The notes below the pieces were generated by a model, which saw nothing but the letters and a program-made list of their open reading frames with translations, searched no databases and was not told the origin of the DNA. Of a stretch of DNA of 64,000 nt, positions 1 through 64,000 are shown in pieces. Each line of letters starts with the position of its first letter. Position 1 is the first letter of the stretch. The DNA is taken from NCBI GenBank assembly GCA_021014945.1, contig MU266403.1:1-64000 (forward strand), read 5' to 3'. The stretch comes from Leucogyrophana mollusca (lineage: Eukaryota > Basidiomycota > Agaricomycetes > Boletales). The position numbers and the translations under genes were made by a program.

Positions 1-1085
1 AGGGCTGCGCGATGGAGCTTCATGGCTTCGTCCAGGTCTGCTCTATTGCCGAACTGCTTGAATTGAGTGTGAAGGGTGCTAGCGAGGTTGTTCAGGAACG
101 CGGAGTGACTGGGGTGCCCTGGTGGACGCAACGCGAGGGCTGCGCGATCCAGCGCGATGGCTTCGACCAGGTGGGCTCTGTCGCCGAACTGCTTGAATTG
201 AGTGTGAAGGGTGGAAGCGAGCCAGGCCAGCGATGTGGAGCGATTGGGGTGCCACGCTGGACGCAAGTCGAGTGAAACACGAAAATGATTGATTGCCTCC
301 TCCAACTTCTCTCTATCGTGGCTCTCCTCGAAATCGGAGTATATGGTGCGGGCAAAGTCATGTACGGAGCGCACGGCTGAATGTTCCAACTTCCTCGTTT
401 CGCCCTGCCACCAAGGTTTGAGAAATAGTGCCCCCGTCAGTACTGACAGTGTAGGTCGATCGAATGAATCATGTACCTCCCCAACGACGGGTTGTTCAGC
501 TTCAGTACGTGCAGCTTGTTCGACTTTCACAATCAGATGGGCTTCTTCATAGGATGCTCTCGCCGGGAGAGTGATATCTAGGGAGAAAAATGAGTCTCGA
601 CATCACGGCAATACTGAGGGGTGCGGCACTTGTAAATCTGCTACCGCATCCTAGCAGGTGCTCGACAGTAGCTCTTGATTCCCAAATCGACTTGTCCCTT
701 CTCAATTGGCCCGGGCACACCGCTTTCCAGCCTTCGTACAAACGAAATGCAATGTACGACGCCTTGTCTACTCTCCTGGATTCATACCGATATGGTCAGG
801 CTACTCGCAGATGCTGAGTCACGAACACGTACAGTCGAAAACAAGCGTTCCATTCGATGGTTGACTGAGGCGAGGGCGCGAACTCGGCTGTTTGTCCTTG
901 CTTTCCGTCTACCTCGATGACAACGTAGAAGCAGTAGAAGCCCGTCGGGTGGCTATCATCAGATGGAGACAACCCAGTGGCTCCGACAACTGCAACAGTT
1001 CAAGTAAGTTTTGGACTGAGGAATTTGGTCAATATTTCTGTGTACCTGTGAGCGAGAATTCTATCTTTTCTTCGGCGGATTCCAT
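1..1085 (-). CDS. C2-TPR-CHAT protein, 5' part (cut by left edge)
   Basis: Partial gene reading off the left end. Exons by eye: 1046-1085, 833-989, 645-775, 477-577, <1-404. The first four encode a C2-like beta domain (starts MESAEEK, then VVGATGLS and EVDGKQ) and the last begins a tetratricopeptide array (repeated FNQFGD/LDEA-like units of about 42 residues). It is a close paralogue of the gene at 12190-15565, with the same introns at the same phases. One difference is visible: the acceptor AG used by the paralogue before exon 5 is missing here, and the next AG (405-406) would shorten the exon but keep frame. TPR-CHAT proteins combine a peptide-repeat sensor with a caspase-like protease domain; the CHAT part would lie outside this window. 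Whether this copy is functional is unknown. Confidence 0.75.
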
Positions 1086-1600
1086 GTCGCCAGGCATCTG
1101 AGATCACTATCACGAAGGGAGCTGGCCGTTAGAGAGGTGCATGGTGGTGGAATGGAGGGTATGTGTATAGGGAAGTAGTTGGTTGTGAGCAATGCGGCTG
1201 CTTGATGCAATGCACTATGCACGTGGGGTGCGATGTACATAATGCCCATCCGAATTTGAGAGGTATATGGTGGCGAAATGAAGGGCACACCACCAATTTG
1301 GCTGGAAGTCTTTTGAGGTCCGACACAGGATGTGAACTCGAGGCTGGCCGCTGGCTTGATGCATGATGGCTCGGACAGAGGCGATAATTATAGGGTCGTC
1401 CGGAGGGCAGAATCGCGGACGGGAGCTTCAAAGACTTTGAACGACATAAATCACTACGACGACAAGCGATCCCATCGGCACATTGCTCTCGACATCAGTC
1501 TCAAGCCGATGGGCTTGAGCGTTGGGTGTGGTAGCACTGAGCTTGTGAGCGTCGACGTTTGAACTTTGGAACAATTGTCCTGCACTGAGTGCCACTGACC
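1086..1600. repeat. Upstream segment shared with 15566-16080
   Basis: The DNA 5' of the first CHAT gene matches the DNA 5' of the second one over several hundred bases. Shared landmarks are the GTATATGGTGGCGAAA-type string, the TTTTGAGGTCCGACACAGGATGTGA string (1313-1335 and 15784-15807) and a trailing TTTGGAACAATTG (1564-1575 and 16062-16074). The duplication therefore included the promoter region. Similarity fades with small indels. Confidence 0.7.
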
Positions 1601-1659
1601 AGTTTTCCACCGGCAGCCGACGATCTGGTGTGGTCGCCCCCCTCCCCCTCGCTCCGCAG

Positions 1660-2622
1660 ACGAGGTGAACGAGTTCTCCCTGTCCATACCAAAACGCTCT
1701 GGCCACCACCCATCCCGCAGCCACTATCCATCGTCCTTTGTTGGGGCACTCCTCTCATATATTTCCACTGAGCGCAACCTCGTCCAAGGCCCACTTGCCC
1801 GGCACACCCAGATCATCTGGCCTCTTGGCAAGGTACAACTACAGCCCCGTTACGACACAGCCAAACACGCCTGGGACGCCATGCCTCCGAGTCCACATGT
1901 TGTCCCTCCCCGGGACATCAAGGCTCGTGATGACTTTTGGGACACGTGTGATGCTGTGTACGCAATGGGCTGCGAATCCCCCGCAGAGTACGTATTCCTC
2001 GTCACCCGTTGAGTCGTCTAGCTCACCTCCCCTTGCCACTCTCCCTCCCACTGCACTGTGTCACGCAGTCATATGATGGTCTTTTTCACCTGCCAAGGTG
2101 GTTCTGCTGTCCGAATACTTGAGCCACCGTTCCGACAAGGACAGGTGTACTATTCTTGGAAGGATCGCCGAGGCCTCGTAAGCATCTTTCCGCATGATGC
2201 AGGTCGCATGGCTGCTGGACTTGCTTGTTTTCAGGCATCGAAAGCTCAACGAATTCACAGCAAGTATGGACGGGACAGTGCAGACGAGGCCTGCTCCGTC
2301 TGAACTTCTGGAACACCCCCGAGCTGCCATCTACCCTGAATCCCTCGCGCTCTCCCCATCGAGGTGCTCTGGCAAACGTCACTTGTGTACCGTGATCAAA
2401 CCGAATGGAGACCGGCACGATATGAGCATTGCTTTGGTGGGTCGCGGGGGTTTCGGGAGTGGAAACAGAAGAGATATGGGCGGCCCATGCACACAAATAA
2501 CGGAGCGAGCGTGTACAGGTATGTCTCGCCATATATGTGACATCGAAATGCACAGAGTATCCCGTATCGTCTTAATAGAGCACCCCTTGACGCATGGCTG
2601 TCTTCAAGTAGGATCATGGTGA
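1660..2622 (+). CDS. Unknown gene, at least three exons
   Basis: Not recognised as a family. Three stretches splice together in frame: about 1660-1991, 2098-2177 and 2235-about 2622. The joins use GTATTC...CCAAG and GTAAGC...TTTCAG and restore a continuous reading that runs ...CESPAEY-VVLLSEYLSHRSD...RIAEAS-HRKLNEFTAS. The first part is rich in charged and aromatic residues (e.g. RDDFWDTCDAVYAMG). No ATG start is obvious; an acceptor CGCAG at about 1660 suggests more exons upstream, towards the duplicated CHAT promoter. The 3' end is uncertain and the last 80 codons look less protein-like. It may be a remnant. Confidence 0.35.
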
Positions 2623-2880
2623 ACATCCGCTGGTATCCGGCGATTGCTGCTGATCGAAATGATGTGTTCGCGTCCTCGTCTGCCCTTCGCTTTCGGCATC
2701 ACCGAAGGTCGATGCCTGCCGGGGCGTACAGTAAGTACTGGTAACACAAGTCACACGCGAGCGATGACATTGACTTTGAGCAGAATTCACTGCAGTAATT
2801 CACCTGACGTTGCGCAATTCATAAACGCGTCACAGCATTTCTGTGCTTTTTTTTTTTACCATGCCAGACGACGGCACCCA

Positions 2881-3597
2881 ATGTTGAAACGGCGTCGATG
2901 CAAATCTCGTAGCCCCAGTGTCTCTCAGAACCCTGGATCCAATGATTCCGACGTAGTTTTGCAGCCCGACTCGTATGAACCCGGCCCCAGCCGATACATG
3001 AAGTTCTGGTTCGAGGACGGCACAATCGTTCTCAGAGTCGAAATATGCCTCTTTCGTGTCCACCGACCCATATTGTCTTCACACTCTCAAACATTCCGCC
3101 GATTTTTCGGCCTCCCCGACCTGTATCACGGAGAAATCATGATGGGCTGTCCAGTCATCTATCTGCAGGGCAACTCAGCGCACTTCATACATCTGTTGAT
3201 GACGCTCTATCAGCCTTTGTGAGTCTGAGGAGGGGGGGACAGAGGACATCTGCCTGCTGACCATAGCGCGCTGCGTGTCCCGCGCAGCTACTTTCGTGGC
3301 TTCTCCTACTCCTTCGACCTCGTATCCACCATTCTTCATCTGGGCACGAAGTACGCATCAGAAACCTGCGCAAAGCGCCATCGACAACCTCAAGCCTGGC
3401 TTTCCCTTACGCTCGAGTCATTTGATGACCCGACACACGCTCTGCTCGCTCGTGACCACGGCTGGGACAACGTCATCAAGGTCGACACGGAGTGCTTCGA
3501 GATCCTCCCACGCGCACTCTACTCCTGCACTCGCCTTCCAACGAGCATGATTCTCCAGGGCGATGGACTGCGTTCATTGTCGTGGGTAGACATTTAA
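2881..3597 (+). CDS. BTB/POZ domain protein (fungal type)
   Basis: Exons 2881-3218 and 3288-3597, intron 69 nt (GTGAGT...CGCAG), 215 aa. After a short Ser-rich N-terminus (KRRRCKSRSPS) comes a BTB fold: WFEDGTIVLRVE (first strand), FRVHRPILSSHS (the helix typically reading F.VHR..L...S), then a helix FDLVSTILHLGTKY and a C-terminal stretch ending LPRALYSC of the form common in agaricomycete BTB proteins. BTB domains mediate dimerisation and often recruit cullin-3; no second domain is present, so the partner is unknown. The ATG at 2881 is the first in frame after a T-rich acceptor-like tract; an upstream exon cannot be excluded. No disruption seen. Confidence 0.8.
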
Positions 3598-3852
3598 GTC
3601 TGTCTCAACAGTCGTAGTCACCATCTGTCTTCCGGTCAAAGGTTTGTCTCCCTGCAAGATGTTCAACTAAGTGTGAAGCATACGTCGAATAACCATCTAA
3701 GCGGAATAAATATTAAGATTACCAGACAGGTGCATAACTTGGGATCGGGACTATGGCTTAGCATCGTCACTGAAAGCCGGATCAGCGAACCGAGACATGG
3801 ATGGATCCAGACTACTCCCCGAGCTGCCAGTACCACAGGGGCCGGATGATGC
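3598..3852. other. Intergenic DNA before the transposon
   Basis: No coding potential recognised. It holds the 3' flank of the BTB gene and the insertion site of the Tc1-like element at its right end. Confidence 0.6.
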
Positions 3853-3854
3853 TA

Positions 3855-3868
3855 CAGTGTACGAAGCA
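3855..3868 (+). repeat. Left terminal inverted repeat
   Basis: CAGTGTACGAAGCA, preceded by TA at 3853-3854. Exact reverse complement of 7202-7215; the match even extends one base beyond the TA on each side. Confidence 0.9.
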
Positions 3869-4047
3869 CAAAACCACCGTGCCCGAGGGGAGCTCCCACG
3901 TGCATCAATTACTTCCCGGTGAAAATCCTAGAAGAAAATAGGGTAAAATAGACAATTTCTGCAAAAATCCCAATTTGTTTCAAATTTTGGTGGAAAAAAA
4001 TTATGTACATGGTCCAATGTGTCGGTTCAGTTATTCACATCTCTCAA

Positions 4048-6981
4048 ATGCCTCCCGGAAACAAGAAGTCATCTCAGGCAAAACGCCAGCGGCAATCAGG
4101 ACTGTCCAAATTTAATTCTGTACCTGCTGTTCCCAGTGATGATTCGGAATCTGAGAGTTCTTCATATGAGGACTTGGATGATGAGAGGAAAGCCAACTCC
4201 GAGACCATGGCAGCCTTATACTCGCTGTATGATGTTTTCCTCCCTCCACATCTCCGCCGCTTGCAGGATGACGAAGGAGAACTGGAACCTCTCGTGAGTT
4301 GTGAGCCCCTATTACATTGCTCCAAGTTTGATAAGGTACTCAGGCAAAGAAGCCAAAACTCGAGAACAGACCTGTTGTCTACAGAGGGGATTCTCGGACC
4401 ACCAATTGGAGGAAAGAAACAGCCTGGACACAAGCTGCAAAAGGCTCCAAGCCAATAAACAGCTTCTTTAAAGTAGGTAGCCGATAGAAGAAGATATAAC
4501 TGCAGAAAACTCACGAAAACAGCATGATCCAACCCAGATGTCTTTCCGAGAGCTATGGGGCTCAAAGGAAATCGAACCGATTCAAGAAGACCTCGGTCAC
4601 AGCTTTTCCATGGCAGCCGAGGGAGATTTTATGGAATTTTGTATGTCAGAATTACAGCACGAACTTGGTGACAAGGGGCCATCTCGTCACAACGACAGTT
4701 CTGATGGTGATGTCGAGGTAACTGTGACCAAATACTCATGCCATAACTTCGTTACTTATTCCCTTGAAATTCCTTCCAGGCCGCTGTTCGTGATGCAGAC
4801 GAACTGGAACGGAATGATCCGGAATCGATTGATGCTTCTGAAGGTCCAGAAGAGGAAGCACCTGAAATAACCACAGCCCGGGAATTGTTTCAGGACGATG
4901 ACGAGGATGAATCTGACATCCCCCTTGATATATTCCAGATAGTCGACAGGTGTCTAAAGCGTGTCAAACAAATTCAGACACCACGATCAGTAAAGATGGT
5001 GATGCAGCTGACTGCGGTTGTACAGTATGTGAAGCTGCGAGACCAGTACCAGCTTCACCCGAAATGCAAAAAGCCCTGCTTAAGTGCAAGCCTGGCAGTT
5101 GCAAGGCGAATGGGAAAAGGGAAAAAAGGTACCGGAAAGGGGGAAGGGGCTTCATTTGCGCGTGAAATTCGCAGGAATGAACTCTATCTCTTGCGTCACC
5201 ACTGTCTTCCCCTCGGAAAGAAAGCGGCTCACCATGGACAGTACACCTTGCTCGACAACGAGGCCATCCTTCACCGCGTGCGTATGTACTTGGCTGCACA
5301 GAATTTGGGCATGATCACCCCCCATGGTCTTTGTCTTCACGTGAACAATGTCATCGCACCAGCCTTGGGACTCTCAGGCCCCAACAGCAGCATCACGGAA
5401 CGAACGGCAATCACCTGGTTGAAGAAACTCGGGTACTCATGCAAGGAGGTCAGGAAAGGAGTCTACTTCGATGGGCACGAACGCCCTGATGTCATTGAAG
5501 CACGAAACAAGTTTCTTGAGACCATGAAGAGATATGAACCGTAAGTTTTCTGGTGTTATCCAGACAAGTGAAACTGCTGATGTCTTACGATAGACTCATG
5601 TGTACTTACGATGACAAGACCTTGGAGCCCATCCCTCCCGTCCTTCAACCAGGCGAGAAGGAGCATGTCCCAATCCCTCAAGACGAGAGCATATTCCATA
5701 CCAATGATAATCGCCGGCGTCAATGGCTACGTGGCAACCAGCAAGCGCTAAAGAAAAAGGGAAATGGTCGTGCAGTCCACGTCTCCGACTTTATTTGCGA
5801 AACAACTGGACGACTTGCCCTCTCGCCCACCCAAATTGCCGAGCAAATGAAATTGCCAGTCGAACAGCGCCTGAAATCGTTTGACGCACGCAAGATCATC
5901 CATCCGGGCAAAAATCATGATGCATGGTGGGACTTACCGCAGCTCATCAAACAAACAGATAACGCCGCCGATATATTCGAGTATCTGCATCCCAGCAAAG
6001 TTGGTATCTTTATTTTCGATTGCTCCTCTGCTCACGAGGGCCTCGCACCGGATGCGCTCAACGTCAACAACATGAACGTTAACCCCGGCGGCAAACAGAC
6101 TCACCTTCGAGACACTGTCATTCCCTTATCCAATCCACCTCCAAAACCCGGGCAACCAGATACACGAGGGACACCACAATCCATGGTCTACCCAGCAGAT
6201 CACCTGGACCCCAATCTTGCAGGGAAACCGAAGGGGATGCGAGCTGTATTGCAAGAACGGCATTCGGTCTGGGATGAGCTGATGACAAGGCGGGGTGGGA
6301 AGGTTACCGGAAAGTGCCAGAGTTGCCAGAAGTCACAGGCGAAAAAGGACGCAGAGAGGCGGGTGGCTGCGGCCGAAGCCATGGGTCAAGAGGAGCTACT
6401 GAACGACAACGATGTGAACCAGGCGGAGGAAGTGGTGGCACCACCAGTTGATGACTGGTGCTGCATGTACCGTGTCCTTTCATTGCAGGATGACTTCGCA
6501 CACGAGAAACCGATGATCCAGCATCTCCTGGAACGGCGAGGGCACGTTTGTCTCTTTCTGCCCAAATTTCACTGTGAATTGAATCCGATCGAGATGGTAT
6601 GGGGTTACGCTAAATATCGTGAGTTTCCTGCTTGTGCTCCTTCATTTCCTGTCTCATTTTTGTCACCAGGCTATCGGAATGCCTCTGACGGCAAATTTAC
6701 AACTGCGAAGGTCCTTGTCCCACAGTGCCTTGACATGTGCGACACGCTGACAATACGACGGTTTTTCCGCAAGTCATGGCGCTACATGGATGCATATCGG
6801 TATGTTACTCACATTCCTTCGCAATCCTCATTTCTCACTCGGGGAAATTTGCAGGAAAGGACTGGATTCCCGTCAAGTAGCATTTGCGGTGAAGAAATAC
6901 AAATCCCACCGCCGTGTAGGTCTTCCCGCTGCCATTATCCGCGAGATGGAGACCCGAACGGCGCTTTCAGACCGTATCTGA
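4048..6981 (+). CDS. DDE transposase (IS630/Tc1-type, fungal long form)
   Basis: Exons 4048-4293, 4344-4472, 4538-4717, 4780-5540, 5594-6618, 6670-6799 and 6855-6981 give 865 aa with every junction in phase. The N-terminal third is acidic and Ser-rich. Around residues 250-450 lies a DNA-binding region (QLTAVVQYVKLRD, CLSASLAVARRMGKG, DGHERPDVIEARNKF). The catalytic domain shows the three acidic residues: D in PQDESIFH, D in IFDCSSAHEG and E in ELNPIEMVWGYAK. Between the second and third lies a long insertion with a CxxC pair (GKCQSCQKSQ) and CCMYR. The product should cut and reinsert the element at TA sites in the nucleus. An alternative in-frame ATG lies at 4003. The C-terminus ends about 220 bp before the right TIR. 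Confidence 0.9.
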
Positions 6982-7201
6982 CACGTTTGAATGCTCTCCG
7001 GTGCCAAAAAGCGCTGTTTTCGAGGGTGTGTTTCAAATTTCTGACGAAAAAATTTTGAACTTGCATATATTAAAAATCCGTTCAGCAAGTAATCTTCTAG
7101 ACATATATCCAGTTCGTTTGCACTACTTTACAGAATAAAAGATCTTAAATTGAGTGTGTAGTTACATTTGTGCGTAGGACGAGTTTCGGAGGTTGAAAAG
7201 C

Positions 7202-7215
7202 TGCTTCGTACACTG
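7202..7215 (-). repeat. Right terminal inverted repeat
   Basis: TGCTTCGTACACTG followed by TA at 7216-7217, mirror of the left end. Confidence 0.9.
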
Positions 7216-7262
7216 TAGGACTCATCGCTAAAGACCGCATTTAACGTGAAGTTGTTTGAGGT

Positions 7263-7445
7263 GTGATACAGACGACCGAATTTGGTCCTCGACTTCCAGC
7301 TAACTCGCTCCCTCCGCGTCTCGCACACTCGTATCCTCCGCATCTCCCCACCGCCCGCTCATCCCCCGTCCCGCCGTTCGTCGTCCCGCCCATACCCACG
7401 CAGACCGCCTCGCCTTCACCGCCACCCTCTCCACCGCCCATCAAG
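7263..7445 (+). pseudogene. ATG101 fragment (intron plus exon start)
   Basis: This stretch matches part of the ATG101-like copy at 8645-9535: the intron string CCAGCTAACTCGCTCCCTCC, then CTCGCACACTCGTRTCCTCC, then the acceptor and exon start coding DRLxFxATLSTA. It then runs into unrelated sequence. It is a short duplicated fragment, not a gene. Confidence 0.6.
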
Positions 7446-7559
7446 CACGGTTTGCCGTCCACGGGGACCCGAGCGCCCCACACCAGCGTGCGTTCTGCTT
7501 CCTGCGTTCTGCGTGCTGCGTTTGAGTCGCGGTGTGGCGTATGTCCGGGTTAAGTGCTG

Positions 7560-8280
7560 ACCTCGTGTCTACGGCAGGCTCCCACTTCGGGGACGCCTGG
7601 ATCGCAGCCGCGCGGGCCCCCGCGATCGCGGCGTTTCCGACGTGGGCGGAGGCCGTGAGAGCGCGATATGGTGCGCATGGTCCCATTTGCGCGCCCCGCG
7701 CTGAAGCTGACCCGATGCGCCCCGGCTAACCTTGACCCCCCCTCCCCCCGCGGGCACGGCGCGCACGAAATACTGCGTAGTTGGTGAGCAACGCGGGAAC
7801 GCGTGTGTGTGTACGCGCGGCTGGGCGACCTGGCGTGCTTTTTTTACATGGCGGGATACTGCTTCGGGGCGTCGTTCACGATGGAGTTGGCGGCTATAGA
7901 TATGGTCAAGGCTGGTGAGAGCGGTTAGTACCGTTCTGGATAGTGTGATCGTGTAGGCAGCAGCGCTCGCGCACGCGGCGTACCTCGAGGAGAGCCCCTT
8001 TGAGAAGCTGAAAAGTAAGTCAGTAGCTTGATTGAGGCCGACGCATAGAAGCCCACTTTTCTTTCAAGAGCTGCCCAGGTACGTTCCGACGGCCCTGGAA
8101 ATGGAACGCGCTGAGAGAAGGCGCGAAAATAGAATATGACTTTACCTTCCTCACGGAATCGCGTCGGCGTGCGGAGGACATCATGGTTGTGCGGGAGTGT
8201 AGGTACTACTTCCAGGTGTTCTCGGGCATGAAGCATGGATTTGCTGTCCGGGGGAATCCTGATGTTCCGCATGAGCGTGG
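7560..8280 (+). pseudogene. Dienelactone hydrolase gene remnant
   Basis: Separated exon-like pieces resemble the intact dienelactone hydrolase at 17409-18832 in the same order: a helix ending AEAVRARYG (7640-7670), the nucleophile segment GYCFGASFTMELAA (about 7855-7895), AAYLEESPFEKLK (about 7975-8010), and RRAEDIMV...YYFQVFSGMKHGFAVRGNP (8165-8262) that carries the family's GHGF-like histidine region. The N-terminal third is missing and the frame is not continuous between pieces, so I call it a remnant. It lies next to ATG101 fragments, which suggests that segmental copying brought several gene pieces together. Confidence 0.7.
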
Positions 8281-8644
8281 GTGCTTGGTATTTTGCTGGC
8301 GGTAGAAGCTAATGAATAGATAGGCTGGGCAAAAGAAGAGAGTGCGCGGGGATTGTAGGCTGGGCGAAGGAAGAGAGTGCGCGGGGGAGAAAGGAATGGT
8401 TTACGTGGTTCACGCAGTCTGGAGTGGAGAGGGCATGAAAGATGGCGGTGGGGCACCGATTGATCATGTCTTCCAAATTCCAATACGTGCCCAAAATGAA
8501 GAGATCTTCATCTTAGACAACCTACTGGTATTCGGAAAGCCGTTGAGATACAAAATTTAGACCGGGGTAACTGAGGCTGTGCGCATTACGTAAGTAAATG
8601 AATGACCGGTAATCGATCACGTTGGGAGCGACGACGACCAGGAG
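8281..8644. other. Intergenic DNA between two remnants
   Basis: Contains a short direct repeat (GGCTGGGCRAAAGAAGAGAGTGCGCGGGG-like, at about 8325-8350 and 8357-8384). No gene recognised. Confidence 0.5.
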
Positions 8645-9535
8645 ATGAACGCGAACTTCCCGACAGTCTCGATCGACGTCGTATGCCAATCATCTTCCAT
8701 CAAACCCTACTCACTTACACAAGGCACAGATAATTGACCGACACACGGCCAAAAGAAGTCCTCCGCGCCGTCCTTCACTCCATCCTCCTCCACCGCCTCT
8801 TTGGCACAGTCAAACCACACACGTTCGAGGTCCTCGATGTCACCATGGCAAGCCGGCCCTCCCCTCCTTCGCATGGTCCTCACTGACAGCGCACAGCCGG
8901 GCGTCGTGGTTCCGGGGATGGAGGTGCTCGTGAACGTCTTCTGGAAAGCCCTCGAGAGCAGCGTTCATAAGCGCAGCCAGGTATGTCCCGGGAAAGTACA
9001 TGGGGAAGAGGACGTCACGTGGGAACAGTGGTGTGTCCCTCTCCGCTCCTTCCTCTTGCTGCGTCGCTCATTGCGCTCAGGATAGTCAACGCGGAACTGC
9101 GCCAGCCTAATTCAGAACAAGGTTTGTGTCCGTCCCTCCTCTCATCCGCCATCCTCCAGCTAACTCGCTCCCTCCTCCCTACGTACCCCGCACACCTTTC
9201 CCATCCACGTCACTCATCCCCCCTCCGCGTCTCCCATCCACGTCACTCATCCCCCACCTCCCACGTCTCGCACACTCGTGTCCTCCGAACCTCTCCTCGT
9301 CCCCCATCACCTTCCTGCCCCACCTCCACCTCCTGCCCACACACACGCAGACCGCCTCACCTTCAACGCTACCCTCTCCACCGCCCTCTCCACTGCCCCC
9401 CGTGCTATGCTTACACACACCGCCTCCGTGGCCCGCGTCCCCCCCATCACCACCTCTGCCGGCATATCCCCGTTCCCGGTGCGCATCGGCGTGCGCGTTG
9501 GGGGGGAGGGGGGGAGAGGGGTGGAGGTTGCGTAG
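8645..9535 (+). pseudogene. ATG101-like gene, disrupted
   Basis: Recognised as autophagy-related protein 101 (HORMA-fold partner of Atg13 in the Atg1 complex) from exon order and motifs: MNANFPTVSIDV; DRHTAK then EVLRAVLHSILLHRLFGTVKP; PGMEVLV; FWKALE; GEEDVTWEQW; IVNAELRQPNSEQ; DRLTFNATLSTAL; and the end PPITT..GISPFP. It is broken in several ways: an extra A in an AAAA run at about 8752-8755 shifts frame between DRHTAK and EVLRAV; the next donor reads ATG-GCAAGC instead of GT; residues expected between LVN and FW are missing; and the exon with the central strand is mostly lost. The stop is TAG at 9533-9535. An intact copy presumably exists elsewhere. The intron at 9030-9080 recurs at about 16118-16160. 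Confidence 0.75.
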
Positions 9536-9624
9536 GGCCCATTGCGGAGTGGGGTACGGGGCCGGGGAGTGGAGGAGGTTGGGGTCGGGGTCGGGAGTGG
9601 GGGTTGCACAGGCGGGGTGAGGAT

Positions 9625-10550
9625 CCAGAGGATCGGCGGTGGCAGGGGGTTGGGGGTTGCGTATCATGAAGACGGGGGTGGGAGGGAGGCGAAGGCTGTG
9701 AAGGGCGGAGAGTTGTGAGCTGCGCAGGGGTGGCATTCAACACTATGCACGTTGCATGGGTGCTGGGCCCGGGGCTGGGAGGTTGAAGTGTGCGGTGGGC
9801 AAGAAGGTGGTTATGTGTAGGGGCGGGCATTTATGCCATGCGCACTTGTTCTCCCGGTTCACCATGTTATCCCGCCCGCCCGATATGCCATGCTCGCTCA
9901 CCCGCTCACCCCACCCATTCGCTTGTTCGTTTGCCCACCAATGCCCCTCGCTACCTATTTTTTACAACGAACCGTTGACACTTTCACATTTCACGTCGAC
10001 ACGTGCGCAACTATTCAACTTTTCACCGCCGACCCACGGGTCACTATTCACATCTCACCGATGAACCATGCGCAATTTCTCAACCTCTCACCGCCGAACC
10101 CCACGCCCAAGGACGGCGCACCGTAAAAGGCCTAGCGCCCCATCATGTTCCAAGCACATTAATGAAGCGCACTATCTCGCGACGTTCCGGCGCCCCGTCT
10201 CACGACGTTCGAGCGCCCCATCTCGCAGTGTTCCAAGTAGCCCGCCCCCCTGCCGCCACCAGTTCCATCCCGCCGTCCAAGTACTAGTTCCACCCCGCCG
10301 TCCAAGTCCCACCACGTCGCCCAAGTGATATCCTCCACATCCACCTGCCCTCCTAATTCATGCGGAGGGCACGGGACGAAGGCGAAAATGCGGGCGAAAA
10401 CGGGGCAGCGGGGGAAGATGGGGCGGCGGGGTGAATATGAGGTGGCAGGGGGATTGGAGGGGCGAAGACGAAGAAGGTACAGGACAAAGGGGGGCGACCA
10501 CTGGCGCCTTTTCAAACTCCACTATCGAACCTTTCAGACTTCACTGTCGA
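9625..10550. repeat. Dispersed GC-rich repeat, copy A
   Basis: About 0.9 kb with strong G/C strand runs, collinear with 11045-11960. Shared blocks: GGGGTTGCGTATCA, GGCGGAGAGTTGTGAG-like, GGTGGYATTCAACACT, TCGGTTCACCATG-TCCCGYCCGCCCGAT, arrays of CACYATTCA..CTCACCG units, and GGCGCCTTTTC-AACTCCAC. The long open frames here on both strands are composition artefacts. It begins just after the ATG101 remnant. Confidence 0.7.
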
Positions 10551-11044
10551 ACCACACGCGCGCCCACGTCCCCAGTCCTGGATTACGTTGGAGTGGGGTG
10601 GGTGGGAGCTGGGAAAGGGTTGGAGGGGTAGGGGGGGCATCTACTCCGTATCTCGCTCTCTCGTCCTCCTGCGTGTCTCACCTAACTCGCTCGCTTTGAG
10701 TAATATCTACATATCATCGTTGCAAACGAGCGCGAACTCGGAACAGGATCACTGCGGCAGAAGTACAAGTACAAGGGTATAATATGGCGACGTAAAGTAG
10801 TGGACCGCAGTCCCTCCCCTGGTAAGCAATCAAACGCCATCGTATAGCCTGAAGGCAGTCGTTCACCTATATAATATATGGCTGCATACGGGAGACTAAT
10901 CAAACGCTAATAACAGTGCATAGATCGTCGTCTCACATTGACCTCACCCGCCAACAAAGACGAAAAAATAAACCCCTTGTACCGCCCTTTGCTGGCTTCT
11001 TGGGTAGGTGCTTCAGGACGTTAGTTCCCTTCGGAACAGAAAAC
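10551..11044. other. Spacer between repeat copies A and B
   Basis: Ordinary intergenic DNA with no gene recognised. The left part (10640-10700) again carries a CTCGTCCTCCTGCGTGTCTCACC-like string reminiscent of the ATG101 intron. Confidence 0.5.
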
Positions 11045-11960
11045 CATCGACGGGGGTGGGGTTGCGTATCAGGGGGACGGGGGTGGGAGGGAGATGGACG
11101 TTGTGAAGGGCTAAGAGTTGTGAGTTGCGCAGGGGTGGTATTCAACACTGGGCGCGTTGCTTGGGGGCTGGGGCTGGGGGATTGGAAGTTGCGTAGGGGG
11201 AAGGAGGTGGGGCAAGGGAGGGTTGTATAAAGGTGGGCATTCTCTATCTTGCGGGTTCTTTGGTCGGTTCACCATGCTCTCCCGTCCGCCCGATGAACCA
11301 TACTCGCTCGCTCACCTCATTCATTCGCTTGCTCGTTCGTTTTCCCGTCAACGCTCACCCCCGCCACCTACTTTGTACAGCGAACCATGGGCGCCTTTTC
11401 GCGCTTCACCGCCAACCCATGGGCTACTATTCATTTCATGTCGACCCATGCGCAACTATTCACATCTCATGTCGACCCACGGGCCATTATTCAACCTCTC
11501 ACCGCCGAGCCACGGACCCCAATTCACATCTCACCTTCGATCCACGGACTACTGTTTTCATTTCACCGCTCAACCTTCAACTTCTCAATTTAATACCATC
11601 TCGCAATGAAGCCTAATATTTCGTGATGTTCCAAGTACCCCATCCCCCTGCTGATACCGGCTCCGCCCTGCCTTCCAGGTTCCACCACGTCGCCCAAGTG
11701 ATATCCTCCCCACCCACCTTGGGGGGGCACAGGACGAAGGCGAAAGCGGGAGCGAAAACGGGGCGGCGGGGTGGCGGGGAATATGACATGGCGAGGAAAT
11801 ACGAAGTGGCTTGGAGGGGCGAAGACAAAGATGTGGGCGAAGACAGCAGGACGAAGGGGATGATTCACTGGCGCCTTTTCCAACTCCACTGTCGAACCGG
11901 GGACGACTTTTCAGATCTCGCCGTCGGACCGCAGGGCAGCTTTTCGCCGTCGAACAAACG
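11045..11960. repeat. Dispersed GC-rich repeat, copy B
   Basis: Direct-orientation copy of 9625-10550 (see there for the blocks), offset by about 1.4 kb. Its right end approaches the 3' side of the CHAT gene. Inside, 11400-11560 holds degenerate units of the form RACCCACGGGCYAYTATTCA..CTCACCG. Confidence 0.7.
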
Positions 11961-12189
11961 AGGTGGGTAGTCCATAGCTCCGCCTGGGTTGGCGACAGCG
12001 CGCCAGACGCCAGAAAACATAATATATACAGGTCGCACGTTCGTATACCCACGGGCGGGAATGATGAGATCTTCGGTCCCAACAATATGAACGAAAGCAC
12101 AAGTCAATCCCAATTTAAACTGAGAGGAATATCAGTTAACGTCGACGGTGTGACCAGCATTAAAGCTCACCATCAATTATCAAACGGCA
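11961..12189. other. 3' flank of the CHAT gene
   Basis: No gene recognised; AT-richer than the repeat to its left and probably contains the 3' UTR of the minus-strand CHAT gene. Confidence 0.4.
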
Positions 12190-15100
12190 TTAAGCTCCGA
12201 TGTGAACGAATACGATCCTCTGCTCGAGGGGGACCGCTTTCTTGTCCACCGTCCGCATAGCTATGTTCAGTGACGCCGCCGCCTTCGTGTATTCCATCCC
12301 GTGCTCGAACATGCTCTTGTAGAACGCCGAGACCATGTGGTGGGCGATCTCGTCGTCGACAGCCCACATCGTCCCGATCACGCTCTTGAACCCTGCAAAC
12401 TGCATCCCGGCAGCTAGATGGATAACTTCGTCCGGCGTTATCGCATCCCCGACCGCAGTGTGACAGGCGGAGAGAAACGCGAACTCTGGGTGAGAGATAT
12501 CTGTGCGAATGATGTCGAGAAGGGAGACTGGCTTGTCGTGCATGGCAAAGCACGAGTTAAAAGCTTGAGTCATGTTTTGTTTACCATGGCAAGCAAGGTG
12601 AACCCAGGAGTGCTTGCAGAGAGTGTCCAGTGCTGCGCGTTTTGTGGCAGCAGTATCGGCTAGGCGCGTCGAAGGTACAGATGATGGTAATTGGCGTAGA
12701 ACAAGGTCGAGTTCCGTATTCACCGTGAGGAGTTCCTTCTCATAACTTCCGCTACTAGGCATTGCTTGGCCAATTGCAGCAAACGTTGGAGGCGTCGCCG
12801 ACGCTAGGGCGTTGTTTCTCCTCGTCCTGATAAGGGCTGATAGCGTTGGCGTGTATGATGTGATGTATAGATCGGACAGGCCCAACTGGCCCTTGCGGTA
12901 TGGACCGGCAGCATGCAACGGCAGTGATGTGAACTTGGATGTCGGGCACAACCAGATCCGCGCACCCGCTGGAACCTGAATATTCCCTAGCGCATGGGCG
13001 ATGGGTTTCATGACGAGACCCCAAAGGGATCGGAGTAGAGAGAATAGCTCATTCCGCCCGCCGTTCTCGTGCCTGGGATCACCAGAATTTGAACGAGTCT
13101 TCAGTACGCGAGCAAACTCTGACTCCAATTGGGTGATATCTTGCAGGGTGACATTTCTAAGGGGTACGTGATGTGGGGGGCCATCCCGGAGAACAATGAG
13201 TGCATCACAGGTATATTCGCTGCCATTGATGACAATGACAGGACCTTCAATGGCGGCCTGCTGGAGATCGGAATAGGCCGGAGGCAGCAGAAACCGAGAG
13301 AAACCCTCCAGCTGTCGTACTTCACCTACGACCGAATCCCATTCCTGGGCCAGGTGTCGGTGATGTCGTGCTTCTTCGTCGCGAGAACTACTCTCCTCGT
13401 CATCCCACAGCCTTCCAGACGAGCTGTCAAGCTCCGAGCTGATTCGCTGAAGAGCTGCCGCCAGCCTTTTCCCCTGTGCATTCGCATCAGAAAGCTGCTG
13501 GAGGGGCACATGGAGGTTTGCCATCTGTGTCCATATTATTCCCCTTCCCTGTTCCATTAGTTCGACTGCAGTAGCAGGCTCGTTTCGACGAAGAGCGCAA
13601 GATGCAGCATTGGCGGCTAAAGAGGAAGAGATGGTTTTAAGGAGTTCGTGGCGCGATACAATGGATGACCTTGAGATGGCGTAGCGGTCGAGATTGGCCA
13701 AGGATACCCTGTAGGCGTTCAATGCAGAAACATGTTGAAATGTCTCTGCCGCTCCAATCCATGTCAGCGAGTACTTAACGCGGTCCCATGAACCGCAGTT
13801 TGTGTCAGTGGAGGCCAGTTCATGGTACTGGAAAGCGATGTCGAGATCGGCGCTGTCACCGAACTGGTCGAATCGAGTGGAAAGGATGGAAGCGAAGTTG
13901 TTCAGGGACATGGAGCGATTAGGGTGCCCTTGTGGACGCAACACCAGGCCTGCGCGATAGAGATCAATCGCTTCGTCCAGGTCGACTTTGTCGCTGAACT
14001 GGTTGAATCGAATGTGAAGGGCGGAAGCGAGATTGGACAGGGACATGGGGCGATCAGGGTGTCCTTGTGGACGCAACACCAGGCCTGCGCGGTGGAGATC
14101 AATGGCTTCATCCAGGTCGACTTTGTCGCCGAACTGATTGAATCGAGTGTAAAGGGTGGAAGCGAGGTTGTTCAGGGACGAGGAGCGATCCGGGTGCCCT
14201 TGTGGACGCAACGCCAGGCCTGCACGATCGAGCTCCGTGGCTTCGTCCAGATCGCATTTGTCGCCCAACTGATCGAATCGAGTAGAAAGGGTGGAAGCGA
14301 GGTTGCTCAGGGACGAGGAGCGATCAGGGTGCCCCACTGGACGCAATGCCAGGGCTGCGCGATGGAGACCAATGGCTTCGTCCAGATCAGCCCTGTCGCC
14401 GAACTGGTTGAATCGAGTGTAAAGGGTGTTAGCAATGTTGTTCAAGGATGTGGAGCGACTGGGGTGCCCTTGTGGACGCAACGCCAGGGTTGCGCGATGG
14501 AGCCCAGTGGCTTCGTCCAGGTCGGCCCCGTCGCCGAACTGGTTGAATCGAGTGGCAAGGGTGTTAGCGAGGTTGTTCGTGAATACGGAGCGATCGGGGT
14601 GCCCTGGTGGAAGCGATGCCAAGGCTGTACGATTCAGCTCAATGGCTTTGTCGAGGTCGGCTCTATCGCCGAACTGGTCGAATCGAGTGGAAAGGGTGAA
14701 AGCGAGGTAGTTCAGGGACATGGAGCGATTGGGGTGCCCCGCTGGACGCAAGTCGAGCGAAACACGATAATGATCGATTGCCTGCTCCAACTTCTCTCTA
14801 TGATGACTCTCCTCGAAATCGGAATATATGGTGTCGGCAAAGTCGTGCACGGACCACACAGCTGAAGGTTTCAACTCCTTCGTTTCGCCCTGCCACCGAG
14901 GCTTGGTCGAGCTCTAAGAAATAGGGTTCTCGTCAGTACTGGCAGTGTAGCTCGAATGAATCATCTACCTCGCCAACAACGGGACGTTCACCTTCGGTAT
15001 GCGCCGCTCGTTCGACTTTCACAATCAGATGGCTTTCTTCGTTGGGTGCTTTCGCTGGCAGAGTCATATCTAGGAAGGAACATCAGCCTCGACATCACGG

Positions 15101-15565
15101 CAAGAGTGAGGGGTGAGGCACTTGTGAATCTGCTACCAGATCCCAGCAGCTGCTCGGCAGTAGCTCTTGATTCCCAAATCGACTTGCCCCCTCTCAAGGG
15201 GGCTGGGCGCACCGCTTCCCGGCATTCGTGCAAACGAAGCGCGATGTATGACGCCTTGTCTACTCTCCTAAATTCATACCGATATGGTCAGGCTACGTGG
15301 AAATGCTGAGTCGAGAACACGTACAGTCGAAAACAAGCGTTCCATTCGATGGTTGACTGGGGCGAGGGTGCTAGCTCGGCTGTCCATCCTTGCTTTCCGT
15401 CCACCTCGACGACAACGTAGAAGCCCGTTGGGTGGTAATCAGATGAAGATAAGCCAGTGGCTCCGACGACTGCAACAGTTGAGGTAAGTTTTGGACCGAG
15501 AAACTCGGTCAATATCTCTGCGCACCTGTGAGCGAGAATTCTGTATTTCCTTGGGAAGATTCCAT
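12190..15565 (-). CDS. C2-TPR-CHAT protein (complete)
   Basis: Exons 15526-15565, 15325-15469, 15137-15267, 14969-15069 and 12190-14913 splice in phase to 1046 aa; the four introns are 55-67 nt. Residues 1-140 form a C2-like domain (VVGATGLSSSDY, VVVEVDGKQG, LRVDKASYIALRL, HLIVKVERA). Then come about eight TPR-like units of 42 residues (TRFDQFGDxxDLDEAIxLxRxxL / GHPDRSxSLxNLAxTL). The C-terminal third is a CHAT domain: WVHLACHGKQ carries the catalytic His and FAFLSACHTAVGD the catalytic Cys. CHAT proteases are caspase-like; TPR-CHAT partners often act in cell-death or defence circuits. Paralogous to the gene cut at the left edge, including the promoter. No disruption seen. The ATG at 15565 opens a C2 strand and is matched by the paralogue, which supports this start. 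Confidence 0.9.
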
Positions 15566-16100
15566 GTCGCTAGGCGTCTGAGACCACTACCACGCAGGAA
15601 ATTGGCCGCCAGAGAGGTATATGGTGGCGAAACGGAGGGTAGGCGTGTATCGGAGTAGCTGGTTGTGAGCAATTCGGCTGCTTGATGCAATGCGCTTTGC
15701 ACGTGTGGTGAATAATGCCCATTTGAGATCTATCAGGTATATGGTGACGAAATGAAGGGTACACCACTAAGTTGGTTGGAGGTCTTTTTGAGGTCCGACA
15801 CAGGATGTGAGCTCGACTACGAGGCGGCGCGCTGACGAGGTACTTACTTTGCTAGGCACCTGAGTTACCATGTAACGTAGTTAGCGTTCAAAATCTGTTA
15901 TCTGTTATCGGGTTGGCGGTACATCTCTTCCTTGATGCATGGTGGTAGTCAATCCAGGAGTGGGGCTCTTGACCGTGACGGACCTTTGTAACTGTATCGA
16001 ACAAAAGCGATCCATCACATGAGAGCTTGAGCGTTGGAGTCAGCATCACGGCGGCGTCTGAAATTTGGAACAATTGGATCGTGTTCTACACTGACCCGTG
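15566..16100. repeat. Upstream segment shared with 1086-1600
   Basis: Second copy of the duplicated CHAT 5' flank (see the first copy for landmarks). It ends where a short ATG101-like piece (about 16090-16160) and repeat copy C begin. Confidence 0.65.
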
Positions 16101-16545
16101 GTTCCAGGTGTACTTACATGGTGTGTCCCTCTCCGTTCCTTTCTCTTGGTGCGTCGCTCATTCTACCACCGTCGACTCACGGGCCACTATTCAACCTCTC
16201 ACCGCCGAACCATGCGCAACTATTCAACTTCTCACCGTCGACCCACGGGCCACTATTCACCTTTCACCGCTCAACCTTTAACTTCTCAATTTATCACCGC
16301 CGAACCCCATGCCCACGGACGGCGGCGCCCTAAGAGGCCGAGTGCCCCATCATGTTCCAAACACACCATCTCGCAATGAAACGTACCATCTCGCGATGTT
16401 CGGGCGCCACGCCTCACGATGTTCGAAGGCCTTGTCTCGCAGTGTTCCAAGTGCCCCGTCTCGCAGTGCTCCAGGTACCCCATCTCCCTGCCGCCACAAG
16501 CTCCGCCCCGCCGCCACTAGTTCCACCCCGGTGTCCACATCGGCT
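16090..16545. repeat. Dispersed repeat, copy C, led by an ATG101 scrap
   Basis: About 16090-16120 reads WFQVYLHG, like the ATG101 central strand, followed by GGTGTGTCCCTCTCCG and TGCGTCGCTCATT as in the ATG101 intron at 9030-9075. From 16165 it matches copies A and B (CATCATGTTCCAA, CTCGCGAYGTTC, CTCGCAGTGTTCCAAGT, CCGCCACYAGTTCCA). Only the second half of the longer copies is present. Confidence 0.65.
16174..16272 (+). repeat. Three 33-bp tandem units
   Basis: Units at 16174-16206, 16207-16239 and 16240-16272 share the form GACYCACGGGCCACTATTCA followed by CYTCTCACCGYC. Degenerate versions occur in repeat copies A (about 9990-10110) and B (about 11395-11560). Confidence 0.8.
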
Positions 16546-16559
16546 CTTGTCGTTGACGA

Positions 16560-17400
16560 TCTTTGAGAAGAATCAATATCCGAGCAGCAATGCCCACTTG
16601 CATCGAAGTACAAGATGTTATCAACAATAGATAGGTCATCAGCGGCGAACGCTCCAAAATTTCTGTGTTCTCCCGAGTCAATTGAATTTTCAGAGCGTAC
16701 CGCTTCGCAGACTGCAGCGAGGTATTCATGCAGAATGATATTGATCGAGCAAGGATTTACGAGCGAAGTGACCTCGTCAACATCTGTCAACGTCCATTCG
16801 AAATCCTTCATTTCCAGAAGTCCAGTCATCTGGAAGAAATCCGGGTTCGTGTCACAACAAACTGACATTAAAGAAAAGGTCCCCAAGGGTGTCGTCTGTG
16901 AGACATAGATGGAGTCGTCTACGGACCTTGGGGAGTCCGGAAGGGGAATTATTGAAAGCCAGAGTTGTCGCCAGAGTTGTTTGATTGCCTTATAACAGTT
17001 GTTTGAAAGGACGAGGAGTATTCCGAGAGCCACGGGCGGTGATCGCAAGGTGCAGATGGTGTTATGGATGCAATCCAGCCAGTCAAAAATAGGCCGCCAT
17101 GGATGAGAGCCAGCCGGTCAACATCAGGCCGCCCATGAATCAGATCACGGACGCGGACAGTACCGTATCACGCTGCACGCATGCTCGCCAGGGAATTATG
17201 GAGAAGGTCTATGACCAAAGTGTACAGACATCGTGCTTGGGTTTGTTTGAGGGATGCAGACGGCGCTGGGGGATCGTAGACACAGTGATCTCGTCTCGCA
17301 AGAACAGTAATTCGTTCGTGGAGCCACGAAATCCACACTAGTTGAGCTAGCATCCGTAGTAATACAAGTTTGAGCTCTCCCTCAGGCGACAGCGACACCG
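16560..17400 (-). pseudogene. Unknown membrane-type ORF, 3' end overrun by repeat
   Basis: An open frame (about 17045-16560) reads SPPVALGILLVLSNNCYKAIKQLW, a hydrophobic segment with a basic flank, then DDSIYVSQTTPLGTFSLMSVCCD and an acidic region SLVNPCSINIILHEYLAAVCEAV. Upstream, 17100-17400 has pieces such as GLMLTGW in other frames, consistent with more exons or decay. Downstream the frame runs straight into dispersed repeat copy C, so its original C-terminus is lost or absent. I do not recognise the family. Confidence 0.35.
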
Positions 17401-17408
17401 AAGACGAA

Positions 17409-18832
17409 TCAAGACGAACTGAATCGCTTGAACCATTCTACCATTCCGCGGGCGCATTCTTCCTTGGCCCATCCTGGTGAGTGGAAGGTTAGTTGATCGG
17501 CAGGACCAGGTGTGGATACGTTATGGAGGAAATGCATGTTGTAGAAGAATGAATGTGAAGCTTGTAATAGTCGAGGAGGACGAGATGGAAACGGGTTAGG
17601 AGACAAATATGAACGGCAGAGCAGTACCGGATCTCAAAGTAACGAAGACACGCACGTTCACTATCAACGCTTGGGTCTCCGCGGGTAGCGAAGCCGTGCG
17701 AGACGCCGGAGAATATCTGGAAGTAATACGGCGCCTTCATCTCGACGAGGATGTCTTCGGCACGACGACGCGATTCGGGAGGGAAGGCTTGATCGGTTTC
17801 TATGTGTATTTGAGCCGAGGGTAAATATGAGTGAGGATTAGAGGAGAAGGATGCGAAGGAAGTTAGATCGAGGTCGCAGTGAGTAAGTGAAAGTGAGAAT
17901 ACAAGGAGTGAGGGTAGAGATAGGAAACATCAGCAAGAGCGACAACTCGCATCGGTGCGTAGCGCACCTGCACATCCGAAGAGGAGTGGAGCTACAGATG
18001 TATAACAAGTGCGTCAGGCATATTTTACAATAACGAAATATCGCTTTTCTGACCTTTGGCAGCTCGGAAATGATGCTCCTGGAGGTTAGTGGGGTGTGCG
18101 ACAACAGCTGAGGATCACAGGTACTAGTCTGCGAGACTGATGGAATAAGCGTAAGGGGTGAACGTACCAGAGGCAAGTAGTCCGCTCCCGGCGAGTTCAA
18201 GTGAGTACGGTGCGCCGAAGCAATATCCTGGGTACAGACGATCAGAGACATAGGTGGAGGGCATTTGAGTCTCGCATACCAACTGCATGGTATCTCACGC
18301 CCTCAGTACCTATGCGATAAGGAAGTGAGTATTGGTGTTGGGTGATATGTAAAGCACTGATGTCGACTGACCGTATCTCGCCTTCACAACTTCGACCCAC
18401 TGTGGAACCCACGCTATAGCTTGCTTCAAAGCCTTGTCTCTCCAGGTCGCACGATCGAAACCAGGTTGGCCCAAATGACCACCGACAGGATCTCCGTTGA
18501 AGTAATCAATACCGAGCACAGTAAAACCTACCGGATCGATAAGCAGGTCGAGTCGACTGGAGTTGGATGAAAGCACGGGACACACCATGAGACGCAAAGT
18601 AGTCCTGGATCAACTGGCTGTTGATGTAAAACGGCCCAAACACGTCCGAAAAGTAGAGTATGATGTTCTTTGGACCGGTTGCATCCGTGGACACCGGTGG
18701 CCCGGAGAGATACGTTGGGACCTCTGTACCGTCTGCAATGGTGATTGTGATGGCTTCGCCAACTGGCGTTCCGGTGTGCTGGACTGTCTGGAAGCACAGA
18801 TCGCATGGCGGGTGCGCGATAACGGATGTCAT
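17409..18832 (-). CDS. Dienelactone hydrolase family protein
   Basis: Eight exons by eye: 18586-18832, 18372-18527, 18280-18309, 18168-18227, 18054-18107, 17968-17991, 17656-17799 and 17409-17473; all junctions keep frame, giving 259 aa, the usual length. It is an alpha/beta hydrolase that opens lactone rings. Visible: CDLCF near the N-terminus, LYFSDVFG, DYFNGDP, the nucleophile elbow VGYCFG with catalytic Cys, AHP strand, and HGFATRGDP with the catalytic His near the end, then WAKEECARGMVEWF. The very short exons (30 and 24 nt) are typical of this gene in basidiomycetes. The two longest introns (168 and 182 nt) are the least certain. A decayed copy lies at 7560-8280. Confidence 0.88.
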
Positions 18833-18973
18833 TATGCCTTGCTATTGCGAGGAACGAGCGTGGGCTTTAACATCGCTGTAATAAAGGTGATGCTATGATT
18901 AGCATAGTGTGATTTTGGACTCCATGCGTGCGTCGGGGACAGCCACATCCGCTTTCACTTCTCTCCGGCCACC

Positions 18974-20633
18974 ATGTCTACAGATGCGCAACCCTCAGAG
19001 ATACAGATAAACGTTAAAGGTGCACTATATCTTTCGTTATTAGCCAATATAGTGTTGGGCTCACAGGCTTGAACAGGCCCGAGCGAGCTGAAGCTGCAGA
19101 TAACAATCAGCACGGACAAGACAGTGTTGGAGCTCAAGCAGGCAATCGCGGACAAGTCGGACGTTGAAGCAGATCGCCAGAGACTTATATATTCCGGTGC
19201 GTACCCCACCCACTTACAATCCTGTATACGAGACGTGCTGAACGGACTTGGCGACTCAAGGGAGAGTCCTCAAGGTGTGTTCCAAAATCACGAGCTTACA
19301 CTAACTTTTCCACTCACGACCCCGTCACGACAGGATGAAGATCTGCTCTCTGTGTACAAAATCCAGTCGTCACACACTATCCACATGGTCAAAGGCGTCT
19401 CCCGATCTGCCGGTGGTTCCTCGGCGCATCAACAGTCCACCGGCACTCCCCCGTCCCAAACACTGCCCACCATGCAAGCCGGTCAGAATCCACACGACCC
19501 TCTCACCCAACTGAATAGCCACATGGGCTTCGGCGCGATGGCAGGGATCAACCCCTTTGCGGAGATGGGGCTCAATCCTAACGATCCTAATATGGTGCGT
19601 CGTCGAAACTGTCGTGAAGATTGGGATTGATCAATTGACGATGGACGCCGATGATAGATGCAAACGATGATGAATTCGCCTCAGTTCCTTCAGCAAATGT
19701 CTGGCGTCATGTCCAACCCCGCTGTCCTCGACCAAATCATCGCGTCGAACCCGCAGCTCGCGGCTATGGCACCGCAGGTCCGGGAGTTATTCCAGAGCGA
19801 GAGGTTTAGAGACATGATGTACGTTTCCCTTATCCTTTGGCCACACTTCTTTTTCTTCTACCTCTGTTCCCTCCCCACTCATCCACTGAACTAAACCCAG
19901 ATCCAACCCCGACACCCTCCGCAATATGCTTCAAATGGCAGCGGCCTTCCGCGGTGCAAATGGCGACCCACTAGGCATCATGGGCGGCGGAGGCGGCAAT
20001 GCGGCCTTCCCCGCCCCAGGCGTCCCGTCCACCGGCGCCCCAGCGGCATCCTCCCCTGCCGGTACCACCCCTTCCACCACCTCTCCGTCAACCAACCCGC
20101 CACCCAACCCATTCGCAGCGTTCTTCCCTCCACCAGCAGGCGGCGCAGCAGGCGGGGGAGCGGGAGCACCCCCATTCGGGATGTTCGACCCTGCAATGCT
20201 TGCGCAGATGCAGCAAGCGTTTGGTGGTGGGATGGGCGGTTTCGGTGCTGGTGGTGCCCCTGCTGCAGCTGCGGATTCGAGGCCGCCAGAAGAGAGATTC
20301 CAGGTACAGCTTCAGGTGCGTTTAAGGTTTTAGTAGGCCGGGAGTATGGTGTTAACCCTTAGTTTGATCAACTCATCATTTGTCACATTTCACGCGGTCT
20401 ATGATTCAACCGTTTCCCTGACGTTCTTGTTCTATTCCAACTCCCCCTTCTCGTCCCAATCCACTCACCAATTCTTTCTTCTCACCGTCGAACACCCCCG
20501 CCCTCGCCCACGTCCCCAGCAACTACAAGACATGGGATTCACGAACGCATCGCAAAATGTACGCGCGCTACTTGCAACGGGGGGGAACGTCCATTCAGCG
20601 ATAGAGTATATTCTCGGGGGCGGGGGGTTGTAG
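18974..20633 (+). CDS. DSK2: Ubiquilin/DSK2-like ubiquitin receptor
   Basis: Exons 18974-19019, 19077-19196, 19261-19274, 19334-19594, 19658-19818, 19901-20315 and 20520-20633 give 376 aa, close to yeast Dsk2. The N-terminal ubiquitin-like domain reads KLQITISTDKTVLELKQAI...RLIYSGRVLKDEDLL...HTIHMVKG and binds the proteasome. A middle STI1-like part has MMNSPQFLQQMSG and NPDTLRNMLQMA. A Gly/Pro/Ala-rich linker follows, and a C-terminal UBA domain (LQDMGFTNASQNVRALLATGGNVHSAIEYIL) binds ubiquitin chains. Exon 3 is only 14 nt (coding the end of GRVLK). The protein shuttles ubiquitylated clients to the proteasome. The gene is head-to-head with the dienelactone hydrolase (141 bp apart), so they may share a promoter region. 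Confidence 0.92.
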
Positions 20634-21542
20634 CACTTGGTTGCGGGCGGGTGGGTAGGGTGTATGGGACACGGATGTGAGTGTGTAAGTAATAAATAAG
20701 TGTATGTATGTAGAAGACCTCCGCGGCATCAGGGGAAAACCAGCGATGCACTTGTCTCTCGCCTCGTCTTGTAGGATACGCTACTGCTGAATTATGTTGT
20801 ATCGGGGACTCGGGTACTACTACCAGCGGCACGCATGAAATGAGGGTGATATTACAATGGAGGTGATTCCAGCTTCGTCTATCGCGGATCGTTAGGAAAA
20901 GCACGACCGAAGTGGTTGGGTTGATCCGAACGGTAGCTCGGGGTGGGGCGCAGGCAAGATGGCGCCGCTCGGGTGGGCGGGAACAGCTTGCGTGCGATTT
21001 TGGGGCGGTATGCACGAGGTATGTGCTGGTATGTGATGGACTGCAAATGATTACGATTGGAAAACTTAAGGAGTGACGGGTGGGTGAGAAAAGACAGTGC
21101 GAGCGATGCAGACTGTCGAGGTCTGCGAGCTCGATGATGAAACCTGTAGGATAAGAAGAAAGGTGAGGAAATTTGGCGCTTTCCGCTCAGCTGGACGTGC
21201 GGAGCCGGACTCCGTCCGGCACCGAACACATTGCCCACCATATACCAAGACTCCCCACCCCCCTCGATCGCCGCGTTCGCAGTTCATCAGGGCCGGTTGC
21301 TGATATCAAAGGGCCATCTCCACGCTGCCAGGAAGGAAAGGCTTGGCACATGATCGACACATGCTTGTAATACCTGCCTTGGGCGTCAGTGGCCACAGCC
21401 TTTAGGGTCGACATGGTATAAGAAGCACCCAACGGCGCATATCTTAGACTCGGGCACCTACTTTTCAGTAATTCTCCCCGTCACGTTGCCTACCCGATCC
21501 ATTAATCTCGCTGATAGCTCTTCAGTCTGATAGACTATCCTT
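20634..21542. other. Intergenic DNA
   Basis: About 0.9 kb between DSK2 and the HET gene. Several open frames of 60-160 codons exist on both strands but none shows a recognisable domain or consistent splice pattern. The last 150 bp are the likely HET promoter. Confidence 0.5.
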
Positions 21543-23796
21543 ATGCTTTGCGATTATTGCACTAACATTCCCCTCGATATCTTCCTCCCCTACCGTGCCT
21601 GTGGCATGTATAACGGCACCGGCCGCATCTATCAAGGCCGATACCAGCATTTCGAGGGCGCCACCGCACTTGAGGGCCTCAATTCCAGCGCAAATGCGGG
21701 ATGCCACATGTGCAACGTCATTCTCAATGCCCTCAACGTCGCCGAACCGCACTGGGCAATCCCGCCACCAATAACCGACAGGAAACTGCTCCATGCACCC
21801 AAGGAACGCATTCCGGTGAATAGCAGACCCCTGGATGAGAGTGGGATCACGATCATGGTGCAGGCGGAGGGGCAGATGATTATCAAGGATGGGGTGAGGG
21901 CGTGTAGCTTGTGGTGGTGGAATGAAACGATGGGACAAGGGAGGAAAGCCGGTACGAGTGTAGTTTTGCGTTCCCGTGGCGACAACAAGTTGAATGAGAT
22001 TTCATACAGCTTGTCCGGTAAGCGCGAGCGCCGATTCATCTGAAACATTCGCGCTCGCGATATCATGGCTCAAAACATGTACCGAAACGCACAGGGATTG
22101 CAAATATGACCAAGACCCACCTTTCCTCCCAACACGACTCATAGACATCGGTACTGCACCTGGCGGGATCAACCCGCGTCTCATTCAAACGAATGTAGAA
22201 TCTAACTTACCGGGTCCTAAGTACCTCGCACTGAGCCACTGCTGGGGCTCCCGACACGTTCTTAAAACCACCGTCGCGACTCTTCGAGACCACCAAGAGA
22301 GGATTAGCTGGTCCAGCCTATCCAAGACTTTCCAAGACGCCATGGTGATCGCGCAGCGCCTCGGGATACGCTATATCTGGATCGATTCCCTCTGTATCAT
22401 CCAAGACGACCCTCGAGATTTCGAAGCCGAATGTGGGCGGATGAACCTTGTATACTCGCGAGCGCATTGTACCGTTAGCGTGAGCACCATCGCCCAATCA
22501 CAGCGTGATGATCGCCCTTAAACTGACCTGATCCCATAAAACCAGGCTTCCGACTCCCCAGACGGCGAAGGCGGGTGCTTCGTCCCCCGTGATCCCAACC
22601 GCATCCAGACCTGCACGCTTGTTGCAAAAAATCGCTTCGCAGGATATCACCGACATTCTATCATGGATCCCATCTTTGGCCGGGAAGAGAACAATCCCGA
22701 GTCTGCCGAGATCCACATCTTCCCAAACTTTGGGCAGTGGAGAAAAGCGATCCAAGGTCCCGTCAGTGCTCGTGGATGGTGCTTACAAGAGCGGGAGCTC
22801 TCCCCTCGTATGCTGCACTACACCAAGGACCGGTTATTGTGGGAATGTCGAGAGTGCATCGCGTCTGAAGACCATCCAGAAATGCAACGGAAGCAAGAGA
22901 GCAATCTAGAGGTGGCCGAGTACCTCTCGAGCTGGAGACTGTTGGATGGAGGCGTTACGGCGACGACGACAGTGGCGGGCTACCCAAGGAGCAGGGCAAA
23001 GTGGTACGCGATGGCCGAGGAGTACTCGCGAAGAGCGCTGTCATTAAAGACCGACAAGCTGCCTGCACTCTCGGGGATCGCGGCGGAGATTGCGAAGAGG
23101 AGGCAAGGTGATCGTTACCTTGCGGGGTTGTGGAAAGACGATATATTCCGAGGGTTGTCGTGGTTCCCCGACCCGGTTGATGGGTCCTCGGCGCAGCCAG
23201 CGTCGTCGTGGCCGCCGACGGCCGTCGATGCAGGTCTACCGTCGTGGTCGTGGACAGCATGGGATGGCCCGGTGAGATACCACGGCGAATCCTGGTTCGG
23301 TGGTACGTGGGAGAAGGTAGACGGCAACGATGGCGACCAATGGGTCAAGCGACCCCCGCGAATTCAATTACTGGACTCCAGGATCAAACAATCGAGTTTG
23401 GATCCATTCGGTCGCGTTGGTGGAAGCGAAATTGTATTGTCCGGGTGGGCCATTGAAGTATCCGTATCAGAAGCCTATTTCGCACCAGATCTATCGGCAA
23501 ACCTGTTTAGGCATAAATGCTACAGCCTGGCAGGGCATCTCTCGGGTCCGTATAGTGCGGTACTGTACTTTGACGCCGACGTGGACGAGCTACCGACAAT
23601 CGAGGTTGTGTGCCTGCAGCTCGGTGTTGGAAAAGGTGTTAGGGGCACACCGCTTCCGGTGATTAACGGACTCGTGCTCACAAAAATAGGAGAGCAAGGG
23701 TCTGACGCGTATCGGCGAGTTGGCATGTTTGATGTGGGGACCAATGATGAAGTGTGGATGTCTCGGCGCAGTGTGAAAGTAGTCCACATAGTTTAG
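21543..23796 (+). CDS. HET-domain protein (heterokaryon incompatibility type)
   Basis: Exons 21543-21951, 22010-22479 and 22546-23796 give 709 aa; introns are GTACGA...TACAG and GTGAGC...ACCAG. N-terminus: a CDYC...GCHMC cysteine pattern common before HET domains. HET core: YLALSHCWG, LSKTFQDAMVIAQRLGIRYIWIDSLCIIQDD, then MNLVYSRAHCTVSASDSPDGEGGCF, and RGWCLQERELSPRMLHYTKDRLLWEC. The C-terminal part has LPSWSWTAWDGPV. HET domains trigger programmed cell death on non-self recognition in ascomycetes and are numerous in agaricomycetes. No stop or frameshift. Allelic or trigger partner cannot be told from here. Confidence 0.92.
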
Positions 23797-26450
23797 CCAC
23801 AGAAGCCATTATTTACTAACGATGAATCGAGAATAATGCCGCACCAGAGTCAGCCGCAATGCTAGGCAAGGATGTTGGTGGTCTCGAAGCTTCGGGAAAG
23901 GCGAGATACTGGAGGATGCCAGAGGCAACAGGGATATAAGGTACTGCTGACGAAATCTGTGCGCTTTCAACCATAGCGGTATCGGATACCAGATCTCTTC
24001 AACAGGAGCCGCACCGCGATACTTCGCCGCCTGAGTATCCGCCAGTCTAGCATGCCATGCTGTCAACACCAAGTCCTTCAGACTCTTCAAAGAGTGCACG
24101 AAGGAACGCTAAGATCCTCCGTTCAAGATCAATCAGTTTGATTTACCGATGAGTATTAAATTAAAGGAACCACGTCTTCCTTCTATTTGGTCTGCCTATG
24201 GGATACGGCTAGTGAGTTGACCTCTACGCAGTCGGCAGTGTACGAAAGGAAGTGGATGAATTGAAGACAAAATTTCAGCCATCGTACGTCAGAGGAATTA
24301 CATAAGTGTGCGAGCGTGTCTGAGGCTCGAGTTCGTCCGAACCCACCTTATCAATTTGCTCTTGCGTCCCCCAGCGTCCCCGGGTCCCACGCTTTGTAAA
24401 TCCGGTTCGCATACAAAGACGGCGCTGGAAATACTCCTACTTCGCCTATGATACAAGTTTTGAGAGGGTGAGAGCGACGGATATTCCAGTGTGGGGTCGG
24501 TTTGTAGGCGGTAGATGGGAGTGTCAAAAGGAGTGACGAGGGTATTCGGCGGGGAGATAGAACGTGCGCAGGATGCGCTGTTGAGCCACTCTATGGACAC
24601 CAGGCGCTGCCAGAACCAAGACAATTGGAGGTTTCCATCATCACTTCCATCCCACACTTTTGATCAACTAGACCATAATGTCTGACGTTCCCATTGAGAC
24701 TTAGGAACAGTTCAACCAGATCGTAAGATCATCCTCCGTGACATCACGTCGGAGGCTCACCACTCGTTATAGATAGGCTGCGACAAAGTCGCCATCGTCG
24801 ACTTCTAGGTCGCCGCCTGCCTGTTGATTTCTAGAAGCTGGATATCGAAAACCCTCTTGTAGACTTGTCGGAGCACAACACCGGTCCCGGTTCTGTGAGC
24901 CTTTGCTTGTATTAATACACCCAACCTCCTGTGATGAAACTGATGTGGTTCTTTTTTCGTATACCCCCAACTTCTGGGCTTACAAGAAGGGAGTGCAAAT
25001 CAGTAATGTTGTAGGGGGCCGCCTTCAGGAGCTTAGGGAGGAGGTGCTGGTGAATACTCCCCGTCTCTGCTGAAATCAGTTCTCTTATACTGTTTGCTTC
25101 GCGAAGAGAGTTATCGCCATTTCCAAGGCACAAGAGATGTTGGCCCTACCTGTTGTCATCTTCAAGGACACAAATCTCTAAAGAACGCTGAGCCAGGAAT
25201 GGACCCTCTTAAGCTTTCATGTCCACGGATGAGGCATCGAGCTGAATTCCTCCAGCATTCGGCGGTATGTGTATACTATAGTAGCTTGTGCTATCGACAC
25301 TGTTCTATATTGTGTTCTTTTTAACCCTCTCTTGATCGACAGAGCCCCGTTAACTACGACACCCTGTTGCTTTCAAAAAATAATAAGCCATCTACCTCAT
25401 TGCAATACCCATCATCCGCGACGAGTTTGGGGCACACGGATCCGTAATAGTATCCCCTCTCTAACATTTCTCGGAGACGTCTCTGCATGCAAGTCCTCCC
25501 TCCGTTGCTCTTCGGACACCAAACCGGTTTCTTCCCCCAGACATCCCGGATATGCGGCGCTTCTCTTCCAGCAGCATCAACCTTCTCGTCGAGGCGTTCT
25601 ATAAGGGCTGCCCCGTCATCGCGCTTTCGTTAAAGCACTCATGTTCGAGGCCATGTCTCGATGTTTGACATCCACTCAATTTTGTGAGCCTCGTCGCTAC
25701 GTCGCGTCGACCATCAACCAGATCCGCGAATTCAGTCAGGGTTAGGCGCCAAATCGACCATGTGGTTGGAGAACGCCTTGACCATTCATCTACCTCTGCG
25801 GAGAGCCAAGCGTAGAGTATCATTTTAATCACTGTTTCAGACTATCCGTCCCCCGCTCGATGAGAATTCACAATAACCAGGCGATGCCCGATTTCCTCTC
25901 AGCCAAGAGGTTTCCGCCCGTCCATCTCGGCACAAGGCCCTTGGAACACCGGTGCTCATATAAGTGTCGCCCGCGCCGGGTTGGGATCGATATTGTCAAA
26001 TTCTACAATCGATCTTCCTCCGTCATCCAGCCTCCTCCACCCCTACAGCCACTCGGATATCAAGTCCTCGGATGTAGATCCTGGCCCCGCTCTATCGCGC
26101 ACGCCGTCTAGTCTACATATGTAAGACGTTACCTTGCCACCTCGCTGAGACACAAGGTGACTCGCGGGCGCAATTGTCCACATCTCGCCGCTCTGCATGG
26201 GCGAACTACACATGGAACGCGCCAGCTCAACGATTCGTTGGAGTTGCGAGAATGTGTTTTGGAATGCTGAAACGTCATGGAAGTTGTCGGAGTTTTCCAA
26301 TAGTCCCCATACAAGCTATTGATAGCGTATGCGAGCGTCTGCATTGGTCGTGGTGAGACCGCCTTCTCGTAGCGGGGAAAAGCTCTGTTGTAAATACAAT
26401 CGTTGGTTCGGATGTCGCAGCCACACCCCAACACGCTTACGCCTGTAATC
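23797..26450. other. Gene-poor, apparently decayed region
   Basis: About 2.6 kb with no convincing gene. A minus-strand open frame at 24298-24657 and plus-strand bits near 25560-26110 look protein-like only locally. Nothing could be tied to a family. Confidence 0.5.
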
Positions 26451-26830
26451 TGGATGTCAGACTATGACGCGCATATCGGCTCTCAGCATGATCGGATCTA
26501 CGACACCGCTGGCCTTGAAGACAGTAGGCACCGTCTCGACGCAATCGAGAAGGCGTACCGCCTCGTCACATCCGTGTCTGTCGTGGGCGGCATTCATCTA
26601 TTGGTCCTGTGCTTTGGGGCTGGTGGGCCCGCGGATGCTGCGTGGCAGACTTGTTGTTTTGCGACGTCCTCGCCGGTCTTCCCGAATATAACAATATTTC
26701 GCGAGCGAGAACCTTCGATAAATCAGGTGGTGGGACAAACCTGGACGGAATGGCTACAAGGCATTGATAGTCCTCGGTCCGGGGATACATCGAAAGCTAT
26801 ATGCAAAAGTTCATTCCGGCTATGGCGGGG
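26450..26830 (+). pseudogene. Remnant of a second type of fungal G-domain gene
   Basis: A frame reads RIYDTAGLEDSRHRLDAIE, a switch II-like DTAGL motif, followed by a GGIHLLVLCFGAG strand. This order resembles large basidiomycete P-loop NTPases (DTxGL then GGxxLLVxCxRG) rather than the AIG1-like genes next door. The P-loop and specificity motifs are not found in frame. Probably a relic. Confidence 0.4.
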
Positions 26831-26949
26831 CGTGTTAGGTGTACGGATAATTGCATTCAAAAACAGATATTGTTGAGGTCCATGGATGCTCCGAAATCAA
26901 CTTCCGAGCTTGTTTCACTGTTGCTCGACCTCCAGTCCCGCCCATCTTC

Positions 26950-27650
26950 GAGCAGTGTCTGTCAGCCATAATCGTAACAGCGCATGAAAGGGGTTTGGTC
27001 AGCGGATGCGCTAAAGCTTTCTGGTTTGCACATAAGCACCCCGTCTGTCGAGGCTCCCCCTCGATGATGAGGTTGATGTGTCCCAAGCGCACTCTGGCGT
27101 ATCGCGGAACTGACTTGATCTTGATCTATGTCGTTCCAGAAAGTCGCCAACAGATGCCATTCGCGTTCCTTCCTCACTCCACCCCGTGGTCGCGAGAACG
27201 ATGCTCCGAGTCATTACCACACAATCTGCTAATTGCCACGAGGTTCTTGCGTGCGGATACCAGCACGCGCTTTTGAGTTACGTTGTGCAGGTATCTGAAT
27301 GAGCCCGCTGAGCTTCTGCAAGGGGGGGATATCGTAAGCATCGCAAGTCCTGAGCTCGTGGATTGGGGCGATGCCGCACCATACTCACAAAGGCATCACC
27401 CAGGCTGAAATGTGCCTCAGAACTTCTGTTTCGTCGAGGTACACACCATCGCAATCAGGTGTATCAGCGAGGACTATGCGGCGAAGGAAATCGTGACGGT
27501 CCGCGGTAATGACTTAGTGAACGCTTTCGGTGCAAGACTCCGAGCCATCCCCAACCGTTGTCGCGGTTGTTCCGACTGCAGCATTGATAGGCTATCGATT
27601 GGAGTGAGCCGACGCTCGCCGAGAAGTAATGCAGAATCGTACGGTGCTTT
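26950..27650 (-). pseudogene. Relic of an AIG1-like GTPase
   Basis: Pieces in the same order as the intact genes to the right, but in different frames: RRIVLADTPDCDGVYLDETEVLRHISAW (about 27520-27400), YLHNVTQKRVLVSARKNLVAISRLCG (about 27290-27215), SIVLATTGWSE (about 27205-27170), SQFRDTPECAWD (about 27125-27090) and NLIIEGEP (about 27075-27050). The P-loop exon was not found. Several frameshifts and the G4-like TTKW changed to TTGW show it is dead. It is the left-most member of the GTPase cluster. Confidence 0.75.
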
Positions 27651-28879
27651 TTCAGCTCCACTTTGGCTCACGATGCTGTGAGAACGACCCAGACGCATTT
27701 TTTCCCCAGGAGATGAACACCCACGGAATTACAGTATGACCTTCTCGAATCTCCATCGTGGCCGTATCATTCTACCAATACCTCTTTCCCTTGGATCCTT
27801 CCGTCTTGGAACCCTTCCCGGGCATTACAGCGATGCAAAGGAGACCCCTTGCTACTGGAGAGTAGTCCAGAGCGCGCTTCTGTGTGAGTGCCGAGGCCCC
27901 ACGAGGTTTCCATGCGCAGGTCCATGAGGCCAAAAACATTCCGTCCGTGGATGCATGCGTGCTTGAGGGAGCGCCTATTGCGGGCGAATCTGATCTAACC
28001 CCGTCTCGGCGTAAAGGCGTCCAGTGGGGGTGTTCGACTGATCAGCAGTCGCAGGAAAAGTCTCCGATGATGTTCTCGGAGGAACTTTCGCAAGCTGCCT
28101 TCCGTGGTCGTGAAAGTGCTTGTAGCCCAGGCTGCGACGGCTGTAATAAGGTTCATAAATGCACAAAACATTAGCAAACGATTGGAGGCAACGCTATCAT
28201 GATCTTGCAATACGTAGTTCAAAGCCTCCGCGGCAATTTCCGGGAACCAGCAACTCGGAATCAGTCAATGCTGCAACCAGCTGAGCACTGTTACAGAACG
28301 GGCCGCCAGCGACGACACTGGTGTAGGCGTGCAGTAGCTGAAGCCTGCCCTTCTGGAAATGGCCTTGACACAGCCGAGTAGTTCTATGCGGTGTTGATCA
28401 CCCGCCAGGATGTCTACGAGCGCAACCGGATGACATGAAATTATCACAGCGCAACTTTCAGTTGGTGCTGTTGGTGCGTTTCCTCACTTACCGCCTCAAT
28501 ATCTAAGGTGTAGAAAAGGTGCGTACCCTCGATTAACGCACAGCCCATTATATACACTGTTTCTTAGTGAACGTTCTTTGTACCAGTTCAGGTTTTCTGG
28601 AACGCTTCCCAGTGAACGCAATGTGGAAGGCGGGCGGAAATCGCCAAAGTAAAAGTGGCTATGATTGGTCTTAGCACAAGCGCCGACTATAACCCTTGGA
28701 CCTAGGGTGTTTATACTTGCCAGGCCTCGTCCGTGGTGCTACCCGTAAGCGTGCATCCCCAAATTCTAGCGTACTTTCACATCGCATTTAAAGCGAGCAC
28801 TTCAAGCCCTCATTCCCAACCCTCGCCCCTTATCTCTCCGATACTCACGTGCTTTTATTTCTTGCACCACCGTTTGACC
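27651..28879. other. Intergenic DNA with duplicated promoter
   Basis: No gene recognised. The last 200 bp (around 28690-28760, AACCCTTGGACCT...GTGGTGCTACCCGTAAGCGTGCAT) match the DNA upstream of the next GTPase gene (about 30618-30665), so the duplications included 5' flanks. Confidence 0.5.
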
Positions 28880-29950
28880 ATGTCCAGTCCAAAGAGGAAA
28901 CAATGGAAGAAGGCAGAATTGAAGCCAGGTGATACGGTCCTGAAGGACGCTCAACCGACTGACATCGTTATTCTGTACGTCTTTACATATACATTACCGA
29001 AGGATCATGCTAAACTTGCTCTACAGCGTCATGGGACCCCACGGCGTCGGCAAGAGCACGGTAAGGGTACCTGTTACTCAGCATCGCTCATAGCTCAGTC
29101 GACGAGGTAGTTCATCAACACTACGGCTGGGCGAACTTTGACAAAGGTTGGCCATAGCACGGAATCTTGCACGGCAACCATACAACATGCCATCTTCCCC
29201 TATCCTTACGATACTGACCGACGTGTCGTCTTGGTTGATACACCCGGCCTCGATGACGCTTACGCGGACGAAGTGGAGGTCCTGAGACGTATTGCTGTGT
29301 GGCTGGCATATTCGTAAGTACGGTTAACTTGCTCACAGGGACTGATAGTTGACCAAATACCCCATAGTTATAATGCAAATTTGAAATTATCGGGGGTCAT
29401 CTACCTGCATGACATATCTCAGGCTTCTGTGATGGGCAGAGCAAGGCACAACTTCGCCGTCTTCAACAAGCTGTGTGGCGCCGAGGCTGCAGAACATGTC
29501 ACCCTTGCGACTACGAAATGGGCCAATGTCAAAAGCGAAACGGGACAGAGACATGAGCAACAATTACGCGACACATGGAAAGATTGGCTTTGCCAGGGTT
29601 CCGAGATGGCCAAGTTCACGGACACCCGACAGTCAGCCTGGGATATCATTGACTCGGTCACCAAGAAACAACCTCTTGATGCCCTCAGAATTCAAAGAGA
29701 GATGGTCGACCTCGGAAAACGCATCTCCGAAACAGCAGCAGGAAACACCCTACGCACCTTGTTGGAGGAGCAGGTCGTAATGCAGAAACGAAGATTCATA
29801 GCACTGCAGATTAGCAAGGAGGGTGGCGATAACCGGCAGGCGAATTTGAAGGAGACCGAGGATCAAATCTATATGCTCCTCGGCCAGATCCAAACGCTTA
29901 AGACTCGTCGGAAAGGTATCCTGGGCTTCTTCGGATGTAGTAGAAAGTAG
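28880..29950 (+). CDS. AIG1-like P-loop GTPase, copy 1
   Basis: Exons 28880-28974, 29027-29060, 29111-29313 and 29368-29950; 304 aa. Basic N-terminus (SPKRKQWKKAELKPGD), P-loop GPHGVGKST in a 34-nt exon, then INTTAGR, VGHSTESCT, switch DTPGLDDAY, YLHDIS, and the G4-like ATTKW. The last third (QIQREMVDLGKRI... to the end FFGCSRK) is predicted helical with heptad-like spacing. The fold belongs to the GIMAP/AIG1-type GTPases; the cellular role in fungi is not established. Complete, with canonical splice sites. Confidence 0.85.
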
Positions 29951-30767
29951 TACCGTGAGTTTTTCTATGATGTTTTACGTTTATGCACGCTCATCTAACT
30001 CACCTTATGACAGTTGATCCACAAACTTTGGAAGCAAACATCTGGATGTACAATTCTTGCGCTATCCGCCTGTGGTACTGTTTGCTAGTACTGTCATCAA
30101 CTTGAATACTTAGTACTTACTATTACAAGTAGTTGCCAATTGGCCGTGACGTGACGCCAGGATATATGTGTGACCGAGTGTGAACCAGAGACTTTCCGTT
30201 CCCCCACTCAACACGCATATCACATCTCTAGGATACTGACTTAATGGAAAGGTCAAGCTATGTGCACGATTTGTCTATGTAGTCGAGCAAGCGAAGACTC
30301 TGGAAGTGTAGATGCGATTGTAGTTCACCACAAATCCCATCACCCACTGACTTCGGTCAGTTTTTAATCACTTCTTGATTCGTGCCTTTCAAGAAACTTA
30401 GCAATCGCACCGAATCTCGAAGGTTTCCATTCCTGTCGTCATATCAAGCCGATCCCAGGTGCGGAAATGTGCGCAGCTAAAACGACGATTTCACATGTAC
30501 ATATGTGCTTATCATGCCAAACTAAACTCCAATCTTAGGTCTGGTATTCTGGAATGATGCGTTCATCGCAGGAAGCATGGATGAATTCTGATTGGATGTT
30601 ATGAAGGCAGGCACTGCAACCCTTGGACCTGTTCCGTCCATAGTGCTGCCCGCAGGCATGCACACCAAAACCTCGTGTGTTGACGTACTTGAGACGAGAT
30701 TCCTGGCTACTCGTCCCTTCAGCTCTCAAATACTCTAGTGTATTCGTTTGCTCCATTCGTAGCCGCC

Positions 30768-31845
30768 ATGCGCAGTTCGAAGAGTTTGAAGAAACAATGG
30801 CAAAGGGCCGAAGTCAAGCCCGGGGATACAGTCCTCGAAGATGCCCGACCGAATGACATCATTATTCTGTGCGTCTTTGAGTTGTATATACACAATCGAG
30901 TGGTCATGCTTATCTATCTCCCCAGCGTTATGGGGCCGCCTGGAGTCGGCAAAAGCACGGTAAGGATCCCATGTATGCAGCGACCTCAGCTCAATTAAAA
31001 TGATAGTTCATCAACACTGCCGCCGGTAAAAGCTTGACGAAGGTCGGCCATGGCCTGGAGTCTTGTACGGTCGCCATGCAGCATGCCATCTTTCCCTATC
31101 CCTACAATCCGTCACGGCGTATTGTCTTTGTTGATACCCCTGGCTTCGATGATACTTACCAGGACGATGCAGAGATTCTGAGGCGTATAGCCGTCTGGTT
31201 AGCGCGTTCGTAAGTACGGTTGATACACTCGCGATGCGATGGCAATTGACAGTATATGGTAGGTATAACGACGACGTGAAGCTCTCGGGGATTATCTATC
31301 TGCACGATATATCCCAACCTCGTGTGGTGGGAGGAGCGTCGCGCAAGAACTTCGACATGATGGAAAAGTTGTGTGGCGCTGACGCCTCGCAGAATGTCAT
31401 CCTTGCGACTACGAAATGGGGAAATGTTAAAGCTGACGTAGCAGCGAGACGCGAGCATCAATTGCGGGAATACTGGAAGGAGATGATTGACCAGGGTTGC
31501 GAGCTGACCAGGTTCACGGGCAGCCGCGAGTCTGCCTGGGACATCGTCGACTCCACCACCAGAAAACCCCTTCTTGAATCCCTCCAAATTCAAAACGAGC
31601 TGGTCGATCTTGGAAGATATATCCCCGAGACAGCAGCAGGCAACACCTTGCGCGCCTCCTTGAAGGAGCTTGTTGCGGCACACAAGAAAACAATCATAGA
31701 GCTGCGGAACACTAAAGAGAATAGCGACGATGTACAGCTGAGGTTGAAGGACAACGAAGATCGCATCCGTACCCTTCTTGACCAGATACAGACGCTCCAG
31801 GTCCCTGCCAGCCGGCGCATCTTGGGTTTCATCGGTGTCCGTTGA
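30768..31845 (+). CDS. AIG1-like P-loop GTPase, copy 2
   Basis: Exons 30768-30868, 30926-30959, 31007-31209 and 31263-31845; 306 aa. P-loop GPPGVGKST, INTAAGK, VGHGLESCT, DTPGFDDTY, YLHDIS, ATTKWGNV, helical tail ending GFIGVR. Exon lengths 34, 203 and 583 are identical to copy 1 and the 5' flank is shared, so the two are a recent tandem duplication. Complete. Confidence 0.87.
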
Positions 31846-32652
31846 GTTTAGGGAGCTGGTACCGTGAGTTCTTCGGTTAAGTATACTTCCTAAATACTTC
31901 AACTGGTTTTTTCTTTTGGTAATTTAGTGACCGATATTTGAAGCGAAGTATTAGATGGGCAGTTGCAGCACTACGGCAGTTCAAGTCGTCACTCTATTTC
32001 CAGTCCCTACTCCCGCATAGATGCTAGGTGCTTTCGTTCAAGTAAACATATTATTTAATAATAACGAGGTAAAGGATGGCTTCGGACGCAGCACCTGCGT
32101 CCCCTCACTCGGGAAAATGACGATGAGTAGCGACTTATTTAATGCAGTTCCTTCTGCGAATCTTTGGAGTTCAACGGCGACACTGCCAAGCTCGACTGAC
32201 CACCTGGGTGACCAGTTTCCAGCTCATTCCTTAGTCTACACAACAGGTTCCCGGGAATCGGAACGCCAGTACTATCTGCAAATACATTCCCCCATTCCAC
32301 AATCAAGAATCAAACGGGTATTGAGACATAATTATATGCAGAAAACGCCTGGTGTAGTCATATACTATGAGCAACCATCTGTAGCCACCGAGTTGCAAAT
32401 TTGCGACCACGCCAGGTTTGTCATGGAGGGCAAAATTGCTGAGCTACAGCAACAGTCATTATATCGTCTGCGGGACCTCGGTATTTGATCTACAATATAT
32501 AGTCCATCGATGGCGCGAATAAAACGAAATATGTATACTGCACCTCTAAGCCCTGCCGCCTACCGGTGTTTATTTTCCTCGTCGAGCCACCAGGCCAGGC
32601 CTTCGAACTCCACAAGGCGCCGTTAAATCTGCAAGATGACGAGAGGAGTGTT
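31846..32652. other. Intergenic DNA and decayed 3' tail of copy 3
   Basis: At 32560-32650 the minus strand still resembles the lost helical tail of the next GTPase (LQI, stop, RRLVEFEG). A plus-strand open frame at 32021-32488 has no recognisable domain and was not called. Confidence 0.5.
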
Positions 32653-33452
32653 CTAAATCCTCTCGGTTATGAGATCGACAATGCGCCATGCAGACCGACT
32701 ATCGTCGCGAAACTGAGTTATGGTCGATCCGAGTTTAGCCATATCCTTCCAAAATGTTGCGGATAACTCTTTTTCACGTTGTATCCCCACATTGTCCTCA
32801 ACATCACCCCATTTGGTAGTTGTGAGAACGACAGTCCTGGAAGGACCATCACCAAGCAGCTCGCTGAGCATCCCAAAGTGGCTGCGCGATGGCCCCGACA
32901 CCCGAGGTTGGTTTATGTCATGGAGGTAGATGACACCAGCAAGCTTCTTCCTGTCGCCATAGCTGGCGTTGCAGATATAATCAGGCTCTCAATGAGTAAC
33001 GCCACCGCACTTACGAACGGACAAGCCAGTCAACGATACGCCTGAAGGCCACCGAGTAATCTTCGTTCATAGCATCAAGGCCAGGGGTATCCACGAAAAC
33101 TATACGACGGGATGGATCCTGACGACATAAGACGACAACGGGCAGAATAGATGTTGTGCAAGGTGTCAAATCATAACCGACGGTTGTTGTGTCTTTCCCA
33201 GCCATGGCGTTGATAAACTGGTATGACTTCAGCGTAGAGGCGACGAAACTGGATATTAAAGTCTTACAGTACTTTTCCCGACTCCAGTGAGACCTATGAC
33301 GCTGAAATAGCAAATCGATATTTTTCTCCGGAGGTTCTTCAGAGGACATACGGGATGACAATGTCACTCTCCTGTGCACCCCCTGGTGGCAAAATCGCAT
33401 CGCTCGACCCTTTTTGCTTGCTTTTCCAGAAACCGTTGAACCGCTTGAACAT
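32653..33452 (-). CDS. AIG1-like P-loop GTPase, copy 3 (tail truncated)
   Basis: Exons 33352-33452, 33268-33301, 33015-33217 and 32653-32962; 215 aa. P-loop GLTGVGKST, INAMAGK, VGYDLTPCT, DTPGLDAM, YLHDINQ, TTTKWGDV. The G domain is complete but a stop after DLITERI removes the usual 80-90 residue helical tail, traces of which remain downstream. The first Asp-Thr of the switch is followed by AMNED rather than DTY. May be a truncated functional protein or an early pseudogene. Confidence 0.78.
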
Positions 33453-34835
33453 CGCGGATGTGGATAGTGTGAATGTGAGTGTGGTGCAGATACACCCCGC
33501 AGGTTTGTGGGGAGTTCTGGAACGGCGTTTGTCACAGGCGGTCGAAGCTTCGAGCGGTATCGACGTTTATATTACGATACACGAGGTCCTTGCGTATTAC
33601 CCTGCAATCGCGCGTGGCTGATCTTCGGTGATCATTGTTGTATGCGTGTCTGATGCCTGCCAGTGTGGCAGCCAATCAGTACCGGAACCCTGCTATGACC
33701 GCTGTTCGGCTAGCTGGAGCTGGTCCGCTGGCTTCTGCAGAATAAAGTTAGATTCAAGGTCCAACACTCAGATTAAATCTGACTGGTGACGACTTCCTGC
33801 CATATACATGTGACGGATTGGAAGGTGCAGGGAGCGTAAGAGAGAAACTCGAACACCTTGAAAAAGCGAGGTCATAGTCACTCCAGGACGCCATTTATAA
33901 ACGAACGGGTTGCGGTCGCAAGGCCGCATCCCCAGACGCGGGTGTAATCCAACCGTAGACCATTCGACCCGGATGATTCCTTCGACATCGCCGTTGTGGT
34001 GCACTGGGATATCCCGGTGTTGTATGCCAAGACGTATCCTATGGTGAGCGCTGAAGACCACATCTCATAGACCACGGAACGCCGAAGGTGGTGATGCGTG
34101 TTGACCACATGCGAATCCTGAAGTGCCCTTGCAGGCACTAACTGACAACACATGGGATGGGTGAAGCCTGTGCTCCTGTTTCATGGGCTTTCGGTCAAAG
34201 CCTGAAACGGCGGGTATGTGACAGTGGAGCGGCGCGGCGGGGTTGGGTGGTGTCAGAGTGGATGCCGATCATGATGCATGATGGCGCTCGCCGCTCTGTT
34301 TTACAGTCATACAGAGCGGTGGCCGTCACACACGTCACTGTCACTCATAACAGTCACAAGTCATTCACAAGCATAGGGGCCACATCTTAGGTACTGCACG
34401 CCCGGCTGTAAACAACAGATATATACAGCGGTGATGTGCTCGCATTGTTGATAGCGATGGTCCTTCCTCGTCCGTTCACCTTTGATCCGACCCCACTTAT
34501 ATCGTGAAGTCTCAATATCCGCGATATACTCTACCGCAATATCCGTGCCCTCGATGAACGAGTGAAAATCGCCGTCTTTTCCAGGAATAAATTCAGTCCC
34601 CCAAATGGGCGGAAGAGAAAACAGCCGTGGTATGTAGAGCATCACATCCTCGACGACAAGCGCTCGATCGTGTCGTCCGCGCTGTATCTTCGTCACCTAT
34701 CTCCTTTGTGCTACATGTCATCTCGATACCTTGCGTGATCACTGGACCGTATAGTCAGATATAAGAACCTGGTAAACACTTCAGACGTGAATGAGACGCG
34801 GCCCTTTTACTAGACCTACCGAACCACCGAACCCC
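33453..34835. other. Intergenic DNA
   Basis: About 1.4 kb without a recognised gene. A 111-codon open frame at 34361-34696 (minus) lacks any motif. Short tandem bits CATGATGCATGATGG occur near 34268. Confidence 0.5.
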
Positions 34836-35971
34836 CTAGCGAATCCCGAAAAACGAAAAGATTCGTGGCGCAGAAGATATTTTCAGCTCTTGGATCTGGC
34901 CAATACGTGAGCGAAGCTGCGTCGCCGCATCCTGCAACCTCCGATGCAGCTCGTCTCCGGTTTCCACTTTCCCATTTCCTTCCCCGGGCCACGATTGCGC
35001 AACTGCTCTGTCACGCGTCTCAGCCCACACGTCTAACGCGGCGCGTAGAGATTTTCCTTCTTCCGTTTCGGGGATAAGCTTTGCAAGCTCGAGCAATTCT
35101 GTTCGGGCTTGAGTGGGAAGAGGATGCTCCGGGCGGGCAGTGGTTTCAGTGCAGTCCTTGCGAATGATGAGGTCCACAATGGCCCATGCAGACTCCCGCG
35201 TACCCTGAAATTGAACCAACTGCGATCCGCGATCACACATTCCGTTCCACAAGGTCGCACCCAGCTGCCTCTCCCGCTGCTTTCCATCACCGTACGATAT
35301 GTCGCACCACTTGGTCGTTGCAAGAACGACATTCTTGGGGGTGGTCGAGCCGCATAATCTGTTCAGAACCCCCACTGTCTCCGTCGGCATCTTCGGGACT
35401 CGGGCTTGAGAGACCTCGTGCAGGTAAATGACGCCGGTGAGCTTCATGCCCACACCGTACCTATTGAACAATCAACATGAGTTGATGTTTCGCAAACGAA
35501 TCGTGAATGCTTACGAGCGTGCCAGCCAGGTAGCGATACGCCTCAATATGTTCCAGTCACCTGCGAAGTCGTCTCCAGATGTATTATCGAAACCGGGGGT
35601 ATCGACGAAGACAATGCGGCGGGACGGGTCGGCAGGATGGCGGCATGTGACGGGCTGAATCTTTGTGGTACAGGAACTTAAGTCGTGACCAACCGCTGTC
35701 GCTGAAAGGCCAATAGCGATGTTGATGAACTGTCACTCAGACTGAGCGCTGAGCCGGAGAGCAATCACAGGTAACGGTCTTACGGTGCTTTTCCCGACAC
35801 CAGTCTGCCCAACAATGCTAAGCAACAAAGCAGATTAGTATTCTCGAAGTATATGTGCACGGAGGGACCGCACGGAATGATTATATCGGTGTCGAAAGCA
35901 TGTTCCATGACCACGTCAAGTGGTTTTCTTTTTCGATGTTCTGGTTTCGATTTCAGCAAAACATTTGGCAT
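34836..35971 (-). CDS. AIG1-like P-loop GTPase, copy 4
   Basis: Exons 35874-35971, 35784-35817, 35515-35729 and 34836-35460; 323 aa. P-loop GQTGVGKST, INIAIGL, VGHDLSSCT, DTPGFDNTSGDDF, YLHEVSQ, ATTKWCDI. The switch exon is 215 nt instead of 203, adding four residues after DTPGF. Tail is long and charged (LELAKLIPETEEGKSL ... RRLQDAATQLRSRIGQIQEL) and ends FSFFGIR. Complete. Confidence 0.85.
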
Positions 35972-37181
35972 TGCGGTATGGTGAATATGAAATAGTAAAC
36001 TGTGGTACTGGAGAAGTGAGAAGATGAGCGCCTATACTCCACCCACCAGACGTTCAAGTATCACAGGTGCACGAGGTTTCGGTGCGCTCTCCTACAAGCA
36101 TACGAAGTACGACTCGTTGTTCCCATGATGACCAGTGCCACGAGTTCGAGAATTCGGAGAGACTGTAAACCCCCTCCGAGCCGTAGTGTAGGCAAGTTTC
36201 ATGTGTAACGACCAATACAATACTTCCCCGAAATCTCAGCGTCCGTCTACTTGTTTTCGCTTCTGGATCGATCAGTAATAGAGAAAGCTCTTACCCTTGC
36301 AGGCCTGTGTACTGCGCTCGAAGGCTGAATGCTCAGCAAGGACATGCAATCATGGTTCCGGTCATCCCGCACCTACGCCCACCTGCGACACTACGATCTG
36401 TTAGAAATCTTGACTATTGACCGGGCGCCCGAGGGAAGTGGAAAAGCGCCGTACTACTTGTGGTTCGATGCGTTCGGTAGTCAACGGAATGAATTGAGGC
36501 AACATTGAAAGCAAGACCAAAGCTAGACATCTGAAAACAACGGTCGGGTCAAGTGCAAGACCATCATCCTGAATCGGTTCAACGAAGGCGTCGGAAGTTG
36601 CCGCTCTTGCTGTCAGATCACGGGTGGGAGATAGACTCAAGTAAAACGTTGACTCCTCATCATGAACTATCATCACGGCCAGGTGACTGATCAGCTGCAC
36701 CCCCCGTTGCTGTAAACGCCACGATGAAACAGGTCCACCCCACTGATGCAGGCAGGTTGCATACCTACCACCAGGCTGTGCTCGATTTTTGTAAGTACCC
36801 ACGTTGGCACGACGCCAAAATCACTGAGTTTCACAGTTGGGTTGCGGGCATTACCCTAGTTCGAGCGAGAATTTGAAGAACGCTCCTATGGTGCATCCCG
36901 TCTTCGCGGGCCAAATCCACCAAGCTGCAAAATGACAGATATTACAGAAAACTGTATTGGTATATATAAGGGGACTTAAGACTGCCAGCGTATGCATCGG
37001 CTCCGATCCCTCGTGTTTGCCTTTTCCATCCTGATCTGGGGGTGTCCCACAGAACCCCATGAAAGCCCTCGGACACGCTCTCCATGCACCACGATGCCGT
37101 GACTCGAATGAACAGCTAAGTATCAGCACGTCAAGAACATCCGCTTCTCATTATACCCTTCTCCGCACCCCGTTCGAAAGC
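35972..37181. other. Intergenic DNA between divergent GTPase genes
   Basis: Promoter regions of copies 4 (minus) and 5 (plus). No gene recognised; a 133-codon minus frame at 36401-36802 is not supported by motifs or splice sites. Confidence 0.5.
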
Positions 37182-38286
37182 ATGTCGAAAAGCCGAGCAC
37201 CTACGAAGAAATTGAGCAAGAGAAAGTGGAAAGGGACAGAACAGAGGGAAACCGACGCCACCCTGCCAGTCAAGGACGCCCGTGATACCGACATCATCAT
37301 TTTGTGAGCTCTGTCCACTCTTTTCAGCACTCGCATTCACTTTGAAGCACCAGAATAATGGGGCCCACCGGAGTCGGCAAAAGCACTGTGAGCCCTTTTC
37401 ATCTCGACAAATTCCACCGACTTAGCCCTACAGTTCGTCAACTCGGCAGCCGGGGAGCATGCAACCACTGTTGGCCATGATTTGCAATCCTGTACTTCGA
37501 GTATTCAGCATGTCATCGTTCCCTACCCACCTGATCCATCCCGCCGTATCGTCTTCGTTGATACTCCTGGTTTTGATGACACATACTTGGACGATTCCGA
37601 GATCTTAAGGCGTATTGCTGTCTGGCTAGCGCGTTCGTCAGTATAACCCCTTTTCTCAAATATACCAATTAACTAACGAAGCCCTAAATAACAGGTACGA
37701 CGACGACATGAGGCTCGCCGGTGTCGTCTACATGCACGAGATATCTCAAACTCGAATGCTGGGAACATCGCGCAAAAACTTCTTAATGTTTAACAAGCTG
37801 GTCGGTCCTGAAGCTACCAGAAACGTTATTCTCGCGACCACCAAATGGACCCATATCACGGAGGAGGCGGGAGGCAGACGTGAGGAGCAGCTGGTGAACA
37901 CGTTTTGGAAAGAGATGGTTGATAGCGGATCAAGAACTGCACGGTTCTATGGCACGAAAGATTCTGCCTGGGCCATTGTCAACCTTATCGTCGAGAGAGA
38001 GGCTCTCGCGGCCCTCCAGATTCAGAGGGAGCTGGTCGATCTTGGAAAGCTCATTCCCGAGACCGAAGCGGGCAACGCCTTGCGCGCCACACTGAAGAGC
38101 CTCGTCGAGACGCACAAAAAAACTATCTCTCAGCTGCATAGCCAGGAAGGGCCTCAGGGAGGTGACGATGAGTTACAACAGAGATTACGTGAAACTGAGA
38201 GTCAACTTCGAGAACTTCTCGGGCAGATCCAGGGGCTCAAGGTTCCCCTTCGTGAGCGAATACGAGCCCTCTTCCATCTTCGTTAG
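37182..38286 (+). CDS. AIG1-like P-loop GTPase, copy 5
   Basis: Exons 37182-37303, 37354-37387, 37434-37636 and 37695-38286; 316 aa. Long basic N-terminus (KKLSKRKWKGTEQRE), P-loop GPTGVGKST, VNSAAGE, VGHDLQSCT, DTPGFDDTY, YMHEISQTR, ATTKWTHI, helical tail QIQRELVDLGKLIPETEAGN ... LRELLGQIQGL ending RALFHLR. Complete; closest to the apparent family consensus in this window. Confidence 0.88.
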
Positions 38287-38778
38287 TCTATCTAGCGGTA
38301 AGTTTCTCTGGTGCGGTCGTGTTCATATCATTGACACCTCTCCCAGGTAAAACGCAATTGCTACGTGTCAATCGTGTAACCTGTTCCTGATAGCTTATAT
38401 ACATGTCGCCACCCATAGCCTACTTTTCCTGCTTGACCATCGGAAAACGGATCTTGTAGGCGGAGACGCCATTTCTACCTAGGAAAAGGCGATTTCGTGT
38501 ATGAAAGTGCACCAGAGATTTCTGTGTCCGAGGATTTGTCTCTGTCCGGAGGACCGGAATGTGGGCCATCGGAAAGTGCTATGTCTCGGGTAAGTCTCAG
38601 GCTGAAACCAAAAGTTGAAAGTATCAGGGGAATACCGGAAGTTGCCGACATGTCCAACCTAACTCTCGCGCCTGTTCGCCGCAGACACATTGTCACATAC
38701 ATAACATTATGTTTTACAAGATTTGCTTACTACCATTACCTCTTTTTACCCCGCTGTGCGAGCCTACTGATCGCACGT

Positions 38779-39766
38779 ATGCCTAAGATAACGAGGTCTA
38801 GGGGAGCTCCAGGTGTTATGCAGAGCACTAATGACGTGGAACACCGTGACAAGGAGAAGCCTGGAGTGGCGACCGATATCATAATCCTGTGCGTTCCGAG
38901 TTTTGCGCATACAACTATCACATATAGCGCTCACATCTAGTGTATGTCTCAGTGTTCTCGGGGTAACCGGAGTGGGGAAAAGCAGCGTAGGATCGTCGGT
39001 ATCCACACAGCATCGCCAAACTTATCTGTAGGATGATAGTTCATCAATTCTGCAGCCAGAAGCGCAGATGCGACGGTTGTTGGCCACACCCTGACATCGT
39101 GTACATCAGACATCCAACGCGTCCCCTGTACCCATCCCGGTGACCCGGCCCGCCGTGTAATCTTAGTGGACACCCCAGGCTTTGACGACACATACGTGGA
39201 TGACTTCACGACCTTACAGCGGATTGTTGAGGGCCTGAGGAGTTTGTGAGTGTGCATGCTAGGCGGCGTCTACGCGAAGCTTACTGTGGTACAGGTATGT
39301 TGACAACATGAAAATTGCAGGAGTAATATACCTGCACGATATAACTCAGACCCGCTTCGCGTTATCGAGGACAGCGGTGAATACGGTCAAACATCTATGC
39401 GGCGCGAGCGCGCTGAAGAATGTCATTCTCACCACGACGAAGTGGAATGAAATTTCGGATGAGGCCTTGGGGCAGAGGCGCTTGGAAGAGTTATCCGCAG
39501 CCTCAGGTTCCTGGAGGGAGATGCTGGAGCAGGGATCGAGGGTCGCTCGATTCGAAGACACGGCGGAGTCCGCGTGGGAAATTATCGATATCATTGTGCA
39601 GAACCCCTTGGAAGATCGCCTGCAAATAGAGAGGGATATCGGTCAGGGCAAGGCTACATCGGCCACAGACGCGGGTTACGCCCTCAAGGAAAAGGTGCGG
39701 AGTGAGCAACGGAGGACTTCGTGGCTTTCTCGACTGGGGCAAAAGTGGGCGTCACTGTTTCATTAA
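38779..39766 (+). CDS. AIG1-like P-loop GTPase, copy 6
   Basis: Exons 38779-38888, 38953-38986, 39040-39245 and 39295-39766; 273 aa. P-loop GVTGVGKSS (Ser in place of the last Thr), INSAARS, VGHTLTSCT, DTPGFDDTY, YLHDITQTR, TTTKWNEI. The tail is shorter and more diverged, ending SRLGQKWASLFH. The switch exon is 206 nt. Complete. Confidence 0.85.
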
Positions 39767-40400
39767 TATCACAAGTTTGCATACAGACCTATAATATGAC
39801 AGTGAGACCTCCGAGTCCTTCTATCGTCGTTGATCACAAGTGCAGGCTGCAGCCGCAGACCATAGTTTGACAATGCGACAGCACGATTTAATTTGCCACC
39901 CTATGATCCTGAACTTGTACGTAACTTGCTTTCTCATGACTCCTCTTGATGCAAGAAGCAACCGATGAAAACGTTATAGACTTGAACACTTACTGAGCGA
40001 CAGCCCATTCTCAAGTGCTACAGCCATCCAGTGCGACGCTGTGATTGGTGGACAGACATGCGAAACCTACTAAAATAGGTAGGTTCCCTGAACTATACCA
40101 AACGGGTTGCTCAAAAAAGCTGTTCGTTGAGTTGTAGCTAGTGCTACACGTAGCTCTTCATCCATGATGGAGGGAGGCACTGCCGACAGCATAGGGCGAT
40201 TGGCGGCCACACCACGAATCGAGACCGAAAAGCCTATTTGCCTGCGCCAGGGCTGCTTTGAACACATGTCAAGTGATGAGTCGGCATGAGGCCAACCTCA
40301 TGTCTGCGGGTCGTGGATGGATGCTGCCTGATAAGTAGGATGTGACCACCCCCTTCATCTTCAAGTACTAGCACACTCCCCAGATACAATCACTGCGACA

Positions 40401-41733
40401 ATGACTACCCCAGTGCGGCCGCCGTCGAAAAAATGGAAGGGGCGGGAACGGAGGAAGAGCGACAGGGTTATGGACCCGGCCGAAACAAGGGCCAACGACA
40501 TCATCATTCCGTGCGGTCTCAAAATTTCCCGTCATCTGGAAACGACATCACTCACTTATTCGCTCCATCAGCATCATGGGTCCGACTGGCGCCGGAAAGA
40601 GCACGGTAGGGTTGCTATTGTTGGCAGTTCTCATCAATACAAACTGATGAATGGCAGTTTGTCAACACCGCAGTTGGAAAAGACGCAATGGTCGTTGGCC
40701 ACGATTTGAAATCGTGCACCGAAAGTCTTCAGCACGTCATCGTCGACTATCCCAAAGATCCTTCCCGCCGCGTTGTATTCGTTGACACCCCTGGTTTCGA
40801 CGATACCTATGAATCCGACTTTGAGATCTTGAGACGCATTGCGGTCTGGCTCGCGCAATCGTGAGCGAAGTGGAATTACTTGTCATGCTGCGTACACCTA
40901 CTGAAGTTACATACGACAGGTACAGCGACGACAAGAAACTCACAGGCGTCATATACTTGCACGAAATCACGCAAAAGCGGATGATGGGTACCTCACGCAA
41001 AAACCTCGAGATGTTTCACAAGTTATGCGGTCGCGACGCGAGCAAAAATGTCGTACTTGCAACTACGAAATGGGTCAACATTACAGAGGGCGCGGGAGAA
41101 CGACACGAGGGCCAGTTGAAAGACACCTTCTGGAAGAACTTGATCGACGAAGGTTCAGAAATGACTCGGTTTCTTAACGATTCCAAATCTGCTTGGGCTA
41201 TTGTCGACCACATCGTCGCCAGCAGCGACGAACTCCGCGCCCTCCAGATCCAGCGTGAACTTGTTGATCTTCAAAAATTGATACCTGAAACCGAAGCAGG
41301 CAATTCCCTACGGGAGACATTGCAGGAGTTGCTGAACTCGCATCAAAAAACGGTGGCAGACCTGAAAAACGATCAAAGTCGAGGGACTACAGAAGTGCAA
41401 CGGAGATTGCAGGAAGTCGAAGACCAAATTCGGTCGTCTATATCACAGCTCAAACAACTTCAAATTAAACGCACTCTCTGGCAGCGGATCTTGGCATTAT
41501 TCGGCGTTCATAGCACTGGAAACTCGGTGGGTAGTCTCTATCCACCATGCTGCCAATCGCTGATCTGGCTTTCAGTGACGACTGCCTGGCGGTCTCGATA
41601 TGCATTCCACCTGGATGGCTATTCGACGTATGCTTTGCAAGTAGTTGAACGTCATGCAAGGAGACGAACCTTGGACTGGATGACAGATAGTGACTGTGAC
41701 TGTTCACAGCCCCGAGAGGCATGTTACCTTTGA
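40401..41733 (+). CDS. AIG1-like P-loop GTPase, copy 7 (extended C-terminus)
   Basis: Exons 40401-40510, 40572-40605, 40658-40860 and 40920-41733; up to 386 aa. P-loop GPTGAGKST, VNTAVGK, VGHDLKSCT, DTPGFDDTY, YLHEITQKR, ATTKWVNI, helical tail with QIQRELVDLQKLIPETEAGN and IRSSISQLKQL. Other copies stop after the ...ALFG(V)xR end; here the frame continues for about 70 residues past ILALFGVHS with a Cys/Trp-rich, unrelated sequence. That extension may be read-through after loss of the original stop, or a last intron was missed. Confidence 0.85.
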
Positions 41734-41990
41734 GTAGTTTCATCTTATGGATGAAAGTCGGTACGATCCATCTTGTACATACCCTTTAGCTCATTATTTA
41801 TAGCGACCGTTTTAATATATTGATCTGTTAGTGTCCTGGCTGTAGTGTAGGTGCGCGAATATACAAAGTACTAGAGCCTAAAGAGCTCAGCACACGACCT
41901 AAAGTCGGGACCAAATGCATGACATCGACACGTTAACCACTGGGGACTGTGGGCGCCACTGGGAGGATATGGGTAACACAGACGCACTTC

Positions 41991-43613
41991 TCAACCTCTC
42001 CACGGCATACGGAATATCGCTTTGGGTGGGGTCTTTTGAGGGAGTCGCGTCATGACCTGTACTAGCTCCTGTTCAAGCAGGGAACTCTCAACTGACTCTT
42101 GATTCAGGACAAGGTCGATGATTTCCCAAGCGGATTTTTGTGTATCCGCAAATCGAGTCGTCTGCATTCCTTGGCGGAGTAAATTCTTCCAATACATCTC
42201 GGTGAGTTGGCTTTCGTGGCGCTGCCCCACGTCCGATAGAACTTCGCCCCATTTTGTCGTCGCTAGAACGACCTTCCGGAGCACGCCAGGCCGGGAGAGC
42301 TTCATAGGTGTAACGACCGCCGGAGAGAGATCAACCCGGGTCTGCGTGATCTCGTGCAGATATATGAAGCCAACAAGTTTCGCCCCTTGTGACCTGTTGG
42401 TGATTTAGACAAAAGAGGAGATGGTCAACGTGGGGGTGTGTTTACCGGTGCTTGAGCCATTCGATCATGCGCTTCAGCGTGTCCGCGTCATCCGAGGTTG
42501 ACGAGTCATTAAAACCTGGGGTATCAACCAAGACAACGGGGCAAGTAGGGTCGTCCGGGCGCTGGACCTCGAAATCCATGATGAGTGACGTGCAAGAAAT
42601 TATGTCGCTGCCGACGACCGTCACACATCTTCCAGCCGCAGTGTTGATAAACTAGCATCAAGGGTCAGCTAGAAAAAAAGGTGAGAAGTAGTAGCTTACT
42701 GTGCTCTTTCCTGCTCCAGTCTGACCCAGTAGCCTTGGGATCAACGGGTAAGCGGTGCCCTACATGTAGTCAAATAGGAAAACGCACAAAATCATGGGCT
42801 TCGCTTTCTCCGGCAGGATGAGGTCGATCATAGCCCATGCAGATGCCTGGTGGTCACGAAACTGAGCCATCCGTGCTCCCTGACCAATAGCATCCTTCCA
42901 CGAGTTCGCGGATAATAGCTCCTCGTGGGCCCTACACCTTTCCTCCGTCTCGCCACCCCATTTGGTAGTTGCGAGAATGATGCTCTGTGTACCATTGAAG
43001 CAGGACAACTTCTTCAGCATCGCGAGCATATCTCTAAGTGGTGTCCCCACTACACGAGCTTGAGATATATCCTGCAAATAGATAAGGCCAGAAAATTTCA
43101 TACTATCGCTGTAGCTGTCATGCGTACCGTCAAATTGAGATATATGGATGAGTTAAAGGCACTCACGACTTCCTCAGCCATAAATCGAGGCGCGCAAAGA
43201 TCGCCGAGTCACCTACGTCCGCTGTGTACGTATTGTTAAAGCCAGGTGTATCAACAAAGACCACACGACGCGAGGGGTCATTAGGATGGGGGACGACAAC
43301 GTGTCGGATGTGCTCGGTGCAAGGATCCAAGTCATGACCTACGGGCATTGCTGTTTTCCCGGCGGCGGTGTTGATGAACTGATTTGAAGTAAGTTCGCGA
43401 TCGTTGATAATGAGCACGGGCTTACCGTGCTTTTCCCGACTCCTGTTTCGCCAATAACACTTGAGATGGTGTTGGCAAAACTTAGCTTCACGAAACAAGT
43501 AAAACGCACGGAATTACCACATCGCCCGACCTGGCGTCGTGAACGATTGTATCGCCAGCACCAGATGCTTGCTGCCCCTTCCGAGGTTTCACCTTCGATT
43601 GTTTCACAGGCAT
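41991..43613 (-). CDS. Double AIG1-like GTPase (two G domains in one gene)
   Basis: Seven exons: 43510-43613, 43426-43459, 43167-43378, 42788-43114, 42700-42733, 42446-42651 and 41991-42393; 439 aa, every junction in phase. Domain 1: basic N-terminus, P-loop GETGVGKST, INTAAGK, VGHDLDPCT, DTPGFNNTY, YLQDISQAR, ATTKWGGE, stopping at LILPEKAKP. The reading then enters MIL at a typical exon-1 donor (GTGCGT) and the next 34-nt exon is a second P-loop, LLGQTGAGKST. Domain 2: INTAAGR, SCTSLIM, DTPGFNDSS, YLHEITQTR, ATTKWGEV, with a short tail. It looks like two tandem genes joined by deletion between the end of one G domain and the end of the next gene's exon 1. If the join at 42734-42787 is not spliced, domain 1 would stop at FLFDYM. 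Confidence 0.8.
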
Positions 43614-44287
43614 TGTGAGCCTGACTGTCATCGGGAAAGAGCTTTTTGGAAGAGAGATTTGTGTAGGGGTAGGCGTCCGATATGTTCAAGTAGCGAGATA
43701 CACGAGGACCGTGTACAGCATCCGAACTAGAGGCAATGCAGTCATGGCAGGTCATGGCGAGGCACTTAAGTCGCCTCAAAGGGTCCTGTGAATTTCTCAG
43801 CCTTGAGTGCTGTATGTAACTCCATCATTTGCTGTACTTCTGATATGACATTGCCTGTCAGTGGTCCGAGGATAATCTTTGGTACTTCCAAGGCCGTCCA
43901 TTTCCTGCCAAAAATTGAGAAGGGGAAAACTGCACCCCGTTGAGTTGATTCTCGGGGACTGGGAGGCCTCAAATACTATCAGCGAAGGCGCGCCATTGCT
44001 GCTGAAATGGCGATATCAATCCCAGTATCTCGGGATACGACGACGAACAAGTTGGCAAATGGTTGTGGTTGAAGCGCTTGTGATGGATCGATCGGCTCTG
44101 TGCGAGGTCAAGAAAAAACGTTAATTAAACGTGCCGGCGGCCCGCCGGGTAATGGCGAGACATCCGCCACCCCGCCCATACAAGTAATCAAAGGACCCCA
44201 AATACGCAGTACGTAACTCCACCTTTGAACTCCACCCGCCAAATTGACTTTTTTCCGCCAATCTCGCGCACCGACCTCAAGAACACC
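43614..44287. other. Intergenic DNA before SNF1
   Basis: Divergent promoters of the double GTPase and SNF1. No gene recognised; a short minus frame at 43766-43972 lacks support. Confidence 0.5.
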
Positions 44288-46624
<2,337 letters not shown>

Positions 46625-47287
46625 TGTAGGACGCCGAGAGGTATGGGATATGGTGGTGGACGGACATGATTTATTGATAGTAGTGCGCATGTTATTCTTC
46701 CTTCCTTCGTCGTCGTTTTGCTTGCTTACATTTGGATCTACTTACGCTGATACACTATCGATAGATGCCTCCTGCTTTCTGTATGTGCATGCTTGTACGA
46801 TATACATTGGATTGTCATGCTAACCTGTTGCTAACCCATGTGAACACCGTTCGTTGGGATATGCACCAATAGAGGGAGGGTACATACCGACGTGTTACCG
46901 TCATGTGATATGACTGTTCACTGTCTATGTTCAGTGCTTCAACTCTAGCTTCAGCACCTTGGTTTCGCGAATTGTACATCCTCACACGAGGTATGGTAGG
47001 GCGTGCCGAATCCTAAACCAAGGCTGTCGCTCAAGAAACGCCGAAGGTCCGAAATGATGATATGCAAACCAAGGTTCGGCCTGGTTCGGCTCATAGCGGA
47101 CAACGAACTCGGAACTCCTCCACCTGGCTGATTTTCAACTTCAAGTTCAGGCTCCTTCCCGTCGCTGTGTCGGGAGAAACAACGATGCCTCTGGTTTGCC
47201 TTGTGAGCTTTTGCTTACTCGACATGATCCCTGCGTGAAAAATACTCATATCAACAGCTCTCAGGATGCACTCCCGAACTCGCAATC
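46625..47287. other. Intergenic DNA
   Basis: 3' flank of SNF1 and 5' flank of the F-box gene; nothing further recognised. Confidence 0.5.
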
Positions 47288-48374
47288 ATGCTCACGCTGA
47301 TGAAATCTTTAGACCAAGCAGCGGTCGACTCACATGCAGACTCGCCATTTGGTCCATTGTTGAATGCTGCCCTCACCACTATTTTCCATGATGACGAGCT
47401 GCGCCGACAGTCAGACCTGACAGTCATTGGCCCGATTCACCCCAATGGCAACCCTATGTTTGGTGAAAGTTTCACCAGGGAACAAGCACTCGCAGTGAGA
47501 GACGACAGCTTAAGGGTTATCCAACACTGTTCTAGTAAACCGGGTTTGTGGGACAAATGCGGTATCTCTCCACCACCACCGGATCCTGCTCACTTGGAGT
47601 ATGAGGTTCAATTCGGGAGCTGTATCTTGGTGCAAACTATGGTTCTCTCTATCCTGCACCTGGCAACCAACGGCAGAATGACACCGCGGCGCGTCTGGCG
47701 TCTTGCAATGCACCAGGGCTTCTATGACCGCCATCGCCCTGGTTTTGCTGGCATCGATTATGGCGAGGTCATGGTCAACGGCGTACAGTACCCACTACTC
47801 TTTCCTGGAATGGCTTGGATGAACTCGCAGGAATTCCGTTTATTAGAGGAACTCGGCAACATCGAGGCTATGCGGCAGGTCCTAATCAATGAAGGCGATT
47901 TGTGGCTCTGGATGAGCCCTGACCGGTGGGACCTCTTCGAATCGTTTGAGCTAGCTTACTTAGATCTGACCTTATAGCTTTCCTACCGAGTCGTCTTTGT
48001 TCGGTGCGGCTGCCACAACCTTTTTAGAGCCGTCGAGCCACCCGCGACCGTCATGCCTATCAAAAGTAGCCTCCCTGCCCCTCGAAGTTACAATTCATTT
48101 GTTATCCTTCGCCGACATCCCATCCATTCTCTCGCTGGCTTCGACCTCACGACTCTTCCATACGTCTATATTTGGCTGTGATGCGCTTGTCCGTACGTGG
48201 GTATGCGTCAATGCGCCATGGTACATACCCTACTCCAACGATGCTGCTGATATCGCTGCGATGGACTGGGCCTACCTTAGGCGGTGCTATATTAGCCCGT
48301 CGATGCGAAACAGGAGGCGAATATGGAGGATTGTGGGGGATATCGAGAGACTCGCGAGTGGATTGCACGTCTGA
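47288..48374 (+). CDS. F-box protein with unknown N-terminal domain
   Basis: Exons 47288-47925 and 47978-48374, intron 52 nt (GTGGGA...TTATAG); 344 aa. The N-terminal 210 residues are a compact unknown domain (MFGESFTREQALAVRDDS, LATNGRMTPRRVWRLAMHQGFYDRH, GIDYGEVMVNG, RWDLF-like end). The C-terminal exon holds an F-box: LPLEVTIHLLSFADIPSILSLASTSRLF, then WVCVNAPWYIPYSNDAADI and a basic end. The F-box normally sits at the N-terminus; here it is C-terminal. The same intron at the same phase is preserved in the decayed tandem copy, which supports one fused gene rather than two. F-box proteins recruit targets to SCF ubiquitin ligases. Confidence 0.78.
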
Positions 48375-48599
48375 AGTGCAGTGCCCCGCATCGTAATCAG
48401 GATCGGTTGTTTCAATGGCCGGGGTGGCAGAAGCGCAGAAAACGTCGGCAGTGGGACAATCGGCAGGTTGTCCATTGGAGCCGTCTCATCAGGTCAACTT
48501 CGGTTTTATCGTCAGTTACTGGAATGGTCGTGAACGCGATGGAAGGACGACTTTGGCGAGTATCAGCCATGATATCCAAACGACTATCTGACGGGCCGA

Positions 48600-49362
48600 A
48601 TCACTCGCCTAACTGATGCAAGCAAGTATCATCGGTAAACGACGATGCCATCTATCTCATCCTGCACTTGCCCCAGATTGTGACCAGGGTTTCAGGTACA
48701 GACTTATAGTCCATGCCAAAGTTAAAAATACCTCGCGCTCGTTTCGAGTGGACTTTGGAGGCTGTATTCCAGTGCAAATTGCGGCCCTCCAAATCTTGCG
48801 TCTTGCGACGAATGGCAGGATGGCGCCTCGCTATGCACCAGGATTTCTATGATAGACATCTTCCTGAATTTGTCAACATAGACTATGGCGAGGTTATGAT
48901 GCAGAGTGCGAACTACCAATGCTGCTGCCCGGGATGCTTCAAATGCTTGACGACTTGGAGGGAAGGAGGCCTTGGAGGGTCTTGGCGACATCAAGACTAT
49001 GCAACGGGTCTTTATAAACGAAGGTAGCCTGTGGGCATGGACAAGCTCTGATCGGTGAGCAACTCTCCCCTGAATAGCTCTATGCCGCCACCCGAACACC
49101 ACCGCAGCTTTCTGGTAGACCCATCATCGTTCGTCACCCTTCCTGGAACCACAGTTCGCCCCGCATCGTCCATACACATTCCATCCGCACCAAATCTGCC
49201 CTCGATTCCTCCCGAGGTCATCACCCATTTGCTATCGTTCGCAGCTCTCCCTGAAATCCTATCGCCGGCCGCGACCCCGCGATACTTCAATACGGCTATA
49301 ATTGGCTGTGATGCACTTGTCCGTGAATGGATGTGTCTCAATGCGCCATGGTACATTCCCTA
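48600..49362 (+). pseudogene. Decayed tandem copy of the F-box gene
   Basis: Matches the preceding gene: VDFGGCIPVQIAALQILRLATNGRMAP, then after a 17-bp deletion (around 48830) LAMHQDFYDRHLPEFVNIDYGEVMM in another frame, then a GATCG-GTGAGC donor and CGCAG acceptor (49053-49106) at the same position, and the F-box PPEVITHLLSFAALPEILS with ALVREWMCLNAPWYIP before a premature stop at 49360-49362. The frameshift and stop make it a pseudogene; the N-terminal 100 residues are unrecognisable. Confidence 0.8.
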
Positions 49363-49929
49363 GTCTGGTGAAGCACCCGCTGGAGGGCCGGCGGACGGAG
49401 CCGTGCTTTCAGTACAGCAGTGATGACCCGGGCCCACCTCAGACGAGCCTTACGACCCCGTCGATGCAAAACAGGATATGAATGATCGTGCATGATACTG
49501 AAAGACTCGCGAACGAATCGAATGTCTAAAATGGCGAGTGAGGTCGCGACTACTCACTCTGAACCTGAAAGATGGGATGTTGCCCCCAATATTTATCGCG
49601 ATGCAGAGATTCCTACTGTCCCTTGCCGCTGATATACCTTGGTCTTTAACACGGATGAGACCTGAATACGAGAAGCGCAGCACTTGTGAGCCGCTCAATA
49701 AATAGGTGTTCTAGGGACGCTGCGTGCCACCAATGGGTCGAACCCGAAGCCTTCTGTAATCGATTCAAACAAAATTTCGACACCTATAAATACCCGAATA
49801 CATGTGCATTGCGATCGCGGGGTGACCAGGATTCAACCCATCAAAACCAATAGATAGCCCGGTCACCTTCCCGGAACACGAGCAAAGTAAGAAGCAACCG
49901 CTGTCAACGCTGGAACTAGCGTCCCATGC
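49363..49929. other. Intergenic DNA
   Basis: Residual similarity to the F-box gene 3' part up to about 49530 (ATGCAAAACAGGATATGA... beside the SMRNRRRI region of the intact copy); nothing recognised beyond it. Confidence 0.4.
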
Positions 49930-50765
49930 TCAGGGTGCCTTCACAAATCTCCCTAAGCGGTGCCAAAATAAATGCTCCTCGCCTTCGTCAGGCAGCCCCC
50001 ACACCTTCTGTTCGCGCCAGCCTCCCACCGCTTCCACCCATAGATGGGTCGGTCGATCTAAATGACACCCGTCGAAAGCAAGGAGCCATAATGGCGTCCA
50101 GAAACGCTGCCACCACGCAACATCAGCACGCGCGCTTAGCACGTGCTCAAAGAATAGAAACTGTCCGCCAGGCTTCAGCACCTCGTCCGCGAGAGCTCTG
50201 ATCGTCTTTTCGGGCGATGGTACCGAGCACATCGCCCTTACCGAAATAATGACATCCGCCGAGTGCCGCTCTCCAAGGGTGCTCAAGATCTCGGTGAGAT
50301 CTTCTGCCCCACAAGAGAGAATGGTAAGGGATTTAGAAGACTCGTCATAGCCAGCTGCATGCGCGATGTGGCGGATTTTGTCATGCATGTGGACGTTGGG
50401 TTCAACGGCGACATACTTCGTCACACGCGACCTGTTGAGATAGTTGACAGCGTGTCCATGACCTATGTCCAGTAGTCGTGAGCGATTTAAAATCCAGTAG
50501 GTGGATGCTTGATATTACCTGCACCAATGTCCACAACAACCCCGTACGCGTGTTCCGTGATTAATTCTTCCTTCGCCTCCCGTCCATTCTCGTCCATTCC
50601 ATCTCCCATAATTGCCCACACATGGGACATGAACAAGCGTGAGATGGCCGATGGCCGCAAAATTATTGAGGGGGACCAAAGAACCGCCCATGCAGTGGGC
50701 AAGAATGCTGTTTGAATCACAAAACGCAGTTGTCCGAGCAACGCACACGCGGCTGAGAGTTGCAT
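49930..50765 (-). CDS. METTL7-like SAM-dependent methyltransferase
   Basis: Exons 50519-50765 and 49930-50462; 259 aa. A hydrophobic N-terminus (about residues 1-40) suggests membrane or lipid-droplet association as in METTL7 proteins. Class I methyltransferase motifs: VVVDIGAGHGHAVNYL (motif I, SAM), YVAVEPNVHMH (acidic/Asn pair after strand 2), SADVIISVRAMCSVPSPEKTIRAL (motif IV region), VLKPGGQFLFFEHV (post motif). C-terminus has a W-rich segment (VAWWQRFWTPLWLLAFDGC) typical of this family. Substrate unknown. Intron starts GTAATA, otherwise standard. Confidence 0.88.
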
Positions 50766-51477
50766 GGTGAGCCCGGATTATTCACCCGTGTGCAGGGGGG
50801 TTCGAAGGAAGGTGGGGCTAAAGACTGACCGGGACAACAGCGTAGCGCTGATGGTGTTGTGTTTGGTTGCACTGAGAGAGCAGTCTCATTTTAGAAAGTG
50901 TAGTATTCGTCTCTCGCTGCGACTCGCGGACTACTAAGCTCACCGATGTCGCTCAGCGTGCATAATTGCAGAGCCTCCTATTTGCCAAGCTGGAATTTCT
51001 TGGCCGCCGAAGTACTGTCAGCCGAGGCAAGTGTTGCCTTGAACTGGAAGAAACCGTTGGGAGATCGTAGACCCCGTAGATTATGGTTGCCTGGCTGTAG
51101 CCGGGTCCCAGCTGGTCTCAGCCGTCGTCGATATGCATGCAATACTCCAATGGAGTTGGCGTTTTCCGAAGGAGTTGCAAGCCAGGTCCGACCATGCTCA
51201 CCACTTCGTGGTTTGGTACATAAATGCATCAGTATGTAAGACTGTATAAACTAAACATTATACGGGAGAGGTATGTAGTGTATCCGCGGCCAAAGATAAA
51301 AATATTTACAGAGATCACAGATCGAAGCACCTCCTATCTCCAGAAACACTCGCGGGTGTTAACAAAGGGCTTGTATGCCTTGTAACCTCCAGCATGACTG
51401 CTGCTGGATAGAGTGTCACGTGGGAACGTCGCACATAGGAACGATGGAGGATAGGAATTCATGAAATATAGAACCAG
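50766..51477. other. Intergenic DNA
   Basis: 5' flank of the methyltransferase gene and 3' flank of the kinase-GTPase gene; no feature recognised. Confidence 0.5.
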
Positions 51478-54400
51478 TCACTGTGGCTGCGACGATTGCC
51501 CACGATTGCCCGAACGAACAGAAAAGCGGCGCGTGAGAGCTCGTTTCTGTTTTTGAGCTATGCTGAGCTGCCTATGCATGGCCGCACGATCTTGCGGAGA
51601 CCCCACGCTTCGACGGATCAAGTCTTGGAATTTGACGACGAGTTGCGTCCACCATCGAACCAGAACAGTATACGCAGAGGTCTCGGATAGTGGCTTTCCT
51701 TCGTCCACCATCTCTTTCTGCAGTTGAATGGGTTGACGATCTGCAGTGTGAAATTTATCAATGATTTCCCAAGCCGACTGGAACGTCGAGGAGAAGCGAG
51801 TCACGCGAGAGCCATGATCCATGAAGGGCTTCCAGAATTGCGTCCGGAGCTGGTCCTCCCGTCGGTTTCCTAATTCTATGGGAACTTCATCCCACATCGT
51901 CGTGGTCAAAATGACGTTCTGTAGTGCGCCCACGCCGCACAGCTCTTCAAACATCGACAGATTCCGGATCGGCGCTCCGCGCATTCTACTCTCTGAGATA
52001 CTGTGAAAGTATAGGATACCAGTCAATGTGATGTGTTTTTTATAACTAGAGGGACGGAAGTCCGATCAGCGCTCCCAGCTCCCCTAGGGGCAAATGCATA
52101 CTTACGTGGCTTCCAGCCACACGGCAATCTCTTTGAGGACATCACAGTCCGTCCTCTGGGTGTCGTCAAAGCCTGGTGTATCGACGAGTACGATATTGCG
52201 CCCGCTTCCGTCGGGGTGAAGGCAGCTGAATGCGCGAACATGCTGCGTACACGATTCTAGAGTGTGACCGACGCGAGCCGATGATCGCCTTCTCGCTGCA
52301 TTTATAAACTTGTATTTTCGTCAGAATCCGCACCTGCTGTTAATAAATGTACTTGCCGAGCTCTTGCCAGTGCCAGTTGGGCCCATTACGCTAGCGAGAT
52401 TCGATGTCAGGCCCATCGGAACTACCCAGTGAGGTGTGTACTCACGCAATAATCATGTCCTCATCGGTGAATGTCACCGCTTCATCGTCATAAACTGATG
52501 CTCTAACGGACTCGTTAATACTGGGAGTGGCCGGGGATGATTGTGTGATTCCTGGCGCAAAAACGTGCGATCTTTGCGCACTTAAAATCCCAGAATACTG
52601 AGGGATATTGGGTTGCTGACGAGGGGTGAAATATGAGCCGGATGGACCTCCTGTGCTATTTTCTGAAGGTACAGGCGTGGCCAAGGGCGCAGTGGCGAGT
52701 GTAGAAAGGAGACGGGAAGTGAAATCTTTTTGTTGATCCTTGACAGGTTCCTCGCGACTGGGAATATCTGGATGAGACCGCAACTGCTGGACAACTTCAT
52801 TTGCCTTGGGGCGGCAGTCAGGATCCGCATCCCAGCATTTCTCGATCAAACTCCAGATCACGTCATCTAGCTCAGGGCTATCAGGGCGGGGAGGCCGTTG
52901 GTGTTGCGCGACAGCCATGATGGCGTGAGGAAGAGCAAACTCGGAGAAGCGCGGTCGCCCAGCATAAATCTAGGACTAGGTGAGCCCCAAGAAGGGACGA
53001 GAAAGACTGCTTAACGGAACCTCGTAACACACGCAGCCAAACGAATACATATCTGTGGCACAACTTTTTCGTTTCCGCTCCGTTCCTTCGTACTGTAACA
53101 GCTCGGGAGCTAGCCAAAGGAGGGACCCAGCTCCAGATGAACTGGAAGCAGGCGAAAGTTGCACATTCAAATCTTCTGCGAGCGTGCACAGACCAAAATC
53201 GGCAACGCAAGCCCTCGATTCTGAAGTGATGAGGATATTTGCCTAAATAATACGTCATTAAATGGGGCGGGGCATAGTCTGCAATTACTAACGCCTTTCA
53301 GGTCGCCATGAATCACGGGGGGGTCGAAGGAGTGCAGATAGTCAAGACCTTGGGCGACATCTAGCATCTGTCGACAACTGTGATTATTATGCTACGCCGA
53401 GATCCCGCTTGAGCCACGTACCAGTGACAGCCGATTGGCTTGCGCATTTTTCCCGAGGTATTGTGAAATGTTCCCGTTAGTCATCCACGGTGATACGAGG
53501 CACACTCGAGACGGAGTCTCAGGCAAGCGATATACACCGCAGAACGGTAAGACGTGTGGATTGGAGAGTTGTCCCCACAGAACCGCTTCTTTCGAGAACG
53601 CCTAGGCGCTAGCGTCACCCAAACCGAATAAACACTAACTCGAGATACGCACCTTGATTAGACTTTCCACAGCGGGGGTATCGAATACTCGCAAAATCTT
53701 GATAGCAACAGCGTGACCCGCTAAGGTCCCTTTACAAATGTCTCCAAAGCTCCCACCGCACACCGGATTGAGGCCACGGGTATCAAGATTCCGGAGAACT
53801 AGGCACTCCGGATACAGTCCAGAATTTCGGGATAGCTTGATTATCGCCCTCACTAGAGCCGGACGAATGCCACCAAGCGGCAAGATATCGAGGAGCTATA
53901 TGAAATGCATTAGTTAAACGGTCTATAACAACCAGAGCGCAATCATAGGCGACAGATACCTCTTGAAAGAGATCAAGTAAGGACTGGGCATCTAGTTCTT
54001 TCTTGTCTTGTAGCAGCTCCCGCCGATGAGGATCTTTGATAATAATCCATATTCGAGCGGAAATACACAGTGCATCGAGTTTCAGAATATTTTTGAGTAG
54101 CGTTTCAGCTCCGGTAGCACCATCTTGCGGTAGTGAATGCTCTGAGTCGTGAGAGCCACGATGCTTATGAGGTTTGCTTAGCAAAAATAGCAATGCCTGG
54201 TTTCTTTGAGTCCAACGTACCACTTTGCATCGACTAAGGTATATTCGTAAAGTATCGTTGATGGAACGATACTTTACGAGCTGGGCGATATCGTCAGCAC
54301 TGGTGGTCCACTCGCGGTATTTCGTTTTCAAGGCGTTCTCCAGTCTGAACAATCAACACGTTTACTAATGTGCCACGACGGTGAACGAACCGAGACCGAC

Positions 54401-54696
54401 GGGCAACACACCTGGGTCTAGAAACCTTCACAAGCTGTAGAATGTACGCGTAGAATCGCTGCAGGCACGCTCTATTAGAGATTCGTCAACTTCCTAGCGA
54501 GTTTTTGGCTAACTGGGTATATCAGGGCGATCTCAGCACCATCATGTTCTCTTCCAAATCCATGAATCGACGCGATCTTCAGTATCTGTAAGCTGTTGGC
54601 ACGAAGCCAATCACCTGGAGCATCGACCAAGGAAATGGAGGTTTCGAATTCCCCAAGTGCATCACCAAATCGCGAGATCGAAGAATCGGTAGACAT
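51478..54696 (-). CDS. TKL kinase fused to AIG1-like GTPase
   Basis: Exons read with confidence: 53960-54344, 53653-53895, 53422-53601, 53293-53367, 53021-53242, 52446-52969, 52357-52390, 52106-52308 and 51478-52045, all in phase (over 810 aa). A further exon 54412-54471 fits upstream; the start (ATG 54696?) is unresolved. N-terminal helical region of about 150 residues; kinase: GGSFGD loop, VAIK, KEAVLW, HGDLKGAN, DFG, LAPELL, DMYSFGCVCYE, CRPKANEV. Then a Ser/Pro-rich linker of about 100 residues, and DMIIA entering a 34-nt P-loop exon (GPTGTGKSS), a 203-nt exon (INAARR, VGHTLESCT, DTPGFDDT) and a last exon (YFHSISESR, TTTMW, coiled tail). The G-domain exons have exactly the sizes of the free GTPases. 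The P-loop intron starts GC instead of GT. The G4-like Lys is Met here. Confidence 0.85.
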
Positions 54697-55034
54697 CACA
54701 AAACCTGACAGGCATGAGGAGAAGGTATGATCCCCCACGTTTCAAGCATCTTGCTTAAGTACTACTAGTCTAGGCAAAGTCCAGACGCCGTCCATAAGCC
54801 TGCTGGGCGCCTTATCGTGGCTTCGCTGAAGCTGATTGGTGACCACACTACAATCGGTCAGCAGACCCCTTCGAACCCTGGAACTCGATGTCCTCGTGGA
54901 TCATCTCATGTTCCGTAACCACTAGGGTTACGCGCTAATGTCTTCCAAGTTCTAGCTTTTTAGTCTTTCAGAGGGTGTTTGCCTACCAATATCCCAACTG
55001 CCATAACTCCTGTAGTCAACGGCCTTTCGAAAAA
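54697..55034. other. Divergent promoter region
   Basis: Lies between the kinase-GTPase gene (minus) and a free GTPase gene (plus); no other feature seen. Confidence 0.5.
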
Positions 55035-55955
55035 ATGTTTCAGAAATCAAAGAGAAAAGGTTGGAAGGGGAAGGACAGGAGGCACGATGATACTGTTATG
55101 AAGGACGCAATGGAGAGTGACATTATCATCCCGTATGTTCAGTTCTCTAGATCCAAGAATTGCCTAAACTCGTCGCTTACCGGTCAATTTCCCTAGCGTT
55201 ATGGGTGCAACAGGTGTCGGGAAAAGCACAGTACGCCGGGGTTTGAAAGATCGAAACATCACCACACTAATTCGATTTGAACAAATAGTTTATCAACACA
55301 GTCGTGGGGAAACCAGTGACAACTGTTGGGCATGACTTGCAGTCGTGTACTAAGCACCTTCAACACGTCATTATTCCTTGCCCCGGAGACCCATCCCGCC
55401 GTATTGTGCTCGTTGACACCCCTGGTTTTGACGATACTTATGTAGATGACTTCGAGATCTTGAGGCGTATCGCCGTCTGGCTGGCGTATTCGTGAGTACC
55501 GCTGAGAGTTCACGTCCGATACATTGCCAACGCTTTTTCATAGGTACAGCAAAGATAGAAAAGTCGCGGGCATCATCCACCTGCACGAGATCACTCAGAA
55601 TCGCATGTTTGGGTCATCGCGTAAGAACTTCACAATATTCAACGAGTTATGTGGGGAGGGAGCATCCCAGAACATCATCCTTGCAACCACGAAATGGGGC
55701 GATATCACGGAGGCCACAGCCCAGAAACATCAGCAGCAATTACTCTCGACGTTTTGGAGGGATATGATTAGCCAAGGCTCACGGACCGCTCAGTTTCGGG
55801 GTACTTCGGAGTCGGCTTGGAAGATAGTCAGCCTCATCCTTCCTAAATCACCTCTCATCCTTCAGATCCAAAGGGAATTGGTCGACGAGGACAAGATAAC
55901 GCCAGAAACCAAAGCAGGCGACGCCTTACGGATCGAGTTAGTCGAGCACAGATGA
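55035..55955 (+). CDS. AIG1-like P-loop GTPase, copy 8 (tail truncated)
   Basis: Exons 55035-55132, 55197-55230, 55289-55491 and 55544-55955; 248 aa. Basic N-terminus KSKRKGWKGKDRRHDD, P-loop GATGVGKST, INTVVGK, VGHDLQSCT, DTPGFDDTY, HLHEITQNR, ATTKWGDI. It stops at IELVEHR, shortly after ITPETKAGDAL, so about 60 residues of the coiled tail present in copies 1, 2, 5 and 7 are missing. Otherwise complete; may be functional without the tail. Confidence 0.85.
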
Positions 55956-56696
55956 CCAGGTACGTAGCTGGCGCCTCCTTTTCTTAGAGGGAGCTGAATA
56001 GTCCTGTTAGCAAACTATCGTGTTCTTCGATCCCTCTTCTCATCAGTTGTCTCATACCCACTCAGGAAATTGGCTTCTTGCGAGTCAGCGATCGCATGTC
56101 GACAGTCGGTACAACTGGTCATCCTTCTATCCCTTGCCATCTCTCGAGGTGCTCGTAGAATAGGCGGTACCGAACGGTGGGACTGATCAGTAATAGGGGA
56201 ATACCGGACTAACCCTAGAAGCCTCGTACTTGAACTCCTGCCAGGACTCGTAGCTGTGTCTCCGTATTATTTATGGTAGCCTTTGTATCTTGAGATCCTC
56301 CTGGCCACAACATTCAGTCGATTCAACTATTTAGCTCAGTGATATTGTAGCTGCAAGCATTGGCGCATCCATTCCACGCTTCGAGTCAACTGTGTAGGTG
56401 GCCAGTGATGTTCCCTTAGTTCAAGGCAAAGGTTTTCACAAGGTTATGAATAAATAATTGGGATGAAACGGAACGGGGGGTGCTCGAGAGGAGAGCAGGG
56501 CAAAACGAGTGTGAATAATGGCGTTTCAAGGTAGAACCCTAGCGCGACTGCCTTTACGTTACAACGCCAGATACGAGGCGTCACGCGTCACCACACCAGC
56601 ATCAGAGGGTTCTATAAAATCCGACAGCTGGATCAGAGACTTTTGAACGGCGGACACTAACTTCGAACTTGTGGCTACTCGTCTCAGCTTGAAATC
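55956..56696. other. Intergenic DNA
   Basis: 3' flank of GTPase copy 8 and promoter of the monooxygenase gene; no gene recognised. Confidence 0.5.
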
Positions 56697-58327
56697 ATGG
56701 CAAACCCGAGGCCGCTGAAGATAGCCATTGTGGGAGGAGGTCTTGGAGGTTTGACGGCGGCGATATCATTGAGGAGACAAGGGCACAATATAGAGGCGAG
56801 TATCCTCTGTTGATTGCACAACTGCTTCTTCACTCACACTCTACCAGGTCTTTGAATCTGCTGCGACGTTCACCGAAATCGGTGCGGCAATAGGCCTTCC
56901 TCCTAATGCCGTGCGCATCCTCGACTCTCTGGGGTGTACAAACGATCGCGTTCAAGGAGTAGAATACGCCGGCGTCAGTCGATCAAATGTTACGTATGCA
57001 CGGTGTTGAAGCTGTGTCCTTAGCTCGCCTCATACGATCCCGATGGAAATCCCGGATACACGGTCACTCTAGGCGACATCGCTGGGAAGTATGGATGTGT
57101 GAGCATAATCCGGAAGGGCACAAACTGGGCTGCTGACTTAACGTTCAGCAATGGCGCTTGTGCCATCGGGTCGACGCACACGAGGTTCTGAAGAATTTAG
57201 CGTTCGGTGGTGGAGACGGACCGCCCGCCAGTCTACATCTCAACAGTCAAGTCATCTCGTGCTCTCCTAATGAAGGTACCTTGACATTGAAAAACGGAAC
57301 GACACGTGAATTTGATCTCATCATCGGTGCGGATGGCATCCATGTGAGTTCATGTCTTCAGGCGTGGTATCAGTATTCCAAAGGCTTCTTCCCCTAAGTC
57401 CAGCGTGCGAGCTTCGGTTCTAAATGAGACCCTAGAGGCTCCTCCTTCGTCTGTGGCCGCATACCGTTGGGTAATAGATGCCTCCAAACTTGACGACCAT
57501 CCAGAGTTGGATTGGGTGCTGAAACGAGGTCCTTCGGGTCCACGAGTCGTCGCCTCAAGGGATTTTCGCGTCATCTTTCTTTATCCCTGTAGGAACAGTA
57601 CTCTTGTCAACGCGATGGGGATTCATATTGACAGGCGCGATCAGAGCAAAGTTGGTGAGCATGCTTGTTCACACGCAAAGATCGACTACAAAGGTTTAAA
57701 CAGCTATCGTGCTGACCACCATTTCACAGGCCTGCACGTCCCTGCTACCCGTGACGAGCTCCTCGACACGTTCAAGGACTTCGATGCAAAGTTTCAGAGT
57801 TTCTTGAATCTTGCAGAAGACATCGGTCTCTGGCAATTCCGCTCACTTCCAGACCTTACGACATGGGTTAATGGGCGCGTGTGCCTTCTCGGGGACGCGG
57901 CTCATGCGATGCTCCCTAGTAAGAGTTTTTCCCCCGTCCAGATCGGAGCATCACGAGACCCTGATTCTATCGCTTCAGCCATTGGCCAAGGAGCGGCCAT
58001 GGCATTTGAGGACGCTGCTACACTTGCCGTATTAATACCCGCTGGCACAGCTCCGGAGCACATATCAGCCCGCCTCAAGGCATATCAAGAGCTGCGTAAG
58101 CAGCGCGCTGATTACATCAAGACCGAGTCGCTCGAGCAGTTCATCATCCCTGCCAAGAGGGGTTTATACTATCGCAGTACGTCCGAGCTGGTTTGCTTGT
58201 ATTACGGCTCGGGCGCTGACAGCTTAAATGACCGATTATAGCGCCGGAAATGCAGCAGCTTGTCATGGGGCACGATGCGATCAACGCAGCACAGAAGTAT
58301 ATGCAAAAACTGGAAGAAAGGATCTAG
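56697..58327 (+). CDS. FAD-dependent monooxygenase (salicylate hydroxylase-like)
   Basis: Exons 56697-56795, 56848-56973, 57024-57098, 57149-57343, 57399-57654, 57730-57918, 57979-58176 and 58242-58327; 407 aa. Group A flavin monooxygenase: N-terminal Rossmann VGGGLGGLTAAISLRRQGH (FAD ADP), FTEIGAAIGLPPNA, the DG-like GADGIHSSVR, and the second FAD motif CLLGDAAHAMLP followed by GQGAAMAFEDAATL. Hydroxylates aromatic rings with NAD(P)H and O2; exact substrate unknown. The first intron starts GC (GAG-GCGAGT), a minor but accepted class. It converges with the next gene, the stops being only 35 bp apart, so transcripts probably overlap. Confidence 0.9.
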
Positions 58328-58362
58328 GCTATCGGTATGTAGATTATTTGTATGTCTCGTCA

Positions 58363-60552
58363 TCATTTGTATATGCTCGGCTGGAAAGTGATTGCTTGGA
58401 AATATTTGTCCAAACCTACCTCATCGTGTACTATGGCGCCCACCATCCCATCCGGCCTCACGATTATGATGGTCGACGTATCCCCTGTCGCGTAATTTCT
58501 ATATGCATGACCCTGTGAGTCGTAAAATACCTCAGCGCCCAAGCTGACGAGATCAACATGATCCCCTAGCGAAGACAGGATTGTTATCCGATGCAGGGCT
58601 TCTGCAGGGTAACGTGTGAGAGACTCTCTCAGACGAGAGTCTTCCCCACCGCTGACAGAGAAGAAGACAGCGGTGTGGAATGAGACCCCGAACAGCTGGA
58701 ATAGCGTCTTTTCCTCTTTAGTCAAAGTGTTGACCAAGCACGAGGCGTCAGGAGCTCGATCTCCAGCATGCACAACAGTATCACTGTGCATCCCATAGGA
58801 ATCATTTGCGCCTGAGCTATGTTCTTCGCCAATTTGCGGATCCAGAGCGCGCGCCCGCTGATCCACCACTATAGAACTCCATCTGTAGTTGACACCGAGC
58901 TGACTGAGCGGTCCACCACGCTTCCAATGATCATGATCACCTTTCGCGGCCGTAGATGTTTTGTTGAGGATTGCGGTGGATATGTTCAACACCTCGGCAA
59001 TGACCGGAAGGCGTTCTTCCGTGTAAGAAAGAAGAAGGTCTGGGGATGCTTGACCTTTTGCTACGAGAGCGAGCTTCCAAGCTAGATTAAACTGCACCAA
59101 GCCAGTTAGGTTAGTAGATGACATCAAATATATAAACTGTTGTTTCATACCGAATCTTGAATGCTAGTATTCAATCCCTTCAGTCAATCAAACGCAGTTA
59201 GTTGATATCTCTGTCATGAAACCGACTGAACGTACCTGTCCACCTGTCAAAGGATGGACATGGCCAGCATCTGGTGAGGTCACATCAGGCAAAGAGTCAT
59301 AGCAGTCCCATTCTGTTCCACGTACCTCCAACAATAAAAATACGACCATCCTGAAACCTGTCCACCATGCGAATGCTAGGCCTGTAATCGGTTACCCAAG
59401 TGCATTCGCCCAGGACGATGTCAGGGCGACCCATCTTGGCATGGAAGTACTCTTTGAAGGCATCATAGTCGGAAGAAAGCTTTTCATAGTCCACGTCTCC
59501 CCCGACGATGTAGACGGTCATCAGGTTCCCACTTTTGATTTCTGATGGCCATATAAGGATCCTAGTTGCACCTGAGAAATGAGCATAGCAAGGAATCGGG
59601 ATTTGGGCCGCTCACGTTCCCGAAGGCCCGCCTCCAAACAGGTGAAGATGCTGATGTCCGAGCCATGTGAATCTAAGCACGGAGAAGGAACAGGCTGACT
59701 CACATGCATATCTAGCCCTTGTAAGTGAACGTCCGCAATGACGAATCGCTCGTTTCGAGTTTCCCCGATGAAGGGAAGGCCGAGCTGCTTCCGCACGGTG
59801 CCTAGAAGCTTGAGTGAGCGGCCATTTCGCTATCCGAGACGCATCACTTACTGTGTGCCCCATCAGCTCCGACGAGCCAGCCCACTTTCACGGTCTCCAT
59901 AACCTCAGTGCCATCAATCATCTTTGCTAAATTGGCCACAACGTGATCGGCCTTCTGATCGAAGGACACCAGCCTCGTCCCCAGCTCCACATCGCATGCA
60001 AATGCGTGGAGGTGGGAGCGCAAGATGGTAACCGTGCGAGCTTGGGCTATCATCGCCGCGTTCGGCTGATCAAACCCCTAAGTGAGCAAAGGCACAGCGT
60101 TTTCTGATGGGGAGGAACCTTACCCATGGTGTACCAGATGTGGGCTCTTCGATCGGAGACATCCTCCACGTCTTGAGTGGTTCCGTGCCTCCCGGGAGCT
60201 CATAGCTCTGCATCGGCAGCGACGCAGCTGAGCTCTCAAGAATGTCAGGAAGGATGCCTAGAAGGTTGTACAGCTCTAGGGATCGTGGCTACGTCCGATG
60301 GAAATCAGCTCAGTCCGGCAATACGAGGTTCACAAACGCACTAACCATGACACCGGCACCTCTTTGTCCTACATGTGTAGCATAGTCTTTTTCGATAATG
60401 CGCACCGATACCCCATTCTTCAACAGTGAGAGAGCAAGGACGAGACCCGAGGGGCCAGCGCCGATCTATAATAACTGTGATCAGTTCACAACTCTTGGGA
60501 CTGCACGAAATACCGTGCCCACCACTAGCACAGTCCGGGAGTGGGAATCCAT
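58363..60552 (-). CDS. FAD-dependent monooxygenase (phenol hydroxylase-like), possible frameshift
   Basis: Exons 60523-60552, 60346-60465, 60124-60288, 59852-60077, 59704-59801, 59616-59672, 59326-59561, 59236-59270, 59151-59177 and 58363-59091. Motifs: VIGAGPSGLVLALSL (FAD), [63 protein letters not shown] (second FAD motif), and a C-terminal thioredoxin-like domain starting VHAGDRAPDASC as in fungal phenol hydroxylases. One junction does not work: between GLDMH (59704) and FTWLGHQHLHLFG (59672) the apparent gap is 31 nt and the frame is off by one, so this allele may carry an indel or use a site I cannot see. The last exon is 243 codons. Confidence 0.8.
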
Positions 60553-61108
60553 ATCTAATTTGACCTTGAAGAACCAACAAACGAGTAACCTTCCGACTAT
60601 CAGTGGTGTCGCTTGATTCCGAGGACTCCCCGACCAAAATAGAGACGAGAATTTACAACAAGTATAACAGATCAATGCACGCGGAACGCATCAACTCTTG
60701 GCCGAATTGATCGCGGGGTCGCTGTGAGCTCAAATGTAGTGCAGGTTCCCTACTTATTGGTCGGACCCACAGTTGGGGCTATACAGATTTGATGGTCCCA
60801 AAGGGTCCCAGGGGGTGTGATCGTTCCTGCGCCATGAGATGATCAGCAGGAAACGGCAAGCGAACCCGAAGAGTGCTGTGATCAACTGATAACAACAAAG
60901 AGCAAGCTGGGCCTTAGATGTGCATGAGCTAATGACCGGGGATCATACACAAAATAGTGCAACATCAGCAAAGCAGGATACAATCCAGCTTATGCGGTGA
61001 GGTATTCGGAGATTATCTGCTTCACCCTCGGATCTACGAGTTGAAGGACTTCTACAGTCTCGTTCTGTAGCACACGGTCAGTAAGGTTCACCGATTCCTC
61101 TCCAGGCC
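60553..61108. other. Intergenic DNA
   Basis: Promoter of the phenol hydroxylase-like gene and 3' flank of the SDR gene; nothing else seen. Confidence 0.5.
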
Positions 61109-62299
61109 TCAGAAGCTCACCCAGATCCTTTCAGAAAGACGTTTCCCGTCCTCCCCAAGTAGCAAGTCACTCTCTTCGACTACCTCGCAGTTCGTCACGT
61201 AGTGTCCGTGGAACGCTCTCTCTTCAGGATCAGTAAGAGCGTGCACGAGTGTGCGACTGCCCATATCAGAAGTTCGGGCAAAGGCGGCTTTGAAGGCATA
61301 TATCATCCACTTAAGAGGGAACTGCGATTCCGACTCGCGCGTCAATGAGGAGTGGCAGAATCCGGGGTTGACCGCCGAAACGGCGACAGGTGTTGGGGAA
61401 GGCAGGCGAGCAGAGAGCTCGCGCACAAAGATCACGACCAACACTGAGCGCATAACGTCAGCTGGAATACAGGCTAAAAGGGTGAGACGGAAGGCGAACA
61501 TTTTGAGATCATGTACCTCTGCTTCATAACACTGGTTGATGCATCAGTAAGTATGATGTACGGACAACGAGTGAGAGAGCGAAACGGACCTAGCTGTGCA
61601 ATATTTTTGGTCATTCAGATGAGCCAGAATGTTCGGTACCTTCTTCACATCGTCCAGGCTCTTGATTTGATAGTGTGCATCGCTCGAGACCAAAACTAGG
61701 CGGGAAGCTGAGTCCGACGTTGATGCCTTCACAAGGCTGGGAAGAAGTAGAAGACTCAGGAGTGCGTGCGAAAGATAGTTGACCTGTAAGCTACAGTCGG
61801 GTTGTTCTCAGATGGCGATGTACAGAAGAATATAGCATCTTACGTGCTCTCCCAGTCGTTCACAGTCTTCACAAATTTGCGAGTGGCAATCGCCGCGTTT
61901 CCCAATATACAGTCGATTTTTCCATCACCGACGGTCACCAGGGTATCTGCAAAGGAACGAACAGATTCGAACGAAGACAGGTCAAGCGGATATGAAGTTA
62001 TCTCGGTGTCGCCCGGAGAGTCCTGCGCAACCGCTTTTCAATTTGCGACCGTCCGTGAGTGTCAGGATGAGTGCCCAGGGCAATTACGCACTCTTTCTAG
62101 CCTCTTCGCCTTTGTCTGTATTTCTGCAGGTTAAGAGGAGGCGTTGGGGTGCGAGACTTGCGAGCTGCTTGGACGCTTCAAGACCCAGCCCAGAGTTGGC
62201 CCCAATGACGAGGATCGACTTCCCTTTGGCGCTGGTTGTCGGTGGTGGAATTTGAACCCACTGTTCACGGAAAAAGCGAGTCACAGAGATACGGCCCAT
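61109..62299 (-). CDS. Short-chain dehydrogenase/reductase (retinol dehydrogenase-like)
   Basis: Exons 62092-62299, 61844-62033, 61590-61790, 61500-61531 and 61109-61443; 321 aa. Rossmann start ILVIGANSGLGLEASKQLA (cofactor loop), DLSSFESVRSFAD, GNAAIA (the NAG-like strand), LQVNYLSHALLSLLLLP, LVLVSSDAH (catalytic Ser strand), and YMISK with the catalytic Tyr and Lys split from LLVVIFVRELSARL by an intron. NPGFCHSSLTRE follows the active site. Oxidises or reduces a hydroxyl/carbonyl with NAD(P)(H). It sits next to two aromatic monooxygenases, so a joint role in aromatic or secondary metabolism is plausible but unproven. The exon-2 acceptor (TTGAAAAG) is weak. Confidence 0.87.
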
Positions 62300-62589
62300 C
62301 AGAGATGCTGGTAAGAACAAGGGGGAGTAGCCACGACCGTAATGACATTGGTATTTAACTGGGCCAACGTAATGGATCGACAACAGAAGTGATCACAAAC
62401 CTTGCGCCTGTTTGCAACGCGCCTAGGAGCACGCAGACAATCATTAGAATTCAATTTTCAATAACAACGTGCGTAAGACATGAAAGATGCAAGAAAAGTA
62501 CCATAACCGCAAACCAAACATTCGTCAAAATGGGATAAATAACAAAGTCTGAACCCTCCGCCAGAGTGACCACCTCATTACCCACACAT

Positions 62590-64000
62590 TCACCATTCAG
62601 ATGAGTTTCCGCGTTCCCATTCTTCCCACTGGCTCTGCGACCGCGACACTGCAGTTCGCGAGGTCGTGTACGAAGGTTCGAATCGAGGGGCGGACGCATG
62701 GAATGCCGTCAGTTCCATGGATCGCTCATCGCGACCACTACCTCTGTAGAAGGCATCGCGAAGGTTAAGTAGCAACTTGCTCGCCATCAATGGGGGTAGA
62801 AGCACCCCATAAGCTGATGCAGCTTCGACCAAGGTTGACTGATAGTACGTCGGTAAGAATGACGACAAACAATGCAAATCTAACCCACCGGCTCCCAGTA
62901 CCACACAACAGCGTTGGCTATGTACGCGGCATTGATGCTGGGCAGATAGATTCAGCGAAAGTCAACATGATGAGCGATCGCCAAACATACACGACAAAAT
63001 AAATTATCGAATCTCGGACAAGTAGGTTCCCGAGGCGCTGCCCCGTCATCCCGGACACCACCGTTACATTTTGTTGGCGGAAGTTGTGCCACCCTTTAAT
63101 GAGCATCAGCGCTAAAAGCGTTATTTCGAAAGCCAGAATTGGTAGCCAGTACGCGGCGAAATATCTTCCCTTGCGATGTCAGCCAACGCTCTACCAAAGA
63201 GGTTCACAGACATACGGGGGCAATGTCATCGAGCAAACAACAAACCCCGGAGCAGGCTGTGCAAGTGCTGAAGATGATCCCGAATTAGCCAATATTGATG
63301 AACTCATAGAGTGAAAGCATACCAGGAGAGTAGTTCAAACTTTTGCCCATGATGATGGCGCTGGCGATGATCTGTAATGTCCCGAACACGGACATAGATA
63401 TCAGGATCAAACGATTGCGCCCGTACATCGCCCAGAGACGAATCACAAGGATCGCTGACGGAAGGGATGGGGAGTCAATGTCTGGAGAAGCTCATATAAC
63501 AGTTCACCGACTCTGGACAATGATAAGAATAACGAGTGCGGCTCCACTTTGGAATTTGAACCAATTTCCACCTGCAGATCATGGGCGGGTCAATGACTGT
63601 AATTCGGGAGTAAGATATACCCTGACATCTAGAAAGAAGCATCAGCATGAATGGTGGAGTTGGATGGTAAAACATACAGCTACACAAGATATCAGCTGAC
63701 GCCAATAATTAGAGATTGAGCACTTACCGAGTTCCTCAGATTAGTGCCTTGGTACAAGAACACTGGTTGGATTGCTTCAGCACGCCCCGACAAGGTCAAG
63801 AGTGTATGTCACTTGCCGCTGGAATTGAACCTGAAGTGTCCACCAATCGTAAGATCTTTGGATTGAATGGAGGACGCGATAAATCACTCACAGACCCTCG
63901 AATAGCGCGAGGTAACGGTTCTGAAAGCACGTAGATACTGTTTAGAGCTGCATTGCGCCTGACCTCAAACATTTGGATCCTCACTATGATATATAGAACT
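62590..64000 (-). CDS. Seven-TM fungal membrane protein (DUF6533-like), N-terminus off window
   Basis: Runs off the right edge. Pieces in order on the minus strand: NRYLALFEGL (about 63930-63900), LVIRLWAMYGRNRLILISMSVFGTLQIIASAIIMG (about 63450-63345), YWLPILAFEITLLALMLIKGW (about 63155-63095), LLVRDSIIYFVV (about 63025-62995), NAAYIANAVVWYW (about 62930-62895), then LLPPLMASKLLLNLRDAFY and a polar tail ending RGNSSEW at 62590. The RxxALYGRxR-like loop after a helix and the SRLxLNLR end are typical of DUF6533-containing agaricomycete proteins. Role unknown. Exon borders were not fully resolved. Confidence 0.7.

What the first reader, a model, noticed from the sequence alone, without database searches (positions are those of the whole stretch)
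51478..54696. Kinase-GTPase fusion: TKL kinase joined to an AIG1-like G domain
A complete-looking kinase domain (G-loop, VAIK, HGDLKGAN, DFG, APE all present) is spliced in frame, through a Ser/Pro linker, to a G domain with the exact 34-nt and 203-nt exons of the free GTPases in the same cluster. This indicates exon-level capture of a neighbour gene by a kinase gene. A kinase plus a nucleotide-switch domain with a coiled tail would be a new signalling architecture if expressed. The G4-like TTKW is TTMW and the P-loop intron has a GC donor, so specificity or splicing may have changed.
Basis: partly seen in the sequence, partly recalled or inferred. Interest (0 to 1): 0.9.

Follow-up and report, generated by a model that had tools for sequence, protein, structure and literature searches.

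The report
Mushroom kinase fused to GTPase switch
The gene looks like a genuine fusion of a protein kinase with a GTP-binding switch domain; it belongs to an old family shared by several mushroom lineages rather than being a recent accident, and it may be an uncharacterised way of wiring a kinase to a nucleotide switch.

Summary
On the minus strand, 54696-51478, an 11-exon model gives one 887-aa protein: helical N-domain, TKL-type kinase, disordered linker, G domain, helical tail. The public Leucogyrophana mollusca (Boletales) protein is identical except for one extra 57-nt intron and uses the same kinase-to-GTPase junction and GC donor. The proposed origin is wrong: the G domain is not a captured neighbour. 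It groups with 24 other kinase-fused G domains from 12 mushroom genera (support 100/99), away from the free GTPases beside it. Kinase and G trees share 13 of 20 splits (shuffles: mean 0.2). Both domains are under purifying selection; the junction intron is conserved in the five fused genes of this type found in the genome. TTMW is no oddity: none of 25 core fused G domains has TTKW. The GC donor is private. The lineage is modular: an AIG1-type G domain sits in the same place at two points of the kinase tree, and a branch without a detected G domain expanded in this species. Best mechanism (inferred): GTP-dependent G-domain pairing brings kinases together, as proposed for ROCO proteins. No transcript data; my searches of open-access papers found no description.

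The parts
54514..54696 (-). exon 1: start codon and first helices of the all-alpha N-terminal domain
54412..54458 (-). exon 2, N-terminal domain
53960..54344 (-). exon 3, N-terminal domain; the public annotation removes 54220-54164 as a 57-nt in-frame intron
53653..53895 (-). exon 4: end of N-domain, kinase glycine loop (GSFG) and VAIK lysine
53422..53601 (-). exon 5, kinase N-lobe and hinge
53293..53367 (-). exon 6, catalytic loop HGDLKG
53021..53242 (-). exon 7, DFG and APE, activation segment
52446..52969 (-). exon 8: end of kinase C-lobe, Ser/Pro-rich disordered linker, and strand beta-1 of the G domain (DEDMIIA)
52391..52445 (-). junction intron (55 nt, GTGAGT...CTAG); retention would stop translation at once, just before the P-loop
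52357..52390 (-). exon 9, 34-nt P-loop exon (VMGPTGTGKSS), followed by the GC donor GCAAGT
52106..52308 (-). exon 10, 203 nt, with DTPG
51478..52045 (-). exon 11: rest of the G domain (TTMWDE, SAW) and C-terminal helices

Best explanation
The gene encodes one protein, N-domain + TKL-type kinase + flexible linker + Toc34/GIMAP-like G domain + helical tail. The fusion is inherited: it is shared by the sampled Boletales and Agaricales, so it predates their split unless it moved horizontally (sequence and trees). Inferred mechanism: the G domain is a switch that pairs or oligomerises when GTP-bound; through the flexible linker this brings kinase domains together, they phosphorylate each other in trans and then substrates, and GTP hydrolysis ends the signal. 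The N-domain, or swapped-in modules in sister genes, would supply input or location. Copy-number turnover and G-domain swapping suggest a fast-evolving recognition or conflict role, but no target is known.
Confidence: 0.5

Rival explanations
1. Two adjacent genes, a kinase and a GTPase, merged by gene callers here and in other species.
For: The regions hold tandem kinases and GTPases; some annotated fusions look like read-throughs (P0122, G domain first; the second G of P0002, which groups with free GTPases). Adjacent genes inherited together would also give congruent trees. No RNA data.
Against: No stop or gap between the domains; strand beta-1 lies on the kinase exon; the junction intron is conserved in 5 of 5 loci; in six proteins of Hypsizygus, Lyophyllum, Tephrocybe, Tricholomella and Tricholoma only 30-41 aa separate the kinase match from the P-loop, which leaves no room for a promoter in those models; records of 12 genera show the same order.
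Confidence: 0.08
2. Recent exon-level capture of a neighbouring free GTPase by a kinase gene.
For: The neighbours share the 34-nt and often the 203-nt exon and the splice phases.
Against: The G domain groups with fused G domains of other species, not with the cluster's free GTPases; four more fused genes with this type of G domain exist in this genome.
Confidence: 0.02
3. A real fusion in which the G domain is a scaffold, membrane tether or decoy and does not gate the kinase.
For: The G4 lysine is absent in 25 of 25 core fused G domains; DAPK1 precedent; the kinase lineage drops or replaces the G domain and persists.
Against: P-loop and DTP[G/S] in 25 of 25 and purifying selection on the G domain argue for nucleotide binding; replacement by another G domain argues that a switch is wanted.
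Confidence: 0.35

Closest known systems
ROCO kinases (LRRK2, DAPK1, Dictyostelium Roco4)
   Same: A kinase and a GTPase in one chain; GTP-dependent pairing proposed, and DAPK1 also has the kinase at its N terminus (PMC4104024, passages); the Roco4 kinase is among the 60 best solved chains by sequence, below TNNI3K, CTR1 and RIPK2.
   Different: No Roc or COR domain among the Pfam matches; G domain nearer to Toc34/GIMAP; kinase followed directly by linker and G domain; found here in mushrooms.
GIMAP/AIG1, Toc34 and septin-type GTPases
   Same: Among the nearest folds and distant sequence matches of the family's G domain.
   Different: AIG1 Pfam score under cut-off; fused to a kinase; G4 lysine absent.
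Fungi-specific TK-related kinases of Agaricomycetes (FslK; 'TKL-ccin')
   Same: Expanded TKL/TK-like kinases of mushrooms (PMC3937382, passages); one fused homologue, P0031, is named TKL/TKL-ccin in its record.
   Different: The word GTPase does not occur in that paper's main text; membership not tested.
Fungal NOD-like receptors
   Same: Modular effector plus nucleotide switch; protein kinase is listed among NLR N-terminal domains (PMC4986451, passages).
   Different: No NACHT/NB-ARC and no repeats found in this protein.

Membership tests
TKL/TK-like protein kinases (Pfam PF07714) | domain score over cut-off with catalytic motifs | tested here: met
   134.9 bits against 23.1; GSFG, AIKI, HGDLKGAN, DFG, APE
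AIG1/GIMAP family (PF04548) | Pfam score over cut-off | tested here: not met
   25.5 bits against 27; MMR_HSR1 is met, 33.9 against 21.9, and GBP narrowly, 23.1 against 21.1
AIG1/GIMAP/Toc34-type fold | closest solved folds | tested here: inconclusive
ROCO | Roc followed by COR domain | tested here: not met
   no Roc or COR among the 19 Pfam families listed at E up to 1
Fungal NLR | NACHT or NB-ARC domain | tested here: not met
   none listed; nSTAND1 12.7 bits against 27.1
Fungal NLR | C-terminal WD, ANK or TPR repeats | tested here: not met
   no repeat family listed; the tail is modelled as two helices
FslK | position in the FslK clade of the kinase tree | not tested
   reference sequences not fetched

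The most novel reading that the evidence does not exclude
Mushroom-forming fungi evolved their own class of kinase switches, parallel to ROCO proteins and NLRs: a TKL-type kinase gated by a pairing GTPase, with the GTPase slot exchangeable (two different G-domain types, or none), used as a rapidly turning-over recognition or immune repertoire.
Probability: 0.25. Interest if true: 0.8.

Novelty: new variant of a known kind. Interest (0 to 1): 0.55.

Why it matters
Kinases joined to a GTPase in one chain are best known from ROCO proteins such as LRRK2, where how the switch controls the kinase is still argued over. A separate, compact kinase-GTPase family with natural swaps of the switch and natural losses would give a comparative test of that question. 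It would also offer a function for part of the unexplained expansion of TKL-type kinases in mushrooms.

Tried and rejected
Local capture of a neighbour: contradicted by the G tree. Holding exactly the 25 core fused G domains as one clade is itself rejected (AU p 8e-6), because two entries without a detected kinase lie inside: P0028, which begins at the P-loop and may be a truncated model, and P0013. One origin of the AIG-type attachment: the four kinases labelled as carrying it are rejected as one clade (AU p 1.9e-6); one of the four, P0121, was labelled from an AIG1 ORF downstream in the genome, not from its record. Annotated fusions outside the core kinase clade (P0075, P0081, P0093, P0120) and those with the G domain first (P0122, P0155) may be independent fusions or merged models; I did not resolve them.

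Fold searches of the full-length model (50 rows shown, 50 rows shown) displayed only kinases; the N-terminal domain was not searched alone, so nothing is claimed about its fold. An intron-retention switch at the junction was considered and dropped: retention stops translation before the P-loop in 4 of 5 paralogues but reads through in frame in the fifth. NCBIfam gave only matches far under cut-off.

Limits: homologue sets are seeded by this protein and by one free GTPase; lists were cut at 120 of 249 and 120 of 130, and one search used E up to 1e-60, up to 1e-20. In one search one of 132 kinase-bearing proteins was dropped (P0027, short match) and one kinase domain per protein was used. In one search G matches under 90 bits or 170 aa, and any beyond two per protein, were dropped. 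The FastTree results (37, 38) were repeated with a careful method on fewer, hand-picked rows (40: 44 rows; 42: 65 rows). In one search not all residues could be mapped to codons (705 of 860 for P0012); several synonymous distances exceed 2. The tree is a quick one without bootstrap; its genomic rows are residues of pieced tblastn matches, stops left out.

Full report
What is there. The minus strand from 54696 to 51478 carries an 11-exon gene with one continuous 887-aa frame. The contig (C77, 113,360 nt) has the length of the contig of public protein P0001 of Leucogyrophana mollusca, order Boletales. P0001 differs from my model only by an extra 57-nt in-frame intron inside exon 3 (all its 868 residues map to this locus), and it joins kinase and G domain at the same place, through the GC donor. 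Pfam finds a tyrosine/serine-threonine-type kinase and an MMR_HSR1 GTPase over cut-off, GBP narrowly over, AIG1 under. AlphaFold2 on a 62-protein alignment gives an all-helical N-domain (residues 1-211), the kinase, an unfolded linker (523-588), the G domain and two tail helices, mean pLDDT 83.9, pTM 0.65.

Not a local capture. Three homologue searches (two of the lists capped at 120) gave 345 proteins. By phmmer with pieces of this protein, 29 have kinase followed by G domain (15 with the N-domain), 3 have kinase followed by an AIG1-type G domain, 2 have the G domain first. In a tree of 268 G domains, 25 of the 29 kinase-fused rows fall with 2 others in one starred clade; the free GTPases of this cluster lie elsewhere. 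A careful tree of 65 chosen rows gives that clade 100/99. The core comprises 12 genera: Leucogyrophana, Hygrophoropsis, Suillus, Hypsizygus, Lyophyllum, Tephrocybe, Tricholomella, Tricholoma, Flammula, Cyathus, Laccaria and Mycena (names as given; that the first three are Boletales and the rest Agaricales is recalled except for Leucogyrophana). The kinase tree gives the matching clade (99/96). On 23 shared proteins the two trees share 13 of 20 splits; 1000 shuffles average 0.2, maximum 2. The seven splits on each side that differ include deep ones, so the order at the base is open and horizontal movement is not excluded.

Is it one gene? No RNA was available. For it: the last strand before the P-loop is on the kinase exon; an intron of 54-55 nt at the same place and phase precedes the 34-nt exon in 5 of 5 loci of this genome where this kinase and this G type adjoin; 4 to 116 aa, median 69, lie between the kinase match and the P-loop in the 25 core proteins (the shortest, P0031, may be a skipped exon). 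Both domains are under purifying selection: dN/dS for the kinase 0.115-0.27 in four comparisons and for the G domain 0.11-0.37 in three (the fourth, P0001-P0020, is saturated); the N-domain gives 0.18 and 0.38; several synonymous distances are above 2 and rough. The linker is looser (ratio about 1.0 in one pair over 30 codons, 0.28 and 0.22 in two others, saturated in the fourth).

Oddities explained. TTMW: among 25 core fused G domains 14 have TTMW, 11 another letter, none TTKW; among 239 other rows 85 have TTKW and 82 TTMW (the four fused rows outside the core are three TTMW and one TTKW, counted apart). The GC donor is found only in this gene; the four paralogues have GT. The catalytic loop reads HGD in the 23 of 25 core proteins where the motif was found, that is, without the usual arginine; that such 'non-RD' kinases are frequent in immune signalling is recalled.

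A modular lineage. The same N-domain plus kinase carries an AIG1-type G domain in P0123 and P0134 of this species and P0161 of Hygrophoropsis (a single ORF in the two own-genome loci). These kinases, with P0121, are not one clade (AU p 1.9e-6). The AIG1-type domains split likewise, and a domain from a locus in which no kinase was found (L001) groups with that of P0123 (12 rows, 11 different). A further branch of 16 genes read from this genome, plus the records of two of them, lies beside P0001 inside the fused clade. No G domain was found in the stretches fetched around them, though one (L048) ends about 100 bases past the kinase. Loss followed by expansion is the simplest reading. Records with WD40 (P0126) or NACHT (P0191) before the N-domain were seen but may be merged models.

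Literature. Searches listed no paper that, from its title, abstract start or the passages I opened, describes this fusion; only open-licence papers are held. One search was for the organism. Passages were read in PMC2838846, PMC4986451, PMC3937382, PMC7159879, PMC10197012, PMC12881547, PMC5604158, PMC12258605, PMC9815663, PMC4102429 and PMC4104024; no whole paper was read. PMC12258605 set aside an orthogroup with MMR_HSR1/AIG1/septin matches while collecting NLRs.

Noticed in passing
L016, L017 (own genome, C196 and C367): The same kinase family is fused to a different, AIG1-type G domain.
   Followed up: yes
P0102, P0103 (Trichoderma): Records combine PNP_UDP, an MMR_HSR1 G domain of this family and ankyrin repeats: an NLR-like layout with a GTPase where an NLR would have NACHT.
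   Followed up: no
L013, L014 (own genome, C116): A free-type GTPase lies upstream of an N-domain kinase on the same strand; the pair in L014 is annotated as a single protein (P0122).
   Followed up: partly
L001 and L039 (C116:2.8-4.7 kb): A G domain of this family is followed by an AIG1-type G domain on the same strand, perhaps a double GTPase.
   Followed up: no
window 44153-45598 (+): Open frames of a conserved kinase that looks like Snf1/AMPK (name recalled from the sequence) lie between the GTPase cluster and the fusion gene.
   Followed up: no
P0082 / L012 (C116:72 kb): A fused paralogue has GFG instead of DFG and a shorter G domain in its record, perhaps decaying.
   Followed up: partly
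P0126, P0191: Records with WD40 or NACHT in front of the same N-domain and kinase.
   Followed up: no
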